The notes beneath the pieces are model-generated. The model saw only the letters and a program-made list of their open reading frames with translations, was not told the origin of the DNA and searched no databases. A DNA stretch of 64,000 nt, from NCBI GenBank assembly GCA_950022695.1, contig CATLLN010000003.1, positions 62,001-126,000 of the forward strand, written 5' to 3'. Positions 1 through 64,000 of this stretch are shown piece by piece. The position numbers and the translations under genes were made by a program. Origin of the DNA: an uncultured bacterium. Its GTDB lineage: Bacteria > Cyanobacteriota > Vampirovibrionia > Gastranaerophilales > Gastranaerophilaceae. Position 1 is the first letter of the stretch; every line of letters starts with the position of its first letter.

Positions 1-2801
1 GCCTGTTTTGTACTTAACCCGATTAACATAACAAGTCCGATTTGAGAATAAATATCAAGTGAATACCCTGATACATATTGAAAAATTAATGCTCCAACGA
101 TAGCAACAGGAGTAACTAATAGTACACTGATTGGTAAAAACCAGCTTTCATATAAGCCAACAAGAAATAAGAAAATAAATACAAGCGACATAATAAGAAT
201 TGGTACAATTTGCCCGCTTGATTCTTTTTCCTGCAAAGATGAACCGGACCAAGCAAACCCCATGTCAGGAGGTAAAACTTTATTTGATATTTCTTCCATC
301 ATATCCATTGCCTTACCTGAACTTACGCCAGGACGCGCGCTTCCGTTAATAGTAATTGCCGGATACATATTAAATCTTGTTCTACTATATGGTCCTACAA
401 TATTTTTTGTTTTTATTACAGAAATAAGCGGAACCATTTTGCCGGTATTATTTTTCACATAAATTTTACTTAAATCAGAAAGTTTAGCCCTAAATTGTGA
501 ATCTGCCTGCAAATATACACGATAAACCCTGCCGTACTTATTAAAATCATTAACATATGATTTTGCAAAATAAGCAGCAATTGCATTATAAATTTCAGTA
601 ACAGGAACTCCCTGTGCCATTGCTTTATCAACATCAACATCTATAAGCAATTGTGGTAAATTAGCACTATATGATGTATAAATCATCGCAAAATCAGGAT
701 TTTGCATAGCTTCAGCAATAAGTTTTTGAGCTTGTTTATAAACCTCACCCGCATCTCTATCACCTTTATCTAAAAGCTGATATTCAAATCCGCCAAACAT
801 ACCAAGCCCTGAAATAGCAGGTGGTGAAAACGTCGCAACGGTTGCTGAAGGATAATGCAAAAATTGCTTATTTATATTTTGAAGAATACCGTTAAGAGAT
901 TCTTCTTTTTTCTTACGTTTTGACCAAGGTAAAAAATCTGACACAATAAATGCTGTATTTTCACCATTCATACCAACAAGTGATATAACATCTTTTACCC
1001 CCGGAACTTTAATAAGTTTATTTTCTACATCCATAGCTACTTCATCTGTACGTGATGCGGATGAACCGTCAGGTAACTGAACTTGAGTATAAACAGCACC
1101 TCTATCTTCTACGGGTAAAAATCCATGAGGAATAATCATAAACATTCCAAGCGTAAATAGTATAATAATACCTAAAACCCCAAATGTCAGAGCACTTGAA
1201 TTTATAAATGATTTTGTATATTCAAGGTATTTATCTCTAATATTATTGAACCAATCATCAAACTTTTGAATAAATTTAAAATCAGCTTTTTCTTCTCCCT
1301 GTTTAAGTATTATTGAACATAATGCGGGAGCAAGAGTTAGTGCAACAAGTGTTGAAAGTCCGATTGAGGAAGCAATACAAAGTGCAAATTGTCTAAACAT
1401 CTGTCCTGTGATGCCGCCCATAAATGATACAGGTACAAATACTGCCATTAAAACAAGTGAAGTTGCCAAAACCGCTCCAAATACTTCTTTCATTGTAATT
1501 TCAGTGGCTTCTTTCGGAGATTTTCCTTCTTGTATATGCCTTTGCGTATTTTCCAGAACAACAATTGCATCATCAACAACAAGTCCAACCGCTAATACAA
1601 GCCCGAAAAGGATAAGCAAATTTATTGAAAATCCGAAAAACTTCATAAATATAAAAACACCGATAAGTGAGACAGGAATCGCCGCAAACGGAATAAAGGC
1701 AGCTCTTGCTGTACCTAAAAACAAATACGTTACAATAGAAACTAATAAGACTGCTAAAATAACTGCATCCACAACTTCATGAATTGACTCACGTACAAAT
1801 TCAGTTTCATCGTGCTGAATTTTATATTCTATATCTTTTGGAAAAGTTTTACTTAATTCTTCCATTTTATTTCTAATTTTATTTGATAAATCAATAGCAT
1901 TTGCTTCCGGAAGCTGGCTAACCGGAATAATTGCAGCATTTTGCCCACTGATTCTTGAAAAGTTAGAATAACTTTCTGCACCAAGTTCAACTCTTGCAAC
2001 ATCTTTTAATCTTACTTGTGCGGCATTTGGTAAAGATTTAATAATAATATCTTCAAATTCAGAAGCATCCTTTAACCTACCTTTTGTTCTCATTGTAAGT
2101 TTTATTAACTGCTTATCCTTCATTGGTTCTACACCCAAATCACCGGCAGGAGATTGAATATTTTGAGATTGAATTGCATTTGTTATATCTGTTGTGGAAA
2201 GACCATAACTTGCCATTTTATCTGCATCAAGCCATATTCTCATTGAATAACTTGAAGAACCAAAAACACTAACAGATCCAACACCTTTTATACGAGCAAG
2301 TTCATCTTTTATAAAAATATCTGCATAATTTGAAATAAACAGATTATTATATGAATTATGAGGAGAAGTAATCGAAATCATTAGAAGTCCGGGACCACCA
2401 GTTGATTTTTTTACTGACAAACCATAACGTCTTACTTCTTCAGGCAAACGAGGGGTTACAAGTTGAAGTTGATTTTGAACATTAATTACTGCCATATCAG
2501 GATCTGAACCTACTTCAAAATACAATGTAAGCTTATATGTACCATTTTGTGAAGTTGATGTCATATAAATCATATCTTCAACACCGTTTAATTGCGCTTC
2601 AACAGGTGCAGCTATAGTTGACTCGATTACATCTGAACTGGCACCAGCATAAGTTGCACTTACAACAACCTGCGGCGGTGTAATTGAAGGGTATTCTTCT
2701 AAAGGAAGAGTTTTTAACATTAGTATTCCTGCGAGTAATATTGCAAGTGAAATTACAATCGCAAGTTTTGGTCGTTTAATAAATAAATTACCATCAGACA
2801 T
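1..2801 (-). CDS. RND multidrug efflux permease, AcrB/HAE1 family (3' end beyond window)
   Basis: Inner-membrane pump of a tripartite proton-driven efflux system. The start ATG is at 2801 with an AAGGA ribosome site 11 bases upstream. About 933 codons are in the window, and a full AcrB is about 1040 residues, so only the C-terminal end is missing. The N-terminus opens with a transmembrane helix and then LPLEEYPSITPP, the usual start of the porter domain. The proton-relay pair is present in GLVVDDAIVVLEN (reverse complement of about 1550-1600), followed by the PVSFMGGITGQ region. The last visible residues, QIGLVMLIGLSTK, match AcrB near residue 930. It follows the adaptor gene by 27 bases. No TolC-type outer-membrane gene is in the window. 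Substrates cannot be read from sequence. Confidence 0.93.
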   Translation of the reverse strand, partial: MSDGNLFIKRPKLAIVISLAILLAGILMLKTLPLEEYPSITPPQVVVSATYAGASSDVIESTIAAPVEAQLNGVEDMIYMTSTSQNGTYKLTLYFEVGSDPDMAVINVQNQLQLVTPRLPEEVRRYGLSVKKSTGGPGLLMISITSPHNSYNNLFISNYADIFIKDELARIKGVGSVSVFGSSSYSMRIWLDADKMASYGLSTTDITNAIQSQNIQSPAGDLGVEPMKDKQLIKLTMRTKGRLKDASEFEDIIIKSLPNAAQVRLKDVARVELGAESYSNFSRISGQNAAIIPVSQLPEANAIDLSNKIRNKMEELSKTFPKDIEYKIQHDETEFVRESIHEVVDAVILAVLLVSIVTYLFLGTARAAFIPFAAIPVSLIGVFIFMKFFGFSINLLILFGLVLAVGLVVDDAIVVLENTQRHIQEGKSPKEATEITMKEVFGAVLATSLVLMAVFVPVSFMGGITGQMFRQFALCIASSIGLSTLVALTLAPALCSIILKQGEEKADFKFIQKFDDWFNNIRDKYLEYTKSFINSSALTFGVLGIIILFTLGMFMIIPHGFLPVEDRGAVYTQVQLPDGSSASRTDEVAMDVENKLIKVPGVKDVISLVGMNGENTAFIVSDFLPWSKRKKKEESLNGILQNINKQFLHYPSATVATFSPPAISGLGMFGGFEYQLLDKGDRDAGEVYKQAQKLIAEAMQNPDFAMIYTSYSANLPQLLIDVDVDKAMAQGVPVTEIYNAIAAYFAKSYVNDFNKYGRVYRVYLQADSQFRAKLSDLSKIYVKNNTGKMVPLISVIKTKNIVGPYSRTRFNMYPAITINGSARPGVSSGKAMDMMEEISNKVLPPDMGFAWSGSSLQEKESSGQIVPILIMSLVFIFLFLVGLYESWFLPISVLLVTPVAIVGALIFQYVSGYSLDIYSQIGLVMLIGLSTKQ

Positions 2802-2828
2802 TGCTATTTATATCCTTATTATTTGTGA

Positions 2829-4001
2829 TTATTTTTTATTTTTGGTTTCAGTAGGGGCAGAATTAAGTTTTACCATTTCTTCTTTAGAGACAATTTTTAC
2901 AGGAACTCCGGGGGTCACTTTCAATATACCGTCAACAATTACTTTATCTCCGGCTTTTACACCGCTTCTAACAATCCAATTATCGCCGGATTGTCCTTGA
3001 ACTTTTATATATGTAAGCTTTGGAAGCCCTTCATTATCAATTATATATACATACTTACCTTCTTGATTTTCCTGAACTGCTACAACGGGCACAACAGGAA
3101 CTCTAACAGGATGGTTAGCATAAAGTTTAACATTTACAAATTCGCCGTGCAAAAGCTTATTATCAGGATTTTGGAATGTTGCTCTCATTGTCACAGTACC
3201 TGTAGACTGATCAACTTTATTATCTAAAAAGTCCTGAACACCTTCATAGTTGTACTCTACACCATTTTGAAAAAATAATTCTACGCGGCGTTTTTCATCA
3301 GCTTTTTTATCAATAGATGACAGAGCAGCATAATCTTCAGATGACAAAGGAAAAGTTACATAAATCGGGTTTGTACTATTAATTGTTGTTAGAGAACCTG
3401 AAGAAGGAGTTACGTAGTTACCAACAGTTACATCAATAATACCAATTCTGCCATTAACCGGTGCTTTTACCTGAGTGTAACTTAAATTTCTGTTTGTATC
3501 TTCAAAATTAGATTGGGCTGCATTTAATTGAGCTTGAAGAGCATCTCTGTTTGCCAGAATTTCATCATATCTTGATTTTGCAATATAGTCTTGTTTAACA
3601 AGTTCATCAGCTCTTGCTAACTGCTTATTTGCATAAGCAAGTTGAGCTTTGATATTTTGAATATTTGCACCTGCAACACTGGATGCATTTTGATATTCAA
3701 CCGGTTCAATAAGAAACAAAGTATCACCGGCTTTAACATAATCACCTTCTTTAAAGAAACTTTTTTGAAGATAACCTGAAATTCTTGCCATAATACTTAC
3801 TTGATATTTTGAAACGACACGTCCTGGTGCTTCAAAATTTTGGATAACATTTTCATCTTTGATTGTTTCAACCACAACAGCAGGAGCCGGGCGTTTTTTT
3901 ACAACCTGCATCTTCATATATGTACCGAATATAGAATACAGATACCTGCCAATTATAGCAAGCAAGACAATTATAACAATTATAAATATCTTTTTTTTCA
4001 T
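2829..4001 (-). CDS. RND efflux periplasmic adaptor (membrane fusion protein, AcrA/MexA type)
   Basis: Periplasmic adaptor that would couple the RND pump downstream to an outer-membrane channel. The 390-residue protein has one N-terminal hydrophobic segment (about residues 4-25) that looks like a membrane anchor or signal; no lipobox cysteine is evident. A barrel-sandwich/lipoyl half-motif (ISGYLQKSFFKEGDYVKAGD) is near residues 75-95, then a helical hairpin (about 110-170), the second half-motif (VKAPVNGRIGIIDVTVGNYV) near 180, and beta-barrel and membrane-proximal domains to the end. The end is lysine-rich. It lies 14 bases after rdgB and 27 before the pump gene, so it is probably at the distal part of the long minus-strand operon. 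Confidence 0.93.
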   Translation of the reverse strand: MKKKIFIIVIIVLLAIIGRYLYSIFGTYMKMQVVKKRPAPAVVVETIKDENVIQNFEAPGRVVSKYQVSIMARISGYLQKSFFKEGDYVKAGDTLFLIEPVEYQNASSVAGANIQNIKAQLAYANKQLARADELVKQDYIAKSRYDEILANRDALQAQLNAAQSNFEDTNRNLSYTQVKAPVNGRIGIIDVTVGNYVTPSSGSLTTINSTNPIYVTFPLSSEDYAALSSIDKKADEKRRVELFFQNGVEYNYEGVQDFLDNKVDQSTGTVTMRATFQNPDNKLLHGEFVNVKLYANHPVRVPVVPVVAVQENQEGKYVYIIDNEGLPKLTYIKVQGQSGDNWIVRSGVKAGDKVIVDGILKVTPGVPVKIVSKEEMVKLNSAPTETKNKK

Positions 4002-4015
4002 TAAACTCTTTCTAA

Positions 4016-4603
4016 TTACATTAACTCTGACCGGACATAAGAGATAATTTTTTCTAAAGCTTTACTGCGATGTGAAATTTTATTTTTCAAGTCTTCGCTC
4101 ATATCAGCCATAGTTACACCATATCCATCAACTACAAATATCGGATCATAGCCAAAACCATTGATTCCTGACTGTGACTTTGCGATTTCACCATAACATT
4201 CACCAATTTCTTTATCGAGAACATTACCGTTTTCATCAACTAAAGTCATAGCACAAACAAATTTTGCCTTTCTATTAGACGCGTGGGTAAGATTTGTTAA
4301 AAGTTTACCAATTCTTTCTTCAGCAGTAGGAGCATACCTTGCAGAATGAATTCCTGGAGCTCCGTCTAAAGCCTCTACACATAACCCTGAATCATCCGCT
4401 AATGAAATATTTTTAGATAAAATTGCAGCTTCTTTTGCTTTTATGTATGAATTTTCTTCAAAAGTTATTCCTGTTTCATCAGGATCAAAATTATCAGACG
4501 GAAGAATGAATTCAATTCCCGAACCTTTTGAAATCTCATTAATCTCCTGTAATTTATGCGGATTTCCTGTTGCAAATACAATTTTTATTGTTTTATTTTC
4601 CAT
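4016..4603 (-). CDS. rdgB: XTP/dITP pyrophosphatase (RdgB/HAM1 family)
   Basis: Hydrolyses non-canonical purine nucleoside triphosphates (ITP, dITP, XTP) to monophosphates, cleaning the nucleotide pool. The start was set at 4603 (MENKTIKIVFATGNPHK), giving 195 residues, the family's usual size. A longer open frame up to 4744 exists, but it runs back through uppS and has no family similarity. Diagnostic motifs are FATGNPHKLQEI at the N-terminus, LADDSGLCVEALDGAPGIHSARY in the middle and GFGYDPIF followed by SHRSKAL near the end. The start overlaps the end of uppS by 11 bases, which indicates translational coupling. Confidence 0.95.
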   Translation of the reverse strand: MENKTIKIVFATGNPHKLQEINEISKGSGIEFILPSDNFDPDETGITFEENSYIKAKEAAILSKNISLADDSGLCVEALDGAPGIHSARYAPTAEERIGKLLTNLTHASNRKAKFVCAMTLVDENGNVLDKEIGECYGEIAKSQSGINGFGYDPIFVVDGYGVTMADMSEDLKNKISHRSKALEKIISYVRSELM

Positions 4604-5306
4604 AGCGTCTTTGCCTTTTTCCAAACTCTTGTATACACTCGGCAAGAAGATTTTTGTCAAATTCCGGCCAAAATTCGTTGCGGATAATAATTTCAGAATA
4701 TGCAATCTGCCATAAAAGATAATTTGAAATTCTCTGTTCTCCACCTGTTCGAACTAAAATATCCGGATCCGGTACATTTGAAGTGTATAAATTATCAGAA
4801 ATAATCTTTTCAGTGATATCATTTACATTAACACCAGAGGAGACAACCTTTTTAACTGCATTTACAATTTCATCACGAGAGCCGTAATTTAGTGCAATTT
4901 GTAAAATCACTCCTGTATTATTTTTTGTAGTTTCAACGGCATTAGCAAGAATTTTTTGTAACCCGTCTGACAATTTTGTTAAATCCCCGATAAAATGAAT
5001 TTGAACATTTTCTTTATGCATTTCATCAAGCTCGTTTGTCAAAGTTACAGCAACAAGATTCATCAAAAAGTCGACTTCTTCTTTTTTACGATTCCAGTTT
5101 TCAGTTGAAAAAGCATAAACAGTAAGATATTTTACTCCAAAATCATTACAGGCACGAAGAGTCGTCTTTAAAGCTTCAACGCCCTTTTTGTGCCCAAGAG
5201 CTGATGGTAAATTCTTTTCTTTTGCCCAGCGCCTGTTACCGTCCATTATGATAGCAATATGCTTTAAATCAGTATCTTTTATTATATTTTTAATTTCAGT
5301 TTCCAT
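4593..5306 (-). CDS. uppS: Isoprenyl transferase / undecaprenyl diphosphate synthase
   Basis: Cytosolic cis-prenyltransferase making the C55 lipid carrier for peptidoglycan and surface glycans from farnesyl diphosphate and isopentenyl diphosphate. The 237-residue length is normal. The catalytic signature HIAIIMDGNRRWAKE is near residue 16, followed by GHKKG, YAFSTENW, and near the C-terminus PDILVRTGGEQRISNYLLWQ with the two isopentenyl-diphosphate-binding arginines. It sits 3 bases after ilvD and overlaps rdgB. Placement in a run with murE and a class B PBP fits a wall-synthesis operon. Confidence 0.96.
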   Translation of the reverse strand: METEIKNIIKDTDLKHIAIIMDGNRRWAKEKNLPSALGHKKGVEALKTTLRACNDFGVKYLTVYAFSTENWNRKKEEVDFLMNLVAVTLTNELDEMHKENVQIHFIGDLTKLSDGLQKILANAVETTKNNTGVILQIALNYGSRDEIVNAVKKVVSSGVNVNDITEKIISDNLYTSNVPDPDILVRTGGEQRISNYLLWQIAYSEIIIRNEFWPEFDKNLLAECIQEFGKRQRRYGK

Positions 5307-5309
5307 AAT

Positions 5310-6968
5310 TTACTCCACAATAGCCCCGTGCGAAGCATCTTGAACATTTTTTGCATACTTTGCAAGGTAACCTGACTTACATTTCAGTTCAAACGGCATT
5401 AATTCTTTACGGCGCAGTTCAAGTTCGTCATCTGAAACAAGAAGATTAATTTGTCTTGTATTTATATCAATTTTTATTTTATCACCATCTTTTATAAGTG
5501 CTATAGTTCCACCGTTTGCAGCTTCAGGGCAAACATGACCGATACAAACCCCGCGTGTACCGCCCGAGAATCTTCCATCTGTTATAAGCGCACAGGATGT
5601 TCCAAGTCCTTTACCGACAAGAAGTGAAGTTGGCGCAAGCATTTCGCGCATCCCCGGTCCGCCTTTTGGACCTTCATAACGGATGATTACAATATCGCCG
5701 GCTTTTATTTTATCATCTTCCAAAGCCTTCATCGCATCTTCTTCAGAATCAAAACACTTTGCAATCCCTTCAAATTCGTAACAAGATTCATCAATACCTG
5801 AAATTTTAGTTACACAGCCGTCAGGTGCAAGATTTCCATATAAAATACCAAGCCCGGGCTTTGTAGTAAACGGTTCATTATAAAGATGAATTAAATTAGT
5901 ATCAACATAAGTCTCATTTGCAATTTGTGAGATATTTAAACCGCTTGTTGTAAGCTTATCTTTAATCCCAACATTTGCATCAATTAAAGTTTTTAATAAT
6001 GCCGGAACTCCGCCTGCTTTATGGAAATCACTCATTGTAGGAACTGCTGCAGGATCAAGTTTTACTACCTGATGAATTTTATGACTTAATTCTTCAAAAT
6101 CCTTCAAAGTAACATCAATTCCACCTGCACTTGCAAGAGCTAAGATATGCAGAAATGAATTTGTCGAACCGCCCATTGCTAAATCACAAATTATAGCATT
6201 TCTCAGAGTATTTTTATCTATTATATCTTGCGGGCAGATATTATTTTTGACTAAATCAATAATTTGCATACCTGATTCAAATGCTATTCTGCGTTTTTTA
6301 GAAGAAACAGCAGAAGCTGTCGCACAATATGGTAAACTCATCCCCATACATTCGGCAAGACAAGCCATAGTATTTGCAGTATACATTCCCTGACAAGACC
6401 CTGCAGTAGGACAAGATTCTTCTTCCAGCTCCAGAAGTCTTTTTTCATCAATTTCACCGCTTCTGAATCTTCCGACAGCTTCAAAAGAACCTTTTATCAT
6501 CGTAAGTTTTTCACATCTGCTTTCACCATCAAGCATTGGACCGGCAGTTACAATAATTGTAGGAATATTTATTCTAAGAGCAGCTATAAGCATACCCGGA
6601 GTAATTTTATCGCAATTTGATAATAATACAAGCCCGTCTAATTGATGAGCCTCAGCAACGGTTTCGACACAGTCTGCAATTAAATCTCTAGATGGCAGAG
6701 AATATCTCATTCCGCAATGCCCCATAGAAATTCCGTCACACACGGCAGGAATACCAAAAATAAAAGCTTGACCACCTGCTGAATGTATTCCTTTTTCAAT
6801 TTGACGCTCTAAATCCCGCATTCCAATATGTCCGGGAACTAAATCTGAAAAAGAGCTTGCAATCCCTATAAAAGGCACTTTCATATTCTTTTTGCTGACA
6901 CCTGTTGCCATCAAAAGCCCTCTATGAGGAGTACGTGCAATTCCGTTTTTTATATTATCACTTCGCAT
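5310..6968 (-). CDS. ilvD: Dihydroxy-acid dehydratase
   Basis: Iron-sulfur dehydratase of valine, leucine and isoleucine synthesis, converting 2,3-dihydroxy-3-methylbutanoate (and the isoleucine homologue) to the 2-keto acid. It is 552-554 residues, the usual length. Cluster and active-site motifs are present: [41 protein letters not shown], and in the C-terminal domain [13 protein letters not shown] and [12 protein letters not shown] prefer ATG 6968 (MRSDNIKNG) over ATG 6974 because an AAAGG site lies 9 bases before the former but only 3 before the latter. It overlaps the end of the nagA-like gene. No other branched-chain pathway gene is in the window, and no leader attenuator is visible. 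Confidence 0.96.
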
Positions 6969-7872
6969 TAGCATATACCTTTATAATATTAAAATCTTCA
7001 TCCCATTCTATTTCGCCATATGGCGTAAGTCCGTGATAAGCATATGAATTAGAAACATACTGCCTGTTAAACAATTCCTTTTTACCCATAATTTTTACAA
7101 TGTCGGGTAAAAGTTTTGTACTTCCTGCCAGTGTACCTTGTGCTGAGGTTGCTTTTTCTCCGTCAAAATAGATTTTAGAGCCTGCAAAATCAAACTCTTT
7201 AACATTACTATGAGTACAAGGCAAACAATCAGAAATAAGCAATATCTGTGTCATTTGTTTTGTTTTAAAAACCAATCTCAAAGCATCGTCAGATACATGA
7301 ACATCATCTGCTATAACTTCAGTAAATATATTATCTTGAATAAGCGCGCTTAATGCAGTAGATTCACCGCGATGAGTAACCCCGCTCATAGCATTAAACA
7401 TATGCGTTACTCCGTCACAACCAGATAAATCCCCGCCGGTACAATGTCCTGCCTGCACTTTTATTCCTTTTGAATGTAAATATGATAAAAGTTCTTTGTC
7501 AGCTAATTCAGGTGCAAGTGTGACTATTTTTATAAAATCATCTTCAAGCAATTTATAATTTTCAACAGTTGGCGACATGAAATATTTTTCATCATGAATC
7601 CCTTTTTTCTCAGGATTAAGAAAAATACCTTCCAAATGAACACCACAAATTCTTGCCATATCAGAAGTTTGCCTATTTGCAGCATTTTTTATAACCTGGA
7701 TCTGGCGCTTAATATTTTCCACTGAATCAGTAACAAGTGTCGGAAAAATATATCCAATACCTTCATTTAAAATCTTATTAGACAATTCAAGCACATCATC
7801 AACCGTTGCAGTATTAAAATCAATACCGTAACATCCGTGAAAATGCTGTTCTATAAAAAGTGGTGTTTTCAT
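6958..7872 (-). CDS. nagA: N-acetylglucosamine-6-phosphate deacetylase-like amidohydrolase, short form
   Basis: Predicted metal-dependent deacetylase turning N-acetylglucosamine 6-phosphate into glucosamine 6-phosphate in amino-sugar or wall recycling. Conserved residues visible are the HFHG motif at 10-13, E81 in GVHLEGIF, H143 in AGHCTGG, H157 in THMFNAM, H192 in ADDVHV and D215 in ISDCLP. They line up with the metal and catalytic residues of NagA. The protein is only 304 residues against about 380: it begins directly at the first barrel strand and lacks the N-terminal beta domain. It lies 4 bases after murE and overlaps ilvD. Family assignment is good; exact substrate is inferred. Confidence 0.8.
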
Positions 7873-7876
7873 TTTT

Positions 7877-9352
7877 CTATATCACACTTCCTGCAAAAAC
7901 TTTTCTTGCCTGCTCTCTATCGTCAAAATGAATTGTTTTATCTTTCAGAATCTGATAATCTTCGTGTCCTTTACCTGCAATAACAACAACATCATTGTTA
8001 TCAGAAATAGTTTTTAAAAGAGCAATAGCTTCGCCTCTATCAGGTTCAACTGTAACAATTTCAGGATTTACGGACTGCAAACCTGCAATAATATCTGTAA
8101 TAATTTGCTGTGGATCTTCTGAGCGCGGATTATCGCTTGTTATTACAATTTTATCAGAAAGTTTTTGTGCTATAGCACCCATTTTTGGACGTTTTGTAGC
8201 ATCTCTGTCCCCACCGCAGCCAAATAGACAGATAAGTTTACCATCTGCCGGTGTAATTTCTCTTGCGGATTTTAAAACATTTTCCAACCCGTCAGGAGTA
8301 TGAGCGTAATCAACTATTACAAGCGGTTTTTTATTAACAACTTCAAATCTTCCCGCAACACCATGAACATTTTGAAGCGCTTTTAGAGCAACTTTAATAT
8401 CAATATTAAGAGCAAGTGCAGCAGTTAATGCCGCAAGTACGTTATAAACACTGAACATTCCGTTCATATGCAGATTTACGCTGTATTCTTCTCCGTTTAC
8501 ACAAAGCTTAAATTCAGCCCCGTTTAGTGAAAAATGAATATCACGTGCCATAATATCAGCATTATTTTTCACACCATAAGTATATTTTCTTACCCCCTCA
8601 GGAACACAAGCCAAAAACTTAGTGCCGTACTCATCATCGCTATTGATAACAGCAAAATCGTTTTCTTCTAAACGGCTGAATAATAATGCTTTTGCCTCAA
8701 AATAATTATCCATTGTAATATGGTAATCCAAATGATCTTGAGTAAGATTAGTAAGTACAGCTCCATTAAAGCGACATCCGCCTACACGATTCTGTTCAAG
8801 TGCATGTGAGCTCACTTCCATTACAACATTATCGATTTTTTCTACATCTTTAATCATACGCAAAGTTGCCTGAAGTTCAGGTGCTTGCGGTGTTGTATGT
8901 TTTGCATCACGATATTCACCGTTTGAGGATAATTTATATCCTAAAGTACCGATAAGTGCACATTTTTCGTTATTTTCTTCAAAAATCTTTTGTATTAGGT
9001 GAGTAACTGTTGTTTTACCATTAGTTCCGGTAATACCTATTAAATTAATACCTTTAGAAGGACTTGAATAAAACCTATCAGCGATATCTGCAATTTTGTG
9101 TCTTGTAGAATCTACCTGAACCTGCGGAACTTTAACACCTTCAACTTTATGTTCTACAAGCAGAGCAGCTGCACCGTTTTCGATTGCCATTTGGGCATAC
9201 TCGTGCCCATCTGCATGTTCACCTGTTAAACAAATAAAAATATCACCGTTTTTAGTTGTTTTTGAATTATATGATATGCCGGAAATTTCAACATTTTTAA
9301 AGTTAATCAGGTCTTCGTATTTTAAATATTCAATTAATTCATCTAATTTCAT
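7877..9352 (-). CDS. murE: UDP-N-acetylmuramoyl-tripeptide synthetase, meso-diaminopimelate-adding
   Basis: Cytosolic Mur ligase that adds the third stem-peptide residue to UDP-MurNAc-L-Ala-D-Glu using ATP. It is 491 residues, normal for MurE. The P-loop GTNGKTT is at 109-115, the central motif EVSSHALEQNRVGG near 179, and the C-terminal domain carries VDYAHTPDGLENVL near 347. D407-N-P-R410 matches the DNPR signature that marks meso-diaminopimelate specificity (lysine-type enzymes differ here), so the wall is predicted to be DAP type. It follows the PBP gene by 18 bases and precedes the nagA-like gene by 4. Confidence 0.97.
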   Translation of the reverse strand: MKLDELIEYLKYEDLINFKNVEISGISYNSKTTKNGDIFICLTGEHADGHEYAQMAIENGAAALLVEHKVEGVKVPQVQVDSTRHKIADIADRFYSSPSKGINLIGITGTNGKTTVTHLIQKIFEENNEKCALIGTLGYKLSSNGEYRDAKHTTPQAPELQATLRMIKDVEKIDNVVMEVSSHALEQNRVGGCRFNGAVLTNLTQDHLDYHITMDNYFEAKALLFSRLEENDFAVINSDDEYGTKFLACVPEGVRKYTYGVKNNADIMARDIHFSLNGAEFKLCVNGEEYSVNLHMNGMFSVYNVLAALTAALALNIDIKVALKALQNVHGVAGRFEVVNKKPLVIVDYAHTPDGLENVLKSAREITPADGKLICLFGCGGDRDATKRPKMGAIAQKLSDKIVITSDNPRSEDPQQIITDIIAGLQSVNPEIVTVEPDRGEAIALLKTISDNNDVVVIAGKGHEDYQILKDKTIHFDDREQARKVFAGSVI

Positions 9353-9370
9353 AATATATTATCTCCTGTA

Positions 9371-11128
9371 CTAATTTTTTTGTTTTGCAGGAATTTTATC
9401 CGGTTTTAAGTCTAAAATTCTTGCAGTTTGCTCTGCTACTTCGTGGAACACTGGTCCTGCAACCGTATTACCCCAGACAGGTCCTTTTTGGGCGCTGTCA
9501 ACTACAACATAAATTAACACTTGCGGATCTGATGCCGGTAAGTAACCGATAGTAGAAGTATACATCGCACCGGAATATCCTCTGCCGTTTTCTAAAGGCT
9601 TACGCGATGTTCCTGTTTTTGCCGCAACATTATATTTATCCATTTTTATGCATGATTTTCCGTTGTTGACACTCATAGCAAGAAGTTTTGTAATTGTTCT
9701 TGCAGTTTCAGGATTAACTGTAGGAATTCGTTTAATTTTTTCGGCTTCTTCCTCAGGTGAATATTTTATTATGTGCGGGGTTACTCTTACACCATTATTT
9801 GCAAGAGCTGATACAGCTGACACCATTTGCATAATTGAAACCGATGTTCCATATCCGTATGCCATTGTCATATGCAAACCTCTGTCCCAGAATTTAGGCG
9901 AAGCCAAAAGCCCTGAAGATTCACCCGGTAAATCAATTCCTGATTTTTCTCCGAAACCGAATTTACGCAGCATGTCGTAAAACTCTTTATGAGTCATCAA
10001 AAATCCAACATTTACTGAACCGATATTACTTGAGTGTTCAAACAGATATACCAAATTAATTCTGCCCGGAGCGCCTTTTTCACGGTAATCATAGTTTTCG
10101 ATAGTGTATCCGCCAAATTTCATACGTCCGGAATCTTCAATTATAGAATTTTCATTGATTTTTCCAAGTTCCATAGCGCTTGTAACAGTAATAGTTTTAA
10201 ATGTAGACCCCGGCGGGTAAACATCAGTAAGCGTCCAGTTTTTAATCTGAGTATTTGTCGCTTTTTGGAACTGATTAGGATCATATGTCGGATAAACCGC
10301 ATATGCTAAAATCTCACCGTTTTTAGGGTTCATAACAATTACAGCACCGCGTAAGGCTTCTTTCTCCTGAATCATTTTTTGAAGCTCTTTTTCACAAACG
10401 TGCTGGATTGCCGCATCAATAGTAAGTGTTATATCCTGTCCTTTTGGATTTTTAGTCGGTAAAACAGGGTCAGTCGGAATTCTATATATAATTTTCCCAT
10501 CACGTGTTTTTTCATAAGTTGCGCGCACTGCGTGTTCTAATTTATCTTTTGCAGTTAATTCTACACCATTTGAAACTCCGGCATCAAAGTTATAAAAACC
10601 AAGAACATGAGATGCAAAAACCCCTTGCGGATATTCTCTTGTGTTTTTCTTATCAAGACTTATCGAGCGGAAACTGTTTTCGCTGATAATTTTCATAATT
10701 TTCTTAGCTGTATCTCTATCAACATCTTTTTTAACAGCAATCACCTGTAATTTAGAATTAGATAGAGTTTGATATAATTTAGCCTCCGGAATACCCAAAA
10801 CAGGTGCAAAAAGATGTGCTATTTTCCTCGGAGTCTCTGTTTTTGAATAATCAACAGGTCTTGCATAGATATTATAATAAATTCTATCTGTTGCAAGTTT
10901 TATACCGTGCCTGTCATAAATATCACCACGCACAGCAAAATCATGACTTGAACGCTGCATTTTTCCGCGCTCTCTGTATTTTCTGGGATCAAATATTTGA
11001 AGTACAAAAAGGTGTATTATAAGTATTACAACTATTGCTATATAAGCAATATCCAAAACATTTGCAACTTTATTACAATATTTACCGTTAGAAAGTTTAT
11101 TATTTTTTCCGGAGTTTTCTTTTCTCAT
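9371..11128 (-). CDS. ftsI: Class B penicillin-binding protein (FtsI/PBP2-like transpeptidase)
   Basis: Membrane-anchored D,D-transpeptidase that crosslinks peptidoglycan, probably at division. Of 585 residues, about 23-46 form the single N-terminal membrane helix. The dimerisation region includes RGDIYDRHGIKLAT (68-80). Catalytic motifs are S308-T-F-K311, S366-S-N368 and K504-T-G. No PASTA domain is present. The start ATG has an AAGGGA ribosome site, and a possible extended -10 lies upstream. It is the first gene of the minus-strand run that continues with murE, and adjacency to murE is typical of FtsI in dcw-type clusters. No ftsL or mraW is present. Confidence 0.92.
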   Translation of the reverse strand: MRKENSGKNNKLSNGKYCNKVANVLDIAYIAIVVILIIHLFVLQIFDPRKYRERGKMQRSSHDFAVRGDIYDRHGIKLATDRIYYNIYARPVDYSKTETPRKIAHLFAPVLGIPEAKLYQTLSNSKLQVIAVKKDVDRDTAKKIMKIISENSFRSISLDKKNTREYPQGVFASHVLGFYNFDAGVSNGVELTAKDKLEHAVRATYEKTRDGKIIYRIPTDPVLPTKNPKGQDITLTIDAAIQHVCEKELQKMIQEKEALRGAVIVMNPKNGEILAYAVYPTYDPNQFQKATNTQIKNWTLTDVYPPGSTFKTITVTSAMELGKINENSIIEDSGRMKFGGYTIENYDYREKGAPGRINLVYLFEHSSNIGSVNVGFLMTHKEFYDMLRKFGFGEKSGIDLPGESSGLLASPKFWDRGLHMTMAYGYGTSVSIMQMVSAVSALANNGVRVTPHIIKYSPEEEAEKIKRIPTVNPETARTITKLLAMSVNNGKSCIKMDKYNVAAKTGTSRKPLENGRGYSGAMYTSTIGYLPASDPQVLIYVVVDSAQKGPVWGNTVAGPVFHEVAEQTARILDLKPDKIPAKQKN

Positions 11129-11149
11129 CTTCTATCCCTTAACAATCCA

Positions 11150-11158
11150 ATTTTAGCA
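11150..11158 (-). promoter_or_regulatory. Possible extended -10 promoter for the ftsI-murE operon
   Basis: On the minus strand the sequence TGCTAAAAT (TGn plus -10-like hexamer) lies 21 bases before the ftsI start codon. No convincing -35 was found. Assigned by position and similarity only. Confidence 0.35.
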
Positions 11159-11221
11159 CAATGTGATGAGATTTTCATAATTATTAAATAAATTTACGAA
11201 ATTTTATAGTATATTGTTAAT

Positions 11222-12631
11222 ATGAAAATAAAACTTACAATACTTTTACTTACTTTAGTTTTAGGGCTATCTGTAAACTCGGCAGAAATAATTTATCCTA
11301 AATCTGGCAATGTAAATATAAATTCACCGGTAACTTTTTTTGTCGGTAATGAAAATCCGAACAAAGAACTTTTTATAAACTCGGAAAAAGTTAATATTCA
11401 TTCGTCAGGCGGATTTTTTCAGCCTGTTGATTTAAATATCGGAGAAAATATTTTCAACATCTCAAATGGCACTGATACAAAAACATACAAGATTACAAGA
11501 AAAGTTATTCAAAGCCATCCAATTGTAAGTACTGCTCAAATTTCTTATGAACAGCCAAATACTTATTTAACAAAAGAAAAAAATGTTCCTCTAAGAGCTA
11601 CACCATATGACGGCGGAATAAATCGTTTACAGCACTTAGAAAAAAATATTCCGCTAAGTATCATAGGTGAATGCGGAAGTTTTTACAAAGTTCAGTTAGC
11701 ACGTGATGATTATGCATGGATTAGTAAAAGTCATGTAATTCCGACAGAAGAAAATATAACACCGGCAGAAATTGCAAGCTATACTTATGATGAAACCTCT
11801 AAAAAAAGAATATATACTCTTAAACTTAATAAAAAAGTACCATACATTTTAAGTGAAACCCGCTCATATATTCAAAAATATAACTTCACTAAACTTGAAC
11901 CAATCGTAAATGGTTTGGATTTAGTTGTATACAATGTTAGTGGTTTTCCAGAAAATAAGTTTGAATTTCATATTAACCGTACAGGAAAAGCATTTGGGTA
12001 TAATACTTACTATAAAAATGAATCAGAACTTGTTATTGAAGTCAAAAATTTCCCAAAAATTGATTCCGAAAAATCGCTTAGTAATATAAAAATTACAATT
12101 GATCCCGGACATGGAGGAAATGAGTTCGGAGCTATTGGTTGTTTGGGAGACAAAGAAAAAGACGTTAACCTTTCAATTTCGCAAAAACTAAAAGAAAAAT
12201 TAGAAAATGCAGGCGCAAAAGTTGTTATGACAAGAATGGATGACACAGCAGTTTCTTTAACTAAGCGCGTAGAAATTTCACAAAACAATAAAGCTGATGT
12301 TTTTATAAGTATTCACAACAATGCTCTGCCTGATTCTGCCGCAAAATCTAACAGAAACGGTTCAAGTGTATATTATTTTTATCCACAGTCAAAAGAACTT
12401 GCTGACAGAATTCTGGATACTTTAACCTGTGAATTATGTATGAATAACGATAAAGTCAGACAAGAAAGCTTTGCTGTTATCAGAAATACCGAATCTCCGG
12501 CTGTTTTAATTGAGCTTGGATATATGATTAACCCTGAAGATAATGCAAAACTAATTGATTGTGATTTTCAGGAAAAAGCAGCTGATGCTATATTACACGG
12601 ATTGGAGAATTATTTTAATGAAGTTCAATAA
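11222..12631 (+). CDS. Secreted N-acetylmuramoyl-L-alanine amidase with SH3-like domain
   Basis: Periplasmic zinc amidase that would cleave between N-acetylmuramate and the stem peptide during wall remodelling. Residues 1-20 are a signal peptide. An SH3b-like segment spans about 112-175 (VPLRATPYDGG to WISKSHVIP). The amidase_3 catalytic domain covers about 288-465, with IDPGHGG (H297), E312 in KEKDVNLS, H365 in SIHNNA and catalytic E431 in VLIELGYM. All expected zinc and catalytic residues are present. The gene is divergent from ftsI with a 93-base gap. Its end overlaps the next gene by 14 bases. A second amidase of different architecture lies at 14383-16224. Confidence 0.93.
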   Translation: MKIKLTILLLTLVLGLSVNSAEIIYPKSGNVNINSPVTFFVGNENPNKELFINSEKVNIHSSGGFFQPVDLNIGENIFNISNGTDTKTYKITRKVIQSHPIVSTAQISYEQPNTYLTKEKNVPLRATPYDGGINRLQHLEKNIPLSIIGECGSFYKVQLARDDYAWISKSHVIPTEENITPAEIASYTYDETSKKRIYTLKLNKKVPYILSETRSYIQKYNFTKLEPIVNGLDLVVYNVSGFPENKFEFHINRTGKAFGYNTYYKNESELVIEVKNFPKIDSEKSLSNIKITIDPGHGGNEFGAIGCLGDKEKDVNLSISQKLKEKLENAGAKVVMTRMDDTAVSLTKRVEISQNNKADVFISIHNNALPDSAAKSNRNGSSVYYFYPQSKELADRILDTLTCELCMNNDKVRQESFAVIRNTESPAVLIELGYMINPEDNAKLIDCDFQEKAADAILHGLENYFNEVQ

Positions 12632-13604
12632 TAAAAAAACAGGAGCATTTATTGTACCTACAGGAATAGGCGCATCAATCGGCGGTTACGCAGGAGATGC
12701 GGGAAGTTATGCAAGAAAATTTGCTAAAGAAACAAATCTTATTGTGAATCCAAATGTCGTAAACGCTGGCGGATTTTCTGCTATAACAGAATCTATGCTT
12801 TACACTGAAGGCTACACCTTAGATTCATTTTTTAAAGGTGAAATCAATCTAATCCCATCAACACAAAATAAAATCGGGATTATATATGATAAGGCAATAC
12901 CGGAAGATGTTTTAAATATTCATATAAACACTCATAATGCCGTAAAATGTGTTTATGGTATAGATGTGGCAGAATATATTATCACAGATGAAGAAGCAGG
13001 GGTTGAATTTTACATGACAGAAGATAATATTTCTGTCGGTACTGTTAAAAATATGGAAACAATCGGGAAAGCCTGTCTGGAACTTCTAAACCGTGGTTGT
13101 GAAGCAATAGCTGTTGTGTGCCTGTTTGAAGAACCAGAAAATGATAATCCAAATTACGCAAATGGAGAAGGTGCAGACCCTGTAGGAGGAGTCGAAGCAA
13201 TAATATCACATTACATATCTAAATATTTTAAAGTGCCCTGTGCACATTCGCCGGCATTTAGAGATTACAAGATATATCCTGATATAGTCAATGCGAAATC
13301 AGCTTCTGAATATATTACACCGACATTTTTACCTTGTATTCTTTTGGGACTTTCACAAGCACCAAAAATCACAAAAGAATTAAATATAGGATTAAATATT
13401 TCAGATTTGGATTTCCTTGTAATGCCATACAATTCTCTTGGCTCAACGCCTGTTTTCGAAGCAATTAAACAAAATATTCCTATATATGCAATAAAAGAAA
13501 ATTCAACAGAACTTGAGATTACTAAAAATAAGCTTTTCAAAAATTCTAATATTATTGAAATTGAAACTTATGAAAAAGCTCTTGAAACTATATTAAAAAG
13601 TTAA
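12618..13604 (+). CDS. DUF3326 family protein
   Basis: A conserved protein of unknown function; I recognise the N-terminus AFIVPTGIGASIGGYAGDAG as the DUF3326 family, which to my knowledge is common in cyanobacteria and plants. The start is set at ATG 12618 (328 residues) because GGAG lies 10 bases upstream; the frame is open further back but only inside the amidase gene. Other conserved-looking stretches are NPNVVNAGGFS near 40 and the central VGGVEAIISHYISKYFKVP. No signal peptide or membrane segment is seen, so it should be cytosolic. It overlaps the end of the amidase gene (same strand) and converges on murI with 12 bases of overlap. Function is unknown. Confidence 0.8.
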   Translation: MKFNNKKTGAFIVPTGIGASIGGYAGDAGSYARKFAKETNLIVNPNVVNAGGFSAITESMLYTEGYTLDSFFKGEINLIPSTQNKIGIIYDKAIPEDVLNIHINTHNAVKCVYGIDVAEYIITDEEAGVEFYMTEDNISVGTVKNMETIGKACLELLNRGCEAIAVVCLFEEPENDNPNYANGEGADPVGGVEAIISHYISKYFKVPCAHSPAFRDYKIYPDIVNAKSASEYITPTFLPCILLGLSQAPKITKELNIGLNISDLDFLVMPYNSLGSTPVFEAIKQNIPIYAIKENSTELEITKNKLFKNSNIIEIETYEKALETILKS

Positions 13605-14399
13605 AAGTTCAGGCATTTTTTCCACATTATAGAACATTTTTGAAGATGACTTGAAAAGCTCAGGAGATGAGCTTACATAAAACTCCTCAAATCGGTTATC
13701 CGCTTGCGTTATCAAGTTATTTGCAGTTAAATCATTTTTAATATAATCCGCAAAATCCAAAGCCGGATCTATAAACATATCTCTTGGTACAAATTGAGAC
13801 AATACATTCAGTAAAAACGGATAATGAGTACATCCTAAAACTATCTTATCAGGATTATTTGTAAGCATTTTATACAAATCCGCTTTGATAATTTTAATAT
13901 TTTCAGGCTTATCCATGCTGTTTTCTTCTACAAAATGCACCCAATCAGGACAAAATTGTCCAAATACCTCAATATTTTGGTTATAACGTGCAATATTTTT
14001 ACTATAAGCCTTAGATTCAATAGTTGCACGGGTTGCAAATACTCCAAGCCTACTAATATTAAGCTTAGATAAAATTTCAGCAACAGATTGTACTATTGGA
14101 TATAATTTAAAGTTATATTTACCTTTTACATCATTATATATAACGGATGAAGTCGTATTACAAGCCATTACAACAGCCTTACACCCCTTTTCTTCAAAAA
14201 AGCGGAATATATTATCAGAATATTCTAAAAGCTGCTCTTTTGTTTTTTCTCCATAAGGCATATGAACAGTGTCACCGTAATAAATAAAACTTTCATTCGG
14301 TAAAACTTTTTTAACCTTATTCAAAACAGTAAGCCCGCCGATTCCCGAATCAAAAAACGCGATAGGTGAATCGCTGTTTAATTTATTTGAAGTAGTCAT
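13593..14399 (-). CDS. murI: Glutamate racemase
   Basis: Cofactor-independent racemase supplying D-glutamate for peptidoglycan. It is 268 residues, normal length. The N-terminal FFDSGIGGLTVL carries the catalytic-site aspartate, MACNTTSS the first catalytic cysteine, and VLGCTHYPFL the second. YGDTVHMPYGEKT is also conserved. The start overlaps the 3' end of the AMIN-amidase gene by 17 bases, so the two are probably translated from one mRNA, pairing supply of a wall precursor with a wall hydrolase. Confidence 0.96.
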   Translation of the reverse strand: MTTSNKLNSDSPIAFFDSGIGGLTVLNKVKKVLPNESFIYYGDTVHMPYGEKTKEQLLEYSDNIFRFFEEKGCKAVVMACNTTSSVIYNDVKGKYNFKLYPIVQSVAEILSKLNISRLGVFATRATIESKAYSKNIARYNQNIEVFGQFCPDWVHFVEENSMDKPENIKIIKADLYKMLTNNPDKIVLGCTHYPFLLNVLSQFVPRDMFIDPALDFADYIKNDLTANNLITQADNRFEEFYVSSSPELFKSSSKMFYNVEKMPELLTF

Positions 14400-16224
14400 T
14401 TATACCCTCAGCTATAGCCTTAGCAGTTGCCTGCTTACGGCTTTCAGTCACAAGTTGCGCCCTCTCTGACGGATTGGATAAGAATCCGATTTCAACAAGT
14501 ATTGCAGGAGCTGTCGTATGATTTATAACATAAAATTTAGATTTAAACAACCCGCGATTATTTGCAGTTATATGGTTTAAAAGCGAAGCATGTAAGGTTT
14601 TAGCAAGCTGCAAACTATTGTCCTTATAATAATGAGTTTCTAATCCGTTTGGAGACTCACTGTTACTAGAATTTACGTGAATACTTACAAATATATCAGG
14701 ACAAATATTTTCACTAATTTCAACTCTTTCCTGAAGTGAGACTGTTTCATCAATTTCACGTGTCATATAAACTTCATACCCTTTCTTTTCAAGTAGCTTT
14801 TGTACTCGTTTTGAAATATCAAGAGTAATATTTTTCTCTGAAATATTATTACGTATCGCACCATGATCAGAACCGCCATGACCCGGATCAATTACAATAT
14901 ATTTTTTATTTGAATTTCTTGCCGGCATAGTTGTAATAACAGGTTCTTCCGTTTTAACAGGTAATTGCATCTTATCTGATTTTACTTTTATTCTTAAGGT
15001 CTTAGCATCACTTCCGGCATGTATATCCAAATTGTCATCAGATGAAATAGGTATTGATAATTTTAAACCGCCTGATTTTAACGCTGTAACAGCAGCCCCT
15101 TCAAACAAAGTTTTAGAATTAATATTTAAATTTTGAGATTTTTCAACATTATATAACAATAAATCCATAGAATTTGCTGTCCTGTCAAGGGCATAAATCA
15201 CAGGTTTGCTAAACATAAGCTTAATTGAATGAGAATTGGCATCATTAATTTCGTCATTAACAGATGTCAAAATAGCCTTTGTACCAAATAAAGAATTTTG
15301 AGTATTTGCAGATTTATTTATAAATGCAACTCTTTGCCCATCTCCATAAATTACCGGAATATATTTATCCGCATTAGGGCTGGTTATAACAATTCTTGCT
15401 GTATCCCGATTAAATTGTCCGACTTTAATAGATTCATCATTATTTATTGAAATATCTTTATTTCTTAAAACCGAATTAACTAAAGCGTTTGGAATATCAT
15501 AAACAATTCTTGAAGGATTAGATAAAGTGAACGGCTTTGAGAAAGTAACAGCGCCGCTTCCGGTAACATGAACAGACCCGTTTTTGACATTAACATTATC
15601 AAGATAATATTTTGTTGGCAATATAATATCTTTTTTGGTCAACACATATTCCGGTTCAGAATTTGTTGTAATATTAAATGCTGAATTTATTTGATTCATA
15701 ATATTATTTTGATTAGCTATTACAGGAATCTGGATTGATATTGACTCATAAAAACGTGAAATTTCAGACAAGATATCACCATAAACTTGCTGAAAATAAT
15801 AATTTTGAACTTGTGGCTGCCTAAACCAGACAAATAATGTATTATTTAATTTTCTAAGCTGAATATTTTTAGGGTTATAGCCTTCATTATAACGGATTAA
15901 AACCCTTACAATATCAGGAGTCACAGAAAATTGCTTAACTGCAATTTGATTTATTCCCGGAGAATTAACAACTAAATCTTGAGCAGGGCATTTCAATATG
16001 GCAGAATTGATATCAAAATATGCTTTATTCTCATCCGGTATAATATACAATTTAGGTGATACGGTAAATTTCACCTCTTCATTATCATAAGTATTTATAG
16101 ATAAAAAAGAAGAAGAATTATCATATATTACAGAAGTTATGTTAAAATCAGCAGAAAAAACACTTCCGGCGAAGCACAGGATAAATGCTAATATACACAA
16201 CAATTTTAAACAAATATTCTTCAT
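14383..16224 (-). CDS. N-acetylmuramoyl-L-alanine amidase with N-terminal AMIN-like domains (AmiC type)
   Basis: Exported murein amidase, probably acting in daughter-cell separation. Of 613 residues, 1-24 are a signal peptide. Residues about 25-130 and again about 230-410 are beta-rich and AMIN-like (septal or wall targeting). The catalytic amidase_3 domain fills the last 180 residues, with VIDPGHGGSDHGA, the glutamate in SEKNITLDIS, SIHVNSS and ILVEIGFLSN, so all zinc and catalytic residues are retained. Two AMIN-like regions before the catalytic domain resemble cyanobacterial AmiC proteins. It is upstream of murI with overlapping ends, and 50 bases downstream of a small HTH gene. Confidence 0.92.
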   Translation of the reverse strand: MKNICLKLLCILAFILCFAGSVFSADFNITSVIYDNSSSFLSINTYDNEEVKFTVSPKLYIIPDENKAYFDINSAILKCPAQDLVVNSPGINQIAVKQFSVTPDIVRVLIRYNEGYNPKNIQLRKLNNTLFVWFRQPQVQNYYFQQVYGDILSEISRFYESISIQIPVIANQNNIMNQINSAFNITTNSEPEYVLTKKDIILPTKYYLDNVNVKNGSVHVTGSGAVTFSKPFTLSNPSRIVYDIPNALVNSVLRNKDISINNDESIKVGQFNRDTARIVITSPNADKYIPVIYGDGQRVAFINKSANTQNSLFGTKAILTSVNDEINDANSHSIKLMFSKPVIYALDRTANSMDLLLYNVEKSQNLNINSKTLFEGAAVTALKSGGLKLSIPISSDDNLDIHAGSDAKTLRIKVKSDKMQLPVKTEEPVITTMPARNSNKKYIVIDPGHGGSDHGAIRNNISEKNITLDISKRVQKLLEKKGYEVYMTREIDETVSLQERVEISENICPDIFVSIHVNSSNSESPNGLETHYYKDNSLQLAKTLHASLLNHITANNRGLFKSKFYVINHTTAPAILVEIGFLSNPSERAQLVTESRKQATAKAIAEGINDYFK

Positions 16225-16274
16225 AACCTTTTCCTATAAAGATTATATACCGATTATTTGAAATAGCAAAATTG

Positions 16275-16472
16275 TTAAATCTTTATAATATTTTCTTTTC
16301 CCAAAATATAAGCAACCTGTGTTCTGTTTACTGCTCCCAGATTAGCGATAATATCACTGACATGTGATTTAATTGTATGCTCACTTAAATACAATTTTTT
16401 TGCAATTTCGATATTTTTTTTACCTTCAGCAAGGTACTTACAAATCTCCATTTCTCTTTGTGATAATCTCAT
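16275..16472 (-). CDS. Stand-alone LuxR/GerE-type helix-turn-helix protein
   Basis: A 65-residue protein made only of the LuxR-family DNA-binding domain. SQREMEICKYLAEGKKNIEIA and the recognition-helix region LSEHTIKSHVSDIIANLG match the four-helix GerE fold almost end to end. No receiver or ligand domain is present, so control would be by abundance or by a partner. The start ATG has a strong AAGGAG site 7 bases upstream, so this is not a fragment of a longer gene. It lies 50 bases upstream of the AMIN-amidase gene on the same strand and may regulate it or itself, but no operator can be assigned. Confidence 0.82.
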   Translation of the reverse strand: MRLSQREMEICKYLAEGKKNIEIAKKLYLSEHTIKSHVSDIIANLGAVNRTQVAYILGKENIIKI

Positions 16473-16511
16473 ATTATTCTCCTTAACAATACGTTTTTAT
16501 TATATTGCATG

Positions 16512-16520
16512 ATTATATCA
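16512..16520 (-). promoter_or_regulatory. Extended -10 promoter candidate for the small HTH gene
   Basis: On the minus strand TGATATAAT, an exact extended -10 (TGn-TATAAT), lies about 40 bases before the start of the 65-aa HTH gene. A second TATAAT lies 9 bases further downstream. No good -35 hexamer is present. Confidence 0.45.
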
Positions 16521-16564
16521 CCAAATTAATAATAATTCCATTTTGAGGAATTTAAATTTAGAGC

Positions 16565-16593
16565 TTGAAATTTAATTATGTTTCTAATATGAT
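16565..16593 (+). promoter_or_regulatory. Sigma-70 type promoter of tRNA-Arg
   Basis: TTGAAA, a 17-base spacer and TATGAT end 18 bases before the first base of the tRNA. Spacing is ideal and each hexamer departs from consensus at one position. Confidence 0.65.
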
Positions 16594-16611
16594 GAACAGG
16601 TAAACAGATAT

Positions 16612-16685
<74 letters not shown>

Positions 16686-16688
16686 AAT

Positions 16689-16716
16689 AAAAAAGACTCC
16701 GTAAGGAGTCTTTTTT
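16689..16716. terminator. Bidirectional rho-independent terminator
   Basis: AAAAAAGACTCC, loop GTAA, GGAGTCTTTTTT. It serves tRNA-Arg on the plus strand and the EF-hand/lysozyme-fold gene on the minus strand. Confidence 0.9.
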
Positions 16717-16750
16717 ATTGTGTAGAACCTACAATCCATAAACAGCCAAA

Positions 16751-18058
16751 TTATATAAAGTTAATAGTGCTTGGAACATTTAGAAGATTACAGCTATAAT
16801 TTCCGCCGCAATACTTACTTATTCCACCTGAAACAGAATTCTTTGCTTCATGGATTTTGGCTTTTAATGCTATAATTCCAACTTCAAGTCCAAGCTCTAC
16901 ATCCTTCTGAATAGCTTGAAATAAATCTTTTGCTGTCGGATATTTCTTTTTCATTTCATCTATACGTGCATCATCCTGACTAAAATGAGCTTTATGCCAA
17001 GCCTCATTAATTTTACCACCTTCAGAATATATGCACTGACAAGTTTTAAAATCAACTTGCATTACACCCTTATACAATCCTCCGGGATTTTCCATGGATT
17101 TTTTACAGAAATTATAGCCTCCGGATTCATTCCCAAGAACGTCTGCTATTACAGGTGCAATCTCTTCGATATCATATTTTTGACATTTTTCTATTACCAT
17201 TTTTGTAATATTTTCTGCTTTTTCTAAATACTTTGCCTGCTCATTTTTCGGCATTTGAGATATATCAGTATAAAATCCGCCTTTGCCATTTGGGAATCTT
17301 TTTATAAGCTGCATAGTAACAACATTGCTTACTGGTTTATATTGCCGATTACGTTTTATCGGTTCAATAGAATCTGTTTGTGCAATCTTACTTTCAACTG
17401 TTTCAATTCTTTTAACAGTACTATTTATAAATTTGTTTAAATCACTAATATTTTTAATATCTTGATATTGTTCGTGAGATACGTTTTTAATATTTAGAAT
17501 TTTTGCTCTTGCCACCAATGGAGAGCATATTTTAGACTTAACATCTTTAATCTCAAGTCCCCATTCATTATCAACTGCACTTGCCAATGATTCTTTTGGA
17601 CTAATCTTATTATATTGTTTGATAACTTCAAGGACATTAGTCTCATCTATTTTACTAAGTAAAGCCAGTGTATTATCATTCAAACTAGGGCCTGATATTT
17701 GAGTCAATAAATCATTTGCAAGTTTTTTCCCATCATTTGTTGATGCTAAACTTCTAATAAAATTTTTATAATCAGCAGTCGTAATTTTTGAATTTTTAGA
17801 AAATAATTTTAACCCGTTTTCAATTTCTTTATCAGTTAGCTTGCCGTCTTTTTTACCATTAGCTTGATCAAGCTTAGTGAAAACACTAAACGCCTGCTTA
17901 ATTTCTTCGGTAGATAACTTATTATCACCATTTTTGTCAAAATACTCAAAAATACTTTTTAGATTTTGGTTATTTCTTGTAATTTCATTTATGCCAATAT
18001 CATTTTGAGGATTACCAAAATGATAATTTTTACCATCTATCTGCACAGCGGCCTCCAT
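16751..18058 (-). CDS. EF-hand protein with C-terminal lysozyme/transglycosylase-like domain
   Basis: I do not know a named family for this 435-residue protein. An N-terminal canonical EF-hand loop spans D41-K-N-G-D-N-K-L-S-T-E-E52, and a second degenerate loop ends at E78 (DGKLTDKE), so calcium binding is likely. The C-terminal part (about 285-420) resembles an SLT transglycosylase: E310 in LGNESGG (catalytic position), KGVMQV at 329-334 (compare GLMQ), VELGLEVGIIALK, and YCGG where SLT enzymes have an AYNAG-type motif. No signal peptide is visible, which is odd for a murein enzyme and would need a non-Sec route, for example flagellar-type export. A strong sigma-28-like promoter lies at 18079-18105. 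The substrate prediction is inference. Confidence 0.65.
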   Translation of the reverse strand: MEAAVQIDGKNYHFGNPQNDIGINEITRNNQNLKSIFEYFDKNGDNKLSTEEIKQAFSVFTKLDQANGKKDGKLTDKEIENGLKLFSKNSKITTADYKNFIRSLASTNDGKKLANDLLTQISGPSLNDNTLALLSKIDETNVLEVIKQYNKISPKESLASAVDNEWGLEIKDVKSKICSPLVARAKILNIKNVSHEQYQDIKNISDLNKFINSTVKRIETVESKIAQTDSIEPIKRNRQYKPVSNVVTMQLIKRFPNGKGGFYTDISQMPKNEQAKYLEKAENITKMVIEKCQKYDIEEIAPVIADVLGNESGGYNFCKKSMENPGGLYKGVMQVDFKTCQCIYSEGGKINEAWHKAHFSQDDARIDEMKKKYPTAKDLFQAIQKDVELGLEVGIIALKAKIHEAKNSVSGGISKYCGGNYSCNLLNVPSTINFI

Positions 18059-18078
18059 AATATTCTACTCTTCAGATA

Positions 18079-18105
18079 ATATCGGTAAAAATTATATTAA
18101 CTTTA
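18079..18105 (-). promoter_or_regulatory. Sigma-28 (FliA)-like promoter of the EF-hand/lysozyme-fold gene
   Basis: On the minus strand TAAAGTTA, an 11-base spacer, then ACCGATAT. The enterobacterial FliA consensus is TAAAGTTT-N11-GCCGATAA, so 13 of 16 positions match with exact spacing. The -10 ends 20 bases before the start codon. A second such site lies at 52156-52182. Confidence 0.7.
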
Positions 18106-18134
18106 ATAATTTGTTTATAAACTTTACAAAATTT

Positions 18135-18159
18135 AAAAAAGACGGATATTACTCCGTCT
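18135..18159 (-). terminator. Rho-independent terminator of the autotransporter gene
   Basis: On the minus strand AGACGGA, a six-base loop, TCCGTCT and a T run, starting 8 bases after the autotransporter stop codon. Confidence 0.85.
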
Positions 18160-18166
18160 CTTAAGC

Positions 18167-21100
18167 TTATAATTGTTTATATAGAGCAATATTATTTGTT
18201 CGGGAAGAATTTTTGGATTTAGAAGCTAATATTGTTTTTTGTGCAGGTGTCAATTGTTTTAGGATTTTTTTATCAGTTGACACACTTGATATTTTATTTG
18301 AACTTGGAGCATTAACTTTTTCTTGTTTATTAATTGGAGCACCTTCTCTACCAAGAGCCCATCTAAACCCTGCAGTTAAAGCAATACCGTTTCTACCGCC
18401 ATTTCTAATCATAGCCTGCCCGAATGCAGTAAATTTATCTTTCATACGTTTTTGAATACCAACACCATATTCAACGTAAGGTTTTGTATGCATTTCAGGT
18501 AATTTAACACCATTTGCTGTTGCACTGGTTTCGTTCATAAGATTCCAAACCATACCAACGCTTGCATACGGCTGCCATCCGTTTTTAGTATTTGTAATAA
18601 ATCTCAAGCTTGGATTGAGTTGTATTGTATGCATAGGATCAGAATTTATTCTAACCCCTGCAGCGTTAGTATAATCAAAAGTATTTACAAATGTATATGA
18701 CAAAAACATAATTGGCTGTAGGATATATTTGCCTTCTTTAAATTCGAAATTATAACCGGTTTTAGAACCTAAACCAGCCATTAACATTGTTGAATCTTCT
18801 TTACCATACATTGTTCTGGATTCAGCAACACCTGCACCTGCTGTAGCAGTTAACGCTGTCCAGAAGTTTCCTTTATAGAAAGTTTCTGTCAAGCCTAACA
18901 AACCGCCATTCATAGTTGTGTCATTGCCGTTGTATCTGATTTGTGAACCATTATAACCCATATATCCTGTAGCAACATTTGTCCAACCATTCTTAAGCTT
19001 TTTAAAGTCACTATCGAACCCAACTAATGTACCATAATTTATAGCATTAACTTTTGGTCCATTTGATAAATTTATACTTTCAAAACTTGTATAAGGACGA
19101 ACCCAAGAACCTTTATTATGAAGATCAGTTGAGCTGTAAGACAAGTTTTGATTATAATCAGTACTTGCAATGGCATATTTATTTTCGTTAATTGCTGCAA
19201 ATCTATCCACCGAAGGTAATTGAGTAAACGCATCTGCGTGTTCAAAAACATATCTGAAGGCTTCATTCATAGCAGATTGACCTGCGGCTTGAGTAGTAAC
19301 AGGTGAGACAAGCACTGCAGGGTTAAATGCATCAGATTTATTACCTGTAGTACCACCCGGTATTGGATTTTGCAGATTATCAGGATCAAGTAAGACATGT
19401 CCTTTTGCAAAAACAAAATAACCGCCATCATCAGTATTTTTATAAACTGAGTTATATTTATATATTGGAGTAAAAATTTGTTGAACTTTTGAATCCGGAA
19501 GATTCATTGGAGAATGAGTTACATTATCTTTCAATCCTTTTTCTGCAAACATAATTGTTGTAACATCTCTATCAGCCGGAGCATCAGAAACCAGATTAAA
19601 ACCTACAACATTAAGATTACCGGAGTGTTTTCCGTATTCAGCAGCTGTGAATCTATCCATTTCAGATTTTTCAAGATCGACATCAGCAACAAAGTTTGTA
19701 TTGCCTTTAATAGTCAGATTATTAATTGCAGATACACCGGCTTGACCGTTTATCATATTAAACGTGCCGCTATTTAGAGTTAAATTATTACCATCTAAAA
19801 CATTATCTCGAACACCAAGATGTAATTGAGTATTAGACAAAGTGATATCAGCTTGAGCCGGTACATCTTTTATATCGGATACAGCTTCAACATTGTTATT
19901 TATTTGGACAATCCCTGTTGAATCTCCATCAATATTTATTCTGTAATTATCTAAATCATATCCCCAGGTAGCAATTTCTTCCATATCCGGCTGTTTATCA
20001 CCATAACCAACAATCTTGACTATATTTCCTTCACTATCATAATAAGTATAGGTATAATCATTAGCCATGCTTTCTTCATATTTAATTTTATGAACATTAG
20101 AATTGCCTTTAATTTTATCATTAAAAACAATTCTACCGTTATTTTTAGCTGTTAAATTTAAATCACCTGCTTTTACTTCATGGGAAGCTGGCCTGTAAGC
20201 TATTGTATTAGGTTGAGAATTTGGAGCAATAAACACCCCAATATATTCTTCTTCGCCATTAGCACTCTTAACAATATTATTTGTAAATTCAGATATATCA
20301 TTATCTGCTGTGATATTTAAATCTCTATTAGAATAAATAGCGGCACCAACATCACCATCTTTTAAAGTTATTTCATTTCCAATAAATCTTCCGGATACAT
20401 TATTTAAAATACCCTCATCTACAACAACTCCTATACTATGTGCCAAAGAATTTTCACCAATAATTTTATTATTAACAAAATTACCACTTATACTATTAAT
20501 GTTACCAATAGAACCAGTATACGCAACATATTCATGTGCTGAAATAATACTTGTAGCAGCTTCATTTTCTATAAAATCACCTTTGATATCACCTAAAGTA
20601 TAAGCTGTTATAAGCTCATATCCAGAGTTTTTATAAAAATTTGCATTAATACTATTTATATCACTACTGTTAATAGAAAAATTTGTATTTCCAATAAAAT
20701 TACCATTCAATGAATCAATAGTAGTACTATAAATTCCACCAGTATTTTCAATAAAATTACCAGCCAAATATTTGATATTTGAACGATTTCCTACAATTCC
20801 ACCATTTTTATAAAAATCTCCAAAGACATAACCAAACCTACCATTACTTATAGCAATATGAGTATTATTGATAAAATTAGCAGCAATAATATTAGCTGAA
20901 CCTTCAGATATAGCAATACGATTACCAACAAAATTACCTGTTATTGTATCAATTCTTGAATTACGTACAGCATATTCATTACCAATAAAATTACCCGATA
21001 CATTACCATTAACACTAACACCATGTAATGCAGTCTTGTTACCTATAAAATCACCTTTTATATTATTAGTATCAACCCAATAAATAGCCGTATCATTATT

Positions 21101-22084
21101 TATAAAATCAGCAATAATATCACCATTACATGTGCCCCCATAAATTCCAGTAGTATTATTTACAAAACTCCCGATTATATTACCGGTTATTGTACCATTT
21201 GAATTAGAAACAGCATAACCTTTATTATCTATAAAATTACCAACAACGTCATTTGTAATTGTTCCGTTATCATAACTAACAGGAGTTTCCGGGATATTAT
21301 TATATGAATAAGATATTGTTACTTTACCATCTGTTGGAGTTGCAACTTCTCCCAATTCAATATTACCATATTGATTTTTTGACCATTCGAAGTATTTGGT
21401 AGTATCACCATTTTGATTACCATAATCAAGTTTTTCCAAATCAATACGATACTCTTGCGAAGTTAACTCAAAAGTATCTTTATTTACAGAATAAGTTGTA
21501 ATAGTATTATTAGTTTTTTCTGAAACAGGTGTAAGAGTATATCCAGTTGATACAGAGCTAAAAAACTCTTTATTTAAGTTTTCTAAAGATTCAAAATATT
21601 TATCATATGCAGGTTTTGGATTAACATCAGTAAATACATAATCCTTAAAGTTATTTTCTATTAATTCTTCAACTGTTTCATATCCCCAATCCGAAGGCTT
21701 ATAAATATTTGTTGAATATTCAGCATATCGATATAAATCGCCGGATTTCAATAATTCATTATACTGTTCAAGAGTCAAGTTCTTATAAATTTTCTCATCC
21801 CTGATTTGATAAAACGTTTTTACAACATTACCATCATTATCTTTAAAAATATAAGTTGTAACACCAATATTTGGCGCTCCTAAAGGCAACATTTTTGGAA
21901 TTTCAGGATTAATATTTTTATAATACTCAAGAGTTGGAACATTATTAGGTTTTTGAGATAAATCAACATTTACGAGTTCTACAGCACTTGCAGGTGCCCC
22001 AAATGCAAATAATCCGGTTAGAGCTGCAGCCGATAAAAGTTTAGCACTCGGTTGATTATTCCTAATAATTCTACTCTTTTTCAT
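18167..22084 (-). CDS. Autotransporter (type V secretion) with regular 20-residue repeat passenger
   Basis: A 1305-residue outer-membrane autotransporter. Residues 1-34 are a long basic signal peptide ending GAPASA. From about 282 to 570 the passenger contains some 14 units with a G-x-F-(I/V/Y)-x-N core; phenylalanines fall at 284, 307, 327, 346, 366, 385, 404, 424, 444, 463, 483, 504, 536 and 568, a period close to 20 typical of a beta-solenoid. A junction near 985-1010 leads to an autotransporter beta-barrel (about 1015-1240). Unusually, the last strand-like segment (GIALTAGFRWALG) is followed by about 65 polar residues ending YKQL rather than stopping at a terminal aromatic residue. Adhesion or surface display is likely; the ligand is unknown. 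It has its own promoter and terminator. Confidence 0.88.
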   Translation of the reverse strand: MKKSRIIRNNQPSAKLLSAAALTGLFAFGAPASAVELVNVDLSQKPNNVPTLEYYKNINPEIPKMLPLGAPNIGVTTYIFKDNDGNVVKTFYQIRDEKIYKNLTLEQYNELLKSGDLYRYAEYSTNIYKPSDWGYETVEELIENNFKDYVFTDVNPKPAYDKYFESLENLNKEFFSSVSTGYTLTPVSEKTNNTITTYSVNKDTFELTSQEYRIDLEKLDYGNQNGDTTKYFEWSKNQYGNIELGEVATPTDGKVTISYSYNNIPETPVSYDNGTITNDVVGNFIDNKGYAVSNSNGTITGNIIGSFVNNTTGIYGGTCNGDIIADFINNDTAIYWVDTNNIKGDFIGNKTALHGVSVNGNVSGNFIGNEYAVRNSRIDTITGNFVGNRIAISEGSANIIAANFINNTHIAISNGRFGYVFGDFYKNGGIVGNRSNIKYLAGNFIENTGGIYSTTIDSLNGNFIGNTNFSINSSDINSINANFYKNSGYELITAYTLGDIKGDFIENEAATSIISAHEYVAYTGSIGNINSISGNFVNNKIIGENSLAHSIGVVVDEGILNNVSGRFIGNEITLKDGDVGAAIYSNRDLNITADNDISEFTNNIVKSANGEEEYIGVFIAPNSQPNTIAYRPASHEVKAGDLNLTAKNNGRIVFNDKIKGNSNVHKIKYEESMANDYTYTYYDSEGNIVKIVGYGDKQPDMEEIATWGYDLDNYRINIDGDSTGIVQINNNVEAVSDIKDVPAQADITLSNTQLHLGVRDNVLDGNNLTLNSGTFNMINGQAGVSAINNLTIKGNTNFVADVDLEKSEMDRFTAAEYGKHSGNLNVVGFNLVSDAPADRDVTTIMFAEKGLKDNVTHSPMNLPDSKVQQIFTPIYKYNSVYKNTDDGGYFVFAKGHVLLDPDNLQNPIPGGTTGNKSDAFNPAVLVSPVTTQAAGQSAMNEAFRYVFEHADAFTQLPSVDRFAAINENKYAIASTDYNQNLSYSSTDLHNKGSWVRPYTSFESINLSNGPKVNAINYGTLVGFDSDFKKLKNGWTNVATGYMGYNGSQIRYNGNDTTMNGGLLGLTETFYKGNFWTALTATAGAGVAESRTMYGKEDSTMLMAGLGSKTGYNFEFKEGKYILQPIMFLSYTFVNTFDYTNAAGVRINSDPMHTIQLNPSLRFITNTKNGWQPYASVGMVWNLMNETSATANGVKLPEMHTKPYVEYGVGIQKRMKDKFTAFGQAMIRNGGRNGIALTAGFRWALGREGAPINKQEKVNAPSSNKISSVSTDKKILKQLTPAQKTILASKSKNSSRTNNIALYKQL
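20369..21241 (-). repeat. Degenerate tandem repeats encoding the solenoid rungs
   Basis: About fourteen repeats of roughly 60 bases within the autotransporter gene, visible in the plus strand as recurring ATAAAATTACC/ATAAAATCACC words. At protein level the units share GxF(I/V)xN. Divergence between units is substantial, so this is an old repeat, not a recent expansion. Confidence 0.85.
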
Positions 22085-22224
22085 AATATAACCTCATATT
22101 TAATACAGCTTTCATTTTCTTGAGAAATATTGCCACACCATTTTGAATATTTTGGTGCATCAATTACATGTCTATATTAGATGTTATAGGGTAATTTATT
22201 ATCATCCATCCATATGATATTTAT

Positions 22225-22253
22225 ATTATAACAATGTTTTTATAACAATTCAA
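22225..22253 (-). promoter_or_regulatory. Sigma-70 promoter of the autotransporter gene
   Basis: On the minus strand TTGAAT, a 17-base spacer and a perfect TATAAT. It begins just after the stop codon of the upstream glycosyltransferase gene and leaves a leader of about 135 bases before the start codon at 22084. Confidence 0.75.
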
Positions 22254-22257
22254 GTGT

Positions 22258-23250
22258 TTAGGCGCTAAATATCTTTTCAAACTCTTTTCTATCTTCATTT
22301 TGAACCGCTTCAAATATTTTATACATTGAAAGTTTAACCGCAACTTGAGGGTCTAAATTGTTAGCATATGCATTTAACAATCTTTTTTGCATCTCTCTAT
22401 AAAAATTGTCTTTCAAAAACTCCGGACAAAACATATACCGCTGCGCAAAATTTATATATTTATATTGAAAAAACGCATATTTATAGGATTCATATACCTT
22501 TAATCTATTAATTTCCTGCTCTATTAAATCCATAATCTGAAAAATATCAAAAGCTCGTCCTGAGACAACACTTGAAATTGAAGACTCATGATAATTACGG
22601 TATCTGTAAAATACATCTTCCGTAAACTTGATAGTTTTTGCATTCAAAAATGCCTTTATTGAAAAATATTGATCTTCAAATTTTAACCCGACAGGAAATT
22701 GCAAATCAATGCTCTTTAAAAACTCGCTGCGATATATTTTATTCGCAGCAGAAAGATTTCGAGAAAATGGACGTCTGCAATCATCAAATACATGTTTCAC
22801 TTCATTTGAAGTATGGTTTTTCCAATCCGAGGATTCGAAAAACAACTTTGGAACAATATCATTTTTACCTTCAGCATATGATGCTATATTAAACATCCAT
22901 ATATCAATATCTTCTTCAGATTTAACTGCATCTGCAAAAGTTTGATATAAAGTTAAATAAACCCAGTCATCTGAATCAATAAACGAGATATAATCACCTG
23001 TAGCAATCTTCATTCCGGCGTTACGTGCCAAACTTGCACCACCATTTACCTGAGTTAAAACTTTTATACGCGAATCCTTAGATGCATATTTATTTAATAT
23101 TTCCAGGCTCATATCAGTTGAACCGTCATCAATACATATTATTTCCAGATTCGTATAAGTTTGAAAAATAAGCGTGTCCAAACACTTTAATAAATATTTT
23201 TCACTATTATAAACAGGAACAATAACAGAAACTTTTGGATTAATAACCAT
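22258..23250 (-). CDS. Family 2 glycosyltransferase (GT-A fold)
   Basis: Inverting glycosyltransferase that probably adds a sugar to a surface glycan. It is 330 residues. The N-terminal 110 residues are the GT2 core: VSVIVPVYNSEKYL, CIDDGSTDMS, NGGASLARNAG and SFIDSDDW with the metal-binding DxD. The rest is a helical C-terminal extension without membrane helices. It overlaps the upstream GT2 gene by 11 bases, and the pair share this layout, so they arose by duplication or act in sequence. Donor and acceptor are unknown. Confidence 0.9.
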   Translation of the reverse strand: MVINPKVSVIVPVYNSEKYLLKCLDTLIFQTYTNLEIICIDDGSTDMSLEILNKYASKDSRIKVLTQVNGGASLARNAGMKIATGDYISFIDSDDWVYLTLYQTFADAVKSEEDIDIWMFNIASYAEGKNDIVPKLFFESSDWKNHTSNEVKHVFDDCRRPFSRNLSAANKIYRSEFLKSIDLQFPVGLKFEDQYFSIKAFLNAKTIKFTEDVFYRYRNYHESSISSVVSGRAFDIFQIMDLIEQEINRLKVYESYKYAFFQYKYINFAQRYMFCPEFLKDNFYREMQKRLLNAYANNLDPQVAVKLSMYKIFEAVQNEDRKEFEKIFSA

Positions 23251-24229
23251 TACCTTCCCTCCTTAAAATATCTAGAAACTCATCATAAGTATTTGCTTTT
23301 TTCACATACTGATATACAATTAAAGAATTTTTCATAAATTCAGGCAAAAAGATATCCTTATATGATTCCAAATTGATAAATTTTTCTAAATTATGAAATC
23401 TTTCAAAAAATATCGGCTTCAATTCATTATTTATAACACTAAACTTCCACATAATATCAGAAATCATCGAAGATTCAAAAGCAAGCTTGTATTTTTCATA
23501 ATAACCCGATTCTCGTAAGTTTTTTTCTGCAATTTCATACACACTAAAAATATCTAATAACTTTTCATCACATCTTTCTAAAATCCTGCCATCACGAAAT
23601 ATAGTATACGAATACAAAGGTTCAGAAAGATAAGTAATTCTTTTTGCTTTGGTGAAAACTTTCGCATAATATGCTACATCTTCATAAATTAACCCTTCAT
23701 CAAATAAAATTTCATTTTCTTTGATAAAGCTTAAGTTATACAATTTAAAACAAGTAGCAACAGGAATTCTGTTATACATTATGCCACCTAAAGTATCAAT
23801 ATTAAAACACTTATCAGAAGTTATTGATGGCTCATCAATTGTATGCTGAATATACTCATGACCATTATGATTAATATAATCAAAAACAACCATATCCGAA
23901 TTATACTTTTCAGCATTTTCAACTAATTTTTCAACTGCAATAGTTGATATAAAATCGTCTGAATCCACAAATAATACATATTTACCAGAAGCTGCAGCAA
24001 TACCTGCATTTCTTGCAGAAGACAATCCTCCGTTTTCTTTATTTATAATTTTAATTCTGCTATCTAGTTTTTGGTAATGATTTAAAATATTAAGCGAACC
24101 GTCAGTAGAACCATCGTTTATACAAATTATCTCAATATCAACATAGGATTGATTTATACAATAATCCAAACACCTTGCCAGATAATTCTCAACATTATAA
24201 ACCGGTACAACCAACGAAACTTTAACCAT
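23240..24229 (-). CDS. Family 2 glycosyltransferase (GT-A fold), first gene of pair
   Basis: A 329-residue paralogue of the next gene. The GT2 core shows VSLVVPVYNVENYL, CINDGSTDGS, NGGLSSARNAG and LFVDSDDF (DxD). A helical C-terminal region of about 220 residues follows. The start at 24229 is the only sensible one because the family motif begins four residues later. There is no ribosome-binding site, and a consensus promoter ends only 6 bases before this ATG, so the mRNA is predicted to be leaderless. The sugar substrate is unknown. Confidence 0.9.
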   Translation of the reverse strand: MVKVSLVVPVYNVENYLARCLDYCINQSYVDIEIICINDGSTDGSLNILNHYQKLDSRIKIINKENGGLSSARNAGIAAASGKYVLFVDSDDFISTIAVEKLVENAEKYNSDMVVFDYINHNGHEYIQHTIDEPSITSDKCFNIDTLGGIMYNRIPVATCFKLYNLSFIKENEILFDEGLIYEDVAYYAKVFTKAKRITYLSEPLYSYTIFRDGRILERCDEKLLDIFSVYEIAEKNLRESGYYEKYKLAFESSMISDIMWKFSVINNELKPIFFERFHNLEKFINLESYKDIFLPEFMKNSLIVYQYVKKANTYDEFLDILRREGNGY

Positions 24230-24235
24230 AAATTT

Positions 24236-24264
24236 AGTATAAAGGGTATATTATTCTATGTCAA
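24236..24264 (-). promoter_or_regulatory. Consensus sigma-70 promoter placing the start site at the glycosyltransferase ATG
   Basis: On the minus strand a perfect TTGACA, a 17-base spacer and TATACT. Only AAATTT separates the -10 from the start codon, so transcription should begin at or within a base or two of the A of ATG. Confidence 0.8.
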
Positions 24265-24373
24265 TTAACATTACTTAATAAATATTTGACAAAATCGAAA
24301 GAAAAGTATATTCTACTACATATGTAATATGCAACTCTTTATCTTCTTCTTTAGTATAACTACTATGACATAC

Positions 24374-24401
24374 TAAAAAACCCTTCTCTCACCGGAAGGA
24401 T
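24374..24401 (-). terminator. Rho-independent terminator after sdaAA
   Basis: On the minus strand AATCCTTC, an eight-base loop, GAAGGGTT (one G-U pair) and a run of T. It ends the long operon that begins upstream of the radical-SAM/RNase genes. Confidence 0.88.
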
Positions 24402-24409
24402 TTTCTATT

Positions 24410-25288
24410 TTATCCAAATACACGTTTCTGAACTTCTAGCGCTGTTTTTGTTGTTGCCAGCCCTGCCTGAGAACTTTCTTTTAAAGTTGGCGACATCAAA
24501 GCACCTGTTTGTTCCATTGCATCAATAACTTCATCAATCGGAATTTTTGATTCTACACCTGATAGAGCAAGTTCAACCGCTGTAATAGAATGAATAGCCA
24601 AAAACGGATTACGCTTTACACACGGAACTTCAACAAGCCCAGCTACAGGATCACAGGTTAAACCTAAAAGATTTTTTAACGCAAGTGCTGAAGCATTAAG
24701 AATTTGAGAAACATTACCGCCTCTAAGCTGACAAATCGCCGCCGCACTCATAGCTGAAGCTGTGCCGCATTCAGCCTGACACCCTGCAACTGCTCCTGCT
24801 AAAGCAACTTTGACAGAAATTATTCTGCCAATTTCTCCTGCCGTAATTAAAGCATTAATTTGTTCGCGCTCAGAATAATTAAAGTCTTCACAAATAGCAG
24901 TTAATGTAGCAGGAAGTATTCCGCAAGAACCCGCTGTCGGACATGCTACAATTTTACCCATTCTTATATTTTCTTCACTTGTTGCAAGTGCGTATTCAAT
25001 AATTTTTTCAAATGTTTTTCCAAAAATAGCCGGCTCAGCTTCAAACCTTTTTTGAACCCTATGGCAATCCTGACCGCACATTCCGCTCATTGAAAGTTCC
25101 CTGCTTAACATACCTGTTTGTATTGCTTCTTTCATTGCAAACAAACTTCTATTTGTAAAAGCTCTTACCTCATCTACAGAAATATCAGCAGAAGATGCCA
25201 TATTCTCCTGTGCGACCTCATAAATCGCTTTATTTTTTGAAATACATTCGCAGTGGAGTTGTTCAAAAGTATTAATATTCATTTCCAT
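24410..25288 (-). CDS. sdaAA: L-serine dehydratase, iron-sulfur alpha subunit
   Basis: Catalytic subunit of the oxygen-sensitive [4Fe-4S] L-serine ammonia-lyase that converts serine to pyruvate and ammonia. It is 292 residues, normal for the two-subunit type. Cysteine-bearing motifs are MCGQDCHRV, VACPTAGSCGILPATL, GCQAECGTASAMSAA and LTCDPVAGLVEVPCVKRN. It begins 2 bases after the beta-subunit gene ends and is followed by a terminator. Serine fermentation fits an anaerobic gut lifestyle, though that is inference. Confidence 0.96.
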   Translation of the reverse strand: MEMNINTFEQLHCECISKNKAIYEVAQENMASSADISVDEVRAFTNRSLFAMKEAIQTGMLSRELSMSGMCGQDCHRVQKRFEAEPAIFGKTFEKIIEYALATSEENIRMGKIVACPTAGSCGILPATLTAICEDFNYSEREQINALITAGEIGRIISVKVALAGAVAGCQAECGTASAMSAAAICQLRGGNVSQILNASALALKNLLGLTCDPVAGLVEVPCVKRNPFLAIHSITAVELALSGVESKIPIDEVIDAMEQTGALMSPTLKESSQAGLATTKTALEVQKRVFG

Positions 25289-25290
25289 AA

Positions 25291-25959
25291 TTAATGTTCC
25301 AATTTTTCTATATAACTAACAAAATAAACTTCAGGAATTTCTTCAATAATGTCAACAATATCAGAACTAATATTACCATCCACACTTATAACCATTGAAG
25401 CTTCTTTTCCTTTTGCGTTTCTATCGCAAAACAAAGATGCAATATTTATATTGTGATACTGTAAAACAGATGAAACCTGTGATATCATTCCAGGCATGTC
25501 CTTATAAACAATTAGAACTGTATTATATTTTCCGGTAAGTTTAACAGTAAAATCATTGATTTTTCTAACAGCGATTTCACCTGCTCCGACAGATTCTCCT
25601 GAGATAAACATATTGTTTTCACCGATAAATGTCATATCAACAGCATTTGGATGATATTTAAAATTGTCACAGTATTCAAACTCATACTCAATTTCTTTTG
25701 CAATATCAGAGTTAAAAATATCTTTTATCCGTCTATCATCTACACTAAGCCCCAGAACTCCGGCAAGAAGTCCTTTTTCTGTACCGTGCCCTTTTCCTGT
25801 ATGCGCATAGGAATTATAAAGCTTAAAAATAACTTTCTCAGGCTTATTTTTATAGATATTTCTAGCTAAAAGTCCTAATCTTACTGCTCCTGCAGTATGA
25901 GAACTTGATGGACCAACCATCACAGGCGAAATTATATCAAATAATGTTGATTTTTTCAT
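25291..25959 (-). CDS. sdaAB: L-serine dehydratase, beta subunit
   Basis: Partner subunit of SdaAA. The 222-residue protein has the conserved N-terminal VGPSSSHTAGAVRLG motif that contributes to the serine site, and a C-terminal ACT domain (about 150-222, IVYKDMPGMISQVSSVLQ onward) that probably gives allosteric serine control. It begins directly after the pilin-like gene ends and is 2 bases before sdaAA. Confidence 0.96.
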   Translation of the reverse strand: MKKSTLFDIISPVMVGPSSSHTAGAVRLGLLARNIYKNKPEKVIFKLYNSYAHTGKGHGTEKGLLAGVLGLSVDDRRIKDIFNSDIAKEIEYEFEYCDNFKYHPNAVDMTFIGENNMFISGESVGAGEIAVRKINDFTVKLTGKYNTVLIVYKDMPGMISQVSSVLQYHNINIASLFCDRNAKGKEASMVISVDGNISSDIVDIIEEIPEVYFVSYIEKLEH

Positions 25960-26181
25960 TTAGTATCCCTTATTTAAATTTTCTTCAATTCTTTTACGCA
26001 AAGCTTTTGTATCTTCAATTTGTTGTATTTTATCATCTATTATTTCCTGCTGTGAATTTATCTTAGCATTATCATCAAACGGGTTTGAACGTCCGTAATT
26101 AGAGCGGAAACATGTAAAATACAAAATTGTAATCACAACTATTACTAATAAAAGTTCAACAGCACCAAAAGCTTTTCTCAT
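25960..26181 (-). CDS. Small type IV pilin-like membrane protein
   Basis: A 73-residue protein of unknown function. The N-terminus MRKAFGAVELLLVIVVITIL resembles a class III prepilin signal: a short basic leader, then a cleavage site after Ala giving mature F1 and the key glutamate at +5, then a hydrophobic helix. The rest is a short charged coil. ATG 26181 is preferred over GTG 26184 because GAGG lies 5 bases upstream of the ATG. It sits within the RNase E/G-serine dehydratase operon, directly abutting sdaAB. It might equally be a plain single-pass membrane protein; no pilin assembly genes are in the window. Confidence 0.6.
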   Translation of the reverse strand: MRKAFGAVELLLVIVVITILYFTCFRSNYGRSNPFDDNAKINSQQEIIDDKIQQIEDTKALRKRIEENLNKGY

Positions 26182-26190
26182 CACAACCTC

Positions 26191-26496
26191 TTACTTCAAA
26201 CGATTTTTTGTTATAAACATCATAACGGCTTCATCTTTATCAGACGGAGTTCTAAGAGAATCCTGACTTAATTTAAAATCCTTAATCTGAGAAGATACAA
26301 AAAATCTGTTATAAACAGCTAATCCAACATATATAAGAATTGTGAAAAACGCAACTCCAAACATAGCAAGAGAATATTTTGTAATTAGAGTTTTTATAGC
26401 AGCTTTGGCTGATGGTGCAGAATACGCAAAGTCAGCAGTGAATAAAATCACTACTGAAATTGCATACATAAGTTTATGAATAATTTTATTCTTCAC
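26191..26496 (-). CDS. Small membrane protein of unknown function
   Basis: I do not recognise the family. The start chosen is GTG 26496, 6 bases after an AGAGGA ribosome site and overlapping the end of the RNase gene by 11 bases; the longer open frame to 26613 runs inside the RNase coding sequence. The 101-residue product has a signal-like N-terminal hydrophobic segment ending FAYSAPSA (about residues 9-28), a second membrane helix (about 41-62), and a polar tail ending ITKNRLK. Located between rng and the pilin-like gene, so co-transcription is likely. Confidence 0.6.
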   Translation of the reverse strand: MKNKIIHKLMYAISVVILFTADFAYSAPSAKAAIKTLITKYSLAMFGVAFFTILIYVGLAVYNRFFVSSQIKDFKLSQDSLRTPSDKDEAVMMFITKNRLK

Positions 26497-28321
26497 TTGT
26501 TTCCTCTGTTTTTTTAGATTTTCTTGTTGTTTTAGTTTTAGAAGATCCGCGATTAGGACGTCTTGTTTTCTTTTTCGGTTCTTCTGCAACCGCAGCCTCA
26601 ACAGCTTGTTCAACCTGAGCTTCTGATGCAGGAGTTTGAGGAGTTTCTTCTACTACAGGTTCAGCGGCTTTTTTTGCTGTTGATTTTCTTTTTCTAGATT
26701 TACCTTTAATTTTCGGTTCTTCAACCGGAGTAATTTCTTCTACAACTTCAACTACAACAGGTGCTTCAACTACCGGTGTAATTTCTTCAACCTGTGAAGT
26801 AATCGAATCATTTTCTCTGTTTACTTCCTTATTGCCACCTTTATTTACCCCTCTGCGGTTGTTTTTACGTCTGTTGTTTTCTTTTTTAACAACCTCTTCT
26901 GCAACAACGGCAGACGGTTCGGTTTCAATCGCGATTTTTTGCGGTTGTTCTTGTACCGGTTCGGCTTGAACCTGTTGGTTATTATTTTTATTATTAAACT
27001 TATTATTTTTCTTAAAGTTACCTGTCGGCATTTTAATTTTTGCAGCTTTTGCACGATATTCACCTTCTGCAGTTGGTGTTGCAAAGTTAAACTCATTCAT
27101 AAAATAACCGCTGCCCTGACAGTGAGGACATTTTTTAGTAAAGATTTCAGATAATGACTGTCCTTGACGGTGACGTGTTAACTCTACAAGTCCTAAATCT
27201 GACAATTGACCGACTTGCGGTTTTGCTTTATCAGGTTCAAGAGCGATTTCAAGTTCTTCCATCATAGCAAGCTTATCAGCTCTGGACATCATATCAATAA
27301 AGTCGACAATAATCATACCGCCGATATTGCGAAGTCTTAATTGGCGTGCAATTTCATGAACTGCTTCAATATTTGTTTTTAAAATTGTTTCATCTTGAGT
27401 GGCAGAACTGATAAATTTACCGCTGTTTACATCAATTACGGTTAAAGCTTCCGTTTGTTGGATAAATAAGTATCCGCCTGATGGCATATTAACTTTAACA
27501 TTAAGTGCGGCTTTTATTTCTTTATGAATATCCATAGCAATTAATAGCGGTTCAGTGCCTTTGTATAAAGTTACCTGAATACCTTTTGCCATATGCCAGT
27601 TTTGTAATATATTCTGAACTCTGTTAAGCGCAAACGGAGTATCAACAATAATTTCTTTAACATCATCAGTACAAGCTTCACGGATAACTCTATAAAGCAA
27701 GTCTTGATCTCTGTAAATTAAATTCGGAGGTGTTAGAGATTCTGCTGAAGTTATAATATTGTTCCATTTTTCCAACAATATTTCTAAATCTTCTTGAATA
27801 TCAGATTCTGATTGTCCTTCAGCTTCTGTTCTGATAATAACGCCGACTCCAACAGGCTTGATTAAATTCACAATTGATTTTAATCTTGCGCGTTCTTTGG
27901 AATTTTCGATTTTTTTACTTACACTAACACCCGGTTCATTTGGCATCAAGACAAGAAAACGTCCAGGAAGACTGATTTCTGTAGTAACACGTGGACCTTT
28001 GTGTCCTGTCGGTTCTTTTACAACCTGAACCACAAGTTTTTGTTTTGGTGAAAGTTTTTCTTTTAAAGTACCTTTACCCATAACATCCTGTGCGTGTAAA
28101 AAGCCCATTTTATCTGTTCCGACATTGACAAATGCAGCATCAATACTTGGTAAAATATTATCAACTGTTGCAAGGTAAACATCACCTAGCAAAACTTCTC
28201 CGCGGTGAATAAAAAAGTCTGTTACTTTTTTATTTTCAAGAACAGCCGCGATATTATCACGTTCTGCAATAACAATTTTTTTCTCAATAGTTTGATTTGA
28301 ATTTCGATTTCTTTCGTTCAT
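26486..28321 (-). CDS. rng: Ribonuclease E/G family endoribonuclease
   Basis: Endoribonuclease for mRNA decay and rRNA/tRNA processing. ATG 28321 (MNERNRNSNQ) is chosen because AAAAGGA lies 7 bases upstream; the product is 611 residues. The S1 domain comes first (DVYLATVDNILPSIDAAFVNVG), then the catalytic DNase I-like domain with the metal-binding aspartates in VIDVNSGKF and VDFIDMM, then the zinc-link motif KKCPHCQGSGY. The C-terminal 190 residues are low-complexity, rich in Lys, Arg, Asn, Glu and Pro, and are likely disordered and RNA- or partner-binding. It follows the radical-SAM gene by 13 bases, a neighbourhood I recall from other bacteria. Confidence 0.93.
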   Translation of the reverse strand: MNERNRNSNQTIEKKIVIAERDNIAAVLENKKVTDFFIHRGEVLLGDVYLATVDNILPSIDAAFVNVGTDKMGFLHAQDVMGKGTLKEKLSPKQKLVVQVVKEPTGHKGPRVTTEISLPGRFLVLMPNEPGVSVSKKIENSKERARLKSIVNLIKPVGVGVIIRTEAEGQSESDIQEDLEILLEKWNNIITSAESLTPPNLIYRDQDLLYRVIREACTDDVKEIIVDTPFALNRVQNILQNWHMAKGIQVTLYKGTEPLLIAMDIHKEIKAALNVKVNMPSGGYLFIQQTEALTVIDVNSGKFISSATQDETILKTNIEAVHEIARQLRLRNIGGMIIVDFIDMMSRADKLAMMEELEIALEPDKAKPQVGQLSDLGLVELTRHRQGQSLSEIFTKKCPHCQGSGYFMNEFNFATPTAEGEYRAKAAKIKMPTGNFKKNNKFNNKNNNQQVQAEPVQEQPQKIAIETEPSAVVAEEVVKKENNRRKNNRRGVNKGGNKEVNRENDSITSQVEEITPVVEAPVVVEVVEEITPVEEPKIKGKSRKRKSTAKKAAEPVVEETPQTPASEAQVEQAVEAAVAEEPKKKTRRPNRGSSKTKTTRKSKKTEETSEE

Positions 28322-28334
28322 ACAAATTCCTTTT

Positions 28335-30893
28335 CTATAACTCATGCAAAGACTCGGTTAGAAACTTCACGCGTGAAATATCAAACACTACACCGGGCGC
28401 AATTACATCCATAAGGACATCAGCTCTTAGCGGCGGAACATCTGTTCCCTGACCGGTCTTTAATACTATGAACAGATAACCATCTTCAAAGCGGTATGCT
28501 CCTATAGATTTTTTAATATCTGTTTTTTTAACTAAACCTTTTTTGTTTTTCTTCTCGATAACAATTTCATCAGAAGATAAAACTTTTTCTGTATTATATA
28601 CTAAATCATCAAATGAGTAAAGGGGTAAGTCATTCCCCGCTCCACAAGCTTTAGAGGTAAATACTTTAATCTTATATTCAGCCCAGCAGGCGGTTTGATC
28701 AATTGACGGATCAGATTTTGCAATTTGTTTAACCTCAAGAACCTGCGATTCTTTTGGCAGCACTCTTGAAAGTTCTGATTTTATAAATTCGGTGTCATAA
28801 TTTTCCTGGAATTCAATATCCACAAGCTCTGTCATACTTTCACAAAATAACGGCAAAGCTATTCCCATTGAAATCTTCATCGTAGGATTATAACCGTATG
28901 AAAATGCAACTTTAAGTTCAGAGCGCGAAATTGATTTAAAGAAAGTATTTTGCCAATCAAGATGTGAAAAATACTTTAAAGTACCTGTTTTTGTAAGTTT
29001 TACACGGTATCTGAAGGTTTCTTTAACATTTTTCGGACAAAGAGACGGGTCAACCGGTTCCTGAATTTCAACTGCTTTAATTTGAGCAGTTTCAGATGCT
29101 TTAAACGGTTCATCCATAATTTTTTGCACCCCGAAATTTTGACAAACACCGCATCCTACACAGTGCTGCTGACAGGTCGATACAACGTGAGGTGAGTTTT
29201 CATCAACCGCAAAAGCTTTATTATACTCACTTTTAAACCAGTCTTTATTTATTCCGATATCAATAAATTCCCAAGGTAAAGCCTCATCAAGCGAATACTG
29301 TCTTTGTGCCAAAGCATCTAAATCAATACCTAGTTCTTTTGCAGTTTCAAACCAGACATTCTTATCAAAGTATTCGCCCCATGCATCAAGATAACAGCCT
29401 TTTTTATACAAAGCTTCAATATATCTGCATAAAGAAGCGTCTCCGCGGGTTAAAACAGCCTCTAGGATTGATACAAACTTTTCATGATAATTAACTTTAA
29501 CACCTTTGATATGTTTAACCTGTTCCATTAAATAATGAATATGTTCTGTAACCTTATCTAAATCCATCTGAGGACACCATTGGAACGGGGTAAAAGGCTT
29601 CGGTACAAAAATAGACAATGTACAAGTCAAATCAAGCGAATGTTTCAAACCTTTTTCTTTTTTCAAAAGTCTTGAGCGGTAACGAATTCTTCTAAATAAT
29701 TCTGCCATTTCCTCCATATCTTCAATCGTTTCGGTAGGAAGTCCGCAAATAAAGTAAAATTTAACCCGTGACCAGCCATTTTCATAAAGAGTTAAAACAG
29801 CATTCAAAATCTGTTCTTCTGTAATATTTTTCTTAATTACATCACGCAAACGCTGACTGCCTGCTTCAGGCGCAAGTGTCATTGTTGACTTGCGAACACT
29901 TTGAACTAAATTCGCAAGCTCTAAATTAAAACCGTCAATTCTTTGACTTGGAAGAGATACAGATATTTTTCTATCATTAAAATCAACCGCAAGTTCTTTG
30001 ATAACTTCATTGATATTAGCATAATCGTTTGAAGATAAAGAAAGCAATGAATACTCGTCATACCCGGTATTGTCAACAAGCTCTTTTGATATTTTTATAA
30101 TATCTTCAGCACTTCGTTCGCGAATAGGTAATGTAACATGACCCGGCTGGCAAAATCTGCACATCCTTCCGCATCCGCGGCGAATTTCAACAACTGCTCT
30201 ATCCTGAATTGATGAAGAAAACGGTATCGGGTATGATTTTGGAGCGGTTTCATATTTTAGCTGAGCAATACGTTTTTTTACGCTGCCGCCAACACTTACT
30301 CCCCAGCGACCGGAATTTTCACCTTCGCAAAGCGCTTTAATACGTTCAGCACGAGGTAACCCTTTAGTTTTTTCTAATATTTGACAAACCTCAATAATAG
30401 AATCTTCCCCGTCACCTATCATAAAAACATCAATAAATTCAGATAAAGGCAAAGGATTATATGCACAAGGTCCGCCTGCAATAATTATCGGATCATCATC
30501 AGAACGACTAGTATTTTTATAAGGAATTCCTGACATTTCAAGCATTTTTAAAACTGTAGGATATGCCATTTCATATTGAAGTGAAAATCCGACTGCATCA
30601 AAATCTTTTAACGCTTTCTTAGACTCAACACCATACAAAGTTTCAGGTTTAAAATCAGGTTCCGGAGCATAAACTCTGTCACACATAAAACCGTCTTCAC
30701 GATTAATAAGTTCATACAAAACACGAACACCTAAATTAGAAATCCCGATTTCATACTTATCCGGAAAAGCAAGTGCAAACCTTACCCGTGCGCTGTCAAA
30801 ATCTTTATTGTGGGATAAATACTCTCCGCCTACATACTGATAAGGCTTTGTACATTTAAATAAACTTTCGTGATATTTTTCAAAAAAACACAT
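28335..30893 (-). CDS. TIGR03960-type radical SAM protein fused to DUF2344
   Basis: An 852-residue protein with a B12-binding-like N-terminal region, a radical SAM domain with C-G-R-M-C-R-F-C in EIRRGCGRMCRFCQPGHV (about residue 240-257), a further cysteine cluster TCQQHCVGCGVCQNFG near 580, and a C-terminal DUF2344 domain (YFSHLDWQNTFFKSISRSEL onward). This matches the two-part family (TIGR03960 plus TIGR03936). The function is uncertain; RNA or ribosome modification has been proposed from its constant company with RNase E/G, which is repeated here with a 13-base gap. A shorter relative lies at 61813-63399. Confidence 0.88.
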   Translation of the reverse strand: MCFFEKYHESLFKCTKPYQYVGGEYLSHNKDFDSARVRFALAFPDKYEIGISNLGVRVLYELINREDGFMCDRVYAPEPDFKPETLYGVESKKALKDFDAVGFSLQYEMAYPTVLKMLEMSGIPYKNTSRSDDDPIIIAGGPCAYNPLPLSEFIDVFMIGDGEDSIIEVCQILEKTKGLPRAERIKALCEGENSGRWGVSVGGSVKKRIAQLKYETAPKSYPIPFSSSIQDRAVVEIRRGCGRMCRFCQPGHVTLPIRERSAEDIIKISKELVDNTGYDEYSLLSLSSNDYANINEVIKELAVDFNDRKISVSLPSQRIDGFNLELANLVQSVRKSTMTLAPEAGSQRLRDVIKKNITEEQILNAVLTLYENGWSRVKFYFICGLPTETIEDMEEMAELFRRIRYRSRLLKKEKGLKHSLDLTCTLSIFVPKPFTPFQWCPQMDLDKVTEHIHYLMEQVKHIKGVKVNYHEKFVSILEAVLTRGDASLCRYIEALYKKGCYLDAWGEYFDKNVWFETAKELGIDLDALAQRQYSLDEALPWEFIDIGINKDWFKSEYNKAFAVDENSPHVVSTCQQHCVGCGVCQNFGVQKIMDEPFKASETAQIKAVEIQEPVDPSLCPKNVKETFRYRVKLTKTGTLKYFSHLDWQNTFFKSISRSELKVAFSYGYNPTMKISMGIALPLFCESMTELVDIEFQENYDTEFIKSELSRVLPKESQVLEVKQIAKSDPSIDQTACWAEYKIKVFTSKACGAGNDLPLYSFDDLVYNTEKVLSSDEIVIEKKNKKGLVKKTDIKKSIGAYRFEDGYLFIVLKTGQGTDVPPLRADVLMDVIAPGVVFDISRVKFLTESLHEL

Positions 30894-30907
30894 TTTCCTT
30901 TTCTCTT

Positions 30908-31255
30908 TTAAGCTAAATCATCCGGAAAATATTTGTCAATTTCAATAATTGTACCATCCAGCGTATTTTCTTCAAACGATTTCATAAACTTAAATAAATC
31001 AGAATTCGGAACATCATAGCTGTATAAAATTACCTCTCCATCGAGTTCTCTCATTACAGTAACCATATAGTGGCATTTCGATGAATAATTTAACAAATTT
31101 TCCTTATTAAATCTGTTACCGTTTGTGTCTTTTTTGAGTTTGACATAATTAAATCCTGCATAAAACTTTACCCTTTCCTGTACTTCGGGCGTAATACAGT
31201 TATTATTATGATTAGAAAATAAGTTTATAACCTTTTTACATCTATCTTCAGACAC
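30908..31255 (-). CDS. Hypothetical protein
   Basis: A 115-residue soluble protein I do not recognise. It begins with GTG 31255, preceded by GGAG at 7 bases. No signal peptide or membrane helix is seen. The composition is mixed alpha/beta, with a central YMVTVMRELDGEVILYSYDV stretch that looks like two beta strands. It is 14 bases upstream of the radical-SAM gene on the same strand and may be the first gene of that operon. Confidence 0.6.
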   Translation of the reverse strand: MSEDRCKKVINLFSNHNNNCITPEVQERVKFYAGFNYVKLKKDTNGNRFNKENLLNYSSKCHYMVTVMRELDGEVILYSYDVPNSDLFKFMKSFEENTLDGTIIEIDKYFPDDLA

Positions 31256-31313
31256 AATACCTCTCCATATATCTATTAAACAACAGAATAAATAAAATGT
31301 CTAAATGTTAAGC

Positions 31314-31616
31314 TTAATTTTTTGACAATTCTTTAAGAAAATTCAAAACTTTTAATGCAGTTTCACGCCTAACGTCTTTAGGAGATAATCTCAAATACTC
31401 AATGGCATGAGATACTTTAACATTTTTATCATACCATCTGCGCATAATGTAATTATATTGATCTTCAAGACTTAACTTTTCCAATTCTACATCTTTTAAT
31501 AAATCAATAATAAAATCCGCACATCTTACCTGAATATCTTCCGATGACTGCTCAAGTTCTTTGATTGCTCGGCTTACAGCCGCATCAGCATCATACCATC
31601 TTTTAAACATGTTCAT
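31314..31616 (-). CDS. Hypothetical protein built of two internal repeats
   Basis: A 100-residue helical protein with no family I can name. It consists of two units of about 38-45 residues, beginning RWYDADAAVSRAIKELEQS and RWYDKNVKVSHAIEYLRLS, each ending in a FIIDLLKD/VLNFLKEL helix. The start ATG 31616 has GAGGG 8 bases upstream. It lies 58 bases upstream of the 115-aa hypothetical gene and is divergent from the gene at 31728. A small protein-protein or nucleic-acid binding role is possible, but nothing supports a choice. Confidence 0.65.
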   Translation of the reverse strand: MNMFKRWYDADAAVSRAIKELEQSSEDIQVRCADFIIDLLKDVELEKLSLEDQYNYIMRRWYDKNVKVSHAIEYLRLSPKDVRRETALKVLNFLKELSKN

Positions 31617-31690
31617 ATCTTAACCCTCATTTTGTTAAGAATATTAAACCAAATTTTCACAAAAAAGTAAATTATTTTACAAAAAAATAC

Positions 31691-31704
31691 TTTATATAGA
31701 TGTA
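31691..31704 (+). promoter_or_regulatory. Shared AT-rich promoter-like box (copy 1)
   Basis: TTTATATAGATGTA, 23 bases before the start codon at 31728. The same 14 bases occur on the minus strand at 52668-52681 at a similar distance from another small hypothetical gene. Probably a -10 region of a common promoter class. Confidence 0.5.
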
Positions 31705-31727
31705 GGTAAGGTTATAGGTTAGTTATT

Positions 31728-32090
31728 ATGTTTGACAGTTCTCAATATAATTTAAGTCATCCGGCATTAACTGAAGATATTGGTTATGCTAACCTTAACA
31801 GAATGCTCCCGATGGCACCTTCAACTTTTGGCGGAAGTATGGGATTTATTCCGGGCGTAACAGGTTCTATGGACGGAGTTACAATGAGAGGAAGCCTTCT
31901 TGGAGATAAAGTAGAAATTGAATCACAAAAAGAAAAAGATAAAAAGACCTGGAAAACTGTTTTTAAAATAGCTGCAGTTACCGTAGGCGGAGTTCTCTGC
32001 TGGAAATACGGTAAAAAAGGTTTAATAAAAGTTTGGAACGGTATTAAAACATTACCTCAAAAAATTAAAAACTTATTCAAAAAACCATAA
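31728..32090 (+). CDS. Hypothetical protein with one membrane-like segment
   Basis: A 120-residue protein of unknown function. The N-terminal 65 residues are Gly/Met/Pro-rich and probably unstructured (MAPSTFGGSMGFIPGVTGSM). A short hydrophobic helix follows (about 84-98, FKIAAVTVGGVLCWKYG) and then a strongly basic amphipathic tail ending NLFKKP. No Sec signal peptide. It has its own promoter-like box and a clear terminator, so it is monocistronic. Confidence 0.65.
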   Translation: MFDSSQYNLSHPALTEDIGYANLNRMLPMAPSTFGGSMGFIPGVTGSMDGVTMRGSLLGDKVEIESQKEKDKKTWKTVFKIAAVTVGGVLCWKYGKKGLIKVWNGIKTLPQKIKNLFKKP

Positions 32091-32129
32091 TAAGATATCC
32101 CCGTAATAGAAAAGAAATAGTGTGTGTAG

Positions 32130-32155
32130 GCAGGATTAGTAAATCCTGCTTTTTT
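32130..32155 (+). terminator. Rho-independent terminator
   Basis: GCAGGATT, loop AGTA, AATCCTGC, then six T. It follows the 120-aa hypothetical gene by 39 bases and separates it from yajQ. Confidence 0.92.
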
Positions 32156-32197
32156 ATGTTATATTGAAAAAATAAAAAAAGAAAAGGAGTGTATGTT

Positions 32198-32698
32198 ATG
32201 GCAAAAGACTGCAGTTTTGATATCGTATCTGAATACGACAAACAAGAACTTGTTAACGCAATTGATCAGGTTAAAAGAGAATTAACTTCAAGATTTGACC
32301 TTAAAAATTCTAACTCAGATGTAAATTTAGAAGCTGATAAAGCTGTTACAATTACTACAAATGATGAAATGAAACTAAAAAATATTATTGATATTCTTCA
32401 ATCTAAACTTGTAAAAAGAAATCTAAGTATCAAAATTTTAGACCCGAAACCAATTGAAAACGCTCTTGGCGGTAATGTAAGACAGGTTTTTGAACTTAAA
32501 AAAGGTTTAACTCAAGAACTTGCTAAAACTATTGTAGCAGATATTAAAGCAACTAAATTAAAAGTTCAGGCTTCAATTCAAGGCGAGCAAGTAAGAGTAT
32601 CTGGAAAAGATAAAGATGACTTGCAAGCAGTAATCCAAGCCCTTCGACAAAACGAAGACAAATATAATTATCCGCTTCAATTCACAAATTACAGATAA
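32198..32698 (+). CDS. yajQ: YajQ family nucleotide-binding protein
   Basis: A member of the YajQ/UPF0234 family, members of which bind cyclic di-GMP or nucleotides. ATG 32198 (MAKDCSFDIVSE) is chosen; AAAAGGAG lies 8 bases upstream and an in-frame GTG at 32189 overlaps that site. The 166-residue product shows the family landmarks: SFDIVSEYDKQELVNAIDQ at the start, RFDLKNS, the central PKPIENALGGNVRQ and the C-terminal QVRVSGKDKDDLQAVIQ. It is followed by a terminator. A link to the neighbouring adenylate cyclase is possible but not shown. Confidence 0.92.
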   Translation: MAKDCSFDIVSEYDKQELVNAIDQVKRELTSRFDLKNSNSDVNLEADKAVTITTNDEMKLKNIIDILQSKLVKRNLSIKILDPKPIENALGGNVRQVFELKKGLTQELAKTIVADIKATKLKVQASIQGEQVRVSGKDKDDLQAVIQALRQNEDKYNYPLQFTNYR

Positions 32699-32700
32699 AA

Positions 32701-32725
32701 AAATTCCCGTGTTATGCGGGATTTT
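32701..32725. terminator. Bidirectional terminator between yajQ and the cyclase gene
   Basis: AATTCCCG, a seven-base loop, CGGGATTTTTT, with one T-T mismatch in the lower stem. It lies in the 30-base gap between two convergent stop codons. Confidence 0.8.
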
Positions 32726-32728
32726 TTA

Positions 32729-34717
32729 TTAACTGTTTCTGTCTATTCTCAAGACTTCATATATATTCATTTTCTTTGCTTTACCGCGAATTTGAACTTC
32801 GCTGATTTTAATAACATCTGCAATATCAGTAATAGACTCGTAAGTCGACGAACTTACTAAAAGATTAGTCTTATAAACTTTATTATAGCTTTCAATACGG
32901 GATGCAAGGTTTACTGTATCACCGATAACCGTATATTCCATACGAGTTTCTGTACCTATATTGCCAATAAAGACTTCTCCGGTATTTATCCCTACCCCAA
33001 TTTCAATTTTTGGCTTACCCTCATAAAGCCATTTATCCTGCAGATACTCAACTTTTTTAAGCATCTCATAGGCACATTTTACAGCATTCTGAGGATGATT
33101 TATATCCTGAATCGGCTCGCCAAAGATTGCCATTACAGCATCCCCGATAAATTTATTAATAACACCATTATATTTTGTAATTATTGGTTCCATTTCTGCA
33201 AAATATTCATTCAAAATCATTGAAACTTCTTCTGCAGTCATTCTTTCACTAAGACTCGTAAAACCTCTTATATCAGAAAATAAAACTGTAACTACAGCAC
33301 GTTTACCGCCTAGCTTTAAATCATCAATATTATTTACGACATTTTTCATAATATCCTGCGACAAGTATTTTCCCATTGCCTGTTTAATTTTTTCTTTATT
33401 ACGATTTTCAGTTATAAACTTAAATGAATATCCGAAAATTACCGTAACAAACTGACAAATCAAAGGAACAGAATAATTCATTATGTTCCCGTTATAGGCA
33501 GCAGTACATACAATTGCTACATAGATTACATCCATTAAAAATATCGCAACAAGCCCGTTTATAAAACGAGTTTTCATAATGAAAATAAATGCCAGTAAAG
33601 ATAAAATTATAAAAGATAAAAGCATTGTACCAATTCCGCTTCGTTTTAAGAAATATGAATTTTGAAAGTTGTCATAAGCAGAAGCTTGTATATCAGTACC
33701 AGGATGACGTTTAGCCATAGGAGTAACATGAACGTCGGCAGATGGACCGGATACATTAGCTCCTATAATCACAACTTTATCCTTAAACATTTCAGGATTA
33801 AGAAGTTTTCCCCCTTTAGAAAAATCAAATAAATTTGGATTATTATCAGGGGTTACACCGCTTTTTAGCGCAGCATAAGTTTCTAAAACCGAATAAGCTG
33901 AATAAGCCGAATGAGAATAATCAGAATTCGGTATATTCTTATAAAATCGAATATTTGTCCTAAATAGTCCTTTATACCTGTTTATATAATAAGGGATTTT
34001 AAGCCCGGAAGAAGGAATGAACATATATTCATCACTAAGCTCAACTTTATTAGTATTATTTACCAGTAAATACATCTTCAAAGCAAGTGAAGGATAGTAT
34101 GAGTCATCAATTTTAACAATATTCAAAGAAGAAGAAATTGTACCAACATCAGACGCATTAATAAGCACAGAACCATAATTTTTAGTCGACTTACAAAGCT
34201 TTTCAGACGAATTTATAATTCCGTTATAGTAATTTTCAATACCATAATTAAGGTGCGATTTAATATCAAGCGCCTGATTATTTTTAAAATATTTCAACAA
34301 CTCAACATCAGAATCATCATTTACAACCTCTGGAACGAAACCAAAAACCAGATTATCCATTTGAGAAACAATTTTTAAAAACTTATTATCATCAGAATTC
34401 TTCTCATCAAAAGTAACAACATTCATATCCATCCCTATTACTTTTGGAGAAGCATATGTTTTAAAATAATCTAAAATATCCGCATATTTATCTTTAGCCC
34501 AAGGCCATTTATAATCGGCTTGCTGAGTCGAAGCATCATCAACAATTATCTCTATAATATCTCTGGAACCGGTTTTATTAGCCACAAAATTAGATATAAT
34601 GAAATTATATGCCGGCTGCTCTAAAAACATTAAAGTTAATATTGAAAAAATAATAATTAAAACTAAATATAATACAAATGAATTAAAATAAAACCAACGA
34701 AATTTAAACTTTTTCAT
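32729..34717 (-). CDS. CHASE2-domain class III adenylate cyclase
   Basis: Membrane receptor cyclase predicted to make cAMP in response to an extracytoplasmic signal. Of 662 residues, 1-35 hold the first membrane helix, about 55-345 a CHASE2 sensor (IGMDMNVVTFDE, VVIIGANVSG), about 360-430 three membrane helices, and about 475-640 the cyclase domain. Metal aspartates are in FSDIRGFTSLSERM and IGDAVMAIFG. The purine-selecting lysine is in INKFIGD, and the transition-state Asn/Arg are in IGDTVNLASRIES. All key residues of an adenylate cyclase are thus present. This architecture is common in cyanobacteria. No CRP-type receptor is in the window. Confidence 0.93.
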   Translation of the reverse strand: MKKFKFRWFYFNSFVLYLVLIIIFSILTLMFLEQPAYNFIISNFVANKTGSRDIIEIIVDDASTQQADYKWPWAKDKYADILDYFKTYASPKVIGMDMNVVTFDEKNSDDNKFLKIVSQMDNLVFGFVPEVVNDDSDVELLKYFKNNQALDIKSHLNYGIENYYNGIINSSEKLCKSTKNYGSVLINASDVGTISSSLNIVKIDDSYYPSLALKMYLLVNNTNKVELSDEYMFIPSSGLKIPYYINRYKGLFRTNIRFYKNIPNSDYSHSAYSAYSVLETYAALKSGVTPDNNPNLFDFSKGGKLLNPEMFKDKVVIIGANVSGPSADVHVTPMAKRHPGTDIQASAYDNFQNSYFLKRSGIGTMLLSFIILSLLAFIFIMKTRFINGLVAIFLMDVIYVAIVCTAAYNGNIMNYSVPLICQFVTVIFGYSFKFITENRNKEKIKQAMGKYLSQDIMKNVVNNIDDLKLGGKRAVVTVLFSDIRGFTSLSERMTAEEVSMILNEYFAEMEPIITKYNGVINKFIGDAVMAIFGEPIQDINHPQNAVKCAYEMLKKVEYLQDKWLYEGKPKIEIGVGINTGEVFIGNIGTETRMEYTVIGDTVNLASRIESYNKVYKTNLLVSSSTYESITDIADVIKISEVQIRGKAKKMNIYEVLRIDRNS

Positions 34718-34741
34718 AATATGCTCCCATTATTAATGTTA

Positions 34742-34750
34742 TGATATAAT
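34742..34750 (+). promoter_or_regulatory. Extended -10 promoter candidate for the glycan cluster
   Basis: TGATATAAT is an exact TGn-TATAAT element 23 bases before the first gene of the 34.8-45.0 kb cluster. No good -35 is present, as is usual for extended -10 promoters. Confidence 0.55.
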
Positions 34751-34773
34751 AAATTTGAAGAAAAGGACAAATT

Positions 34774-35379
34774 ATGAACATAAACTTAATAGAAAAATTA
34801 AAAGAAAATAAAGTACTTCCTATTATCAGAAGCACAGACCCGCAAGATGTAATCAATAAAGTCAAAGCTTTGCTTGACGGAGGACTCGACGTAATGGAAG
34901 TTAATGTTGAAACTCCGAATATATTTAATGCAATAAAAGCAGTTTCAAACGATGCAACAATCTGTGCCGGCGGTATTATAACATCAATTCAAGCACAAGC
35001 TGCAATTGATTCAGGTGCAAAAATTATTTCTTCACCGATTTTTCAATCAAATTTATTAAAAATTTCAAAAGATAAACGACTACCGTTTATTGCAGGAACA
35101 TCAACAGCAAATGAGGCTTACAATGCTTGGAAATCAAGAATTCCTGTTGTTAAAATATATCCTATTACTGCAATGGGCGGCATAGAATATATTGAAAACC
35201 TTTTAAGACCAATGCCGTTTTTGAATGTAATTCCTCAAGGTAATGTCCAACTAAATGAGGTAAAATCTTATATCAAAGCAGGAGCTATCGCTGTAGGTGT
35301 CGGAAGACATTTAACCGGAGGAAACTCTTACAAAGATATAACCAAACGTACAAAAAATTTACTGGAGCAATTGAAATAA
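34774..35379 (+). CDS. KDPG/KHG aldolase family protein
   Basis: A 201-residue class I aldolase of the Eda family, which splits 2-keto-3-deoxy-6-phosphogluconate-like sugars to pyruvate plus an aldehyde. The Schiff-base lysine is in VVKIYP and the catalytic glutamate in MEVNVETP. Pocket residues differ from E. coli Eda: CAGGI in place of GAGTV, and IPQGNV in place of the usual TGG-type motif, so the substrate may differ. A good ribosome site (AAAAGGA) precedes it. It is 3 bases from a PfkB-family kinase gene, the classic KDG kinase-aldolase pairing, and heads the glycan cluster. Confidence 0.85.
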   Translation: MNINLIEKLKENKVLPIIRSTDPQDVINKVKALLDGGLDVMEVNVETPNIFNAIKAVSNDATICAGGIITSIQAQAAIDSGAKIISSPIFQSNLLKISKDKRLPFIAGTSTANEAYNAWKSRIPVVKIYPITAMGGIEYIENLLRPMPFLNVIPQGNVQLNEVKSYIKAGAIAVGVGRHLTGGNSYKDITKRTKNLLEQLK

Positions 35380-35382
35380 TCC

Positions 35383-36324
35383 ATGACAAAAACATTTGAT
35401 ATTATAACTATCGGCGAAAGTTTAATTGAGTTTTCTACAAACCAAAAACTTAAAGATGCAGAATGTTTACACAAATATTACGGCGGAGATTCGCTTGTTG
35501 TTGCTGTTGCAGCCAAAAGATTAGGTTCTAATGTGGGCTTTATCACATGCCTTGGAAATGATGCATTTAAAGACTACATGCTCTCAAGCTGGGAAAAAGA
35601 AGGACTCGACTTAAAACATGTAAAAATTGTTGATGAGAAAAACGGGCTTTATATGGTTTCACGCGCACCGGAAGAAGAAAAAGAATTTATTTATTACCGA
35701 AAAAAAATTGCTCCGGCTAAACTTTCAATTGATGATATAGACGAAGAATATATTAAAAGTTCCAAAATAATATACGCTTCAGGCATCACTCAATCACTTT
35801 CTATTGCATCACGTGAAGCTGTAAAAAAAGCTTTCACAATCGCAAAAGAAAATGGAATTTTAACAGCATATGATCCGAATTTTTCAACTATGATATCAAC
35901 AAGAGAAGATGCAAAAGAATATTTTGACGAAATTTTACCGCTTACTGATATCTTATTTATGAGCTCTAAATATGATACTAAAAGTATTTACGAAATTGAG
36001 TCATTAGAAAATATTATGAAAATCATATCTGATACGGGAGTTCAAACAATTGTCATAAAATCCAGTGAAGATAAAGGTTATTTCTTAAATGACGGAAGGA
36101 GCACATCGTTTATTCCTTTCTATACCGAAAATATAGTTGATACTACATCTTCAGGTGATGCCTTTAATGGAGCTTTTTTGCATGCTCTGGCTAATTCATT
36201 CACTCCGCAAGAAGCTGCTAAAATTGCTTCTATAGATGCGGGGCTTCAAGCTCAAGGAATAGGAGCAATAAAATCAACACCTTTCAGAGATGAAGTTTAT
36301 AATATATTTAAAACAGAGGAATAA
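35383..36324 (+). CDS. PfkB-family sugar kinase
   Basis: A ribokinase-fold sugar kinase of 313 residues, most simply a 2-keto-3-deoxygluconate kinase because it follows an Eda-type aldolase. The N-terminal FDIITIGESLIEFS and GGDSLVVAVAAKRLG are the substrate-side signature. The C-terminal anion-hole motif reads DTTSSGDAFNGAF where most members have DTTGAGDAFNGA; the catalytic aspartate is kept. The exact sugar cannot be told from sequence. Confidence 0.85.
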   Translation: MTKTFDIITIGESLIEFSTNQKLKDAECLHKYYGGDSLVVAVAAKRLGSNVGFITCLGNDAFKDYMLSSWEKEGLDLKHVKIVDEKNGLYMVSRAPEEEKEFIYYRKKIAPAKLSIDDIDEEYIKSSKIIYASGITQSLSIASREAVKKAFTIAKENGILTAYDPNFSTMISTREDAKEYFDEILPLTDILFMSSKYDTKSIYEIESLENIMKIISDTGVQTIVIKSSEDKGYFLNDGRSTSFIPFYTENIVDTTSSGDAFNGAFLHALANSFTPQEAAKIASIDAGLQAQGIGAIKSTPFRDEVYNIFKTEE

Positions 36325-36325
36325 T

Positions 36326-37348
36326 ATGAAAAAAAGAGTTGTTCTATCAGGATATTTCGGGTTTAAAAACTTCGGTGACGAAGCAATTTTATCTGTTCTT
36401 GTAGATAAACTCAAACAGCTTAACAAACGTATCACTGTAATATCTTCAGATCCTCAATACACAACAGGTAAATTCAAACATATAAGAAGTGTTCACACAT
36501 TTAAGATTCCTGATATTATAAGCGTAATCTTCAAGTCTGATTTTTTAATCTCAGGCGGAGGAAGCCTGTTACAAGACATAACAAGTCTAAAAAGCTTGAT
36601 TTACTACCTTTTTATTATATTTATTGCACTGATTTTAAGAAAAAAAGTTATAATCTTTGCACAAGGAATCGGTCCTATTTCTAACCCTATTGGCATAGTT
36701 TTAACAAAAAATATACTAAAACATTGCTCTTATATTAGTGTAAGAGACATTAAAAGCCATGAGCTTCTAAAAAGCTGGGGGATTGATTCAGATCTGTTAT
36801 GTGACCCCATTTTTTCCACTGAAGTTCCTGCTGTAGAAAAAAATAATACAGTTGCCGTTCAATTACGTAATTGTAAGTCTTTAAATGAAGATTTCATTGA
36901 TAGATTAGCTCAAAAAATCTCACAAGAATTTTCAGATAAACAAATAAAAATATATTCATTTCAGGATTCTATAGATCTTGAAGTCTGCAAAAAATTTGAA
37001 AAAGCATTAAACATGTTAAATCCGGAAATTCAAACAGAAATTTATGCAAACTTGACAGATGCACAGATTATACAAAACTTAGCTAAAGCAGAGTTTTTAA
37101 TCGCAATGAGGTTTCATGCCATAATTATCGGGCTTCTTGCAGGTGTTAAAACTCTTGGTATAAACTACGATATAAAAATTGAAAAAATTTCATCAGAATT
37201 TAACCTACCGTTATTAAATATGCAAAAACCATTTAAAAAACAATTTTCGGAATTAAAACAACAAAATTTAGAAGAAATTAAATCAAAAATCAATTCAAAA
37301 AATTTCAACTGGAGTGGTTTTGAAAAGATATTAAATAACAATGTGTAA
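36326..37348 (+). CDS. csaB: Polysaccharide pyruvyl transferase (CsaB family)
   Basis: Predicted to transfer pyruvate from phosphoenolpyruvate to a sugar of a surface polysaccharide as a ketal. ATG 36326 (MKKRVVLSGYFGFKNFGDEA) is used, with AGAGGA 5 bases upstream, giving 340 residues. Family landmarks are GYFGFKNFGDEAIL, ISGGGSLLQDITS and the C-terminal AMRFHAIIIGLLAGV with the conserved RxH. In many bacteria pyruvylated glycan anchors S-layer or outer layers to the wall. A 112-base gap with a weak hairpin (about 37367-37383) follows before the ABC transporter gene. Confidence 0.88.
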   Translation: MKKRVVLSGYFGFKNFGDEAILSVLVDKLKQLNKRITVISSDPQYTTGKFKHIRSVHTFKIPDIISVIFKSDFLISGGGSLLQDITSLKSLIYYLFIIFIALILRKKVIIFAQGIGPISNPIGIVLTKNILKHCSYISVRDIKSHELLKSWGIDSDLLCDPIFSTEVPAVEKNNTVAVQLRNCKSLNEDFIDRLAQKISQEFSDKQIKIYSFQDSIDLEVCKKFEKALNMLNPEIQTEIYANLTDAQIIQNLAKAEFLIAMRFHAIIIGLLAGVKTLGINYDIKIEKISSEFNLPLLNMQKPFKKQFSELKQQNLEEIKSKINSKNFNWSGFEKILNNNV

Positions 37349-37460
37349 ATATATATTACAAAAATATTAGCCATTCGGGCTAAATTTAACAGTTACAACG
37401 GTCTATTCAAAATTTACCATATTAAAATTAACTTTAGAGAATTCATATTTGGGAAAGTTA

Positions 37461-39248
37461 ATGAGTATTAAGGGTAAATTTGGAAATATTGATTTTGTAA
37501 AAAATTATAAAAGAATGTGGCCATATATTAAGCCATATAGTTTTCGGGCACTTGTGGCTCTACTAATTTGTATTCCCATTGGTTCACTGGATGCAGTTAT
37601 TGCATTATCTTTGAAGCCATACATGGATATCGTTATGGTTGAAAAATCCATTCAATCACCGTGGTATATTCCACTTGGAATTGTTTTATTTACTTGCTTG
37701 CAAGGATTTTTAAACTACATGGCAGTATATCTTAACACTTGGGTTGGCGGCAAAATTACAAATGCACTAAAACATGATTTATATAAAAAACTGCTAACAT
37801 TTGAAACAGGCTTCTTTGATTGCAGAAACTCTGGAGATATTGTTTTCAGATTTAACAATGATGCGGATTGTGCTTGTGCAGGCTTATTGAACAATCTCAA
37901 AAGTTTCACATCACGTCTTTTTTCATCAATTTCTTTAATAGGTGTATTAATTTATAATTCCTGGCAGCTTGCAATTATTGCAATCGCAATACTTATTTGT
38001 GCATTTTTACCACTTGCAAAACTAAGAGAACGCATTAAAGATGTTATGAATAAATCAGTTGCAGCAGGAGCTCATATTATTACTATTTTTAATGAAACAT
38101 TTTCTGGAAACAAAACCATTTTTGCTTATAATCTTGAAAATATTCAAGTAAAAAAATTTGATGATATTTTAAATAACATATTTAATTTCAGTATAAAAAT
38201 CACTCAGCGCACCTCGTGGTTATCTCCAATGATGCACGTTATAGTTTCAATCGGGATAGGTGCTGCAATAGGTTATGGAAGTCACCTTATAATTACCAAA
38301 GAAATCACAAGCGGTAATTTTGTATCATTTATTACAGCACTGATTATGCTTTATACTCCAATCAAAAACCTGGGGAACAACTTAAATCAGGTTCAGTTCT
38401 CATTTATGGCTATTGATAGAATATTTGAATTATTTGATCAGGATACACTTATAAAAGACAACAATAATGCCGCAGCACTTTCTGACATTACGGATTACAT
38501 TGAATACAACAATGTCTCATTTTCTTATGGCGAAAGATTACCGCAAGTTTTAAATAATATAACGTTCAAAGCCTATGCGGGTACAACAACAGCATTTGTC
38601 GGAAATTCCGGTGGCGGAAAAACAACAATAGTAAATTTATTACCTAGATTTTACAATATTACAGGCGGAGAAATTATTATAGATGGTAAAAACATTAATC
38701 AATACTCTGTTAAATCTCTTAGAGAAAATATTGCAGTGGTTTTTCAGGATAATTTTCTATTTTCTGGCACTATAAAAGAAAATATTATTCTTGGAAACCC
38801 GTCTGCAACAGAAGAAGACATCAGAATAGCTGTTAAAATGGCGTGTCTTGATGAGTTTATAAGCAGTCTTGAATTTGGTCTGGAAACAGAAATCGGAGAG
38901 CGCGGAATAAGACTTTCTGGTGGACAAAAGCAAAGAATAGCTATTGCTCGTGCATTTATCAAAAATGCACCTGTTATTATATTAGACGAAGCTACAAGCG
39001 CACTGGATAATAAAGCCGAAGTTATTGTACAAAAAGCTATAGATAATCTTATGAAAGATAAAACAGTATTTGTAATTGCTCACAGGCTTTCAACTATCAA
39101 AAACGCAGATAATATTATTGTCATAAATGATGGTCAAATAGTTGAATCTGGAAAACACGATGAACTTTTAAATATTGAAAACGGAGCTTATAAAAGCTTA
39201 TATAATGCACAGTTTAGAAATCAGGAAGAATTGGTAGGGGCCAGATGA
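37461..39248 (+). CDS. ABC exporter, MsbA/lipid-glycan type (fused permease and ATPase)
   Basis: A half-size ABC exporter that would flip a lipid-linked product across the inner membrane. ATG 37461 is chosen over TTG 37449 because GGGA lies 6 bases before the ATG; the product is 595 residues. Six membrane helices occupy about 30-320. The ATPase domain shows Walker A GNSGGGKTT, the LSGGQKQRIAIARA signature, Walker B VIILDEATSALD and the switch histidine in IAHRLSTI. Its position inside a glycan cluster points to a lipid-sugar substrate. Its stop overlaps the next start in ATGA. Confidence 0.92.
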   Translation: MSIKGKFGNIDFVKNYKRMWPYIKPYSFRALVALLICIPIGSLDAVIALSLKPYMDIVMVEKSIQSPWYIPLGIVLFTCLQGFLNYMAVYLNTWVGGKITNALKHDLYKKLLTFETGFFDCRNSGDIVFRFNNDADCACAGLLNNLKSFTSRLFSSISLIGVLIYNSWQLAIIAIAILICAFLPLAKLRERIKDVMNKSVAAGAHIITIFNETFSGNKTIFAYNLENIQVKKFDDILNNIFNFSIKITQRTSWLSPMMHVIVSIGIGAAIGYGSHLIITKEITSGNFVSFITALIMLYTPIKNLGNNLNQVQFSFMAIDRIFELFDQDTLIKDNNNAAALSDITDYIEYNNVSFSYGERLPQVLNNITFKAYAGTTTAFVGNSGGGKTTIVNLLPRFYNITGGEIIIDGKNINQYSVKSLRENIAVVFQDNFLFSGTIKENIILGNPSATEEDIRIAVKMACLDEFISSLEFGLETEIGERGIRLSGGQKQRIAIARAFIKNAPVIILDEATSALDNKAEVIVQKAIDNLMKDKTVFVIAHRLSTIKNADNIIVINDGQIVESGKHDELLNIENGAYKSLYNAQFRNQEELVGAR

Positions 39249-40366
39249 AATTTATAACAGATAAAAAAATTAAATTTAAGGTCATTGGAATTCCTATATA
39301 TTCTGCAATTCTTAATCATAGAATAAAATATGAAAATTTTTTTAATATATTTTTTAAAATTCGAAAATACTCAAATACTGCTGAGGTAAAGAAGTTCAAA
39401 ATTTTCAATTGTACATTTTTTGAGCAGACAGAAACTGACAATTTCATTTATTCAAAAAGTATATTTCACAAAAAATATGTTAATAAATTATCAGTTCTAA
39501 AAAAATACCTGAATAAAAGAATAGATACAAAATACAATAAAATATTCATTTTAAAATCAAATCTTGGTGAAGCATATATTTTTCTAAAATATATAATCAA
39601 TAACCTTATAGAAAAAGATGACAATATACTTATTGCAGGTACTAAAAAATCACATTTAAAACTTGCCAATATGTTACTACCAAAAATTCCTGCAATTATA
39701 CTTCCAAAATCACTCCCAGAAGTTGGAGTAAACACGTTCCAACTTGAGAAACAAACATATTACATTGCTTTCCCAATGAAATTTTATATTGAAACAGAAT
39801 CAAAAATTCATACAGATAATGCGGTTTATTTATCTGAAATGTACAAATATTTTGGGATTTCTCAATCAAATACTGCTACTGAAAATAAATTACACATAAA
39901 TAAAAATATATCAGAAAAAATTGAAGAATATCTAAATAAAAATAATATTAATAAGTTTATTTTCCTAGTCAAAAATGCAAAAACATGTACCTCAATTCCA
40001 AACGAATTTTGGCAAGAATTAGAAAAAGCACTTAATAAAAAAATAATAACAAATAATGAGAATATGCCTCTTGACGAAGCATTCTATTTAGCATCGAAAG
40101 CTGAAGCAATTATCAGTTTGAGAAGCGGTTTTTCTGAAATTTTATCAGAATCTGGAACACCACAAATTATACTTTACACTGATTTTATAAATCGTTTCCG
40201 GTTTAAAGAGATCACTAAAGATAAAATCATAACCGGATATTCAATAAAAACAGTTACCCCCGCAGCTAACAAAATTATTGAAATTGAATATTCTGATAAC
40301 TTAAAAAATAAAATAATAGAAAACATTACTGAAACATTATTGCATAAGAAGGAAAAAACGAAATGA
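39245..40366 (+). CDS. Putative glycosyltransferase-like protein of the glycan cluster
   Basis: I do not recognise a firm family for this 373-residue protein. The C-terminal half has the look of a GT-B/heptosyltransferase-like second domain: KFIFLVKNAKTCTSIPNEFW, then EAFYLASKAEAIISLRSGFSEILSESGTPQIILY, a typical donor-site alternation. The LRSGF core is shared with the last cluster gene (43839-44960), implying common ancestry. The composition is extremely Lys/Asn/Ile-rich. It is translationally coupled on both sides (4-base overlaps with the ABC exporter and the fusion gene). Glycan synthesis is inferred from context. Confidence 0.6.
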   Translation: MKFITDKKIKFKVIGIPIYSAILNHRIKYENFFNIFFKIRKYSNTAEVKKFKIFNCTFFEQTETDNFIYSKSIFHKKYVNKLSVLKKYLNKRIDTKYNKIFILKSNLGEAYIFLKYIINNLIEKDDNILIAGTKKSHLKLANMLLPKIPAIILPKSLPEVGVNTFQLEKQTYYIAFPMKFYIETESKIHTDNAVYLSEMYKYFGISQSNTATENKLHINKNISEKIEEYLNKNNINKFIFLVKNAKTCTSIPNEFWQELEKALNKKIITNNENMPLDEAFYLASKAEAIISLRSGFSEILSESGTPQIILYTDFINRFRFKEITKDKIITGYSIKTVTPAANKIIEIEYSDNLKNKIIENITETLLHKKEKTK

Positions 40367-41913
40367 AAATCATTATCCAAGCGGGGGGAAAAGGTACAAG
40401 ATTAGGTGATTTAACCCTCAACCGTCCAAAATGTATTGTACCTGTTAACAATTTACCAATTATATTCCACATGTTTAAAAAATATCCACAAGCGGAATTT
40501 ATAATTATTGGGGATTACAAATTTGAAGTACTTGAAAAATATCTTGAAACATTCAGCAATGCTAAATTTGTACTTATCAAAGCGCACGGAGAAGGTAACA
40601 TCTGTGGAATCAAAGAAGCATTAAATTTTGTCAATAAAAATGAGCAATTTATGCTTATCTGGTCAGACCTTATACTAGGTGATAAATTTGACCTTGAAAA
40701 ACTTGATAAATCGAAATGTTATATAGGTTTATCACAAAGTTTCAAATGCAGCTGGAGCTTTAAAAACGGAGAACTAAAAAAAGTGCCGTCAACAGACAAT
40801 GGAGTTGCAGGGTGCTATATTTTTAATAATAAAAATGAGCTTCAAAACATACCGCAAACCGGTTCTTTCACAAGCTGGCTTGCTAATTCCGGAATAAAAT
40901 TAACACCTTTTTCAATAGAAGATTCAGTTGAAACAGGAACAATTGATGCCATAAACAAAATATCTTCAACAAAAAACCGCTGTCGACCTTATAACAAAAT
41001 GGAATTTACAAAAAATAAAGTTATTAAAACAGGCTTAACAGAAGAAGGACAAAAACTTATTGACAGGGAAATCGTTTGGTACAAAAAAATGACAGACTAC
41101 GGTTTTAATTCAATACCAAAAATCCACTCTTTAAATCCTTTAACTATGGAAAAAATTGAAGGAACAAATATTTTTAACGCAAATTTGTCAATAGAAGATA
41201 AGAAAAAAGTAATAGATAATCTTATTGATTCTGTTAATAAAATGCATTCTTTTGAAACAAAAAACAGTAACAGATTAGATATAGAGCAAGAATACTATAC
41301 AAAAACAATAAAACGAATCCGAAGTATCGCACCATCAATACCATTTGCAAATAATGAATATATTACAATCAATGGTAAAAAATGCAGAAATATTTTAACT
41401 GACACTTATGCATTAAAAAAAATCGTAGAAGAAAATCTGATGGATACGATTTATTGTCCTATTCACGGAGACTGTACACTTACCAATACAATGCTCGATA
41501 AAGAAAATAATATTTATTTTATAGATGCAAGAGGATATTTCGGTTCAGAAAAAGTCCTCGGAGATATCAGATACGATTGGGCTAAACTTTACTATTCTAT
41601 TGCAGGTAATTTTGATCAGTTCAATATTAAAAACTTCAAATTAAAAATTTCCGAATACGATGTTAAATATGAAATAAATTCCGGCGGATGGGATGAATTA
41701 ACAGATTACTTCCTTGCAAAAATTCCTGAAGTAAAACTTGACCAGTTAAAACTAATACACGCAATAATTTGGATATCTCTTGCAAGTCACTGCTGGGAAG
41801 ATTATGACTCTATGTGTCTTGCTTTCTATAACGGAATTTATCTGCTTTATGAATGCATAGAAGGAGAAAAAAATGCTTTTAAAAGAGAATATTTTGAAAC
41901 TATCAACGCTTAA
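40363..41913 (+). CDS. Nucleotidyltransferase fused to an aminoglycoside/choline-kinase-like phosphotransferase
   Basis: A bifunctional 516-residue protein. Residues 1-200 are a sugar-1-phosphate-type nucleotidyltransferase (IIIQAGGKGTRLGDLTLNRPK with the NTP-binding loop; DLILGD near 105). Residues about 215-500 form an APH/ChoK-like kinase with catalytic H368-G-D370, N375 in TNTMLD and the metal aspartate D388 in FIDARGYF. Kinase and nucleotidyltransferase in one chain suggest phosphorylation then NMP activation of a small alcohol or sugar, as in choline (LicA/LicC) or capsular sugar pathways; the substrate is unknown. It overlaps the previous gene by 4 bases and the HAD gene by 41. Confidence 0.82.
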   Translation: MKIIIQAGGKGTRLGDLTLNRPKCIVPVNNLPIIFHMFKKYPQAEFIIIGDYKFEVLEKYLETFSNAKFVLIKAHGEGNICGIKEALNFVNKNEQFMLIWSDLILGDKFDLEKLDKSKCYIGLSQSFKCSWSFKNGELKKVPSTDNGVAGCYIFNNKNELQNIPQTGSFTSWLANSGIKLTPFSIEDSVETGTIDAINKISSTKNRCRPYNKMEFTKNKVIKTGLTEEGQKLIDREIVWYKKMTDYGFNSIPKIHSLNPLTMEKIEGTNIFNANLSIEDKKKVIDNLIDSVNKMHSFETKNSNRLDIEQEYYTKTIKRIRSIAPSIPFANNEYITINGKKCRNILTDTYALKKIVEENLMDTIYCPIHGDCTLTNTMLDKENNIYFIDARGYFGSEKVLGDIRYDWAKLYYSIAGNFDQFNIKNFKLKISEYDVKYEINSGGWDELTDYFLAKIPEVKLDQLKLIHAIIWISLASHCWEDYDSMCLAFYNGIYLLYECIEGEKNAFKREYFETINA

Positions 41914-42259
41914 TAAAACCTGGATTTTTGATTTTGACGGGACTTTAGTTGTTCATAACGGCTATAAAACCGGCGAAGATAAATTTCTTGACGGTGCAAA
42001 AGAATTTCTTCAATCAATTCCTAAAGACGACTTTATAATTATAATGACAGCAAGAGAAGCTGCAGCAAAAGAAAAAACAGAGAAGTTTCTAAAAGAAAAT
42101 AATATCAGATACGACAGAATTCTTTTCGAAATGCCGATGGGAGAAAGAATTTTAATCAATGATAACAAACCGTCCGGACTTAAATGTGCATATGCCTTAT
42201 GCCCAAACCGTAACGAAGGTTTTAACAATATAAATATTGAATTAGATGAAAATTTATAG
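41873..42259 (+). CDS. HAD-family phosphatase, small capless type
   Basis: A 128-residue HAD hydrolase. Motif I is FDFDGTLV (nucleophile Asp and acid/base Asp), motif II is IIMTAREA, and INDNKPSG supplies the motif IV acids. It has no cap domain, so it could act on large or phospho-sugar substrates. The start at 41873 is supported by AGGAG 7-8 bases upstream although it lies 41 bases inside the previous gene. Its company with a kinase-nucleotidyltransferase and sugar isomerases suggests dephosphorylation of a sugar bisphosphate or similar, as GmhB does in heptose synthesis, but that pathway's other enzymes are not here. Confidence 0.8.
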   Translation: MLLKENILKLSTLNKTWIFDFDGTLVVHNGYKTGEDKFLDGAKEFLQSIPKDDFIIIMTAREAAAKEKTEKFLKENNIRYDRILFEMPMGERILINDNKPSGLKCAYALCPNRNEGFNNINIELDENL

Positions 42260-42267
42260 GAGTAAAT

Positions 42268-43179
42268 ATGTTAATACTTGAACCCGTATCACATGAAACA
42301 ATCTGGGGTGGAGAAAAATTAATTCCTTTCGCTCCTGAAAAACATTCAAAACTCGGTCACCTGTATTCTCTTGTTTCTAACGAAGAATTTGAAAGCCGTA
42401 TATTAAACGGAGAATATAAAGGAAAGACTTTTAAAGAATATTTTGACAACAACAAATCTAAATTCGGCATGGATAAATTCAAACAATTTCCATTCGTAAT
42501 AGCACTTGTTGACCCAAAAGATGATTTAAGTATTCAAGTACATCCTGATGATAAATGTGCACTGGATATTGAAAACAGAGAGTTCGGAAAAAATGAATCC
42601 TGGTATTTCATTGAACCGCCGACAAATAGATGGCTGTACAACGGTTGTAAAGTAAATTCAACAGCAGAAATTGAAGAAAAAATTAAAGAAAAACGAATAG
42701 AAGAAGATGTTATAGACCATCTGCAAGTTGAAAAAGGTGATTATGTTTTTGTAGAACAAGGCACAATGCATGCAGCAACCCACGGGGCACTATTCTATGA
42801 AATTGAAGAAAACTGTAATCTTACATACAGATTTTATGATTTTGACCGAAAAGATAAAAACGGCAATTCAAGAGAACTGCATATTGAAAAAGCATTAAAA
42901 GCAATAAATCCAAAATTAAAATCAAAAGTTCGCAAATACAATAATGAAGAAATAAAAGAAAGACTTTATTCTACAAAATTGTTTGAAAATAAAACTACAT
43001 ATAAAAATAATTCAAAAACACTTGAATGCGTAACCATACTTATGGGCGAAAGTCTGCTTGAAGGTTTATCTGTAAAAACAGGTACAACTATTATACTTGA
43101 ACCGGAAGAAGAAACTAATTTCAATAATAGAGTGACATTTATTACAGCAAGACCAATTACAGGAGAAAATAACGAATGA
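42268..43179 (+). CDS. manA: Class I mannose-6-phosphate isomerase family protein
   Basis: Zinc cupin interconverting mannose 6-phosphate and fructose 6-phosphate, or a related sugar isomerase. It is 303 residues, the short Firmicutes-type length. The N-terminal PVSHETIWGGEKLIPF is characteristic, with zinc ligands in SIQVHPDD (His), ENESWY-like GKNESWYFIE, and GTMHAATHG. It is 8 bases after the HAD gene, overlaps the next gene by 4, and would supply mannose units to the glycan. Confidence 0.88.
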   Translation: MLILEPVSHETIWGGEKLIPFAPEKHSKLGHLYSLVSNEEFESRILNGEYKGKTFKEYFDNNKSKFGMDKFKQFPFVIALVDPKDDLSIQVHPDDKCALDIENREFGKNESWYFIEPPTNRWLYNGCKVNSTAEIEEKIKEKRIEEDVIDHLQVEKGDYVFVEQGTMHAATHGALFYEIEENCNLTYRFYDFDRKDKNGNSRELHIEKALKAINPKLKSKVRKYNNEEIKERLYSTKLFENKTTYKNNSKTLECVTILMGESLLEGLSVKTGTTIILEPEEETNFNNRVTFITARPITGENNE

Positions 43180-43838
43180 ATATAGAATTATCTGCATCAA
43201 TGATGTGTGCAAATTATGCAAACTTAGAAAAAGAAGTAACAGAGCTTGAAAATGCCGGAATTGATTCTTTTCATATAGATATTATGGACGGAAGTTTTGT
43301 TGATAATTTCGGCATGGGATATCAAGATATGGCATTTATTAAACAACTTACAAACAAAACCGTCGATGCTCATCTTATGGTAAGAAAACCTTACAATTAT
43401 CTTGATATCCTTTTCAGGCTTGGAATTGATATTATTTATATCCACCCTGAAGTTGATCCGGATCCTGCAACAACTATAGAAAAAATACATAATGCAGGAG
43501 CAATAGCCGGTATTGCAATCAACCCGGGCACATCACTTTCCAGCATAGAAGAGTTATTAAATACAGTAGACAGAGTACTGGTTTTAGGAGTCAACCCTGG
43601 CCATGCGGGTAGGAAATATCTTCCCTATGTGGACGATAAAATTCAAAGATTATTAATGCTAAAAAACAGATATAATTTTGAAATTTTTCTAGATGGAGCT
43701 GTAACCAAAGAAAGAATTCAATTTTGGAATCCACGCGGAGTTAAAGGATTCATCCTTGGGACAGCAACTCTGTTTAGAAAAGATACAACATTCAAAGACG
43801 CGATAAAATCAATCAATTATGTATATGAGGGTGTTTAG
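43176..43838 (+). CDS. Ribulose-phosphate 3-epimerase family protein
   Basis: TIM-barrel epimerase of 220 residues. The family signature is visible as ELSASMMCANYANL, DSFHIDIMDGSFVDNFGMG, VDAHLMVRKP, and LVLGVNPGHAGRKYLP, with catalytic aspartates in HIDIMDG and FLDGAV. Being a member of a glycan cluster and rather diverged (GHAG for GFGG), it may act on another ketose phosphate, as allulose 6-phosphate epimerases do, rather than serving the pentose pathway. It overlaps manA by 4 bases and abuts the next gene. Confidence 0.82.
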   Translation: MNIELSASMMCANYANLEKEVTELENAGIDSFHIDIMDGSFVDNFGMGYQDMAFIKQLTNKTVDAHLMVRKPYNYLDILFRLGIDIIYIHPEVDPDPATTIEKIHNAGAIAGIAINPGTSLSSIEELLNTVDRVLVLGVNPGHAGRKYLPYVDDKIQRLLMLKNRYNFEIFLDGAVTKERIQFWNPRGVKGFILGTATLFRKDTTFKDAIKSINYVYEGV

Positions 43839-44960
43839 GTGGAAAACTATCAAATACTTTTACTTGCAAATAAAATTATCAAAAAAACAATAGCTGCACT
43901 AATTCCATATAGACCGGCAAGATCATGGGTAAAACATTTTCTTGATGATATTTTTATCCCGCCAGCTATAGAAAACTTCAAACAAATAATTGAAGAAGAA
44001 TATCAAGATTATTGGATTTTTGTACCATTTTGGCCTTGGGGCGATTTTATGATGGCATGTGCAATGCTTGAACAATTCAAAAGAGAAAAAGGCGGAAATA
44101 TTTTAATTTTTTACGCAAACAAAAGTCAGCTTGAATTTATTAAAGCATTTGATTTTGCAGATGAAATTCTGCCAATTCCTTTAGATATTTACTACAGTCT
44201 TTGCACAACAGACAGACCATACTGCAAACACAATAAAGCCGGTCTTAAAAAAGGTCATATTTATGAATTATCACACCACGTATTTAAAGAAGCTGAAAAC
44301 GACAAATCAAGAAACTTCTATGAAGTATACATAAAAATGCTTCAACTTGCAGTACCACAATTTTCAAAGCTAAATTTAACCAGAAAAATGAAAAGTAAAG
44401 TTGAAGATATTTTTGATGAAGTTTCAGAAGGCAAAGAAGTAATAATGATTACACCTCATGCTCATTCATATGATGAGAGAGAAATAAGTTATCAATTCTG
44501 GATTACAATAGCAAAACAGCTCGAACAAGAAGGTTATAAAGTAGTTTTTAACAGTAAAAGTCCTGATTATGAAGATTTTGAATCTGTATTTTTACCATTA
44601 ATTGAGCAATGTTATTTTGCCACATTATGTTATTCCAATATAACACTGCGTTCCGGTTTTACTGACATAATCACGATAATGGGTGCGCAAAATCAGGTTG
44701 TTATATATCCTGAATCAATGAGATTCATAACTATTACAGAAGATGAGCAGATTGAAGAAATTTCACGCTGTGCAAATTTAAATCCTAATAAAACATTTGA
44801 AGAAAATATGTTTGATTTTACATCAATAAATAACATGTTTAATAAGAATTTTACAGAGATAATTGTCGAAAATAAACAATATATAAGCCGTGTTATGAAT
44901 AACTTTCGCATGAACTACAATGAATTGCGAAAAAAGTACGCAGGAATTTATTATAAATAA
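43839..44960 (+). CDS. Putative glycosyltransferase-like protein, last gene of glycan cluster
   Basis: A 373-residue protein starting at GTG 43839, directly after the epimerase stop, with GAGGG about 8 bases upstream. No firm family. It resembles GT-B/heptosyltransferase architecture: an N-terminal domain with WIFVPFWPWGDFMMACAMLEQF, and a C-terminal domain with EVIMITPHAHSYDE and ATLCYSNITLRSGFTDIITIMGA. The LRSGF motif and equal length tie it to the 39245-40366 product. A terminator follows, ending the cluster. Function is inferred from context. Confidence 0.6.
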   Translation: MENYQILLLANKIIKKTIAALIPYRPARSWVKHFLDDIFIPPAIENFKQIIEEEYQDYWIFVPFWPWGDFMMACAMLEQFKREKGGNILIFYANKSQLEFIKAFDFADEILPIPLDIYYSLCTTDRPYCKHNKAGLKKGHIYELSHHVFKEAENDKSRNFYEVYIKMLQLAVPQFSKLNLTRKMKSKVEDIFDEVSEGKEVIMITPHAHSYDEREISYQFWITIAKQLEQEGYKVVFNSKSPDYEDFESVFLPLIEQCYFATLCYSNITLRSGFTDIITIMGAQNQVVIYPESMRFITITEDEQIEEISRCANLNPNKTFEENMFDFTSINNMFNKNFTEIIVENKQYISRVMNNFRMNYNELRKKYAGIYYK

Positions 44961-44970
44961 ACTAAGTGAG

Positions 44971-44996
44971 ATTCCGGCCTATGAGCCGGAATTTTC
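44971..44996 (+). terminator. Rho-independent terminator of the glycan cluster
   Basis: ATTCCGGC, loop CTATGA, GCCGGAAT followed by TTTTC. It starts 10 bases after the last stop codon. Confidence 0.88.
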
Positions 44997-45064
44997 ATAT
45001 ATAATATAACTCTCCTGAATATAAGCAGGCGTAAAGCGACGAGGTGAACTAGAAAGATAGCCAT

Positions 45065-45094
45065 AAAAAAAGACCCACTTACATGAGTCTTTTT
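45065..45094 (-). terminator. Terminator downstream of tRNA-Leu
   Basis: On the minus strand AAAAAGACTCA, a six-base loop, TGGGTCTTTTT (one G-U pair), 5 bases past the tRNA 3' end. Confidence 0.88.
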
Positions 45095-45099
45095 AAATA

Positions 45100-45186
45100 T
45101 GCTCCAGGCCAGACTTGAACTGGCACTGGGTTATACGCCCAATTGGATTTTAAGTCCAACGCGTCTACCGATTCCGCCACTGGAGC
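45100..45186 (-). tRNA. tRNA-Leu (anticodon TAA)
   Basis: An 87-base class II tRNA with a long variable arm. The acceptor stem GCTCCAG pairs with CTGGAGC, the D arm contains GGCGGAATCGGTAGACGC, and the anticodon arm is TTGGA-CTTAAAA-TCCAA giving TAA. The variable arm is TTGGGCGTATAACCCAG-like and the T arm contains AGTTCAAGTCT. The discriminator is A; CCA is not encoded. Confidence 0.97.
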
Positions 45187-45208
45187 AAGTGTTCGGCTAC
45201 CTTTTTAT

Positions 45209-45235
45209 ATTATAACAAACATTTCTTATTGTCAA
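45209..45235 (-). promoter_or_regulatory. Promoter of tRNA-Leu
   Basis: On the minus strand a perfect TTGACA and a perfect TATAAT separated by 15 bases, ending 22 bases before the tRNA. The -35 overlaps the stop codon of the patatin gene. Confidence 0.7.
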
Positions 45236-46443
45236 ACAGAAAATTTATTAATATACTTCTCTATTTCAATAACTCTTAATTCCACATCAGAAGTTATTGC
45301 ATTAAGTGAAGTCTCTATATTTTCACTGTTTGAACAAGAAGCTCGTCCTAATAACCCTGATTTTACATTATTATATACAAGCTTTTGAAACAGATATATC
45401 ACATCAAATAAATCCGAATCAATAACATCTTTTACGGTTGAAAGATAAATAAAAAGCTCTGCTACTGAAGTTTTTACAGCAAAAAACTTTTTCCTTATCA
45501 TAAATCTTTGAATTTGTTTTAATTTATCTCGAATTTTAGAATATATCTTAAAAATTTCATTTTTTTTAGGCAAAATTTTTTCTTTAAAATAGGATAAAGT
45601 TTGTTTATAACCATCATCAATAATTGCTTGTCGTTTTTCTCCGGGATAGTTAAAATCGACAACAACAACATTACCTGTATCAATTATAAGATAATCATAT
45701 CTGTCACGCTGACCATAAAGCTTACTAATAAATGAAGTTTCTGAGGATGTCATACATGTGTACATGCCATTAACATATTCAATAGGACTTTGATCTGAAC
45801 CTGAAAAAGATCCTTCCAAACGAACTTCAAGAATTCTATCCGGAGAATTATGAATATTTTTAGAAAGCGACCACATAGGTTTTCCCTTCATTAAATCTCC
45901 ATCAACAAGCAAATCGTCTTCTAAAGTCACTGCACGCATCAATCCCGGCATGCAGCAAGAAATTCTAACAGCCATTGCAACTTCAAAATCGGGAGTTTCG
46001 AAATTAGAAAATTCTTTACACGAAAAATCCTTCATATTTGTTGTTATAATTATTAAATCCTTATTCAAATCTTTAAAAGTAACAGGATTACACTGTCCCT
46101 TCTGATAGTTTTTTCCGTAATATTTTCTTTCAATAAGTTCTCTAAGCCATTCCAAGAAAATTTCACCTTTACTTAAAGCGAATTTTTGATTAAATCCTAG
46201 TGAAATATCTCTAAAAAGCTCAAAATTCACTGATAAGAACACTTCTGATAATTCTTGCGGAGTATAGCCAACCGCATATAAAGAAGCTACCATAGCACCG
46301 ACAGATGAGCCCGCAAGTGTTGTTAATTCTATACCTAAATCATTTAATGCATTCAAAACCCCAGCATGCGCCGCACCTCGTATTGCTCCACCGCCAAATA
46401 AACATGTGTATTTAAAATTGCTGTGCTCTCTCATAAAAACCAT
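45232..46443 (-). CDS. Patatin-like phospholipase
   Basis: Serine acyl hydrolase acting on phospholipids or other lipids, probably at the membrane. It is 403 residues. The oxyanion hole GGGAIRG is at 17-23, the nucleophile S47 is in GSSVG (45-49), and the catalytic aspartate is in LLVDGDLMKG. The C-terminal 130 residues are helical and polar with no family I can name. No signal peptide. The start could be ATG 46443 or ATG 46434; neither has a clear ribosome site. A terminator for the upstream gene ends only a few bases before the start, so its promoter must be very close or overlap it. Confidence 0.88.
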   Translation of the reverse strand: MVFMREHSNFKYTCLFGGGAIRGAAHAGVLNALNDLGIELTTLAGSSVGAMVASLYAVGYTPQELSEVFLSVNFELFRDISLGFNQKFALSKGEIFLEWLRELIERKYYGKNYQKGQCNPVTFKDLNKDLIIITTNMKDFSCKEFSNFETPDFEVAMAVRISCCMPGLMRAVTLEDDLLVDGDLMKGKPMWSLSKNIHNSPDRILEVRLEGSFSGSDQSPIEYVNGMYTCMTSSETSFISKLYGQRDRYDYLIIDTGNVVVVDFNYPGEKRQAIIDDGYKQTLSYFKEKILPKKNEIFKIYSKIRDKLKQIQRFMIRKKFFAVKTSVAELFIYLSTVKDVIDSDLFDVIYLFQKLVYNNVKSGLLGRASCSNSENIETSLNAITSDVELRVIEIEKYINKFSV

Positions 46444-46451
46444 TCTATCAG

Positions 46452-46488
46452 AAAAAAAGAAGGATTGATATTACCTTAATCAACCCTT
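46452..46488 (-). terminator. Terminator of the small helical protein gene
   Basis: On the minus strand AAGGGTTGAT, a nine-base loop, ATCAATCCTT (with G-U) and CTTTTTTT. It ends 9 bases before the patatin start codon. Confidence 0.85.
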
Positions 46489-46512
46489 CCTTTTGCTTTA
46501 AAATTATAAAAC

Positions 46513-46794
46513 CTATGCTGCTAAACCTTTAATTTCTCTAATAAGGTATTGAGCAACCCATTCAAAATCTTTATTATCTTGAGCTGCTTGTTTCAAGTAT
46601 TTAACAGAAACATCGCCAAGGCGGATAAGAGTCATTGCAACAACACCTCTTTTTACACCTCTTACGACTTGTAATTGGTCAACTAATTGAGGTACAACAG
46701 AATCACCAATACTAACAAGTTCATTTTCTAATTTATTTTTTGTATTATTATCAGCATTTTCAAGTTCTGAAAGAATTTCATTTAATGATTGCAT
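46513..46794 (-). CDS. Small HEAT-like helical protein
   Basis: A 93-residue protein. ATG 46794 (MQSLNEILSELENADN) is preferred because GGAG lies 9 bases upstream; the longer frame to 46893 starts in unlikely sequence. The pattern IGDSVVPQLVDQLQVVRGVKRGVVAMTLIRLGDVSVKYLKQAA resembles two HEAT/armadillo-type helical pairs. It is probably a binding module; the partner is unknown. It is separated from trxB by about 120 bases and followed by a strong terminator. Confidence 0.68.
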   Translation of the reverse strand: MQSLNEILSELENADNNTKNKLENELVSIGDSVVPQLVDQLQVVRGVKRGVVAMTLIRLGDVSVKYLKQAAQDNKDFEWVAQYLIREIKGLAA

Positions 46795-46913
46795 ATTTCT
46801 TATCTCCATATAAATCTTATTTACATTATTATTATAATTTAAAAAATATGCAAAATTAGATTTCCTTACATAATCTTTATATCCTGAATACAATATTAAT
46901 ATCTTCTTTACAT

Positions 46914-47852
46914 CTAGACAGTTACTTCTTTTAATGCTTCGACATATTTAACTGCGTAAACGGCACCAACTGCGCCATCTGAAGCTGCTGTAACTACCTG
47001 GCGTAATGGAGTAACTCTTACATCTCCAACTGCAAAAACACCGTCAATTGATGTTTTCATAGTTTCATCTGTTAAGATAAAACCTCGTGAATCCTGTGCA
47101 ACTTGTCCGCTAAATCCTTCTACATTTGGAGTTATACCAATATATGGAAAAATTCCGTTAACCGAAAGTTCAGATTTTTCATTTGATTTAACATTTTCCA
47201 AAACAATAGTATTTACCAAATCTGAGCCTTTAATTTCTTTAACAACAGAATCCCATACAAATTCTAATTTTTCACACTTAGATGCGCGTTCTTGAACAAT
47301 TTTATCTGCACGAAGTTCATTTCTTCTATGTATTAAATAAACTTTAGAAGCAAATTTTGTTAAATACATAGCTTCTTCAACTGCTGAATTACCGCCACCG
47401 ACAACTGCTACAACTTTATCTTTATAAAAAGCGCCGTCACATACCGCGCAATAGCTTACCCCGCGCCCGACAAATTCTGCTTCTCCCGGCACTCCAAGCT
47501 TCATTGGCTTTGCGCCTGTAGCAATTATCACAGTTTTTGCATTAAATTGAAATTCTTTTGTTTTAATAACTTTTGGACTTGATACTAAATCAATTGATTC
47601 TATTTCTTGCATTGAAAACTTCTCTATTCCAAATTTATCAGCATGCTCTTCAAACTTTTCCATAAGTTCAAATCCACCGATACAAGAAAAACCGGGATAA
47701 TTTTCCAACTCAAGATAATTTGAAGGCTGACCTCCAAGCATACTTATATCTACAATAGCTGTTGAAACTGCTCCACGTGCGGCATACATTCCTGCTGCAA
47801 ACCCCGCAGGGCCGCCGCCTAAAATTACGGTATCAAATTCCTTTATCTGCAT
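46914..47852 (-). CDS. trxB: Thioredoxin reductase
   Basis: Cytosolic NADPH-dependent flavoenzyme reducing thioredoxin. It is 312 residues, the bacterial low-Mr type. The FAD-binding motif GGGPAGFAAGMYAARG is near 12-27, the redox pair is C135-A-V-C138 in SYCAVCDGAFY, the NADPH motif is GGGNSAVEEAMYL, and the C-terminal FAD motif is VFAVGDVR near 275. It follows a secreted hypothetical gene by 6 bases, and pgi is one gene further up. No thioredoxin gene is adjacent. Confidence 0.96.
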   Translation of the reverse strand: MQIKEFDTVILGGGPAGFAAGMYAARGAVSTAIVDISMLGGQPSNYLELENYPGFSCIGGFELMEKFEEHADKFGIEKFSMQEIESIDLVSSPKVIKTKEFQFNAKTVIIATGAKPMKLGVPGEAEFVGRGVSYCAVCDGAFYKDKVVAVVGGGNSAVEEAMYLTKFASKVYLIHRRNELRADKIVQERASKCEKLEFVWDSVVKEIKGSDLVNTIVLENVKSNEKSELSVNGIFPYIGITPNVEGFSGQVAQDSRGFILTDETMKTSIDGVFAVGDVRVTPLRQVVTAASDGAVGAVYAVKYVEALKEVTV

Positions 47853-47858
47853 TTATCC

Positions 47859-48359
47859 TCAATCTCCTATTACACTATCACCTGCGATTTTATCGCCTTT
47901 TATAAAATATTTTGCGGTTTCTGTTTTTCTTACGCTTCCGTCAATATCTGATATAGTATCCATCTTTAACAGATTTTCGCCTGTAAAATTATCTCCTTTA
48001 ATTGATAGTGTAACTTTATCAGTCAAAATTTTGTTATCATATTTACCGGTTTTTGTAAAAGTAACAGTATTCCCCTTAACCTCCTTAAGCATAATTTGTG
48101 CTGATGCCCCAGAAAAGGTATTTCTTAAATATATGACGTTATTTTCCTGCGATAAGTTCCATATATCAAGTCCTTTTTCTTTAAATGTTACAGGAGAATT
48201 AGTATCAATTCTTTTTGAAACTACGCGCCATGTTCCATAGAATGCAGGCGGAACTTCTTCCACATAACCTTTTAGTAAAACACTTTGAGCCGGGCTATGA
48301 ATAAAACAGCAAAAACTAAGACACAGAAAAAAACATTTAAGAATATTTTTATAATACAT
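47859..48359 (-). CDS. Secreted hypothetical protein
   Basis: A 166-residue exported protein of unknown function. Residues 1-26 form a signal peptide (hydrophobic FFLCLSFCCFIHS, cut near AQS). The mature part starts PPAFYGTWRVVSKRIDTNSP and continues as alternating beta strands, suggesting a small lipocalin-like or immunoglobulin-like barrel; the GTWRVV opening is reminiscent of lipocalin-like folds, but that is weak. Gaps of 6 bases on both sides place it in an operon with pgi and trxB. Confidence 0.65.
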   Translation of the reverse strand: MYYKNILKCFFLCLSFCCFIHSPAQSVLLKGYVEEVPPAFYGTWRVVSKRIDTNSPVTFKEKGLDIWNLSQENNVIYLRNTFSGASAQIMLKEVKGNTVTFTKTGKYDNKILTDKVTLSIKGDNFTGENLLKMDTISDIDGSVRKTETAKYFIKGDKIAGDSVIGD

Positions 48360-48365
48360 TTATCT

Positions 48366-49766
48366 TTACACCTCGGCTATAGATGCCATTTTTGTTTGAA
48401 GAGTTTTTGCAGAATCTTCATACCCTGCTCTACCCATTAACGCGTATGTATAATTTTTTGCTTGTTCTACACCCGGTTGATTAAAAGCATTAATATTATA
48501 CAGAGCACCTGCAATCGCTGTTTGAACTTCCAGCATATACAATAGCTGTCCGATATGATATCCGTCAACCTTTGGTAAAGTTATAGTTACTGTCGGACGT
48601 GCATAGTCTGATAATGAAACTTTTGTAGAATCTGCTTCTGCATTTAGTAATTGATTAATAGTTTTACCTCCGAGATAACCGATTCCCGTATAAGCAAATA
48701 TATTTGGGATTTCAAGCGTTGTATCAAATTCTTCAACCCTGATAAAGTTAATAATTTTATCATTAGGTCCTTCATTATAAAGCTGAATTTGTGAATGCTG
48801 ATCTGTTGCACCAAGTGCTTTTATAGGGGTTTGTCCGACATGAACATGATTTCCCTGCAAGTCTTCATTCTTACCCAAAGATTCTGCCCAAAGTTGCGCA
48901 TACCAATCCGAAACATATTTTAAACGGCTTGAATATGGCATCATAACTGATAAGTTTTTACCTTTTTTTACATCCATCAGATATTGAATAAGAGCATTTT
49001 GAGCTGCAATATTTTCATAAACATCGGTATTTTTCAAAGCTAAATCCATATCTTTAATACCGTTAACGATTTCATCAATATCAATTCCGACAAGAGCAAA
49101 AGGTAAAAGCCCCACTGCTGAAAATACCGAAAATCTTCCGCCGACATCATCCGGAACTACAAAGGTTTTATAACCTTCTTGTTCTGCAATCTGTCTTAAG
49201 ACTCCTGTTTGCTTATCAGTTGTTGCAACAACATTTTTTCTGTATTCATCTTCACCAAGAGCTTTTTCAAGACGATCTTTTAGAATCATAAACTGCGACA
49301 TAGTTTCGGCTGTCGAACCGGATTTTGTAATCACATTTACCAATGTTTTCTTCAAATCCAATATATCTAAAAGCCCGTTCATATTATCAGGGTCAATATT
49401 ATCTAAAAAGAATATTCTAGGAAAATTATTTCTTTGTTCAGGTGTCAAAAGATTCCAGTAAGGTTTTAACAGAGCCTCGGTTACAGCAATCCCACCCAAC
49501 GCAGAACCGCCGATTCCAAGTACAAGGATGTTTTCAAAACGTCCTCTTACAAGTGAAGCATATTCTTTTACATACCACAAAGTTTCTTCGTTATACCCGA
49601 GATTCATCCATTGAAGCCACTGTCCCGGTTTATCTTTGTGTTTGTTTAAATCTGCAATAATCTCTGTAATCTTATCTTTATACTCACAAAATTCGTGTTC
49701 AAGATTTAACCCGTTTTCTTGTCCGATAACTTTCATATCTGCATTTTTGCAGTCAAACTTAATCAT
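48366..49766 (-). CDS. pgi: Glucose-6-phosphate isomerase
   Basis: Interconverts glucose 6-phosphate and fructose 6-phosphate. At 466 residues it belongs to the shorter bacterial type. Conserved regions are VLGIGGSALGG, VITKSGSTAETMSQF (SIS domain), the catalytic glutamate region AESLGKN, DQHSQIQLYNEGPND, and QPGVEQAKNY near the C-terminus with the catalytic lysine. It is the first gene of the pgi-hypothetical-trxB run. An imperfect repeat shared with the rpsL upstream region precedes it. Confidence 0.95.
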   Translation of the reverse strand: MIKFDCKNADMKVIGQENGLNLEHEFCEYKDKITEIIADLNKHKDKPGQWLQWMNLGYNEETLWYVKEYASLVRGRFENILVLGIGGSALGGIAVTEALLKPYWNLLTPEQRNNFPRIFFLDNIDPDNMNGLLDILDLKKTLVNVITKSGSTAETMSQFMILKDRLEKALGEDEYRKNVVATTDKQTGVLRQIAEQEGYKTFVVPDDVGGRFSVFSAVGLLPFALVGIDIDEIVNGIKDMDLALKNTDVYENIAAQNALIQYLMDVKKGKNLSVMMPYSSRLKYVSDWYAQLWAESLGKNEDLQGNHVHVGQTPIKALGATDQHSQIQLYNEGPNDKIINFIRVEEFDTTLEIPNIFAYTGIGYLGGKTINQLLNAEADSTKVSLSDYARPTVTITLPKVDGYHIGQLLYMLEVQTAIAGALYNINAFNQPGVEQAKNYTYALMGRAGYEDSAKTLQTKMASIAEV

Positions 49767-49827
49767 TGAATCCCAAATATCCCTTCTTATTATACCTGAT
49801 TATATACTTATTCTATATAATCAAGTT

Positions 49828-49892
49828 CAAATTTCAAGTGGGGTAAATATTCTACAAATATTGTTTCCAAGTCATCACAGCAGTTGAGCTCT
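49828..49892. repeat. Imperfect intergenic repeat, copy A (upstream of pgi)
   Basis: About 65 bases resembling 58277-58341. Shared words are TTTCCAAGTCATC, AGTTGAGCTC, CAAATnTCAAG and GGGGTAAAT. Both copies are in the same orientation, between two minus-strand genes. In the 240 bases between pgi and the 700-aa gene I see only this, a GC-rich patch at about 49895-49927, and AT-rich TATAAT-like sequence nearer pgi. Confidence 0.7.
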
Positions 49893-50007
49893 GCAGTGGG
49901 CCTCGGCCGAAGCGGAGATACGGGGGCATTATTGCTATTGATCGTAACCTCAAGCAAGTGATAATATTCAGCTCCGCAAATTTGTGTACTAATAAAACAA
50001 AGCAAAA

Positions 50008-52110
50008 TTACGCGCTTTGATTGAACTTGAATGTTCTTTGTACGTTCTTATCAATAACACCTTTGATTACATCGTATTCTGCAAGTAATGAAGAGTGTTC
50101 TGTATCAATATTTTTAAGCTGCATATCATAGATATTATCTTTTGCTTTAATATCATTCATTGCACGATTATATTCAGCTTCAGCTTTTGTAGTTGCTTCT
50201 GTATCTGTTTCTTCTGTAATTTTTGTACAAGTTTTGTAACTTAAACCATTCCATTTGAATGATTTATCAACTTGTTCTAATGACACAATACCATTTTCTA
50301 AAGCATATGTAAGCCATTCAGAAGATGATGCTAAACCATTTTCAATAGCTTTATAACCTTGTTTCATTCTGTTAAACAAGTTTGTATACCATTGAGCTTT
50401 GGCATCAGCATTACCTTTGTTTGATGTATCATTTTCATCAACCCAAGCATATTTTGGCTCACCGTAAACTTCAATCATGTTATCAATTAAATATTCTTTA
50501 ATTACGGTATTGAAGCTTTCTGATTGCTTTATTTTAATTTTAGGTTTTTCAAGATCTTCAGGAAGTTTTTCTACTGCATCTAAATATTTCAATACAAAAT
50601 CTACATCAGTTAAGTTTTCAACAGTAACAACATATTTAATAGGTTTTCCATCTTCATCAAGCTCTCCAGTCTCAAATGTAAAATTTTCTTTAATATGTTG
50701 ATCCACCTGTTTTATAGAATCTGAACTAAAAATATTATTCATAAACGTAGATTTTGAATCATTGTATTCTTTTAATACTGTTTCAAGAGTCTTGTTTAGT
50801 CCAGGTATTTCACTTGTAACATCAATACCATATTGTTCCGGCTTGAAATCTTTACTAAGTAAAAGTTCAGAAAAGTTTTCGAAATTTGCAGATTTATTAA
50901 TTAAATACACAATATCTTCTGCAATAGAATTTAACTGAGCTTTAACCTCATTCAAGTCAGATGAATATGTAGTTGTAGTAAGCCCTGTTTCTTCCGAATA
51001 ATTATAATAAAAATATTGAACAGTACCATTATCCTTAATTGGTTTATAAGCAAAGTTATTCATAAACGTCTCAAATGGTACTTTGTCTTCTATTTTTATA
51101 CCATTAAGAAGTTCAACATCTTTAGCATAATCTTGTGCTTCTTCACAATTATAACCGGTAACATTGCCATCTTTATCAACAGTTATTTTAATACCGTCAT
51201 CAGTAACATATTCATAACCGCCACCATCTAACTCAGTTTTAGTTAAAGTAGTATTCGCTGTATATTTAATCATCTCTTCCCCAATTGCATTTGTTACTAC
51301 AGAGAATTGATTCAATCTTGCTGCTACTGCTGTTTCAACAGTATCTGGAAGCAAATTTTTATTAATTAATTTTTTAACATTAAATGTATTTGTTCCATTT
51401 TCATCTAAAAAAGCATTTTGGAAAGCCTTTAATGCATCTGAAAGAGAGTTTGCCTCAGTAATAGAACTGATTTCAAATTCTTTTTGTGCATTATATTGTA
51501 TTTTTGGCGTATTTCCTGAATATTTCAAATAGCTTTCAAAAGAAGTTTCAGTAGCTTTTATTAAGTTATTTGAACTTATAACATAATCTTTATAAGATTT
51601 TTCATAATCTTCAACTTCTTTTGAATTCTGATAACTTCCATATCCTTCATAGTATTTTTTCATATCTTCAACACTAATGTTTTTGAAAGGTTCCGGATAA
51701 GTAGGATTTTCAAAAGCACCTAATTGATCAAAATAAGTTGTTGTATATTCAAGACCATGTTTTTTCAAATATGCATCCAAATTGCCTTCTGCACTCGCAA
51801 AAATAGCAGCTTCATCTTCGCTTACCAAAATTTGACCAGCAGAATTTATAAGACCATATTGAGTATTATATGAACTATATGCAGTTAACGCATTATAAGA
51901 TAAATCTTGAATTTGAGCATTACCAGCAGAATCATAATTGCTAAATTTCAATGTAGCATTATTCAAAGCATTAATATAATTTTGGCTTGCTTGTGAACTT
52001 TGAGTAGCCAAACGCATTTTAGCATTATTAATAGTTTGAGATCTTAACTCATTATCAGCCAAACGAGCTGTGATAGTTAATAATCTAGCTTGTGATGCTG
52101 CCATTCCCAT
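50008..52110 (-). CDS. Large hypothetical protein with conserved-looking helical N-terminus
   Basis: A 700-residue protein of unknown function. It starts MGMAASQARLLTITARLADN, followed by a Gln/Ser/Asn-rich helix to about residue 50; I associate this type of N-terminus with families of proteins in gut Melainabacteria, from memory. There is no Sec signal peptide or membrane helix. The rest is acidic, Asn/Lys/Glu-rich, with alternating coiled-coil and beta segments, ending in a long helix (about 640-690). ATG 52110 has AAAGGAT 10 bases upstream. A near-perfect sigma-28 promoter precedes it, so a flagellar-type secreted or structural protein is a reasonable hypothesis. Confidence 0.65.
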   Translation of the reverse strand: MGMAASQARLLTITARLADNELRSQTINNAKMRLATQSSQASQNYINALNNATLKFSNYDSAGNAQIQDLSYNALTAYSSYNTQYGLINSAGQILVSEDEAAIFASAEGNLDAYLKKHGLEYTTTYFDQLGAFENPTYPEPFKNISVEDMKKYYEGYGSYQNSKEVEDYEKSYKDYVISSNNLIKATETSFESYLKYSGNTPKIQYNAQKEFEISSITEANSLSDALKAFQNAFLDENGTNTFNVKKLINKNLLPDTVETAVAARLNQFSVVTNAIGEEMIKYTANTTLTKTELDGGGYEYVTDDGIKITVDKDGNVTGYNCEEAQDYAKDVELLNGIKIEDKVPFETFMNNFAYKPIKDNGTVQYFYYNYSEETGLTTTTYSSDLNEVKAQLNSIAEDIVYLINKSANFENFSELLLSKDFKPEQYGIDVTSEIPGLNKTLETVLKEYNDSKSTFMNNIFSSDSIKQVDQHIKENFTFETGELDEDGKPIKYVVTVENLTDVDFVLKYLDAVEKLPEDLEKPKIKIKQSESFNTVIKEYLIDNMIEVYGEPKYAWVDENDTSNKGNADAKAQWYTNLFNRMKQGYKAIENGLASSSEWLTYALENGIVSLEQVDKSFKWNGLSYKTCTKITEETDTEATTKAEAEYNRAMNDIKAKDNIYDMQLKNIDTEHSSLLAEYDVIKGVIDKNVQRTFKFNQSA

Positions 52111-52155
52111 TGTAAGCTTTATCCTTTCGTTTCCTTAAAACTTTTCTTATTATAT

Positions 52156-52182
52156 AAATCGGCATTTTTCCCTGAAACTTTA
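52156..52182 (-). promoter_or_regulatory. Sigma-28 (FliA)-like promoter of the 700-aa protein gene
   Basis: On the minus strand TAAAGTTT, exactly 11 bases, then GCCGATTT. Against the FliA consensus TAAAGTTT-N11-GCCGATAA this is 14 of 16 positions. It ends 45 bases before the start codon. Confidence 0.8.
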
Positions 52183-52235
52183 ATATTTTGAGCATAATTG
52201 TTAAGAATTTGTTACATAAAAAATAAGCAAAAAGA

Positions 52236-52261
52236 AAGGTCAGAAAATATTTTCTGACCTT
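52236..52261 (-). terminator. Terminator of the 116-aa Cys/Gly-rich protein gene
   Basis: A perfect 13-base inverted repeat, AAGGTCAGAAAAT with its complement, followed on the minus strand by TCTTTTT. It lies 28 bases past the stop codon. Confidence 0.88.
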
Positions 52262-52289
52262 ATATTATTCATCCATCATTATAAAAATC

Positions 52290-52640
52290 TTATCCTACAG
52301 AACAGAATGATGAGCAAGATGCTCCGGAAAAAGAAGATGCTCCGCCAAAATCTCCGCCACCAAATCCGCAATCCCCAAGAACTGCAACAGCTGCGGCGAA
52401 TTCACCCATAAATCCTGTACCTTCAGAATCTGTAAAATCACAATCTGAATACATTGAATAATCAATAACAGAAGGATTAGAAGAAATATATGTATCATAC
52501 TCTCCAACAGTTAACAAACTTTTTGCTTCACTTAAACCCATTGCTAAAACACCTGCATTTTCTACCGGATTATTTTTAACATTATTAGTCTTATTTGAAG
52601 CTGAACTTTTTGATGCTTGTTTTCCGAATAGTAATATCAT
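52290..52640 (-). CDS. Small protein with Gly/Ser/Cys-rich C-terminus
   Basis: A 116-residue protein I do not recognise. The N-terminal 35 residues are Lys/Ser/Asn-rich, then comes a helical part (AGVLAMGLSEAKSLLTVGEY) and an acidic aromatic segment (DYSMYSDCDFTDSEG). The C-terminal tail is GDCGFGGGDFGGASSFSG followed by ASCSSFCSVG, with four of the five cysteines in the last 30 residues. Such a tail could be a modified peptide, a metal site or a disulfide-rich end. No maturation enzyme is adjacent. It has its own promoter-like box and terminator. A strong TAGGAGA ribosome site supports the start. Confidence 0.65.
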   Translation of the reverse strand: MILLFGKQASKSSASNKTNNVKNNPVENAGVLAMGLSEAKSLLTVGEYDTYISSNPSVIDYSMYSDCDFTDSEGTGFMGEFAAAVAVLGDCGFGGGDFGGASSFSGASCSSFCSVG

Positions 52641-52667
52641 TTGTCTCTCCTAATATCTCGTATTCTT

Positions 52668-52681
52668 TACATCTATATAAA
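52668..52681 (-). promoter_or_regulatory. Shared AT-rich promoter-like box (copy 2)
   Basis: On the minus strand TTTATATAGATGTA, 27 bases before the start codon of the 116-aa protein; identical over 14 bases (15 with the preceding C) to the box at 31691-31704. Confidence 0.5.
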
Positions 52682-52703
52682 GGATTTTTAAAATAACCGA
52701 TTT
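52678..52703 (+). promoter_or_regulatory. Weak sigma-28-like site facing the 216-aa protein gene
   Basis: TAAAGGAT, 10 bases, ACCGATTT. The match is poorer than the two minus-strand sites and the spacer is one base short. The next plus-strand gene begins 133 bases downstream, so this is a candidate only. Confidence 0.25.
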
Positions 52704-52802
52704 CAGCATGTATTTTTTTCGTTACAATTCTTAATAAGAATTTAAAGCTTAAGGTTTAGACATCTAAACCCAATGGTTGATGTACATGTCAAAAAAGAGT
52801 TG

Positions 52803-52817
52803 TACTATAGATGTGTA
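52803..52817 (+). promoter_or_regulatory. Related AT-rich box (copy 3, weaker)
   Basis: TACTATAGATGTGTA, 19 bases before the TTG start at 52837. It shares the TATAGATGT core with copies 1 and 2. Confidence 0.35.
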
Positions 52818-52836
52818 GATTAGGGAGGTAAAAGAA

Positions 52837-53484
52837 TTGAAGAGATTATTTTTAATATTCACATTCTTAATTACATTTGCTATCTCAAATATGACAGCAC
52901 AAGCTGCAGAGAATAGTTTACACACAATTACATTAGAAAAAAACAATTCCGGATATAATATCATACTCGGTTCTGATAAGGTTGCAAAAGTAATTAAGAA
53001 AACACCATCAGAAAACGAACTTATTATGGAACTAACAGGTATCACTTCGTCTGAAACAGTTAATGCTTTATATAAAGGTACAAACAACATTGACAGACTT
53101 GTTATCGAAAACTCTGCACCAAATAAATTAAAAGTTTATATTACAGCAGAAAACATAAAAGAATCAACAGTAATGATTGAACCGCTAAACGGTGAAACAA
53201 CAATTGTCGGCGAAAGTGTTCCTCTAGACAAAGTCCTGTGGGTAACCTTTGTATTTGCGTTATTTGCAGTAATTTTTAAAATTTCAAAAGATATTTCAGA
53301 AGAAGACGATAAAATTCTGATTAAAAAAGATATCAAAGACAGAGAAATTCAGTTATACAGAAAATACAGAAGTGAAATGTCAATTAATACAGGTATAGAT
53401 TCTCATACAGACTTAAGAATGAGAAAAATGCTTAAAAAAATTGACAGAAAAATAGATGAAAGACTAACATCTGTTGTTAAATAA
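52837..53484 (+). CDS. Single-pass membrane protein with AMIN-like periplasmic domain
   Basis: A 215-residue protein starting at TTG 52837, supported by GGGAGG 9 bases upstream. Residues 1-24 are a signal peptide (AQAAEN). Residues about 28-125 form a beta-rich AMIN-like domain (HTITLEKNNSGYNIILGSD opening). A membrane helix is at about 132-150 (LWVTFVFALFAVIF), followed by a basic cytoplasmic tail of 65 residues. The layout, AMIN-like domain then one helix then a charged tail, suggests wall- or secretion-associated assembly. Function unknown. A terminator follows. Confidence 0.72.
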   Translation: MKRLFLIFTFLITFAISNMTAQAAENSLHTITLEKNNSGYNIILGSDKVAKVIKKTPSENELIMELTGITSSETVNALYKGTNNIDRLVIENSAPNKLKVYITAENIKESTVMIEPLNGETTIVGESVPLDKVLWVTFVFALFAVIFKISKDISEEDDKILIKKDIKDREIQLYRKYRSEMSINTGIDSHTDLRMRKMLKKIDRKIDERLTSVVK

Positions 53485-53532
53485 AGTTTAAACCTCAAAA
53501 ACTTAAATATATCCCTAAAACATTTTATGTCT

Positions 53533-53558
53533 GGCAAGTTTAACAACTTGCCCTTTTT
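53533..53558 (+). terminator. Rho-independent terminator after the AMIN-like protein gene
   Basis: GGCAAGTT, loop TAAC, AACTTGCC, then CTTTTT. It lies 48 bases past the stop codon. Confidence 0.9.
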
Positions 53559-53593
53559 ATTTATAATTATATAAATCATGAAGTTTCATGAAG

Positions 53594-53618
53594 AAAAACT
53601 TTATTATATAAAGTTTTT
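53594..53618 (-). terminator. Hairpin, probable terminator of the 118-aa membrane protein gene
   Basis: AAAAACTTTA, loop of five, TAAAGTTTTT: a perfect 10-bp AT-rich stem 42 bases past the minus-strand stop. The high AT content makes it weaker than the others. Confidence 0.55.
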
Positions 53619-53660
53619 CAGAAGAAAGCGAGGAATTATGTAAAAAGATTTATACCCGAA

Positions 53661-54017
53661 TTAAATAGCAAACTTAAAAATTAAATATAAATACAATGGA
53701 ACTGTAATAATTGGAAATATTATAGTAGAAAACTTTTGAAGTTTTGTAAGTGGCTTGTGCTGAATTATCTTAAATGTTGAAATTGCTGATAGTAATATCG
53801 CAATTATATATATAATAAAAAACAGTAATATAATCAATGCTTCAACCAAAACCATATAATTTGATAAGCTTAATGGTTCACCTTGACTCTCTGATAAAAA
53901 TAAGATAACTAAAACACAATAAAGATATATAGAAAAAATCAATAAAAAAAGAGAAAAAACACAAGTAAAACACTGAAACAGAAAATATAAACTTAATAAA
54001 ATATTTTTAACTTTCAT
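53661..54017 (-). CDS. Small integral membrane protein, hypothetical
   Basis: A 118-residue, very hydrophobic protein with three predicted membrane helices (about 8-35, 48-72 and 92-115). No family recognised. Composition is extreme (Ile, Leu, Phe, Tyr) and AT-rich. There is no ribosome site before ATG 54017, and a good promoter ends 11 bases upstream, so the message should have almost no leader. It stands alone between convergent and same-strand neighbours. Confidence 0.6.
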   Translation of the reverse strand: MKVKNILLSLYFLFQCFTCVFSLFLLIFSIYLYCVLVILFLSESQGEPLSLSNYMVLVEALIILLFFIIYIIAILLSAISTFKIIQHKPLTKLQKFSTIIFPIITVPLYLYLIFKFAI

Positions 54018-54028
54018 AAAGTGATATT

Positions 54029-54057
54029 AGTATAAATATAAAAAAAGTTAAATACAA
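54029..54057 (-). promoter_or_regulatory. Sigma-70 promoter with very short leader
   Basis: On the minus strand TTGTAT, a 17-base spacer and TATACT, with 11 bases to the ATG of the 118-aa membrane protein, so the predicted 5' leader is about 4-5 bases. Confidence 0.55.
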
Positions 54058-54100
54058 ATACAAAAGAATCGTGATATTTGGATATTTACAGTAGAAATTT

Positions 54101-54132
54101 ACAAAGGAGATGGGTTATACCATCTCCTTTGT
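54101..54132 (-). terminator. Long hairpin overlapping the end of wecB
   Basis: ACAAAGGAGATGG, a six-base loop and a perfect 13-base complement. The upstream arm contains the last codons of wecB. Only a weak T tract follows, so it may be a terminator or a 3'-end stabiliser. Confidence 0.6.
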
Positions 54133-55248
54133 AAAATACTCTCTTATTATTCGTTCTATTGTTTCAGAAGAATCACCTTTACCATATGGATTAAGTGTTT
54201 TCAAACGAGTTTCTTCTCTTGTCTTTGAAAGAATCTCTGAACTATATGACACAATTTTATCATATTCTGCGCCAACAAGAACTGAAACTCCTGCATCAAT
54301 TCCTTCCTGGCGTTCTGTTTCATAACGCATTACAAGAGTCGGACAGCCAAATGACGGTGCTTCTTCTTGTATTCCTCCAGAATCTGTCAAAATAAGTTTT
54401 GCATTTTTCATTAAATAAACTAAATAAGGATAATCAAGCGGCTTCAATAAATAAACATTTTCATATTCACCAAGTCTTGAATAAATCTTACACTTTACAT
54501 TCGGGTTCGGATGAACCGGAATTACAAACTTATGGTCAGAATAAGATTTCACAAGTGTTTCTATTGAATCCAAAATTCTGTCAATTCTTTCACCATGATT
54601 TTCTCTACGATGAGCAGTTATAAGTACAAGTTTATCATCAACTTCAATATCTTGCTCTTTAAAAAAGATTTCTGCTTGCTCCATTGTTCTGTTAGAAAGA
54701 CAAAAAAGAGCATCTATAACTGTATTTCCGGTGACATAAATTTTATTTTCTGCAATATCTTCTTTTAATAAAGCCTTTTTATTTTTTTCTGTTGGTGCAA
54801 AATGTAAACTTGCGACACGAGATGTCATCTGACGCATAACTTCTTCAGGAAACGGCTCATAAATATCATAGGAGCGAAGCCCTGCCTCAACATGAAACAC
54901 AGGTATTTTACGGTAAAAACTTGTCAAAGCCCCGCACAAAACTGTCATTGTATCACCTTGAACAATAGTTGCATCAATTTTGTTATCTTCAAAAACCTTA
55001 TCCAGAGATGTCAAAATTCTTGACTGAACCTCAACCAGTGTTTGATTTTCACGCATACAATCAAGGTTTATATCTGCTTGAAGCCCAAAATAAGCAAGAG
55101 TTTGATTAGAAAGCTCTTTCTGCTGTTCTGTATTACAAATTATTACTCTGTATTCTTGTGGGTATTTTTTTAATTCTAATATCACAGGAGCTAGTTTTAT
55201 AACTTCCGGACGTGTTCCAAAAACAAATAGTATATTCTTCTTATTCAT
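54115..55248 (-). CDS. wecB: UDP-N-acetylglucosamine 2-epimerase (non-hydrolysing)
   Basis: Converts UDP-GlcNAc to UDP-ManNAc for surface polysaccharide, teichoic-like polymer or enterobacterial-common-antigen-type glycans. It is 377 residues, normal. Key motifs are FGTRPEVIKLAPVI, VQGDTMTVLCGALTSF, HVEAGLRSYDIYEPFPEE, TAHRRENHGERI and LTDSGGIQEEAPSFGCP. It is monocistronic. No ManNAc dehydrogenase lies nearby, so the product may feed the glycan cluster at 34.8-45.0 kb or another locus. Confidence 0.95.
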   Translation of the reverse strand: MNKKNILFVFGTRPEVIKLAPVILELKKYPQEYRVIICNTEQQKELSNQTLAYFGLQADINLDCMRENQTLVEVQSRILTSLDKVFEDNKIDATIVQGDTMTVLCGALTSFYRKIPVFHVEAGLRSYDIYEPFPEEVMRQMTSRVASLHFAPTEKNKKALLKEDIAENKIYVTGNTVIDALFCLSNRTMEQAEIFFKEQDIEVDDKLVLITAHRRENHGERIDRILDSIETLVKSYSDHKFVIPVHPNPNVKCKIYSRLGEYENVYLLKPLDYPYLVYLMKNAKLILTDSGGIQEEAPSFGCPTLVMRYETERQEGIDAGVSVLVGAEYDKIVSYSSEILSKTREETRLKTLNPYGKGDSSETIERIIREYFTKEMV

Positions 55249-55373
55249 AGCTGTAGTTTAGTATAAAAATTATAAATTTGCAATTAAACTTAATTACTTC
55301 AAATTATATTCTGGCGGCTAATTCACTTCTATCATATTGATTTTTATTATATACCCAAAGAAGGGAGAATTAT

Positions 55374-55610
55374 ATGTTTGACTTATTTATACTGGAAACC
55401 TGTCCGTACTGTCAAAAGGTTATGAATTTCTTGAAAGAAAAAAACATTAAATATCATAAATTCGATACCATGATAAACGATAATGTTCTTAGATTACTTT
55501 CTCTAGGCGGGAAAGATCAAGTCCCATTTTTATATAACGAAGACACAAATGAAAAAATATACGAGTCAGATGAAATAATTAAATATTTGACAAATTATGA
55601 ACAGGATTAA
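55374..55610 (+). CDS. Glutaredoxin-like protein
   Basis: A 78-residue thioredoxin-fold protein with the dithiol site C10-P-Y-C13 and the cis-proline in DQVPFLYNED (VPF), followed by DEIIKYL. Length and motif match class I glutaredoxins or NrdH-like redoxins. It is 2 bases upstream of the Hcp-like gene, so the two are co-transcribed and probably act together in redox or nitrosative-stress chemistry. Confidence 0.88.
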   Translation: MFDLFILETCPYCQKVMNFLKEKNIKYHKFDTMINDNVLRLLSLGGKDQVPFLYNEDTNEKIYESDEIIKYLTNYEQD

Positions 55611-55612
55611 TT

Positions 55613-57235
55613 ATGCAAAATAGTAATAGAGAATATAAAATAAATTACTTAGATACAAATGAATGTACTTCACGCGGAGCTTGTTCCGTATCACCTAGTA
55701 TTGCTTCAATGGAAGAAGTTGCAATGCTTTTTTTGCAACAGCTTGCTTATTATATTTTGAAACTTGAAAACTTTGGCGCCAGCAATGATAAAATTCGACT
55801 GGAAATAATTACAACACTTGCAAGCTTAATTTCACTAAACGAATTTAGTGAAAAACAACTTCATACAATAATCGTTAATGAATATTTCATGCTTGAAGAA
55901 GTGAAGAAAACCTACAACCAGCTTTGCAAAGAAAAAAACATTGTGCCGCAAGATATAAAACGTATCTCAAAGTTTAACGCTTCAACTAGTGTAGCTCAAA
56001 CAATAGCTCTTGGTGAAAAATTATTTCTTGAAAAATATAATAAAATTTCAACTGAACAAAAAAATCTTATTGAAATTTTAATGATTATAATTAAAAGTGT
56101 CAGCCTAAATCTTATAAAATTAAACGATTTTAACGAGTTTGACAGTGAAATTTATCATGAAATTTTAAAAACATTAGATATATTTAATGATAAAAAATTG
56201 CAAAATAAACAAGTGATGGAAAATATTTCAAAACTTGCAATGTTTGATTATAAACTTCAATTAAAAATAAGTGAATTGCTGTTAAAAACTTTTGACGGAA
56301 TTTCAAAAGTTGAAGTCTCTCATTCCACAACTAAAGGTAAGGCTATACTTGTTTCCGGAAACAATTTTTTTGATTTATTAAAAATTTTAGAAGAAACAAA
56401 AGATAAAGATATTGATATCTATACACATTCAAACTTGCTTATAACACATGCGCTTAACAAGTTCCATCAATTTAAAAACCTAAAAGGTCATTATGGAGAT
56501 AATACAGAAAATTGTATACTTGATTTTGCAACCTTCCCGGGTTCGATACTTCTAACTAAAAACTCAAAAAATAACACCGAATATCTATACCGCGGAAGAT
56601 TATTTTCAAATGATTACATTGTACCGAACGGTGTAATAAAAATTGAAAACGATAATTATGATGAGCTTATCGAAGCCTCAGAAAATGCCAAAGGATTTTC
56701 TAAAGGGAAAACAAAAGAAAATACTATACTTGGATTCAACGAACAAGAAATTGAAACTCAAATTAATACTATTATCGAAAAACTTAATAACGGTAGTATT
56801 GAAAAGCTCTATATTATTGGTATAGATCCACATTCACAAATACAAAAAGAATACTTTAAAGAGTTTCTGACAAAATTAAAACCTAAAGAATTTGCGATAA
56901 GTTTTTCATATGAAAGTAAAAAAGACAATGTCTTAACGATAAATATAGGAAATTACATTCCGCTTGCAAGCGCAATACTCAAAAAACTTTTTGATAAATA
57001 TCCGCTTTCAAGTAATAAAATAGTATTTTTATTTACAACCTGCGATGTTATGACAATCTCAAATATCATTATACTTAAAAATAAAGATGCTAAAAATATA
57101 CATATGGCAAAATGTCAGCCTACAATAATTAATCCATCTGTTTTTGAGACATTTAGCAATACATATTCAATAAAAACAACCACAAATCCCGAAAATGATT
57201 TAAATCTAATAAGAAAACAAAAAGACACTCCGTAA
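55613..57235 (+). CDS. Hybrid-cluster-protein (Hcp) homologue lacking most metal ligands
   Basis: A 540-residue protein that aligns along its length with Hcp/hydroxylamine reductase. C18-x5-C24 (ECTSRGACSVSP) matches only the second half of the four-cysteine N-terminal cluster. The Hcp core is recognisable as ILVSGNNFFDLLKILEETK, DIYTHSNLL, HYGDNTENCILDFATFPGS and KNIHMAKCQPTIINPSVF. However, the glutamate of YTHGE is Asn, the cysteine of TxNC is Ser, and the segments holding the other cluster cysteines and the WFEQKA Glu/Lys are replaced (FSYESKKDN, NIGNYIP, TTCDVM). It probably binds no hybrid cluster. It is paired with a glutaredoxin gene; its role is unknown. Confidence 0.68.
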   Translation: MQNSNREYKINYLDTNECTSRGACSVSPSIASMEEVAMLFLQQLAYYILKLENFGASNDKIRLEIITTLASLISLNEFSEKQLHTIIVNEYFMLEEVKKTYNQLCKEKNIVPQDIKRISKFNASTSVAQTIALGEKLFLEKYNKISTEQKNLIEILMIIIKSVSLNLIKLNDFNEFDSEIYHEILKTLDIFNDKKLQNKQVMENISKLAMFDYKLQLKISELLLKTFDGISKVEVSHSTTKGKAILVSGNNFFDLLKILEETKDKDIDIYTHSNLLITHALNKFHQFKNLKGHYGDNTENCILDFATFPGSILLTKNSKNNTEYLYRGRLFSNDYIVPNGVIKIENDNYDELIEASENAKGFSKGKTKENTILGFNEQEIETQINTIIEKLNNGSIEKLYIIGIDPHSQIQKEYFKEFLTKLKPKEFAISFSYESKKDNVLTINIGNYIPLASAILKKLFDKYPLSSNKIVFLFTTCDVMTISNIIILKNKDAKNIHMAKCQPTIINPSVFETFSNTYSIKTTTNPENDLNLIRKQKDTP

Positions 57236-57249
57236 TGAAGTGTCTTTTT
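57219..57249. terminator. Bidirectional terminator between the Hcp-like gene and rpsG
   Basis: AAAAAGACACT, a nine-base loop containing the Hcp-like stop codon, AGTGTCTTTTT. It serves both convergent transcripts. Confidence 0.9.
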
Positions 57250-57267
57250 GCTATATATATTAACAAA

Positions 57268-57738
57268 TTAATATCTGTAGTGAGCAAAAGCTTTGTTAGC
57301 TTCAGCCATTTTGTGAGTATCTTCACGTTTTTTGCAAGCTGCACCTTGACCGTTTGAAGCATCAATCAATTCATTAGTTAATTTATCGATGAATGATTTA
57401 CCGCCTCTTTTCTTAGCTGATTCAATCAACCAAGAAGAAGATAAAGCAAAACCTCTGTCAGCTTTAACTTCGATAGGTACTTGATAAGTAGAACCACCGA
57501 TACGACGTGCTTTTACTTCCAATAATGGAGTAGCATTAGTCATAGCTTTTTGGAAAATTTCGATTGGATCTTCGTTAGTTCTTTCTTTAATTCTTTCCAT
57601 TGTACCGTAGAAAATCTTTTCAGCTAAAGATTTTTTACCGCGTCTCATAATTCTGTTAATAAATTTAGAAACATCAACGCTGTTATATACTGGATCTGCT
57701 AAAGGTATTCTTCTTGCAGGTTTAGAACGTCTTGACAT
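57268..57738 (-). CDS. rpsG: 30S ribosomal protein S7
   Basis: 16S rRNA-binding protein that nucleates the head of the 30S subunit. It is 156 residues, normal. [40 protein letters not shown] and the C-terminal KKREDTHKMAEANKAFAHYRY are standard. Its ATG overlaps the rpsL stop by one base. The gene is followed by a terminator, so fusA and tuf are not in this operon. Confidence 0.98.
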   Translation of the reverse strand: MSRRSKPARRIPLADPVYNSVDVSKFINRIMRRGKKSLAEKIFYGTMERIKERTNEDPIEIFQKAMTNATPLLEVKARRIGGSTYQVPIEVKADRGFALSSSWLIESAKKRGGKSFIDKLTNELIDASNGQGAACKKREDTHKMAEANKAFAHYRY

Positions 57739-58124
57739 TACTTCTTACCTCCCTTTGCATTCTTTTTAGCACCATATTTTGATCTGCTTTGAGCACGGTT
57801 AGCAACACCTGCAGTATCTAAAGTACCACGAACGATGTGATAACGTACACCAGGTAAATCCTTAACACGGCCGCCTCTGATTAGAACAACACTGTGTTCT
57901 TGAAGGTTGTGACCAATACCAGGGATATATGAAGTTACTTCAAATCCGTTAGTTAATCTTACCCTAGCAACTTTTCTAAGTGCTGAGTTTGGTTTTTTAG
58001 GGGTTGTAGTGTAAACCCTTGTACAAACACCGCGTCTTTGAGGACAATTCATCAAAGCCGGAGATTTTGTTTTGTCTTGAAGCTTTTTACGTTCAGAACG
58101 TACTAGCTGGTTAATAGTTGGCAT
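57738..58124 (-). CDS. rpsL: 30S ribosomal protein S12
   Basis: Decoding-site protein of the 30S subunit. ATG 58124 ([15 protein letters not shown]) is used, with AAGGAG 7 bases upstream; an in-frame extension to 58148 has no merit. The 128-residue product has the wild-type [19 protein letters not shown] loop (K43, streptomycin-sensitive state) and [17 protein letters not shown]. It is the first gene of the rpsL-rpsG operon. Confidence 0.98.
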
Positions 58125-58257
58125 AATTTCTCCTTTTAATTTTACCAAATTTGCCCTATACTAAAGCGTTTATGGGAGCTTGGGCGTCACATCCCTGCTT
58201 ATCACATTGTACTAACCGTCAAATCCAGCACGAAAATTTCGGCTAGTATCCACTTAT

Positions 58258-58286
58258 ATCAAACATCAACCAACACCAAATGTCAA
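58258..58286 (-). promoter_or_regulatory. Possible rpsL promoter
   Basis: On the minus strand a perfect TTGACA, a 17-base spacer and TTTGAT (4 of 6 to consensus). The -35 falls at the end of intergenic repeat copy B. Leader to rpsL would be about 125 bases. Confidence 0.4.
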
Positions 58287-58341
58287 GGGGGTAAATCTAT
58301 TACAAGTATTTCCAAGTCATCTCAATAGTTGAGCTCAGTAG
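58277..58341. repeat. Imperfect intergenic repeat, copy B (upstream of rpsL)
   Basis: Counterpart of 49828-49892, sharing CAAATGTCAAG, GGGGTAAAT, TTTCCAAGTCATC and AGTTGAGCTC. A second CAAATGTCAAG occurs just outside it at about 58357. The remaining bases between rpsL and the Tic20-like gene show no gene. Confidence 0.7.
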
Positions 58342-58377
58342 CGAATTTATTGTTAACAAATGTCAAGCCGGCAATGA

Positions 58378-58785
58378 CTAACGCATCTGCCTGTCAATAA
58401 TTTTAGAAGAAACCCAATATACTCTCGGATATTTACCTAATAGTGCATAAATCGCCATATAAAGAGTTAATCCAATTATAAACATCTGACCTAACGAGTA
58501 TTGAAAAAACACAGGTTTTGTAAATTGTAAAGATATAAATGCCACAATATAATTCAAAAACGGCACATAAGATAAAATTTTCAGAATCAATTCAAGCCCG
58601 TAAGAAATTATAAAAAACATCAATGAAATAAAAATTGATTGAAAAGCATTATATCTTAAGAATCTGGACGGATTTTTCTTCCTAATGTAAAGAATTATCA
58701 TAACAATCATACCGCCCCAACCGGCAGTAACATATGAAAGAAAGGAAACCAATCTATCGAAAATTCCGACAGAATTATTACGCAT
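58378..58785 (-). CDS. Tic20-like membrane protein
   Basis: A 135-residue protein with four predicted membrane helices. The opening DRLVSFLSYVTAGWGGM and the motif NPSRFLRYNAFQSIFISLMFF match the Tic20/Ycf60-like family that I know mainly from cyanobacteria and plastids, where Tic20 is part of the protein import channel. The bacterial role is not established. It starts at the stop of the TPR gene (shared base), so the two are coupled. Confidence 0.75.
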   Translation of the reverse strand: MRNNSVGIFDRLVSFLSYVTAGWGGMIVMIILYIRKKNPSRFLRYNAFQSIFISLMFFIISYGLELILKILSYVPFLNYIVAFISLQFTKPVFFQYSLGQMFIIGLTLYMAIYALLGKYPRVYWVSSKIIDRQMR

Positions 58786-59840
58786 TAGACTTCTCCACGA
58801 ACAGATTTTACGTAATCATCCATAACTTGAGAGTATATCAATCTGTATTCATCATTTTCAGGAGCAATACTAATTGATGCACGATATGATGAAATTGCCT
58901 GTTCAATATCTTTATCAAGATAATGAGCATTTCCTAAAAGCATGTATGTTTCAGGATTATTTGGTTCTACCTGAAGAGCTTTTCTGTAAAGTTCTACAGC
59001 TTCTTTTATGCGCACTAAACTTGAATAAAGGTTAGCCAAAAGTACATACGCGTTTGATTGTTTAGCATCAAATTCGATGGCTTTTTTAAACATTTTTATA
59101 GCAGCATCAAATTCTTTAAATTCTGTCAATGAAATCGCATAACAAATATAAATTTTATATTTCTCTTCTGTCATTGATAAAGCTTTTTCATAATAAGCAA
59201 ATGCCTGCTTTTCATCTTTCATAAGAGTTAAAGCATTTGCAATACAAACTGCAATAAGCTCGTTATCGGGATTTAGAACAAAAACCTTTTTAAATAATTT
59301 TAAAGCTGTTTCATAGTCAAAAAGTTTGAAACAAACATTACCTAAATCAATTAACGCATTAATGTTTTCAGGATCGAGTGACAAAGCTTTTTCATAATAT
59401 GCTTTAGCTTCAACATAATCCTCAATATCTTGATATAAAAGCGCAATTGCATTATAGATTTCAGGGTTAGACGAATTTAAATCAATTGCTCTATTATAAT
59501 AGAACAGAGCTTTTGAGAAGTTCTTCCATTCTGCAAAAACATTACCGATGTTATAGTAAATCAAAAAGTTTTTCGGATTAACTTCAAGAGCTTTATTATA
59601 GTAAGAAAGCGACTTTCTAAAGTCTCTCTCATAAAACCACATTGTTCCCATACCGACAAGTGCCTGAACATCATCAGGACAAATTGCAAGTAAACTGTCC
59701 AATACCGACATAACTTTATCATAATCTTGCTGCTGCAAATAAAGCTCAGACAGAGCATGATAATTTTCTATTACATTAGGCTCTTTCGCCATTTTAACGA
59801 CAAGTTCGTTAATCTTCTCATTTAAACTCATATTTTCCAT
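58785..59840 (-). CDS. Tetratricopeptide-repeat protein
   Basis: A 351-residue protein composed of about nine 34-residue TPR units (for example ALSYYNKALEVNPKNFLIYYNIGNVF, ALFYYNRAIDLNSSNPEIYNAIALLY, AVELYRKALQVEPNNPETYMLLGNA). No signal peptide or other domain, so it is a cytosolic scaffold. Coupled to the Tic20-like gene downstream. The partner is unknown. Confidence 0.9.
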   Translation of the reverse strand: MENMSLNEKINELVVKMAKEPNVIENYHALSELYLQQQDYDKVMSVLDSLLAICPDDVQALVGMGTMWFYERDFRKSLSYYNKALEVNPKNFLIYYNIGNVFAEWKNFSKALFYYNRAIDLNSSNPEIYNAIALLYQDIEDYVEAKAYYEKALSLDPENINALIDLGNVCFKLFDYETALKLFKKVFVLNPDNELIAVCIANALTLMKDEKQAFAYYEKALSMTEEKYKIYICYAISLTEFKEFDAAIKMFKKAIEFDAKQSNAYVLLANLYSSLVRIKEAVELYRKALQVEPNNPETYMLLGNAHYLDKDIEQAISSYRASISIAPENDEYRLIYSQVMDDYVKSVRGEV

Positions 59841-59889
59841 GCTTTTATTGTAACTTATAATTCGGAATTTGTAAATTCGTTAATAATTT

Positions 59890-59922
59890 AAAACAGAAAG
59901 GCTCGCGGAGAATTCCGCGAGC
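59890..59922 (-). terminator. Rho-independent terminator
   Basis: GCTCGCGGA, loop GAAT, TCCGCGAGC, a GC-rich 9-bp stem, followed on the minus strand by TTTCTGTTTT. It serves the 196-aa gene. Confidence 0.88.
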
Positions 59923-59949
59923 CCTGATTGATGATATCTTTTATTATTC

Positions 59950-60540
59950 TTAACCTTGCCCTGTGTAGTTTGGAGCCAAGTTTTTCGCATCTGATGATTC
60001 CATTTTCTTGCAAGCTTCGTAATCTTGTTGTGCGATTTGGATTTGAGATTCGAGTGAGTCTTTTTCTGTTTGAAGTGAATCTTCTTCCATTTTTAATGGC
60101 TCTAATAATGCATCGTTTAAATTTTCGTATTTTTCTTCGATTTGCTGCTTCATTTGAGTCATCAGCAATTCGTTGTTTGCTTTCATTTGTGTTTGTGCAT
60201 TTTGGAATGCCCCATATACAGCTCTATCGTCATCAGTCATACCAGCAGTATTAAACTGCATACCACTTTGCATTTGCATAAATTTATTTTGGTCAATGTT
60301 CATGCCGCCTTGTTTTAAGAAGTTAAAGATTGCACCACCCATAGAAGCATTTGCCATTGTCCCCATTGCTTGAAGACCGTTCAACTCAGCTTTTTTCTGA
60401 GTTTCAAGCATTTTTGAAACAGTTTCAATCTGGCGTGTCGCCCGTCTCATTCTAGACTGGACGCGCATCATTCGAGCTTGGAGATCTCTGACCCTCCTGC
60501 CCGCAGCCATTTTTCCGAATGCGCCTAATAAGAAACCCAT
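59950..60540 (-). CDS. Helical hypothetical protein
   Basis: A 196-residue protein with no family I can name. The N-terminal 60 residues are strongly basic and amphipathic (RRVRDLQARMMRVQSRMRRA), the middle is Met/Gln/Gly-rich, and the C-terminal part is an acidic coiled coil (LEPLKMEEDSLQTEKDSLES). No Sec signal or membrane helix. ATG 60540 has AAGGA 10 bases upstream. It has its own promoter box and terminator. Its build is reminiscent of helical substrates or chaperone-bound proteins of flagellar-type export, but that is speculation. Confidence 0.65.
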   Translation of the reverse strand: MGFLLGAFGKMAAGRRVRDLQARMMRVQSRMRRATRQIETVSKMLETQKKAELNGLQAMGTMANASMGGAIFNFLKQGGMNIDQNKFMQMQSGMQFNTAGMTDDDRAVYGAFQNAQTQMKANNELLMTQMKQQIEEKYENLNDALLEPLKMEEDSLQTEKDSLESQIQIAQQDYEACKKMESSDAKNLAPNYTGQG

Positions 60541-60570
60541 TTTTCTAAAATCCTTGTGTTAGTGTCCTCG

Positions 60571-60582
60571 TATTTATATAAA
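60571..60582 (-). promoter_or_regulatory. Related AT-rich promoter-like box (copy 4)
   Basis: On the minus strand TTTATATAAATA, 30 bases before the 196-aa gene start, preceded by the same TAC context (TACTTTATATA) as copy 1. Otherwise the 236 bases to the divergent gene at 60777 are AT-rich with several TATATA runs and no gene. Confidence 0.4.
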
Positions 60583-60776
60583 GTATTTGTTTATTTGATA
60601 ATTGCTTTTTTAAGTAAATCATGTTAAGTTATGTTACAAAATCTGCAAAGTCTTTATATACTAATTTATATAAATATGTATATAATCAAGTATTTACGCT
60701 AATTTCGGCAGTTGAAAAATTTTGATGTTTTTTGTATCATCAAATAAGATTTTTGTAACAAAACACAGGATATATC

Positions 60777-61820
60777 ATGCTTAAAAAGCTTTTTAACCCG
60801 AAAATTCTAATTTTTACCATACTAATAATAATACTTTTATTATTGCTTCCTAAATTACTGGGACTGTTAATGATATTATTTGCATCGTTTGTACTTGCGG
60901 CAGCTCTTAATCCGTTTGTAAATAAACTTCAAAAATATATCAAAAATCGCTCAGCGGCATCATCTATTGTTGTTTTAACATCAATTACAGCATTATTTGC
61001 ACTTATTTTGCCAATAATTGTTATGTGTTACAAGGAAATCGAATTATTTATATCTATTATGCCGCAAAAAGCAGCTAATCTTTATAACTTTATTACACAT
61101 ACAAAACTTTACGGAAAAACAATATCTGAGATGATTCCATTTGAAAATCTCGCAAACGCATCAACTAATATTGCACAAAATGTTTTTAATCAATCTATTA
61201 ATATTACTATGGCAGCAGCGCAAACAGTATTCATTACACTAGCGTTAACAATGTTTATATATTACATATTAGTGGATAAAAAATATTTACGAAATAAATT
61301 TTTAGAATTTTTCCCGCCAAATTTAAAAGAAAAAGCAGGTTCTATATTATATAACATAACTTCAAAAGTTGGGAATTATGTCAGAGCTCAGGTTCTGTCA
61401 ATGATAACCGTTGGCGTTATGGTTACAATTGAAGTTGCGATTTTGGGAATTGAATATCCTGTACTTTTAGGCTTGATTGCCGGTATTTGCGATATTATTC
61501 CAATACTTGGACCAACAATTGCTATAGCAGTAATCGTTGCAATTGCATTCCCGCTCGGATGGGTAAAAATTGTACTTGCAATTATATTATTCCTTGCAAT
61601 ACAACAAATTTCAAATTATATGATACGCCCATTCTTATTTGGAAAATTCATGCAATTACACCCTATAAACATTATGGTAGCATTATTTGTAGCTGAAGAA
61701 TTTTTAGGTGTATGGGGCGTAATACTTTCTCCTGCAATTGCAGCAACTATTTGTGTATTGATTGATGAATTGTATCTTACACCTATCAACGAAAAAGAAA
61801 CAGGAACAAATATTGAGTAA
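60777..61820 (+). CDS. AI-2E family transporter (PerM/YdiK-like permease)
   Basis: A 347-residue inner-membrane protein with about seven to eight membrane helices. It has the AI-2E family pattern: two helices at the N-terminus (10-45), a soluble loop, then YILVDKKYLRNKFLEFFPP and the C-terminal GLIAGICDIIPILGPTIAI with the conserved D-x-I-P-x-x-G-P, and PFLFGKFMQLHPI. Members have been linked to AI-2 export or ion transport; the substrate here is unknown. The radical-SAM gene starts within its last codons. Confidence 0.9.
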   Translation: MLKKLFNPKILIFTILIIILLLLLPKLLGLLMILFASFVLAAALNPFVNKLQKYIKNRSAASSIVVLTSITALFALILPIIVMCYKEIELFISIMPQKAANLYNFITHTKLYGKTISEMIPFENLANASTNIAQNVFNQSINITMAAAQTVFITLALTMFIYYILVDKKYLRNKFLEFFPPNLKEKAGSILYNITSKVGNYVRAQVLSMITVGVMVTIEVAILGIEYPVLLGLIAGICDIIPILGPTIAIAVIVAIAFPLGWVKIVLAIILFLAIQQISNYMIRPFLFGKFMQLHPINIMVALFVAEEFLGVWGVILSPAIAATICVLIDELYLTPINEKETGTNIE

Positions 61821-63399
61821 CGAAAGAATTGAAACATATTTATATAACAGACAAATAAAAAAAGACTGTGATTTTAATATGTGGTTCTTTTTTCCCGGAC
61901 CTGAATCTTTTGCAATGTCATCTTTAGGATATTTATGGCTATACAGGGCTTTAGATTTAACAGAAGACATTGATATTGAAAGAATTTACTCAGATACAAA
62001 AACTACCCGCCTAATGCGTGATAGAATCAATGTCATTGGCTCATCATTCACTTTTGATATGGACTTTTTACATATTTTAAAATTTCTTGAATGGAATAAA
62101 TACGAGTTTAAAGCTAAAGACAGAAAAGACTCGGAGCCGTTAATTTTTGCAGGCGGACCTGTTGTTACTGCAAACCCTGAACCATACAAAGAAATATTTG
62201 ATTTTTTTATCATTGGCGATGGCGAAGAGGTAAACATAGAAGTCGTAAATACCTGCAAAATTATGAAAGATAAACAAAAATCTGAAATACTAAAAGAATT
62301 ATCAAAGCTTGAAGGGGTTTACGTTCCGTCATTAGGACAGAGTTCAGTAAAAAAACTGACCAAAAAACTTACTGAATGCATTTACACACCAATCCTCAGC
62401 GATAAAGCATTTTTCCCTGAAACATTTATTTTGGAAGTAGAAAGAGGATGTGCAAACAGATGTGGATTTTGCCTTGCTTCATACATGAATCTGCCAATCC
62501 GTTTTGTTGAATACGAAGAAATAATTGAATCAATTGAACTCGGGTTAAAACATACAAATAAAATTGCACTTCTTGGCGCTCAAATTACCGCGCATCCGCG
62601 ATTTAAAGATATATGTAAATACATCGAAAACAAAATTGATAATGGCGAAAATATTGAAATGAGCGTATCATCATTACGTGTCGATTCTTTTATACCTGAG
62701 ATTGTAAACACATTAACAAAAGCCGGACAAAAGAATCTAACTCTTGCAATTGAAGCTGGAAGCGAAAGACTTCGCAGAGTTATAAATAAAAACCTTACTG
62801 AAGAACAAATTTTTACTGCAGTAAAAACTGCAAAAGATTGCGGGCTAAAAGGATTAAAATTTTATGGAATGATTGGACTTCCAACTGAAACCCAAGAAGA
62901 TATAGAAGAAATCGTAAATCTTTCAAAAAAACTTAAAGAAAATTTCAAAGAGTTTGATTTTTCATTCGGGTTTTCGACATTTGTTCCAAAAGCAAACACC
63001 CCGTTCCAATGGTTTGGCAGGGAAGATGAGAAATCACTTGAACAAAAAACAAATTATCTAAAAAAAGAATTACATAAACTAGGGATACAAATTAGCGTAT
63101 CTAGTGCTAAATGGGACTATTATCAGGCACTGCTTTCACGCGGCGACAGTAATTTAACAGATTATTTAATTGAAGTATATAAACAGGGCGGAAAGCTCGG
63201 TGCATTCAAAAAAGCCGCAAAAAATCTTGGTATAAACACAGATTATTACGCTATAGAAAATTATTCGTACGACAAAAAACTTCCGTGGGATTTTATTCAA
63301 ATCCGTCCGGGAAAAGAGTTTTTAACATCAGAATGTATAAACCTTACAGGGGTACATAATCCGAGTAAACCAAACTTGCCCACTCATCAAAATAACTAA
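61813..63399 (+). CDS. TIGR03960-like radical SAM protein, short form
   Basis: A 528-residue relative of the 28335-30893 product without the DUF2344 domain or second cysteine cluster. TTG 61813 is taken as start because AGGA lies 7-8 bases upstream; an in-frame ATG at 61762 lies inside the permease gene. A B12-binding-like N-terminal part (PLIFAGGPVVTANPEP, FFIIGDGEE) precedes the radical SAM motif C-A-N-R-C-G-F-C in EVERGCANRCGFCLASY, with IEAGSERLRRVINKNLTEEQ and STFVPKANTPFQW downstream. The substrate is unknown. It overlaps the permease gene by 8 bases and converges on the phosphatase gene with 56 bases of overlap. Confidence 0.85.
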   Translation: MSNERIETYLYNRQIKKDCDFNMWFFFPGPESFAMSSLGYLWLYRALDLTEDIDIERIYSDTKTTRLMRDRINVIGSSFTFDMDFLHILKFLEWNKYEFKAKDRKDSEPLIFAGGPVVTANPEPYKEIFDFFIIGDGEEVNIEVVNTCKIMKDKQKSEILKELSKLEGVYVPSLGQSSVKKLTKKLTECIYTPILSDKAFFPETFILEVERGCANRCGFCLASYMNLPIRFVEYEEIIESIELGLKHTNKIALLGAQITAHPRFKDICKYIENKIDNGENIEMSVSSLRVDSFIPEIVNTLTKAGQKNLTLAIEAGSERLRRVINKNLTEEQIFTAVKTAKDCGLKGLKFYGMIGLPTETQEDIEEIVNLSKKLKENFKEFDFSFGFSTFVPKANTPFQWFGREDEKSLEQKTNYLKKELHKLGIQISVSSAKWDYYQALLSRGDSNLTDYLIEVYKQGGKLGAFKKAAKNLGINTDYYAIENYSYDKKLPWDFIQIRPGKEFLTSECINLTGVHNPSKPNLPTHQNN

Positions 63400-63967
63400 T
63401 TTGAGTTGCGCTTCCTGTTCTGATAAATATTTTTGGCAATTTATCAGCAGGAATTTCAAGTGCCGCACAAATTGCAGCCTGAATAACTTCAGGATGTGTA
63501 ACAATAATAATTCTATTGCCGATATTTTTAGCAACAAGTTCATCTATAACTTTTTTAACACGTGAAATGAATTCTACAGAACTTTCAGCTTCTGCAACAG
63601 TTGTCCTATCCGGTTCTGTTAAAATTTTTGTAAATCCATCAGGATATTTTTCCATAATCTGAGTATATGTCATCCCATTCCACTTACCACAGGCTCTGGT
63701 TTTCAGTTCATCAACAACCTCGTATTCCTGCTTAAATAATTTTGCAATCATCATTGCTGATTGAATAGTACGAATAGAAGGAGATGTATAAATTACATCA
63801 TTTTTTACCCCGCGGGCTTTAAAATATTTAGTTAAAGCTTCAACTTCTTCAACACCAAGTTCAGACAGCGGCGGATAATTTTCTGCATCAGAAAATCTGC
63901 CTTCTTCTGAATATATCGTTGCACCGTGGCAAACAAAAGTTATTTTACATTTTCTGTGGAAATACAT
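63344..63967 (-). CDS. Histidine phosphatase family protein with altered RHG motif
   Basis: A 207-residue phosphoglycerate-mutase-fold protein. The catalytic histidine H14 is kept but the usual preceding arginine is cysteine (FVCHGAT, C13). Other landmarks are present: TSPSIRTIQSAMMI (second arginine), GKWNGMTYTQI, and the second histidine in IIIVTHPEVIQAAI (THP where most have SHG). Loss of a phosphate-clamping arginine suggests weak, changed or no activity. Nearest relatives would be GpmB/CobC-like phosphatases. The start has AAGG 8 bases upstream. The 3' end overlaps the convergent radical-SAM gene by 56 bases. Confidence 0.78.
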   Translation of the reverse strand: MYFHRKCKITFVCHGATIYSEEGRFSDAENYPPLSELGVEEVEALTKYFKARGVKNDVIYTSPSIRTIQSAMMIAKLFKQEYEVVDELKTRACGKWNGMTYTQIMEKYPDGFTKILTEPDRTTVAEAESSVEFISRVKKVIDELVAKNIGNRIIIVTHPEVIQAAICAALEIPADKLPKIFIRTGSATQISYFDEWASLVYSDYVPL

Positions 63968-64000
63968 AACACCGCCTTTTTAATATTATAGCATACTTTT

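What the first reader, a model, noticed from the sequence alone, without database searches (positions are those of the whole stretch)
52156..52182. Near-perfect FliA (sigma-28) promoter in front of a 700-aa protein of unknown function
The minus strand reads TAAAGTTT, exactly 11 bases, GCCGATTT, 45 bases before the start codon. This matches the textbook FliA consensus at 14 of 16 positions. The gene product has no Sec signal and a helical N-terminus, so it may be a new flagellum- or motility-class protein of this lineage, such as an exported filament-associated or effector protein.
Basis: partly seen in the sequence, partly recalled or inferred. Interest (0 to 1): 0.7.

Follow-up and report, generated by a model that had tools for sequence, protein, structure and literature searches.

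The report
Sigma-28 controlled family in nonflagellated bacteria
The predicted flagellar-type promoter holds up, and the gene behind it belongs to a protein family matching no known one here, which a genus of gut relatives of cyanobacteria keeps under flagellar control although it seems to lack flagellin, perhaps as the outer part or cargo of a second flagellum-like export machine.

Summary
The motif is as described: TAAAGTTT-N11-GCCGATTT, 14 of 16 consensus positions, 45 nt before the ATG. The genome has FliA over its curated cut-off. The 700-aa protein is one of at least six paralogues in this Gastranaerophilales-type genome, with conserved N- and C-terminal blocks around a variable middle. 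Of 60 family genes fetched from 31 of 36 other genomes of the genus, 56 carry the core at 8/9 or 9/9, 35-61 nt before the start; none of 196 unrelated own-genome ORFs reaches 9/9. Flagellin was found in 1 of 37 genomes of the genus, canonical FlhA and FliP in none; a second flagellum-like basal body and export gate remains, which flagellated relatives mostly carry beside their flagellum. Published passages treat such gene subsets as an incomplete flagellum; I propose a retained second machine whose late, sigma-28-dependent products are this family. The promoter is strongly supported. Export is inferred; filament subunit versus effector is open. A motility role is not supported in this genus, and most flagellins tested in relatives lack the full element.

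The parts
52175..52182 (-). -35 box TAAAGTTT of the sigma-28 (FliA) promoter
   Evidence: core conserved at 8/9 or 9/9 in 56 of 60 congeneric genes
52156..52163 (-). -10 box GCCGATTT
   Evidence: GCCG conserved in the same sites
52122..52128 (-). GAAAGGA, likely ribosome-binding site; GAAAGGA also precedes four of the five other own paralogues
   Evidence: Read by eye
50008..52110 (-). 700-aa protein of the MGxAASQAR family; no significant Pfam, NCBIfam, PHROG or PDB-sequence match
   Evidence: paralogues
51961..52107 (-). N-terminal helix (residues 2-50), conserved family block
   Evidence: AF2 model; alignments
50014..50202 (-). C-terminal helix (residues 637-699), conserved family block up to the last residues
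   Evidence: AF2 model; alignments
52238..52259 (-). Perfect 11-bp inverted repeat followed by a T-rich run: probable terminator of the upstream gene, lying between it and the promoter
   Evidence: Read directly; no terminator scan was run
52290..52640 (-). 116-aa protein of unknown function, found beside the 700-aa gene in 21 of 35 related loci (some loci are cut short); not shown to share the promoter

Best explanation
The site is a sigma-28 promoter. In Gastranaerophilales FliA transcribes, as late genes, a family of proteins with conserved N- and C-terminal helices and a variable middle. The genus of this genome seems to have lost flagellin and the canonical flagellar export gate but keeps a second flagellum-like machine: FliE, FliF, FliH, FlhA, FliO-P-Q-R, a FliM/N-type protein, FlgB, FlgC and three FlgE/F/G-like proteins were found. 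The family members are most likely substrates of that machine. Their termini would pack like the terminal helices of flagellar axial proteins and build its outer part (rod extension, short filament or cap), with the middle displayed outside. Shown: promoter conservation, presence of fliA, lack of a flagellin match, presence of the second machine, family architecture, partial gene linkage. Inferred: transcription by FliA, export, and assembly.
For: Promoter: 56 of 60 congeneric family genes have the core at 8/9 or 9/9, against 43 of 3000 shuffles; of 196 unrelated own ORFs 2 reach 8/9 and none 9/9; boxes identical in five own genes while spacers differ. Sigma factor: FliA over cut-off in 36 of 37 g1 genomes. 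Family: 59 of 60 relatives; the one negative (G059) also has no match for flagellin, FHIPEP, rod proteins, FliP or over-cut-off FliA. Machine. Linkage: a family member 5-8 kb from the FliE-FlhA block on C5, in a gene set (351, 272, 90, 110 aa) whose order recurs in G042; the first two genes recur together in 4 of 13 stretches from other orders; a family gene 2 kb from a FliI 74% identical to the system-2 FliI (L311); FliP2 about 10-13 kb from a family gene in the own genome, G023, G010 and G007. Architecture: members as short as 96 aa align only with the two terminal blocks, which are long helices in the 700-aa model.
Against: No significant sequence match to any flagellin, rod, hook, cap or needle family. 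Structural matches to flagellar filament, cap, rod and FlgK chains (Z 4.6 to 9.1) are no better than SMC-type coiled coils (Z 11.3), so inconclusive. Most own paralogues, including the one in the window, are not next to machine genes. The system-linked 353-365-aa type lacks the full element (4 of 4 fetched in g1, and the own C5 copy; one 366-aa g1 gene, L295, has 8/9). Only 2 of 20 flagellins in flagellated relatives have the full core. Outside the genus the element is weaker: 12 of 19 genes from other genera of the family and 9 of 20 from other orders at 8/9 or better. In 285 kb of own sequence 3 of 11 full-core sites lie inside ORFs. FlhB, secretin, L/P rings, FlgM and motor stators were not searched in this genome.
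Confidence: 0.55

Rival explanations
1. Secreted effectors: the N-terminal helix is only an export signal and the variable middle acts on neighbouring microbes or host cells; the second machine works as a secretion system.
For: Large paralogous family with long, variable middles in the gut genus (350-850 aa in most rows shown, against about 100-380 aa in most rows of other families of the order); genes scattered over the genome.
Against: The C-terminal block is conserved like the N-terminal one to the last residues, and 96-aa members consist of little more than the two blocks; an effector would need neither. No enzymatic or toxin domain found in the 700-aa protein.
Confidence: 0.25
2. Ordinary flagellar class-3 protein of a lineage losing its flagellum: fliA, promoter and basal-body genes are leftovers under decay.
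For: Published reading of non-flagellated members as having only a subset of flagellar genes, or ongoing reduction (PMC4040986 and PMC3787301, passages seen).
Against: The retained genes are a separate FlhA/FliP type that most flagellated relatives carry in addition (FlhA 36-38% identity between types, 70-74% within, six proteins compared); FlhA2 was found in 35 of 37 and FliP2 in 34 of 37 g1 genomes; the family is large and the promoter kept in 56 of 60 genes. Selection was not measured.
Confidence: 0.1
3. Promoter real but the proteins stay inside the cell (coiled-coil scaffold or chaperone of the machine).
For: Long terminal helices match many coiled-coil proteins; no signal peptide seen by eye.
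Against: Diversity and the partly beta-rich middle in the model suit exposed domains; sigma-28 genes are typically late and often exported (recalled).
Confidence: 0.1

Closest known systems
Flagellar class-3 (sigma-28) genes such as flagellin, FlgK/FlgL, FliD (recalled)
   Same: Same promoter type; conserved N- and C-terminal helices around a variable middle; type III export genes in the genome
   Different: No significant sequence match to these families; flagellin found in 1 of 37 genomes of the genus
Chlamydia sigma-28 regulon (abstract of PMC12282069 seen)
   Same: A sigma-28 that binds promoters of non-flagellar late genes
   Different: There only hctB and tsp were bound in the reported ChIP-seq; here a whole paralogous family carries the promoter
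Lysobacter enzymogenes retained flagellar genes (start of abstract of PMC9927559 seen in a search listing)
   Same: A nonflagellated bacterium keeps many flagellar genes
   Different: Here the retained set is a second, divergent system also present beside the flagellum in most relatives examined
Type III secretion needle subunits (recalled)
   Same: Minimal 96-aa members are of about that size and probably helical hairpins (inferred, not folded)
   Different: No Pfam or PDB sequence hit; the own genome keeps flagellar-type rod proteins FlgB/FlgC

Membership tests
Sigma-28 (FliA) promoter | TAAAGTTT-N11-GCCGATAA upstream of a start codon | tested here: met
   14 of 16
Sigma-28 (FliA) promoter | Cognate sigma factor encoded | tested here: met
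   FliA_WhiG 237 bits, cut-off 189.6
Sigma-28 (FliA) promoter | Conserved in related genes | tested here: met
   56 of 60 in the genus
Sigma-28 (FliA) promoter | Same element before flagellar late genes of the lineage | tested here: inconclusive
   2 of 20 flagellins of relatives have the full core
Sigma-28 (FliA) promoter | Mapped 5' end, FliA-dependent transcription | not testable with these tools
   No expression data
Flagellin / hook-associated / rod proteins | Sequence match to these families | tested here: not met
   No such hit for the 700-aa protein or for 19 short members
Flagellar axial fold | Terminal-helix core by structure | tested here: inconclusive
   Cap-filament chain 9gnz_U Z 9.1, flagellar filaments 8.2 and 8.1, distal rod 7.4, but SMC coiled coil 11.3
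Flagellum (second system) | FliE, FliF, FliP/Q/R, FlhA, FlgB, FlgC | tested here: met
   FlgB 54.2 of 59.05, FlgC 96.4 of 102.1, FliF 97.7 of 129.75 and FlhA 691 of 772 bits are below NCBIfam cut-offs; FliE and FliP are above
Flagellum (second system) | Flagellin filament | tested here: not met
   No PF00669 in 36 of 37 g1 genomes, own included
Non-flagellar injectisome | SctV-type export gate over its curated cut-off | tested here: not met
   FlhA2 583 bits against hrcV, cut-off 692; it is also below the FlhA cut-off
Non-flagellar injectisome | Secretin | not tested
   No search made
WXG100/LXG (type VII) substrates | Sequence match to WXG/LXG domains | tested here: not met
   LXG in 1 of 19 short members at E 0.13 only

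The most novel reading that the evidence does not exclude
Gut Gastranaerophilales build a non-motile surface appendage on a second, flagellum-derived basal body, using a new multigene family of filament or tip subunits that is not flagellin, switched on by the old flagellar sigma factor; flagellated relatives run this appendage beside a true flagellum.
Probability: 0.4. Interest if true: 0.85.

Novelty: new variant of a known kind. Interest (0 to 1): 0.7.

Why it matters
It would change how incomplete flagellar gene sets in gut melainabacteria are read: not decay but a conserved second machine with its own sigma-28 regulon. It gives a clean, testable set of candidate surface proteins in a largely uncultured gut group (recalled), and a natural case of a flagellar sigma factor outliving the flagellum.

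Tried and rejected
Chance motif: rejected by conservation and position, though the site alone would not be significant. Known family: Pfam, NCBIfam, PHROGs, phage tblastn and PDB sequence searches gave nothing significant. Viral origin: A4 against viral contigs found no relative. Structure: Foldseek no match at E <= 1e-3; families not listed are not excluded. A fold of a short family member was not run, because those loci are outside the sources that structure prediction names. One search printed nothing (my pattern was wrong; repeated); one search printed nothing and was replaced. In one search the start was not found in 6 of 30 family loci, so 11 of 24 have the full core there, in a looser scan. 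Of the 20 upstream regions one (L295) is from the genus itself, so the set labelled 'other genera' has 19. L249 was fetched by mistake and not used. The class-wide search shows 163 of 240 genomes with a match; 57 genomes without a match are not shown. An earlier count said that the genus has no FlgE/G; one search corrected that.

Full report
Observation. The minus strand has TAAAGTTT-N11-GCCGATTT at 52182-52156, 45 nt before the ATG of a 700-aa ORF at 50008-52110. It is the best window match to the consensus (2 mismatches). Genome-wide, a slightly looser pattern has one perfect match and two with one mismatch, ours among the latter; at up to 3 mismatches there are 778 matches against 602 for the reversed control. 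The perfect one and the other one-mismatch site lie antisense within short ORFs. The site alone proves little. A perfect inverted repeat with a T-rich run just upstream (52259-52238, read) probably ends the preceding gene, so the 700-aa gene looks like its own unit.

Where it is. Titles of related loci include Candidatus Gastranaerophilales bacterium and Candidatus Melainabacteria bacterium, many are just 'uncultured bacterium'; one is titled Muribaculaceae, probably a mis-binned contig. The own genome has 1.95 Mb in 37 contigs. I call its genus g1 and its family f1, as the tool does.

The gene is one of a family. tblastn in the own genome gives the window gene and five paralogues of 351, 442, 485, 575 and 670 aa (from ATG) with shared ends and dissimilar middles. 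An N-terminal profile (A2) finds 8 matches in the own genome (six are listed) and matches in 59 of 60 relatives. Members are 350-850 aa in most g1 rows shown, and about 100-380 aa in most rows of 22 genomes of other families of the order. In G043 four tandem genes of 95-96 aa are little more than the two terminal blocks. A class-wide search finds the family in 163 of 240 genomes: 143 in f1 (by subtraction), one in f6, and 19 in other families of the class (f9, f14, f15, mostly with ORFs of about 110-150 aa, and one weak match in f8). The 20 unmatched genomes shown all belong to f8 and f10-f13; 57 more are not shown.

Promoter conservation. I fetched 60 upstream regions from 31 of the 36 other g1 genomes, picked from the rows shown: mostly strong matches, plus four of the 353-365-aa type. 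With the core TAAAG-N14/15-GCCG, 15-120 nt upstream, 52 score 9/9, 4 score 8/9, and the four of the 353-365-aa type score 6; the 56 good sites end 35-61 nt before the start, counted from GCCG. Controls: 43 of 3000 dinucleotide shuffles reach 8; 0 of 60 with a scrambled -35; of 196 unrelated own-genome ORFs of at least 150 aa, 2 reach 8 and none 9. The spacer between TAAAGNNN and GCCG is 11 nt in 21 and 12 nt in 35 of the 56 sites. Among five own genes with the element the boxes are identical; mean pairwise identity is 27% in the first 10 nt of the spacer, 52% in the 15 nt before and 40% in the 20 nt after the boxes. Many of the 60 genes are orthologues of each other, so they are not 60 independent events. 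Beyond the genus: 12 of 19 genes of other f1 genera at 8 or 9 (2 at 9), plus one g1 gene of 366 aa (L295) at 8; other orders 9 of 20 (2 at 9); shuffles 1.4% and 2.3%. In other families of this order 11 of 24 family genes with a recognised start have 9/9 in a looser scan.

Results against. Of 20 flagellin genes fetched from flagellated relatives only 2 (both family f6) have 9/9; some others have TAAAG with NCGAT in place of GCCG at varying distance. So a regulon shared with flagellin is only partly shown. In 285 kb of own sequence (window plus stretches chosen partly for their family genes) there are 11 full-core sites: five before family genes, one before the 90/110-aa pair, two before ORFs of 57 and 136 aa, and three inside ORFs.

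Sigma factor and machine. FliA over the NCBIfam cut-off is in 54 of 60 relatives and in 36 of 37 g1 genomes (the exception, G028, is 73% complete). Flagellin is in 1 of 37 g1 genomes (G014, 6% contamination, which also has two over-cut-off FliA) and in 21 of 22 other genomes of the order. FHIPEP comes in two full-length types: the 859-891-bit type is in 19 of 22 order genomes and 0 of 37 g1; the second type (up to 726 bits, in some genomes split over contigs) is in 35 of 37 g1 (not G028, G036) and 19 of 22. FliP behaves alike: the canonical type in 0 of 37 g1, the second type in 34 of 37; in the order in 18 and 21 of 22, with one partial match left unassigned. FlhA identities are 70-74% within and 36-38% between types (six proteins). 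In the own genome, C5 holds FliE, FliF, a protein in the FliG position without a clear Pfam match, FliH and FlhA; C1 holds FliR, FliQ, FliP, FliO and a protein with a FliM/N C-terminal domain; C6 holds FlgC, FlgB and two FlgF/G-like proteins, C3 a third FlgE/F/G-like protein with sub-threshold FliK- and FliJ-like neighbours. In two flagellated relatives (L243, L244) the second cluster is one block; in L243 it includes a lytic transglycosylase and a FliI. Rod-type (PF00460) matches number 1-3 per g1 genome against 2-9 in the other order genomes.

Linkage. The 351-aa paralogue sits in a set of 351, 272, 90 and 110 aa that begins 5-8 kb from the FliE-FlhA block on C5. The set recurs in the same order in G042, and its first two genes recur together in four of the 13 stretches fetched from other orders (L300, L305, L307, L310). 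The 90/110-aa pair has its own full-core site 129 nt upstream of the 90-aa ORF. In L311 a family gene is 2 kb from a FliI 74% identical to that of the second cluster. In two g1 stretches (L314, L315) the FliP2 block is about 10 kb from a family gene, as in the own genome; in G007 the distance is about 13 kb by coordinates.

Structure. AF2 on 21 sequences gives mean pLDDT 82.7 and pTM 0.54, with helices 2-50 and 637-699 and a mixed middle. Foldseek finds nothing at E <= 1e-3. VIA-align rows contain a chain of the Salmonella cap-filament complex (Z 9.1), two flagellar filaments (8.2, 8.1), distal rod chains (7.4, 7.2), FliD (6.8) and FlgK (4.6), but also SMC-type coiled coils (11.3, 9.6) and other long-helix proteins; for long helices that is inconclusive.

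Mechanism proposed. FliA transcribes the family late. The proteins leave through the second gate and their helices pack at the outer end of the rod as axial subunits, or (rival) they are released as effectors. The first step is well supported, the second is inferred from linkage and co-occurrence, the third is open.

Literature. [quoted passage not shown] A passage of PMC5877343 says that a termite-gut member has more flagellar and chemotaxis genes and is likely motile. The gene list of PMC3787301 names two flhA genes in ACD20, consistent with two systems; the passages I saw do not remark on it. The listings show no title or abstract start that describes a second type III system or this family in the group; that covers only the open-licence library and those terms. 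Sigma-28 acting on non-flagellar genes is known from Chlamydia (abstract of PMC12282069).

Noticed in passing
window 16751-18058 (-), motif 18079-18105: A 435-aa EF-hand protein without a visible signal peptide has TAAAGTTA-N11-ACCGATAT, ending (ACCG) 24 nt before its ATG; its C-terminal part looks lytic-transglycosylase-like by eye only. It may be another sigma-28 target.
   Followed up: partly
window 52290-52640 (-): The 116-aa neighbour with a Gly/Ser/Cys-rich tail is found upstream of the 700-aa gene in 21 of 35 related loci; no family match.
   Followed up: partly
L255 14343 (-), L058 13550 (-), L298 2083 (+): Three more full-core sites 26-37 nt upstream of ORFs of 136, 57 and 367 aa of unknown function: candidate regulon members.
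   Followed up: partly
L062 8835-10313 (+): A 492-aa protein carrying only the C-terminal half of FlhA (PF00771 positions 310-652); similar half-length matches occur in many of the 60 genomes.
   Followed up: no
window 55613-57235 (+): A hydroxylamine-reductase/prismane relative that scores at half the curated cut-off (184 of 367 bits): divergent, perhaps with a changed function.
   Followed up: no
window 45232-46443 (-): Patatin-like phospholipase (Pfam E 2.9e-29).
   Followed up: no
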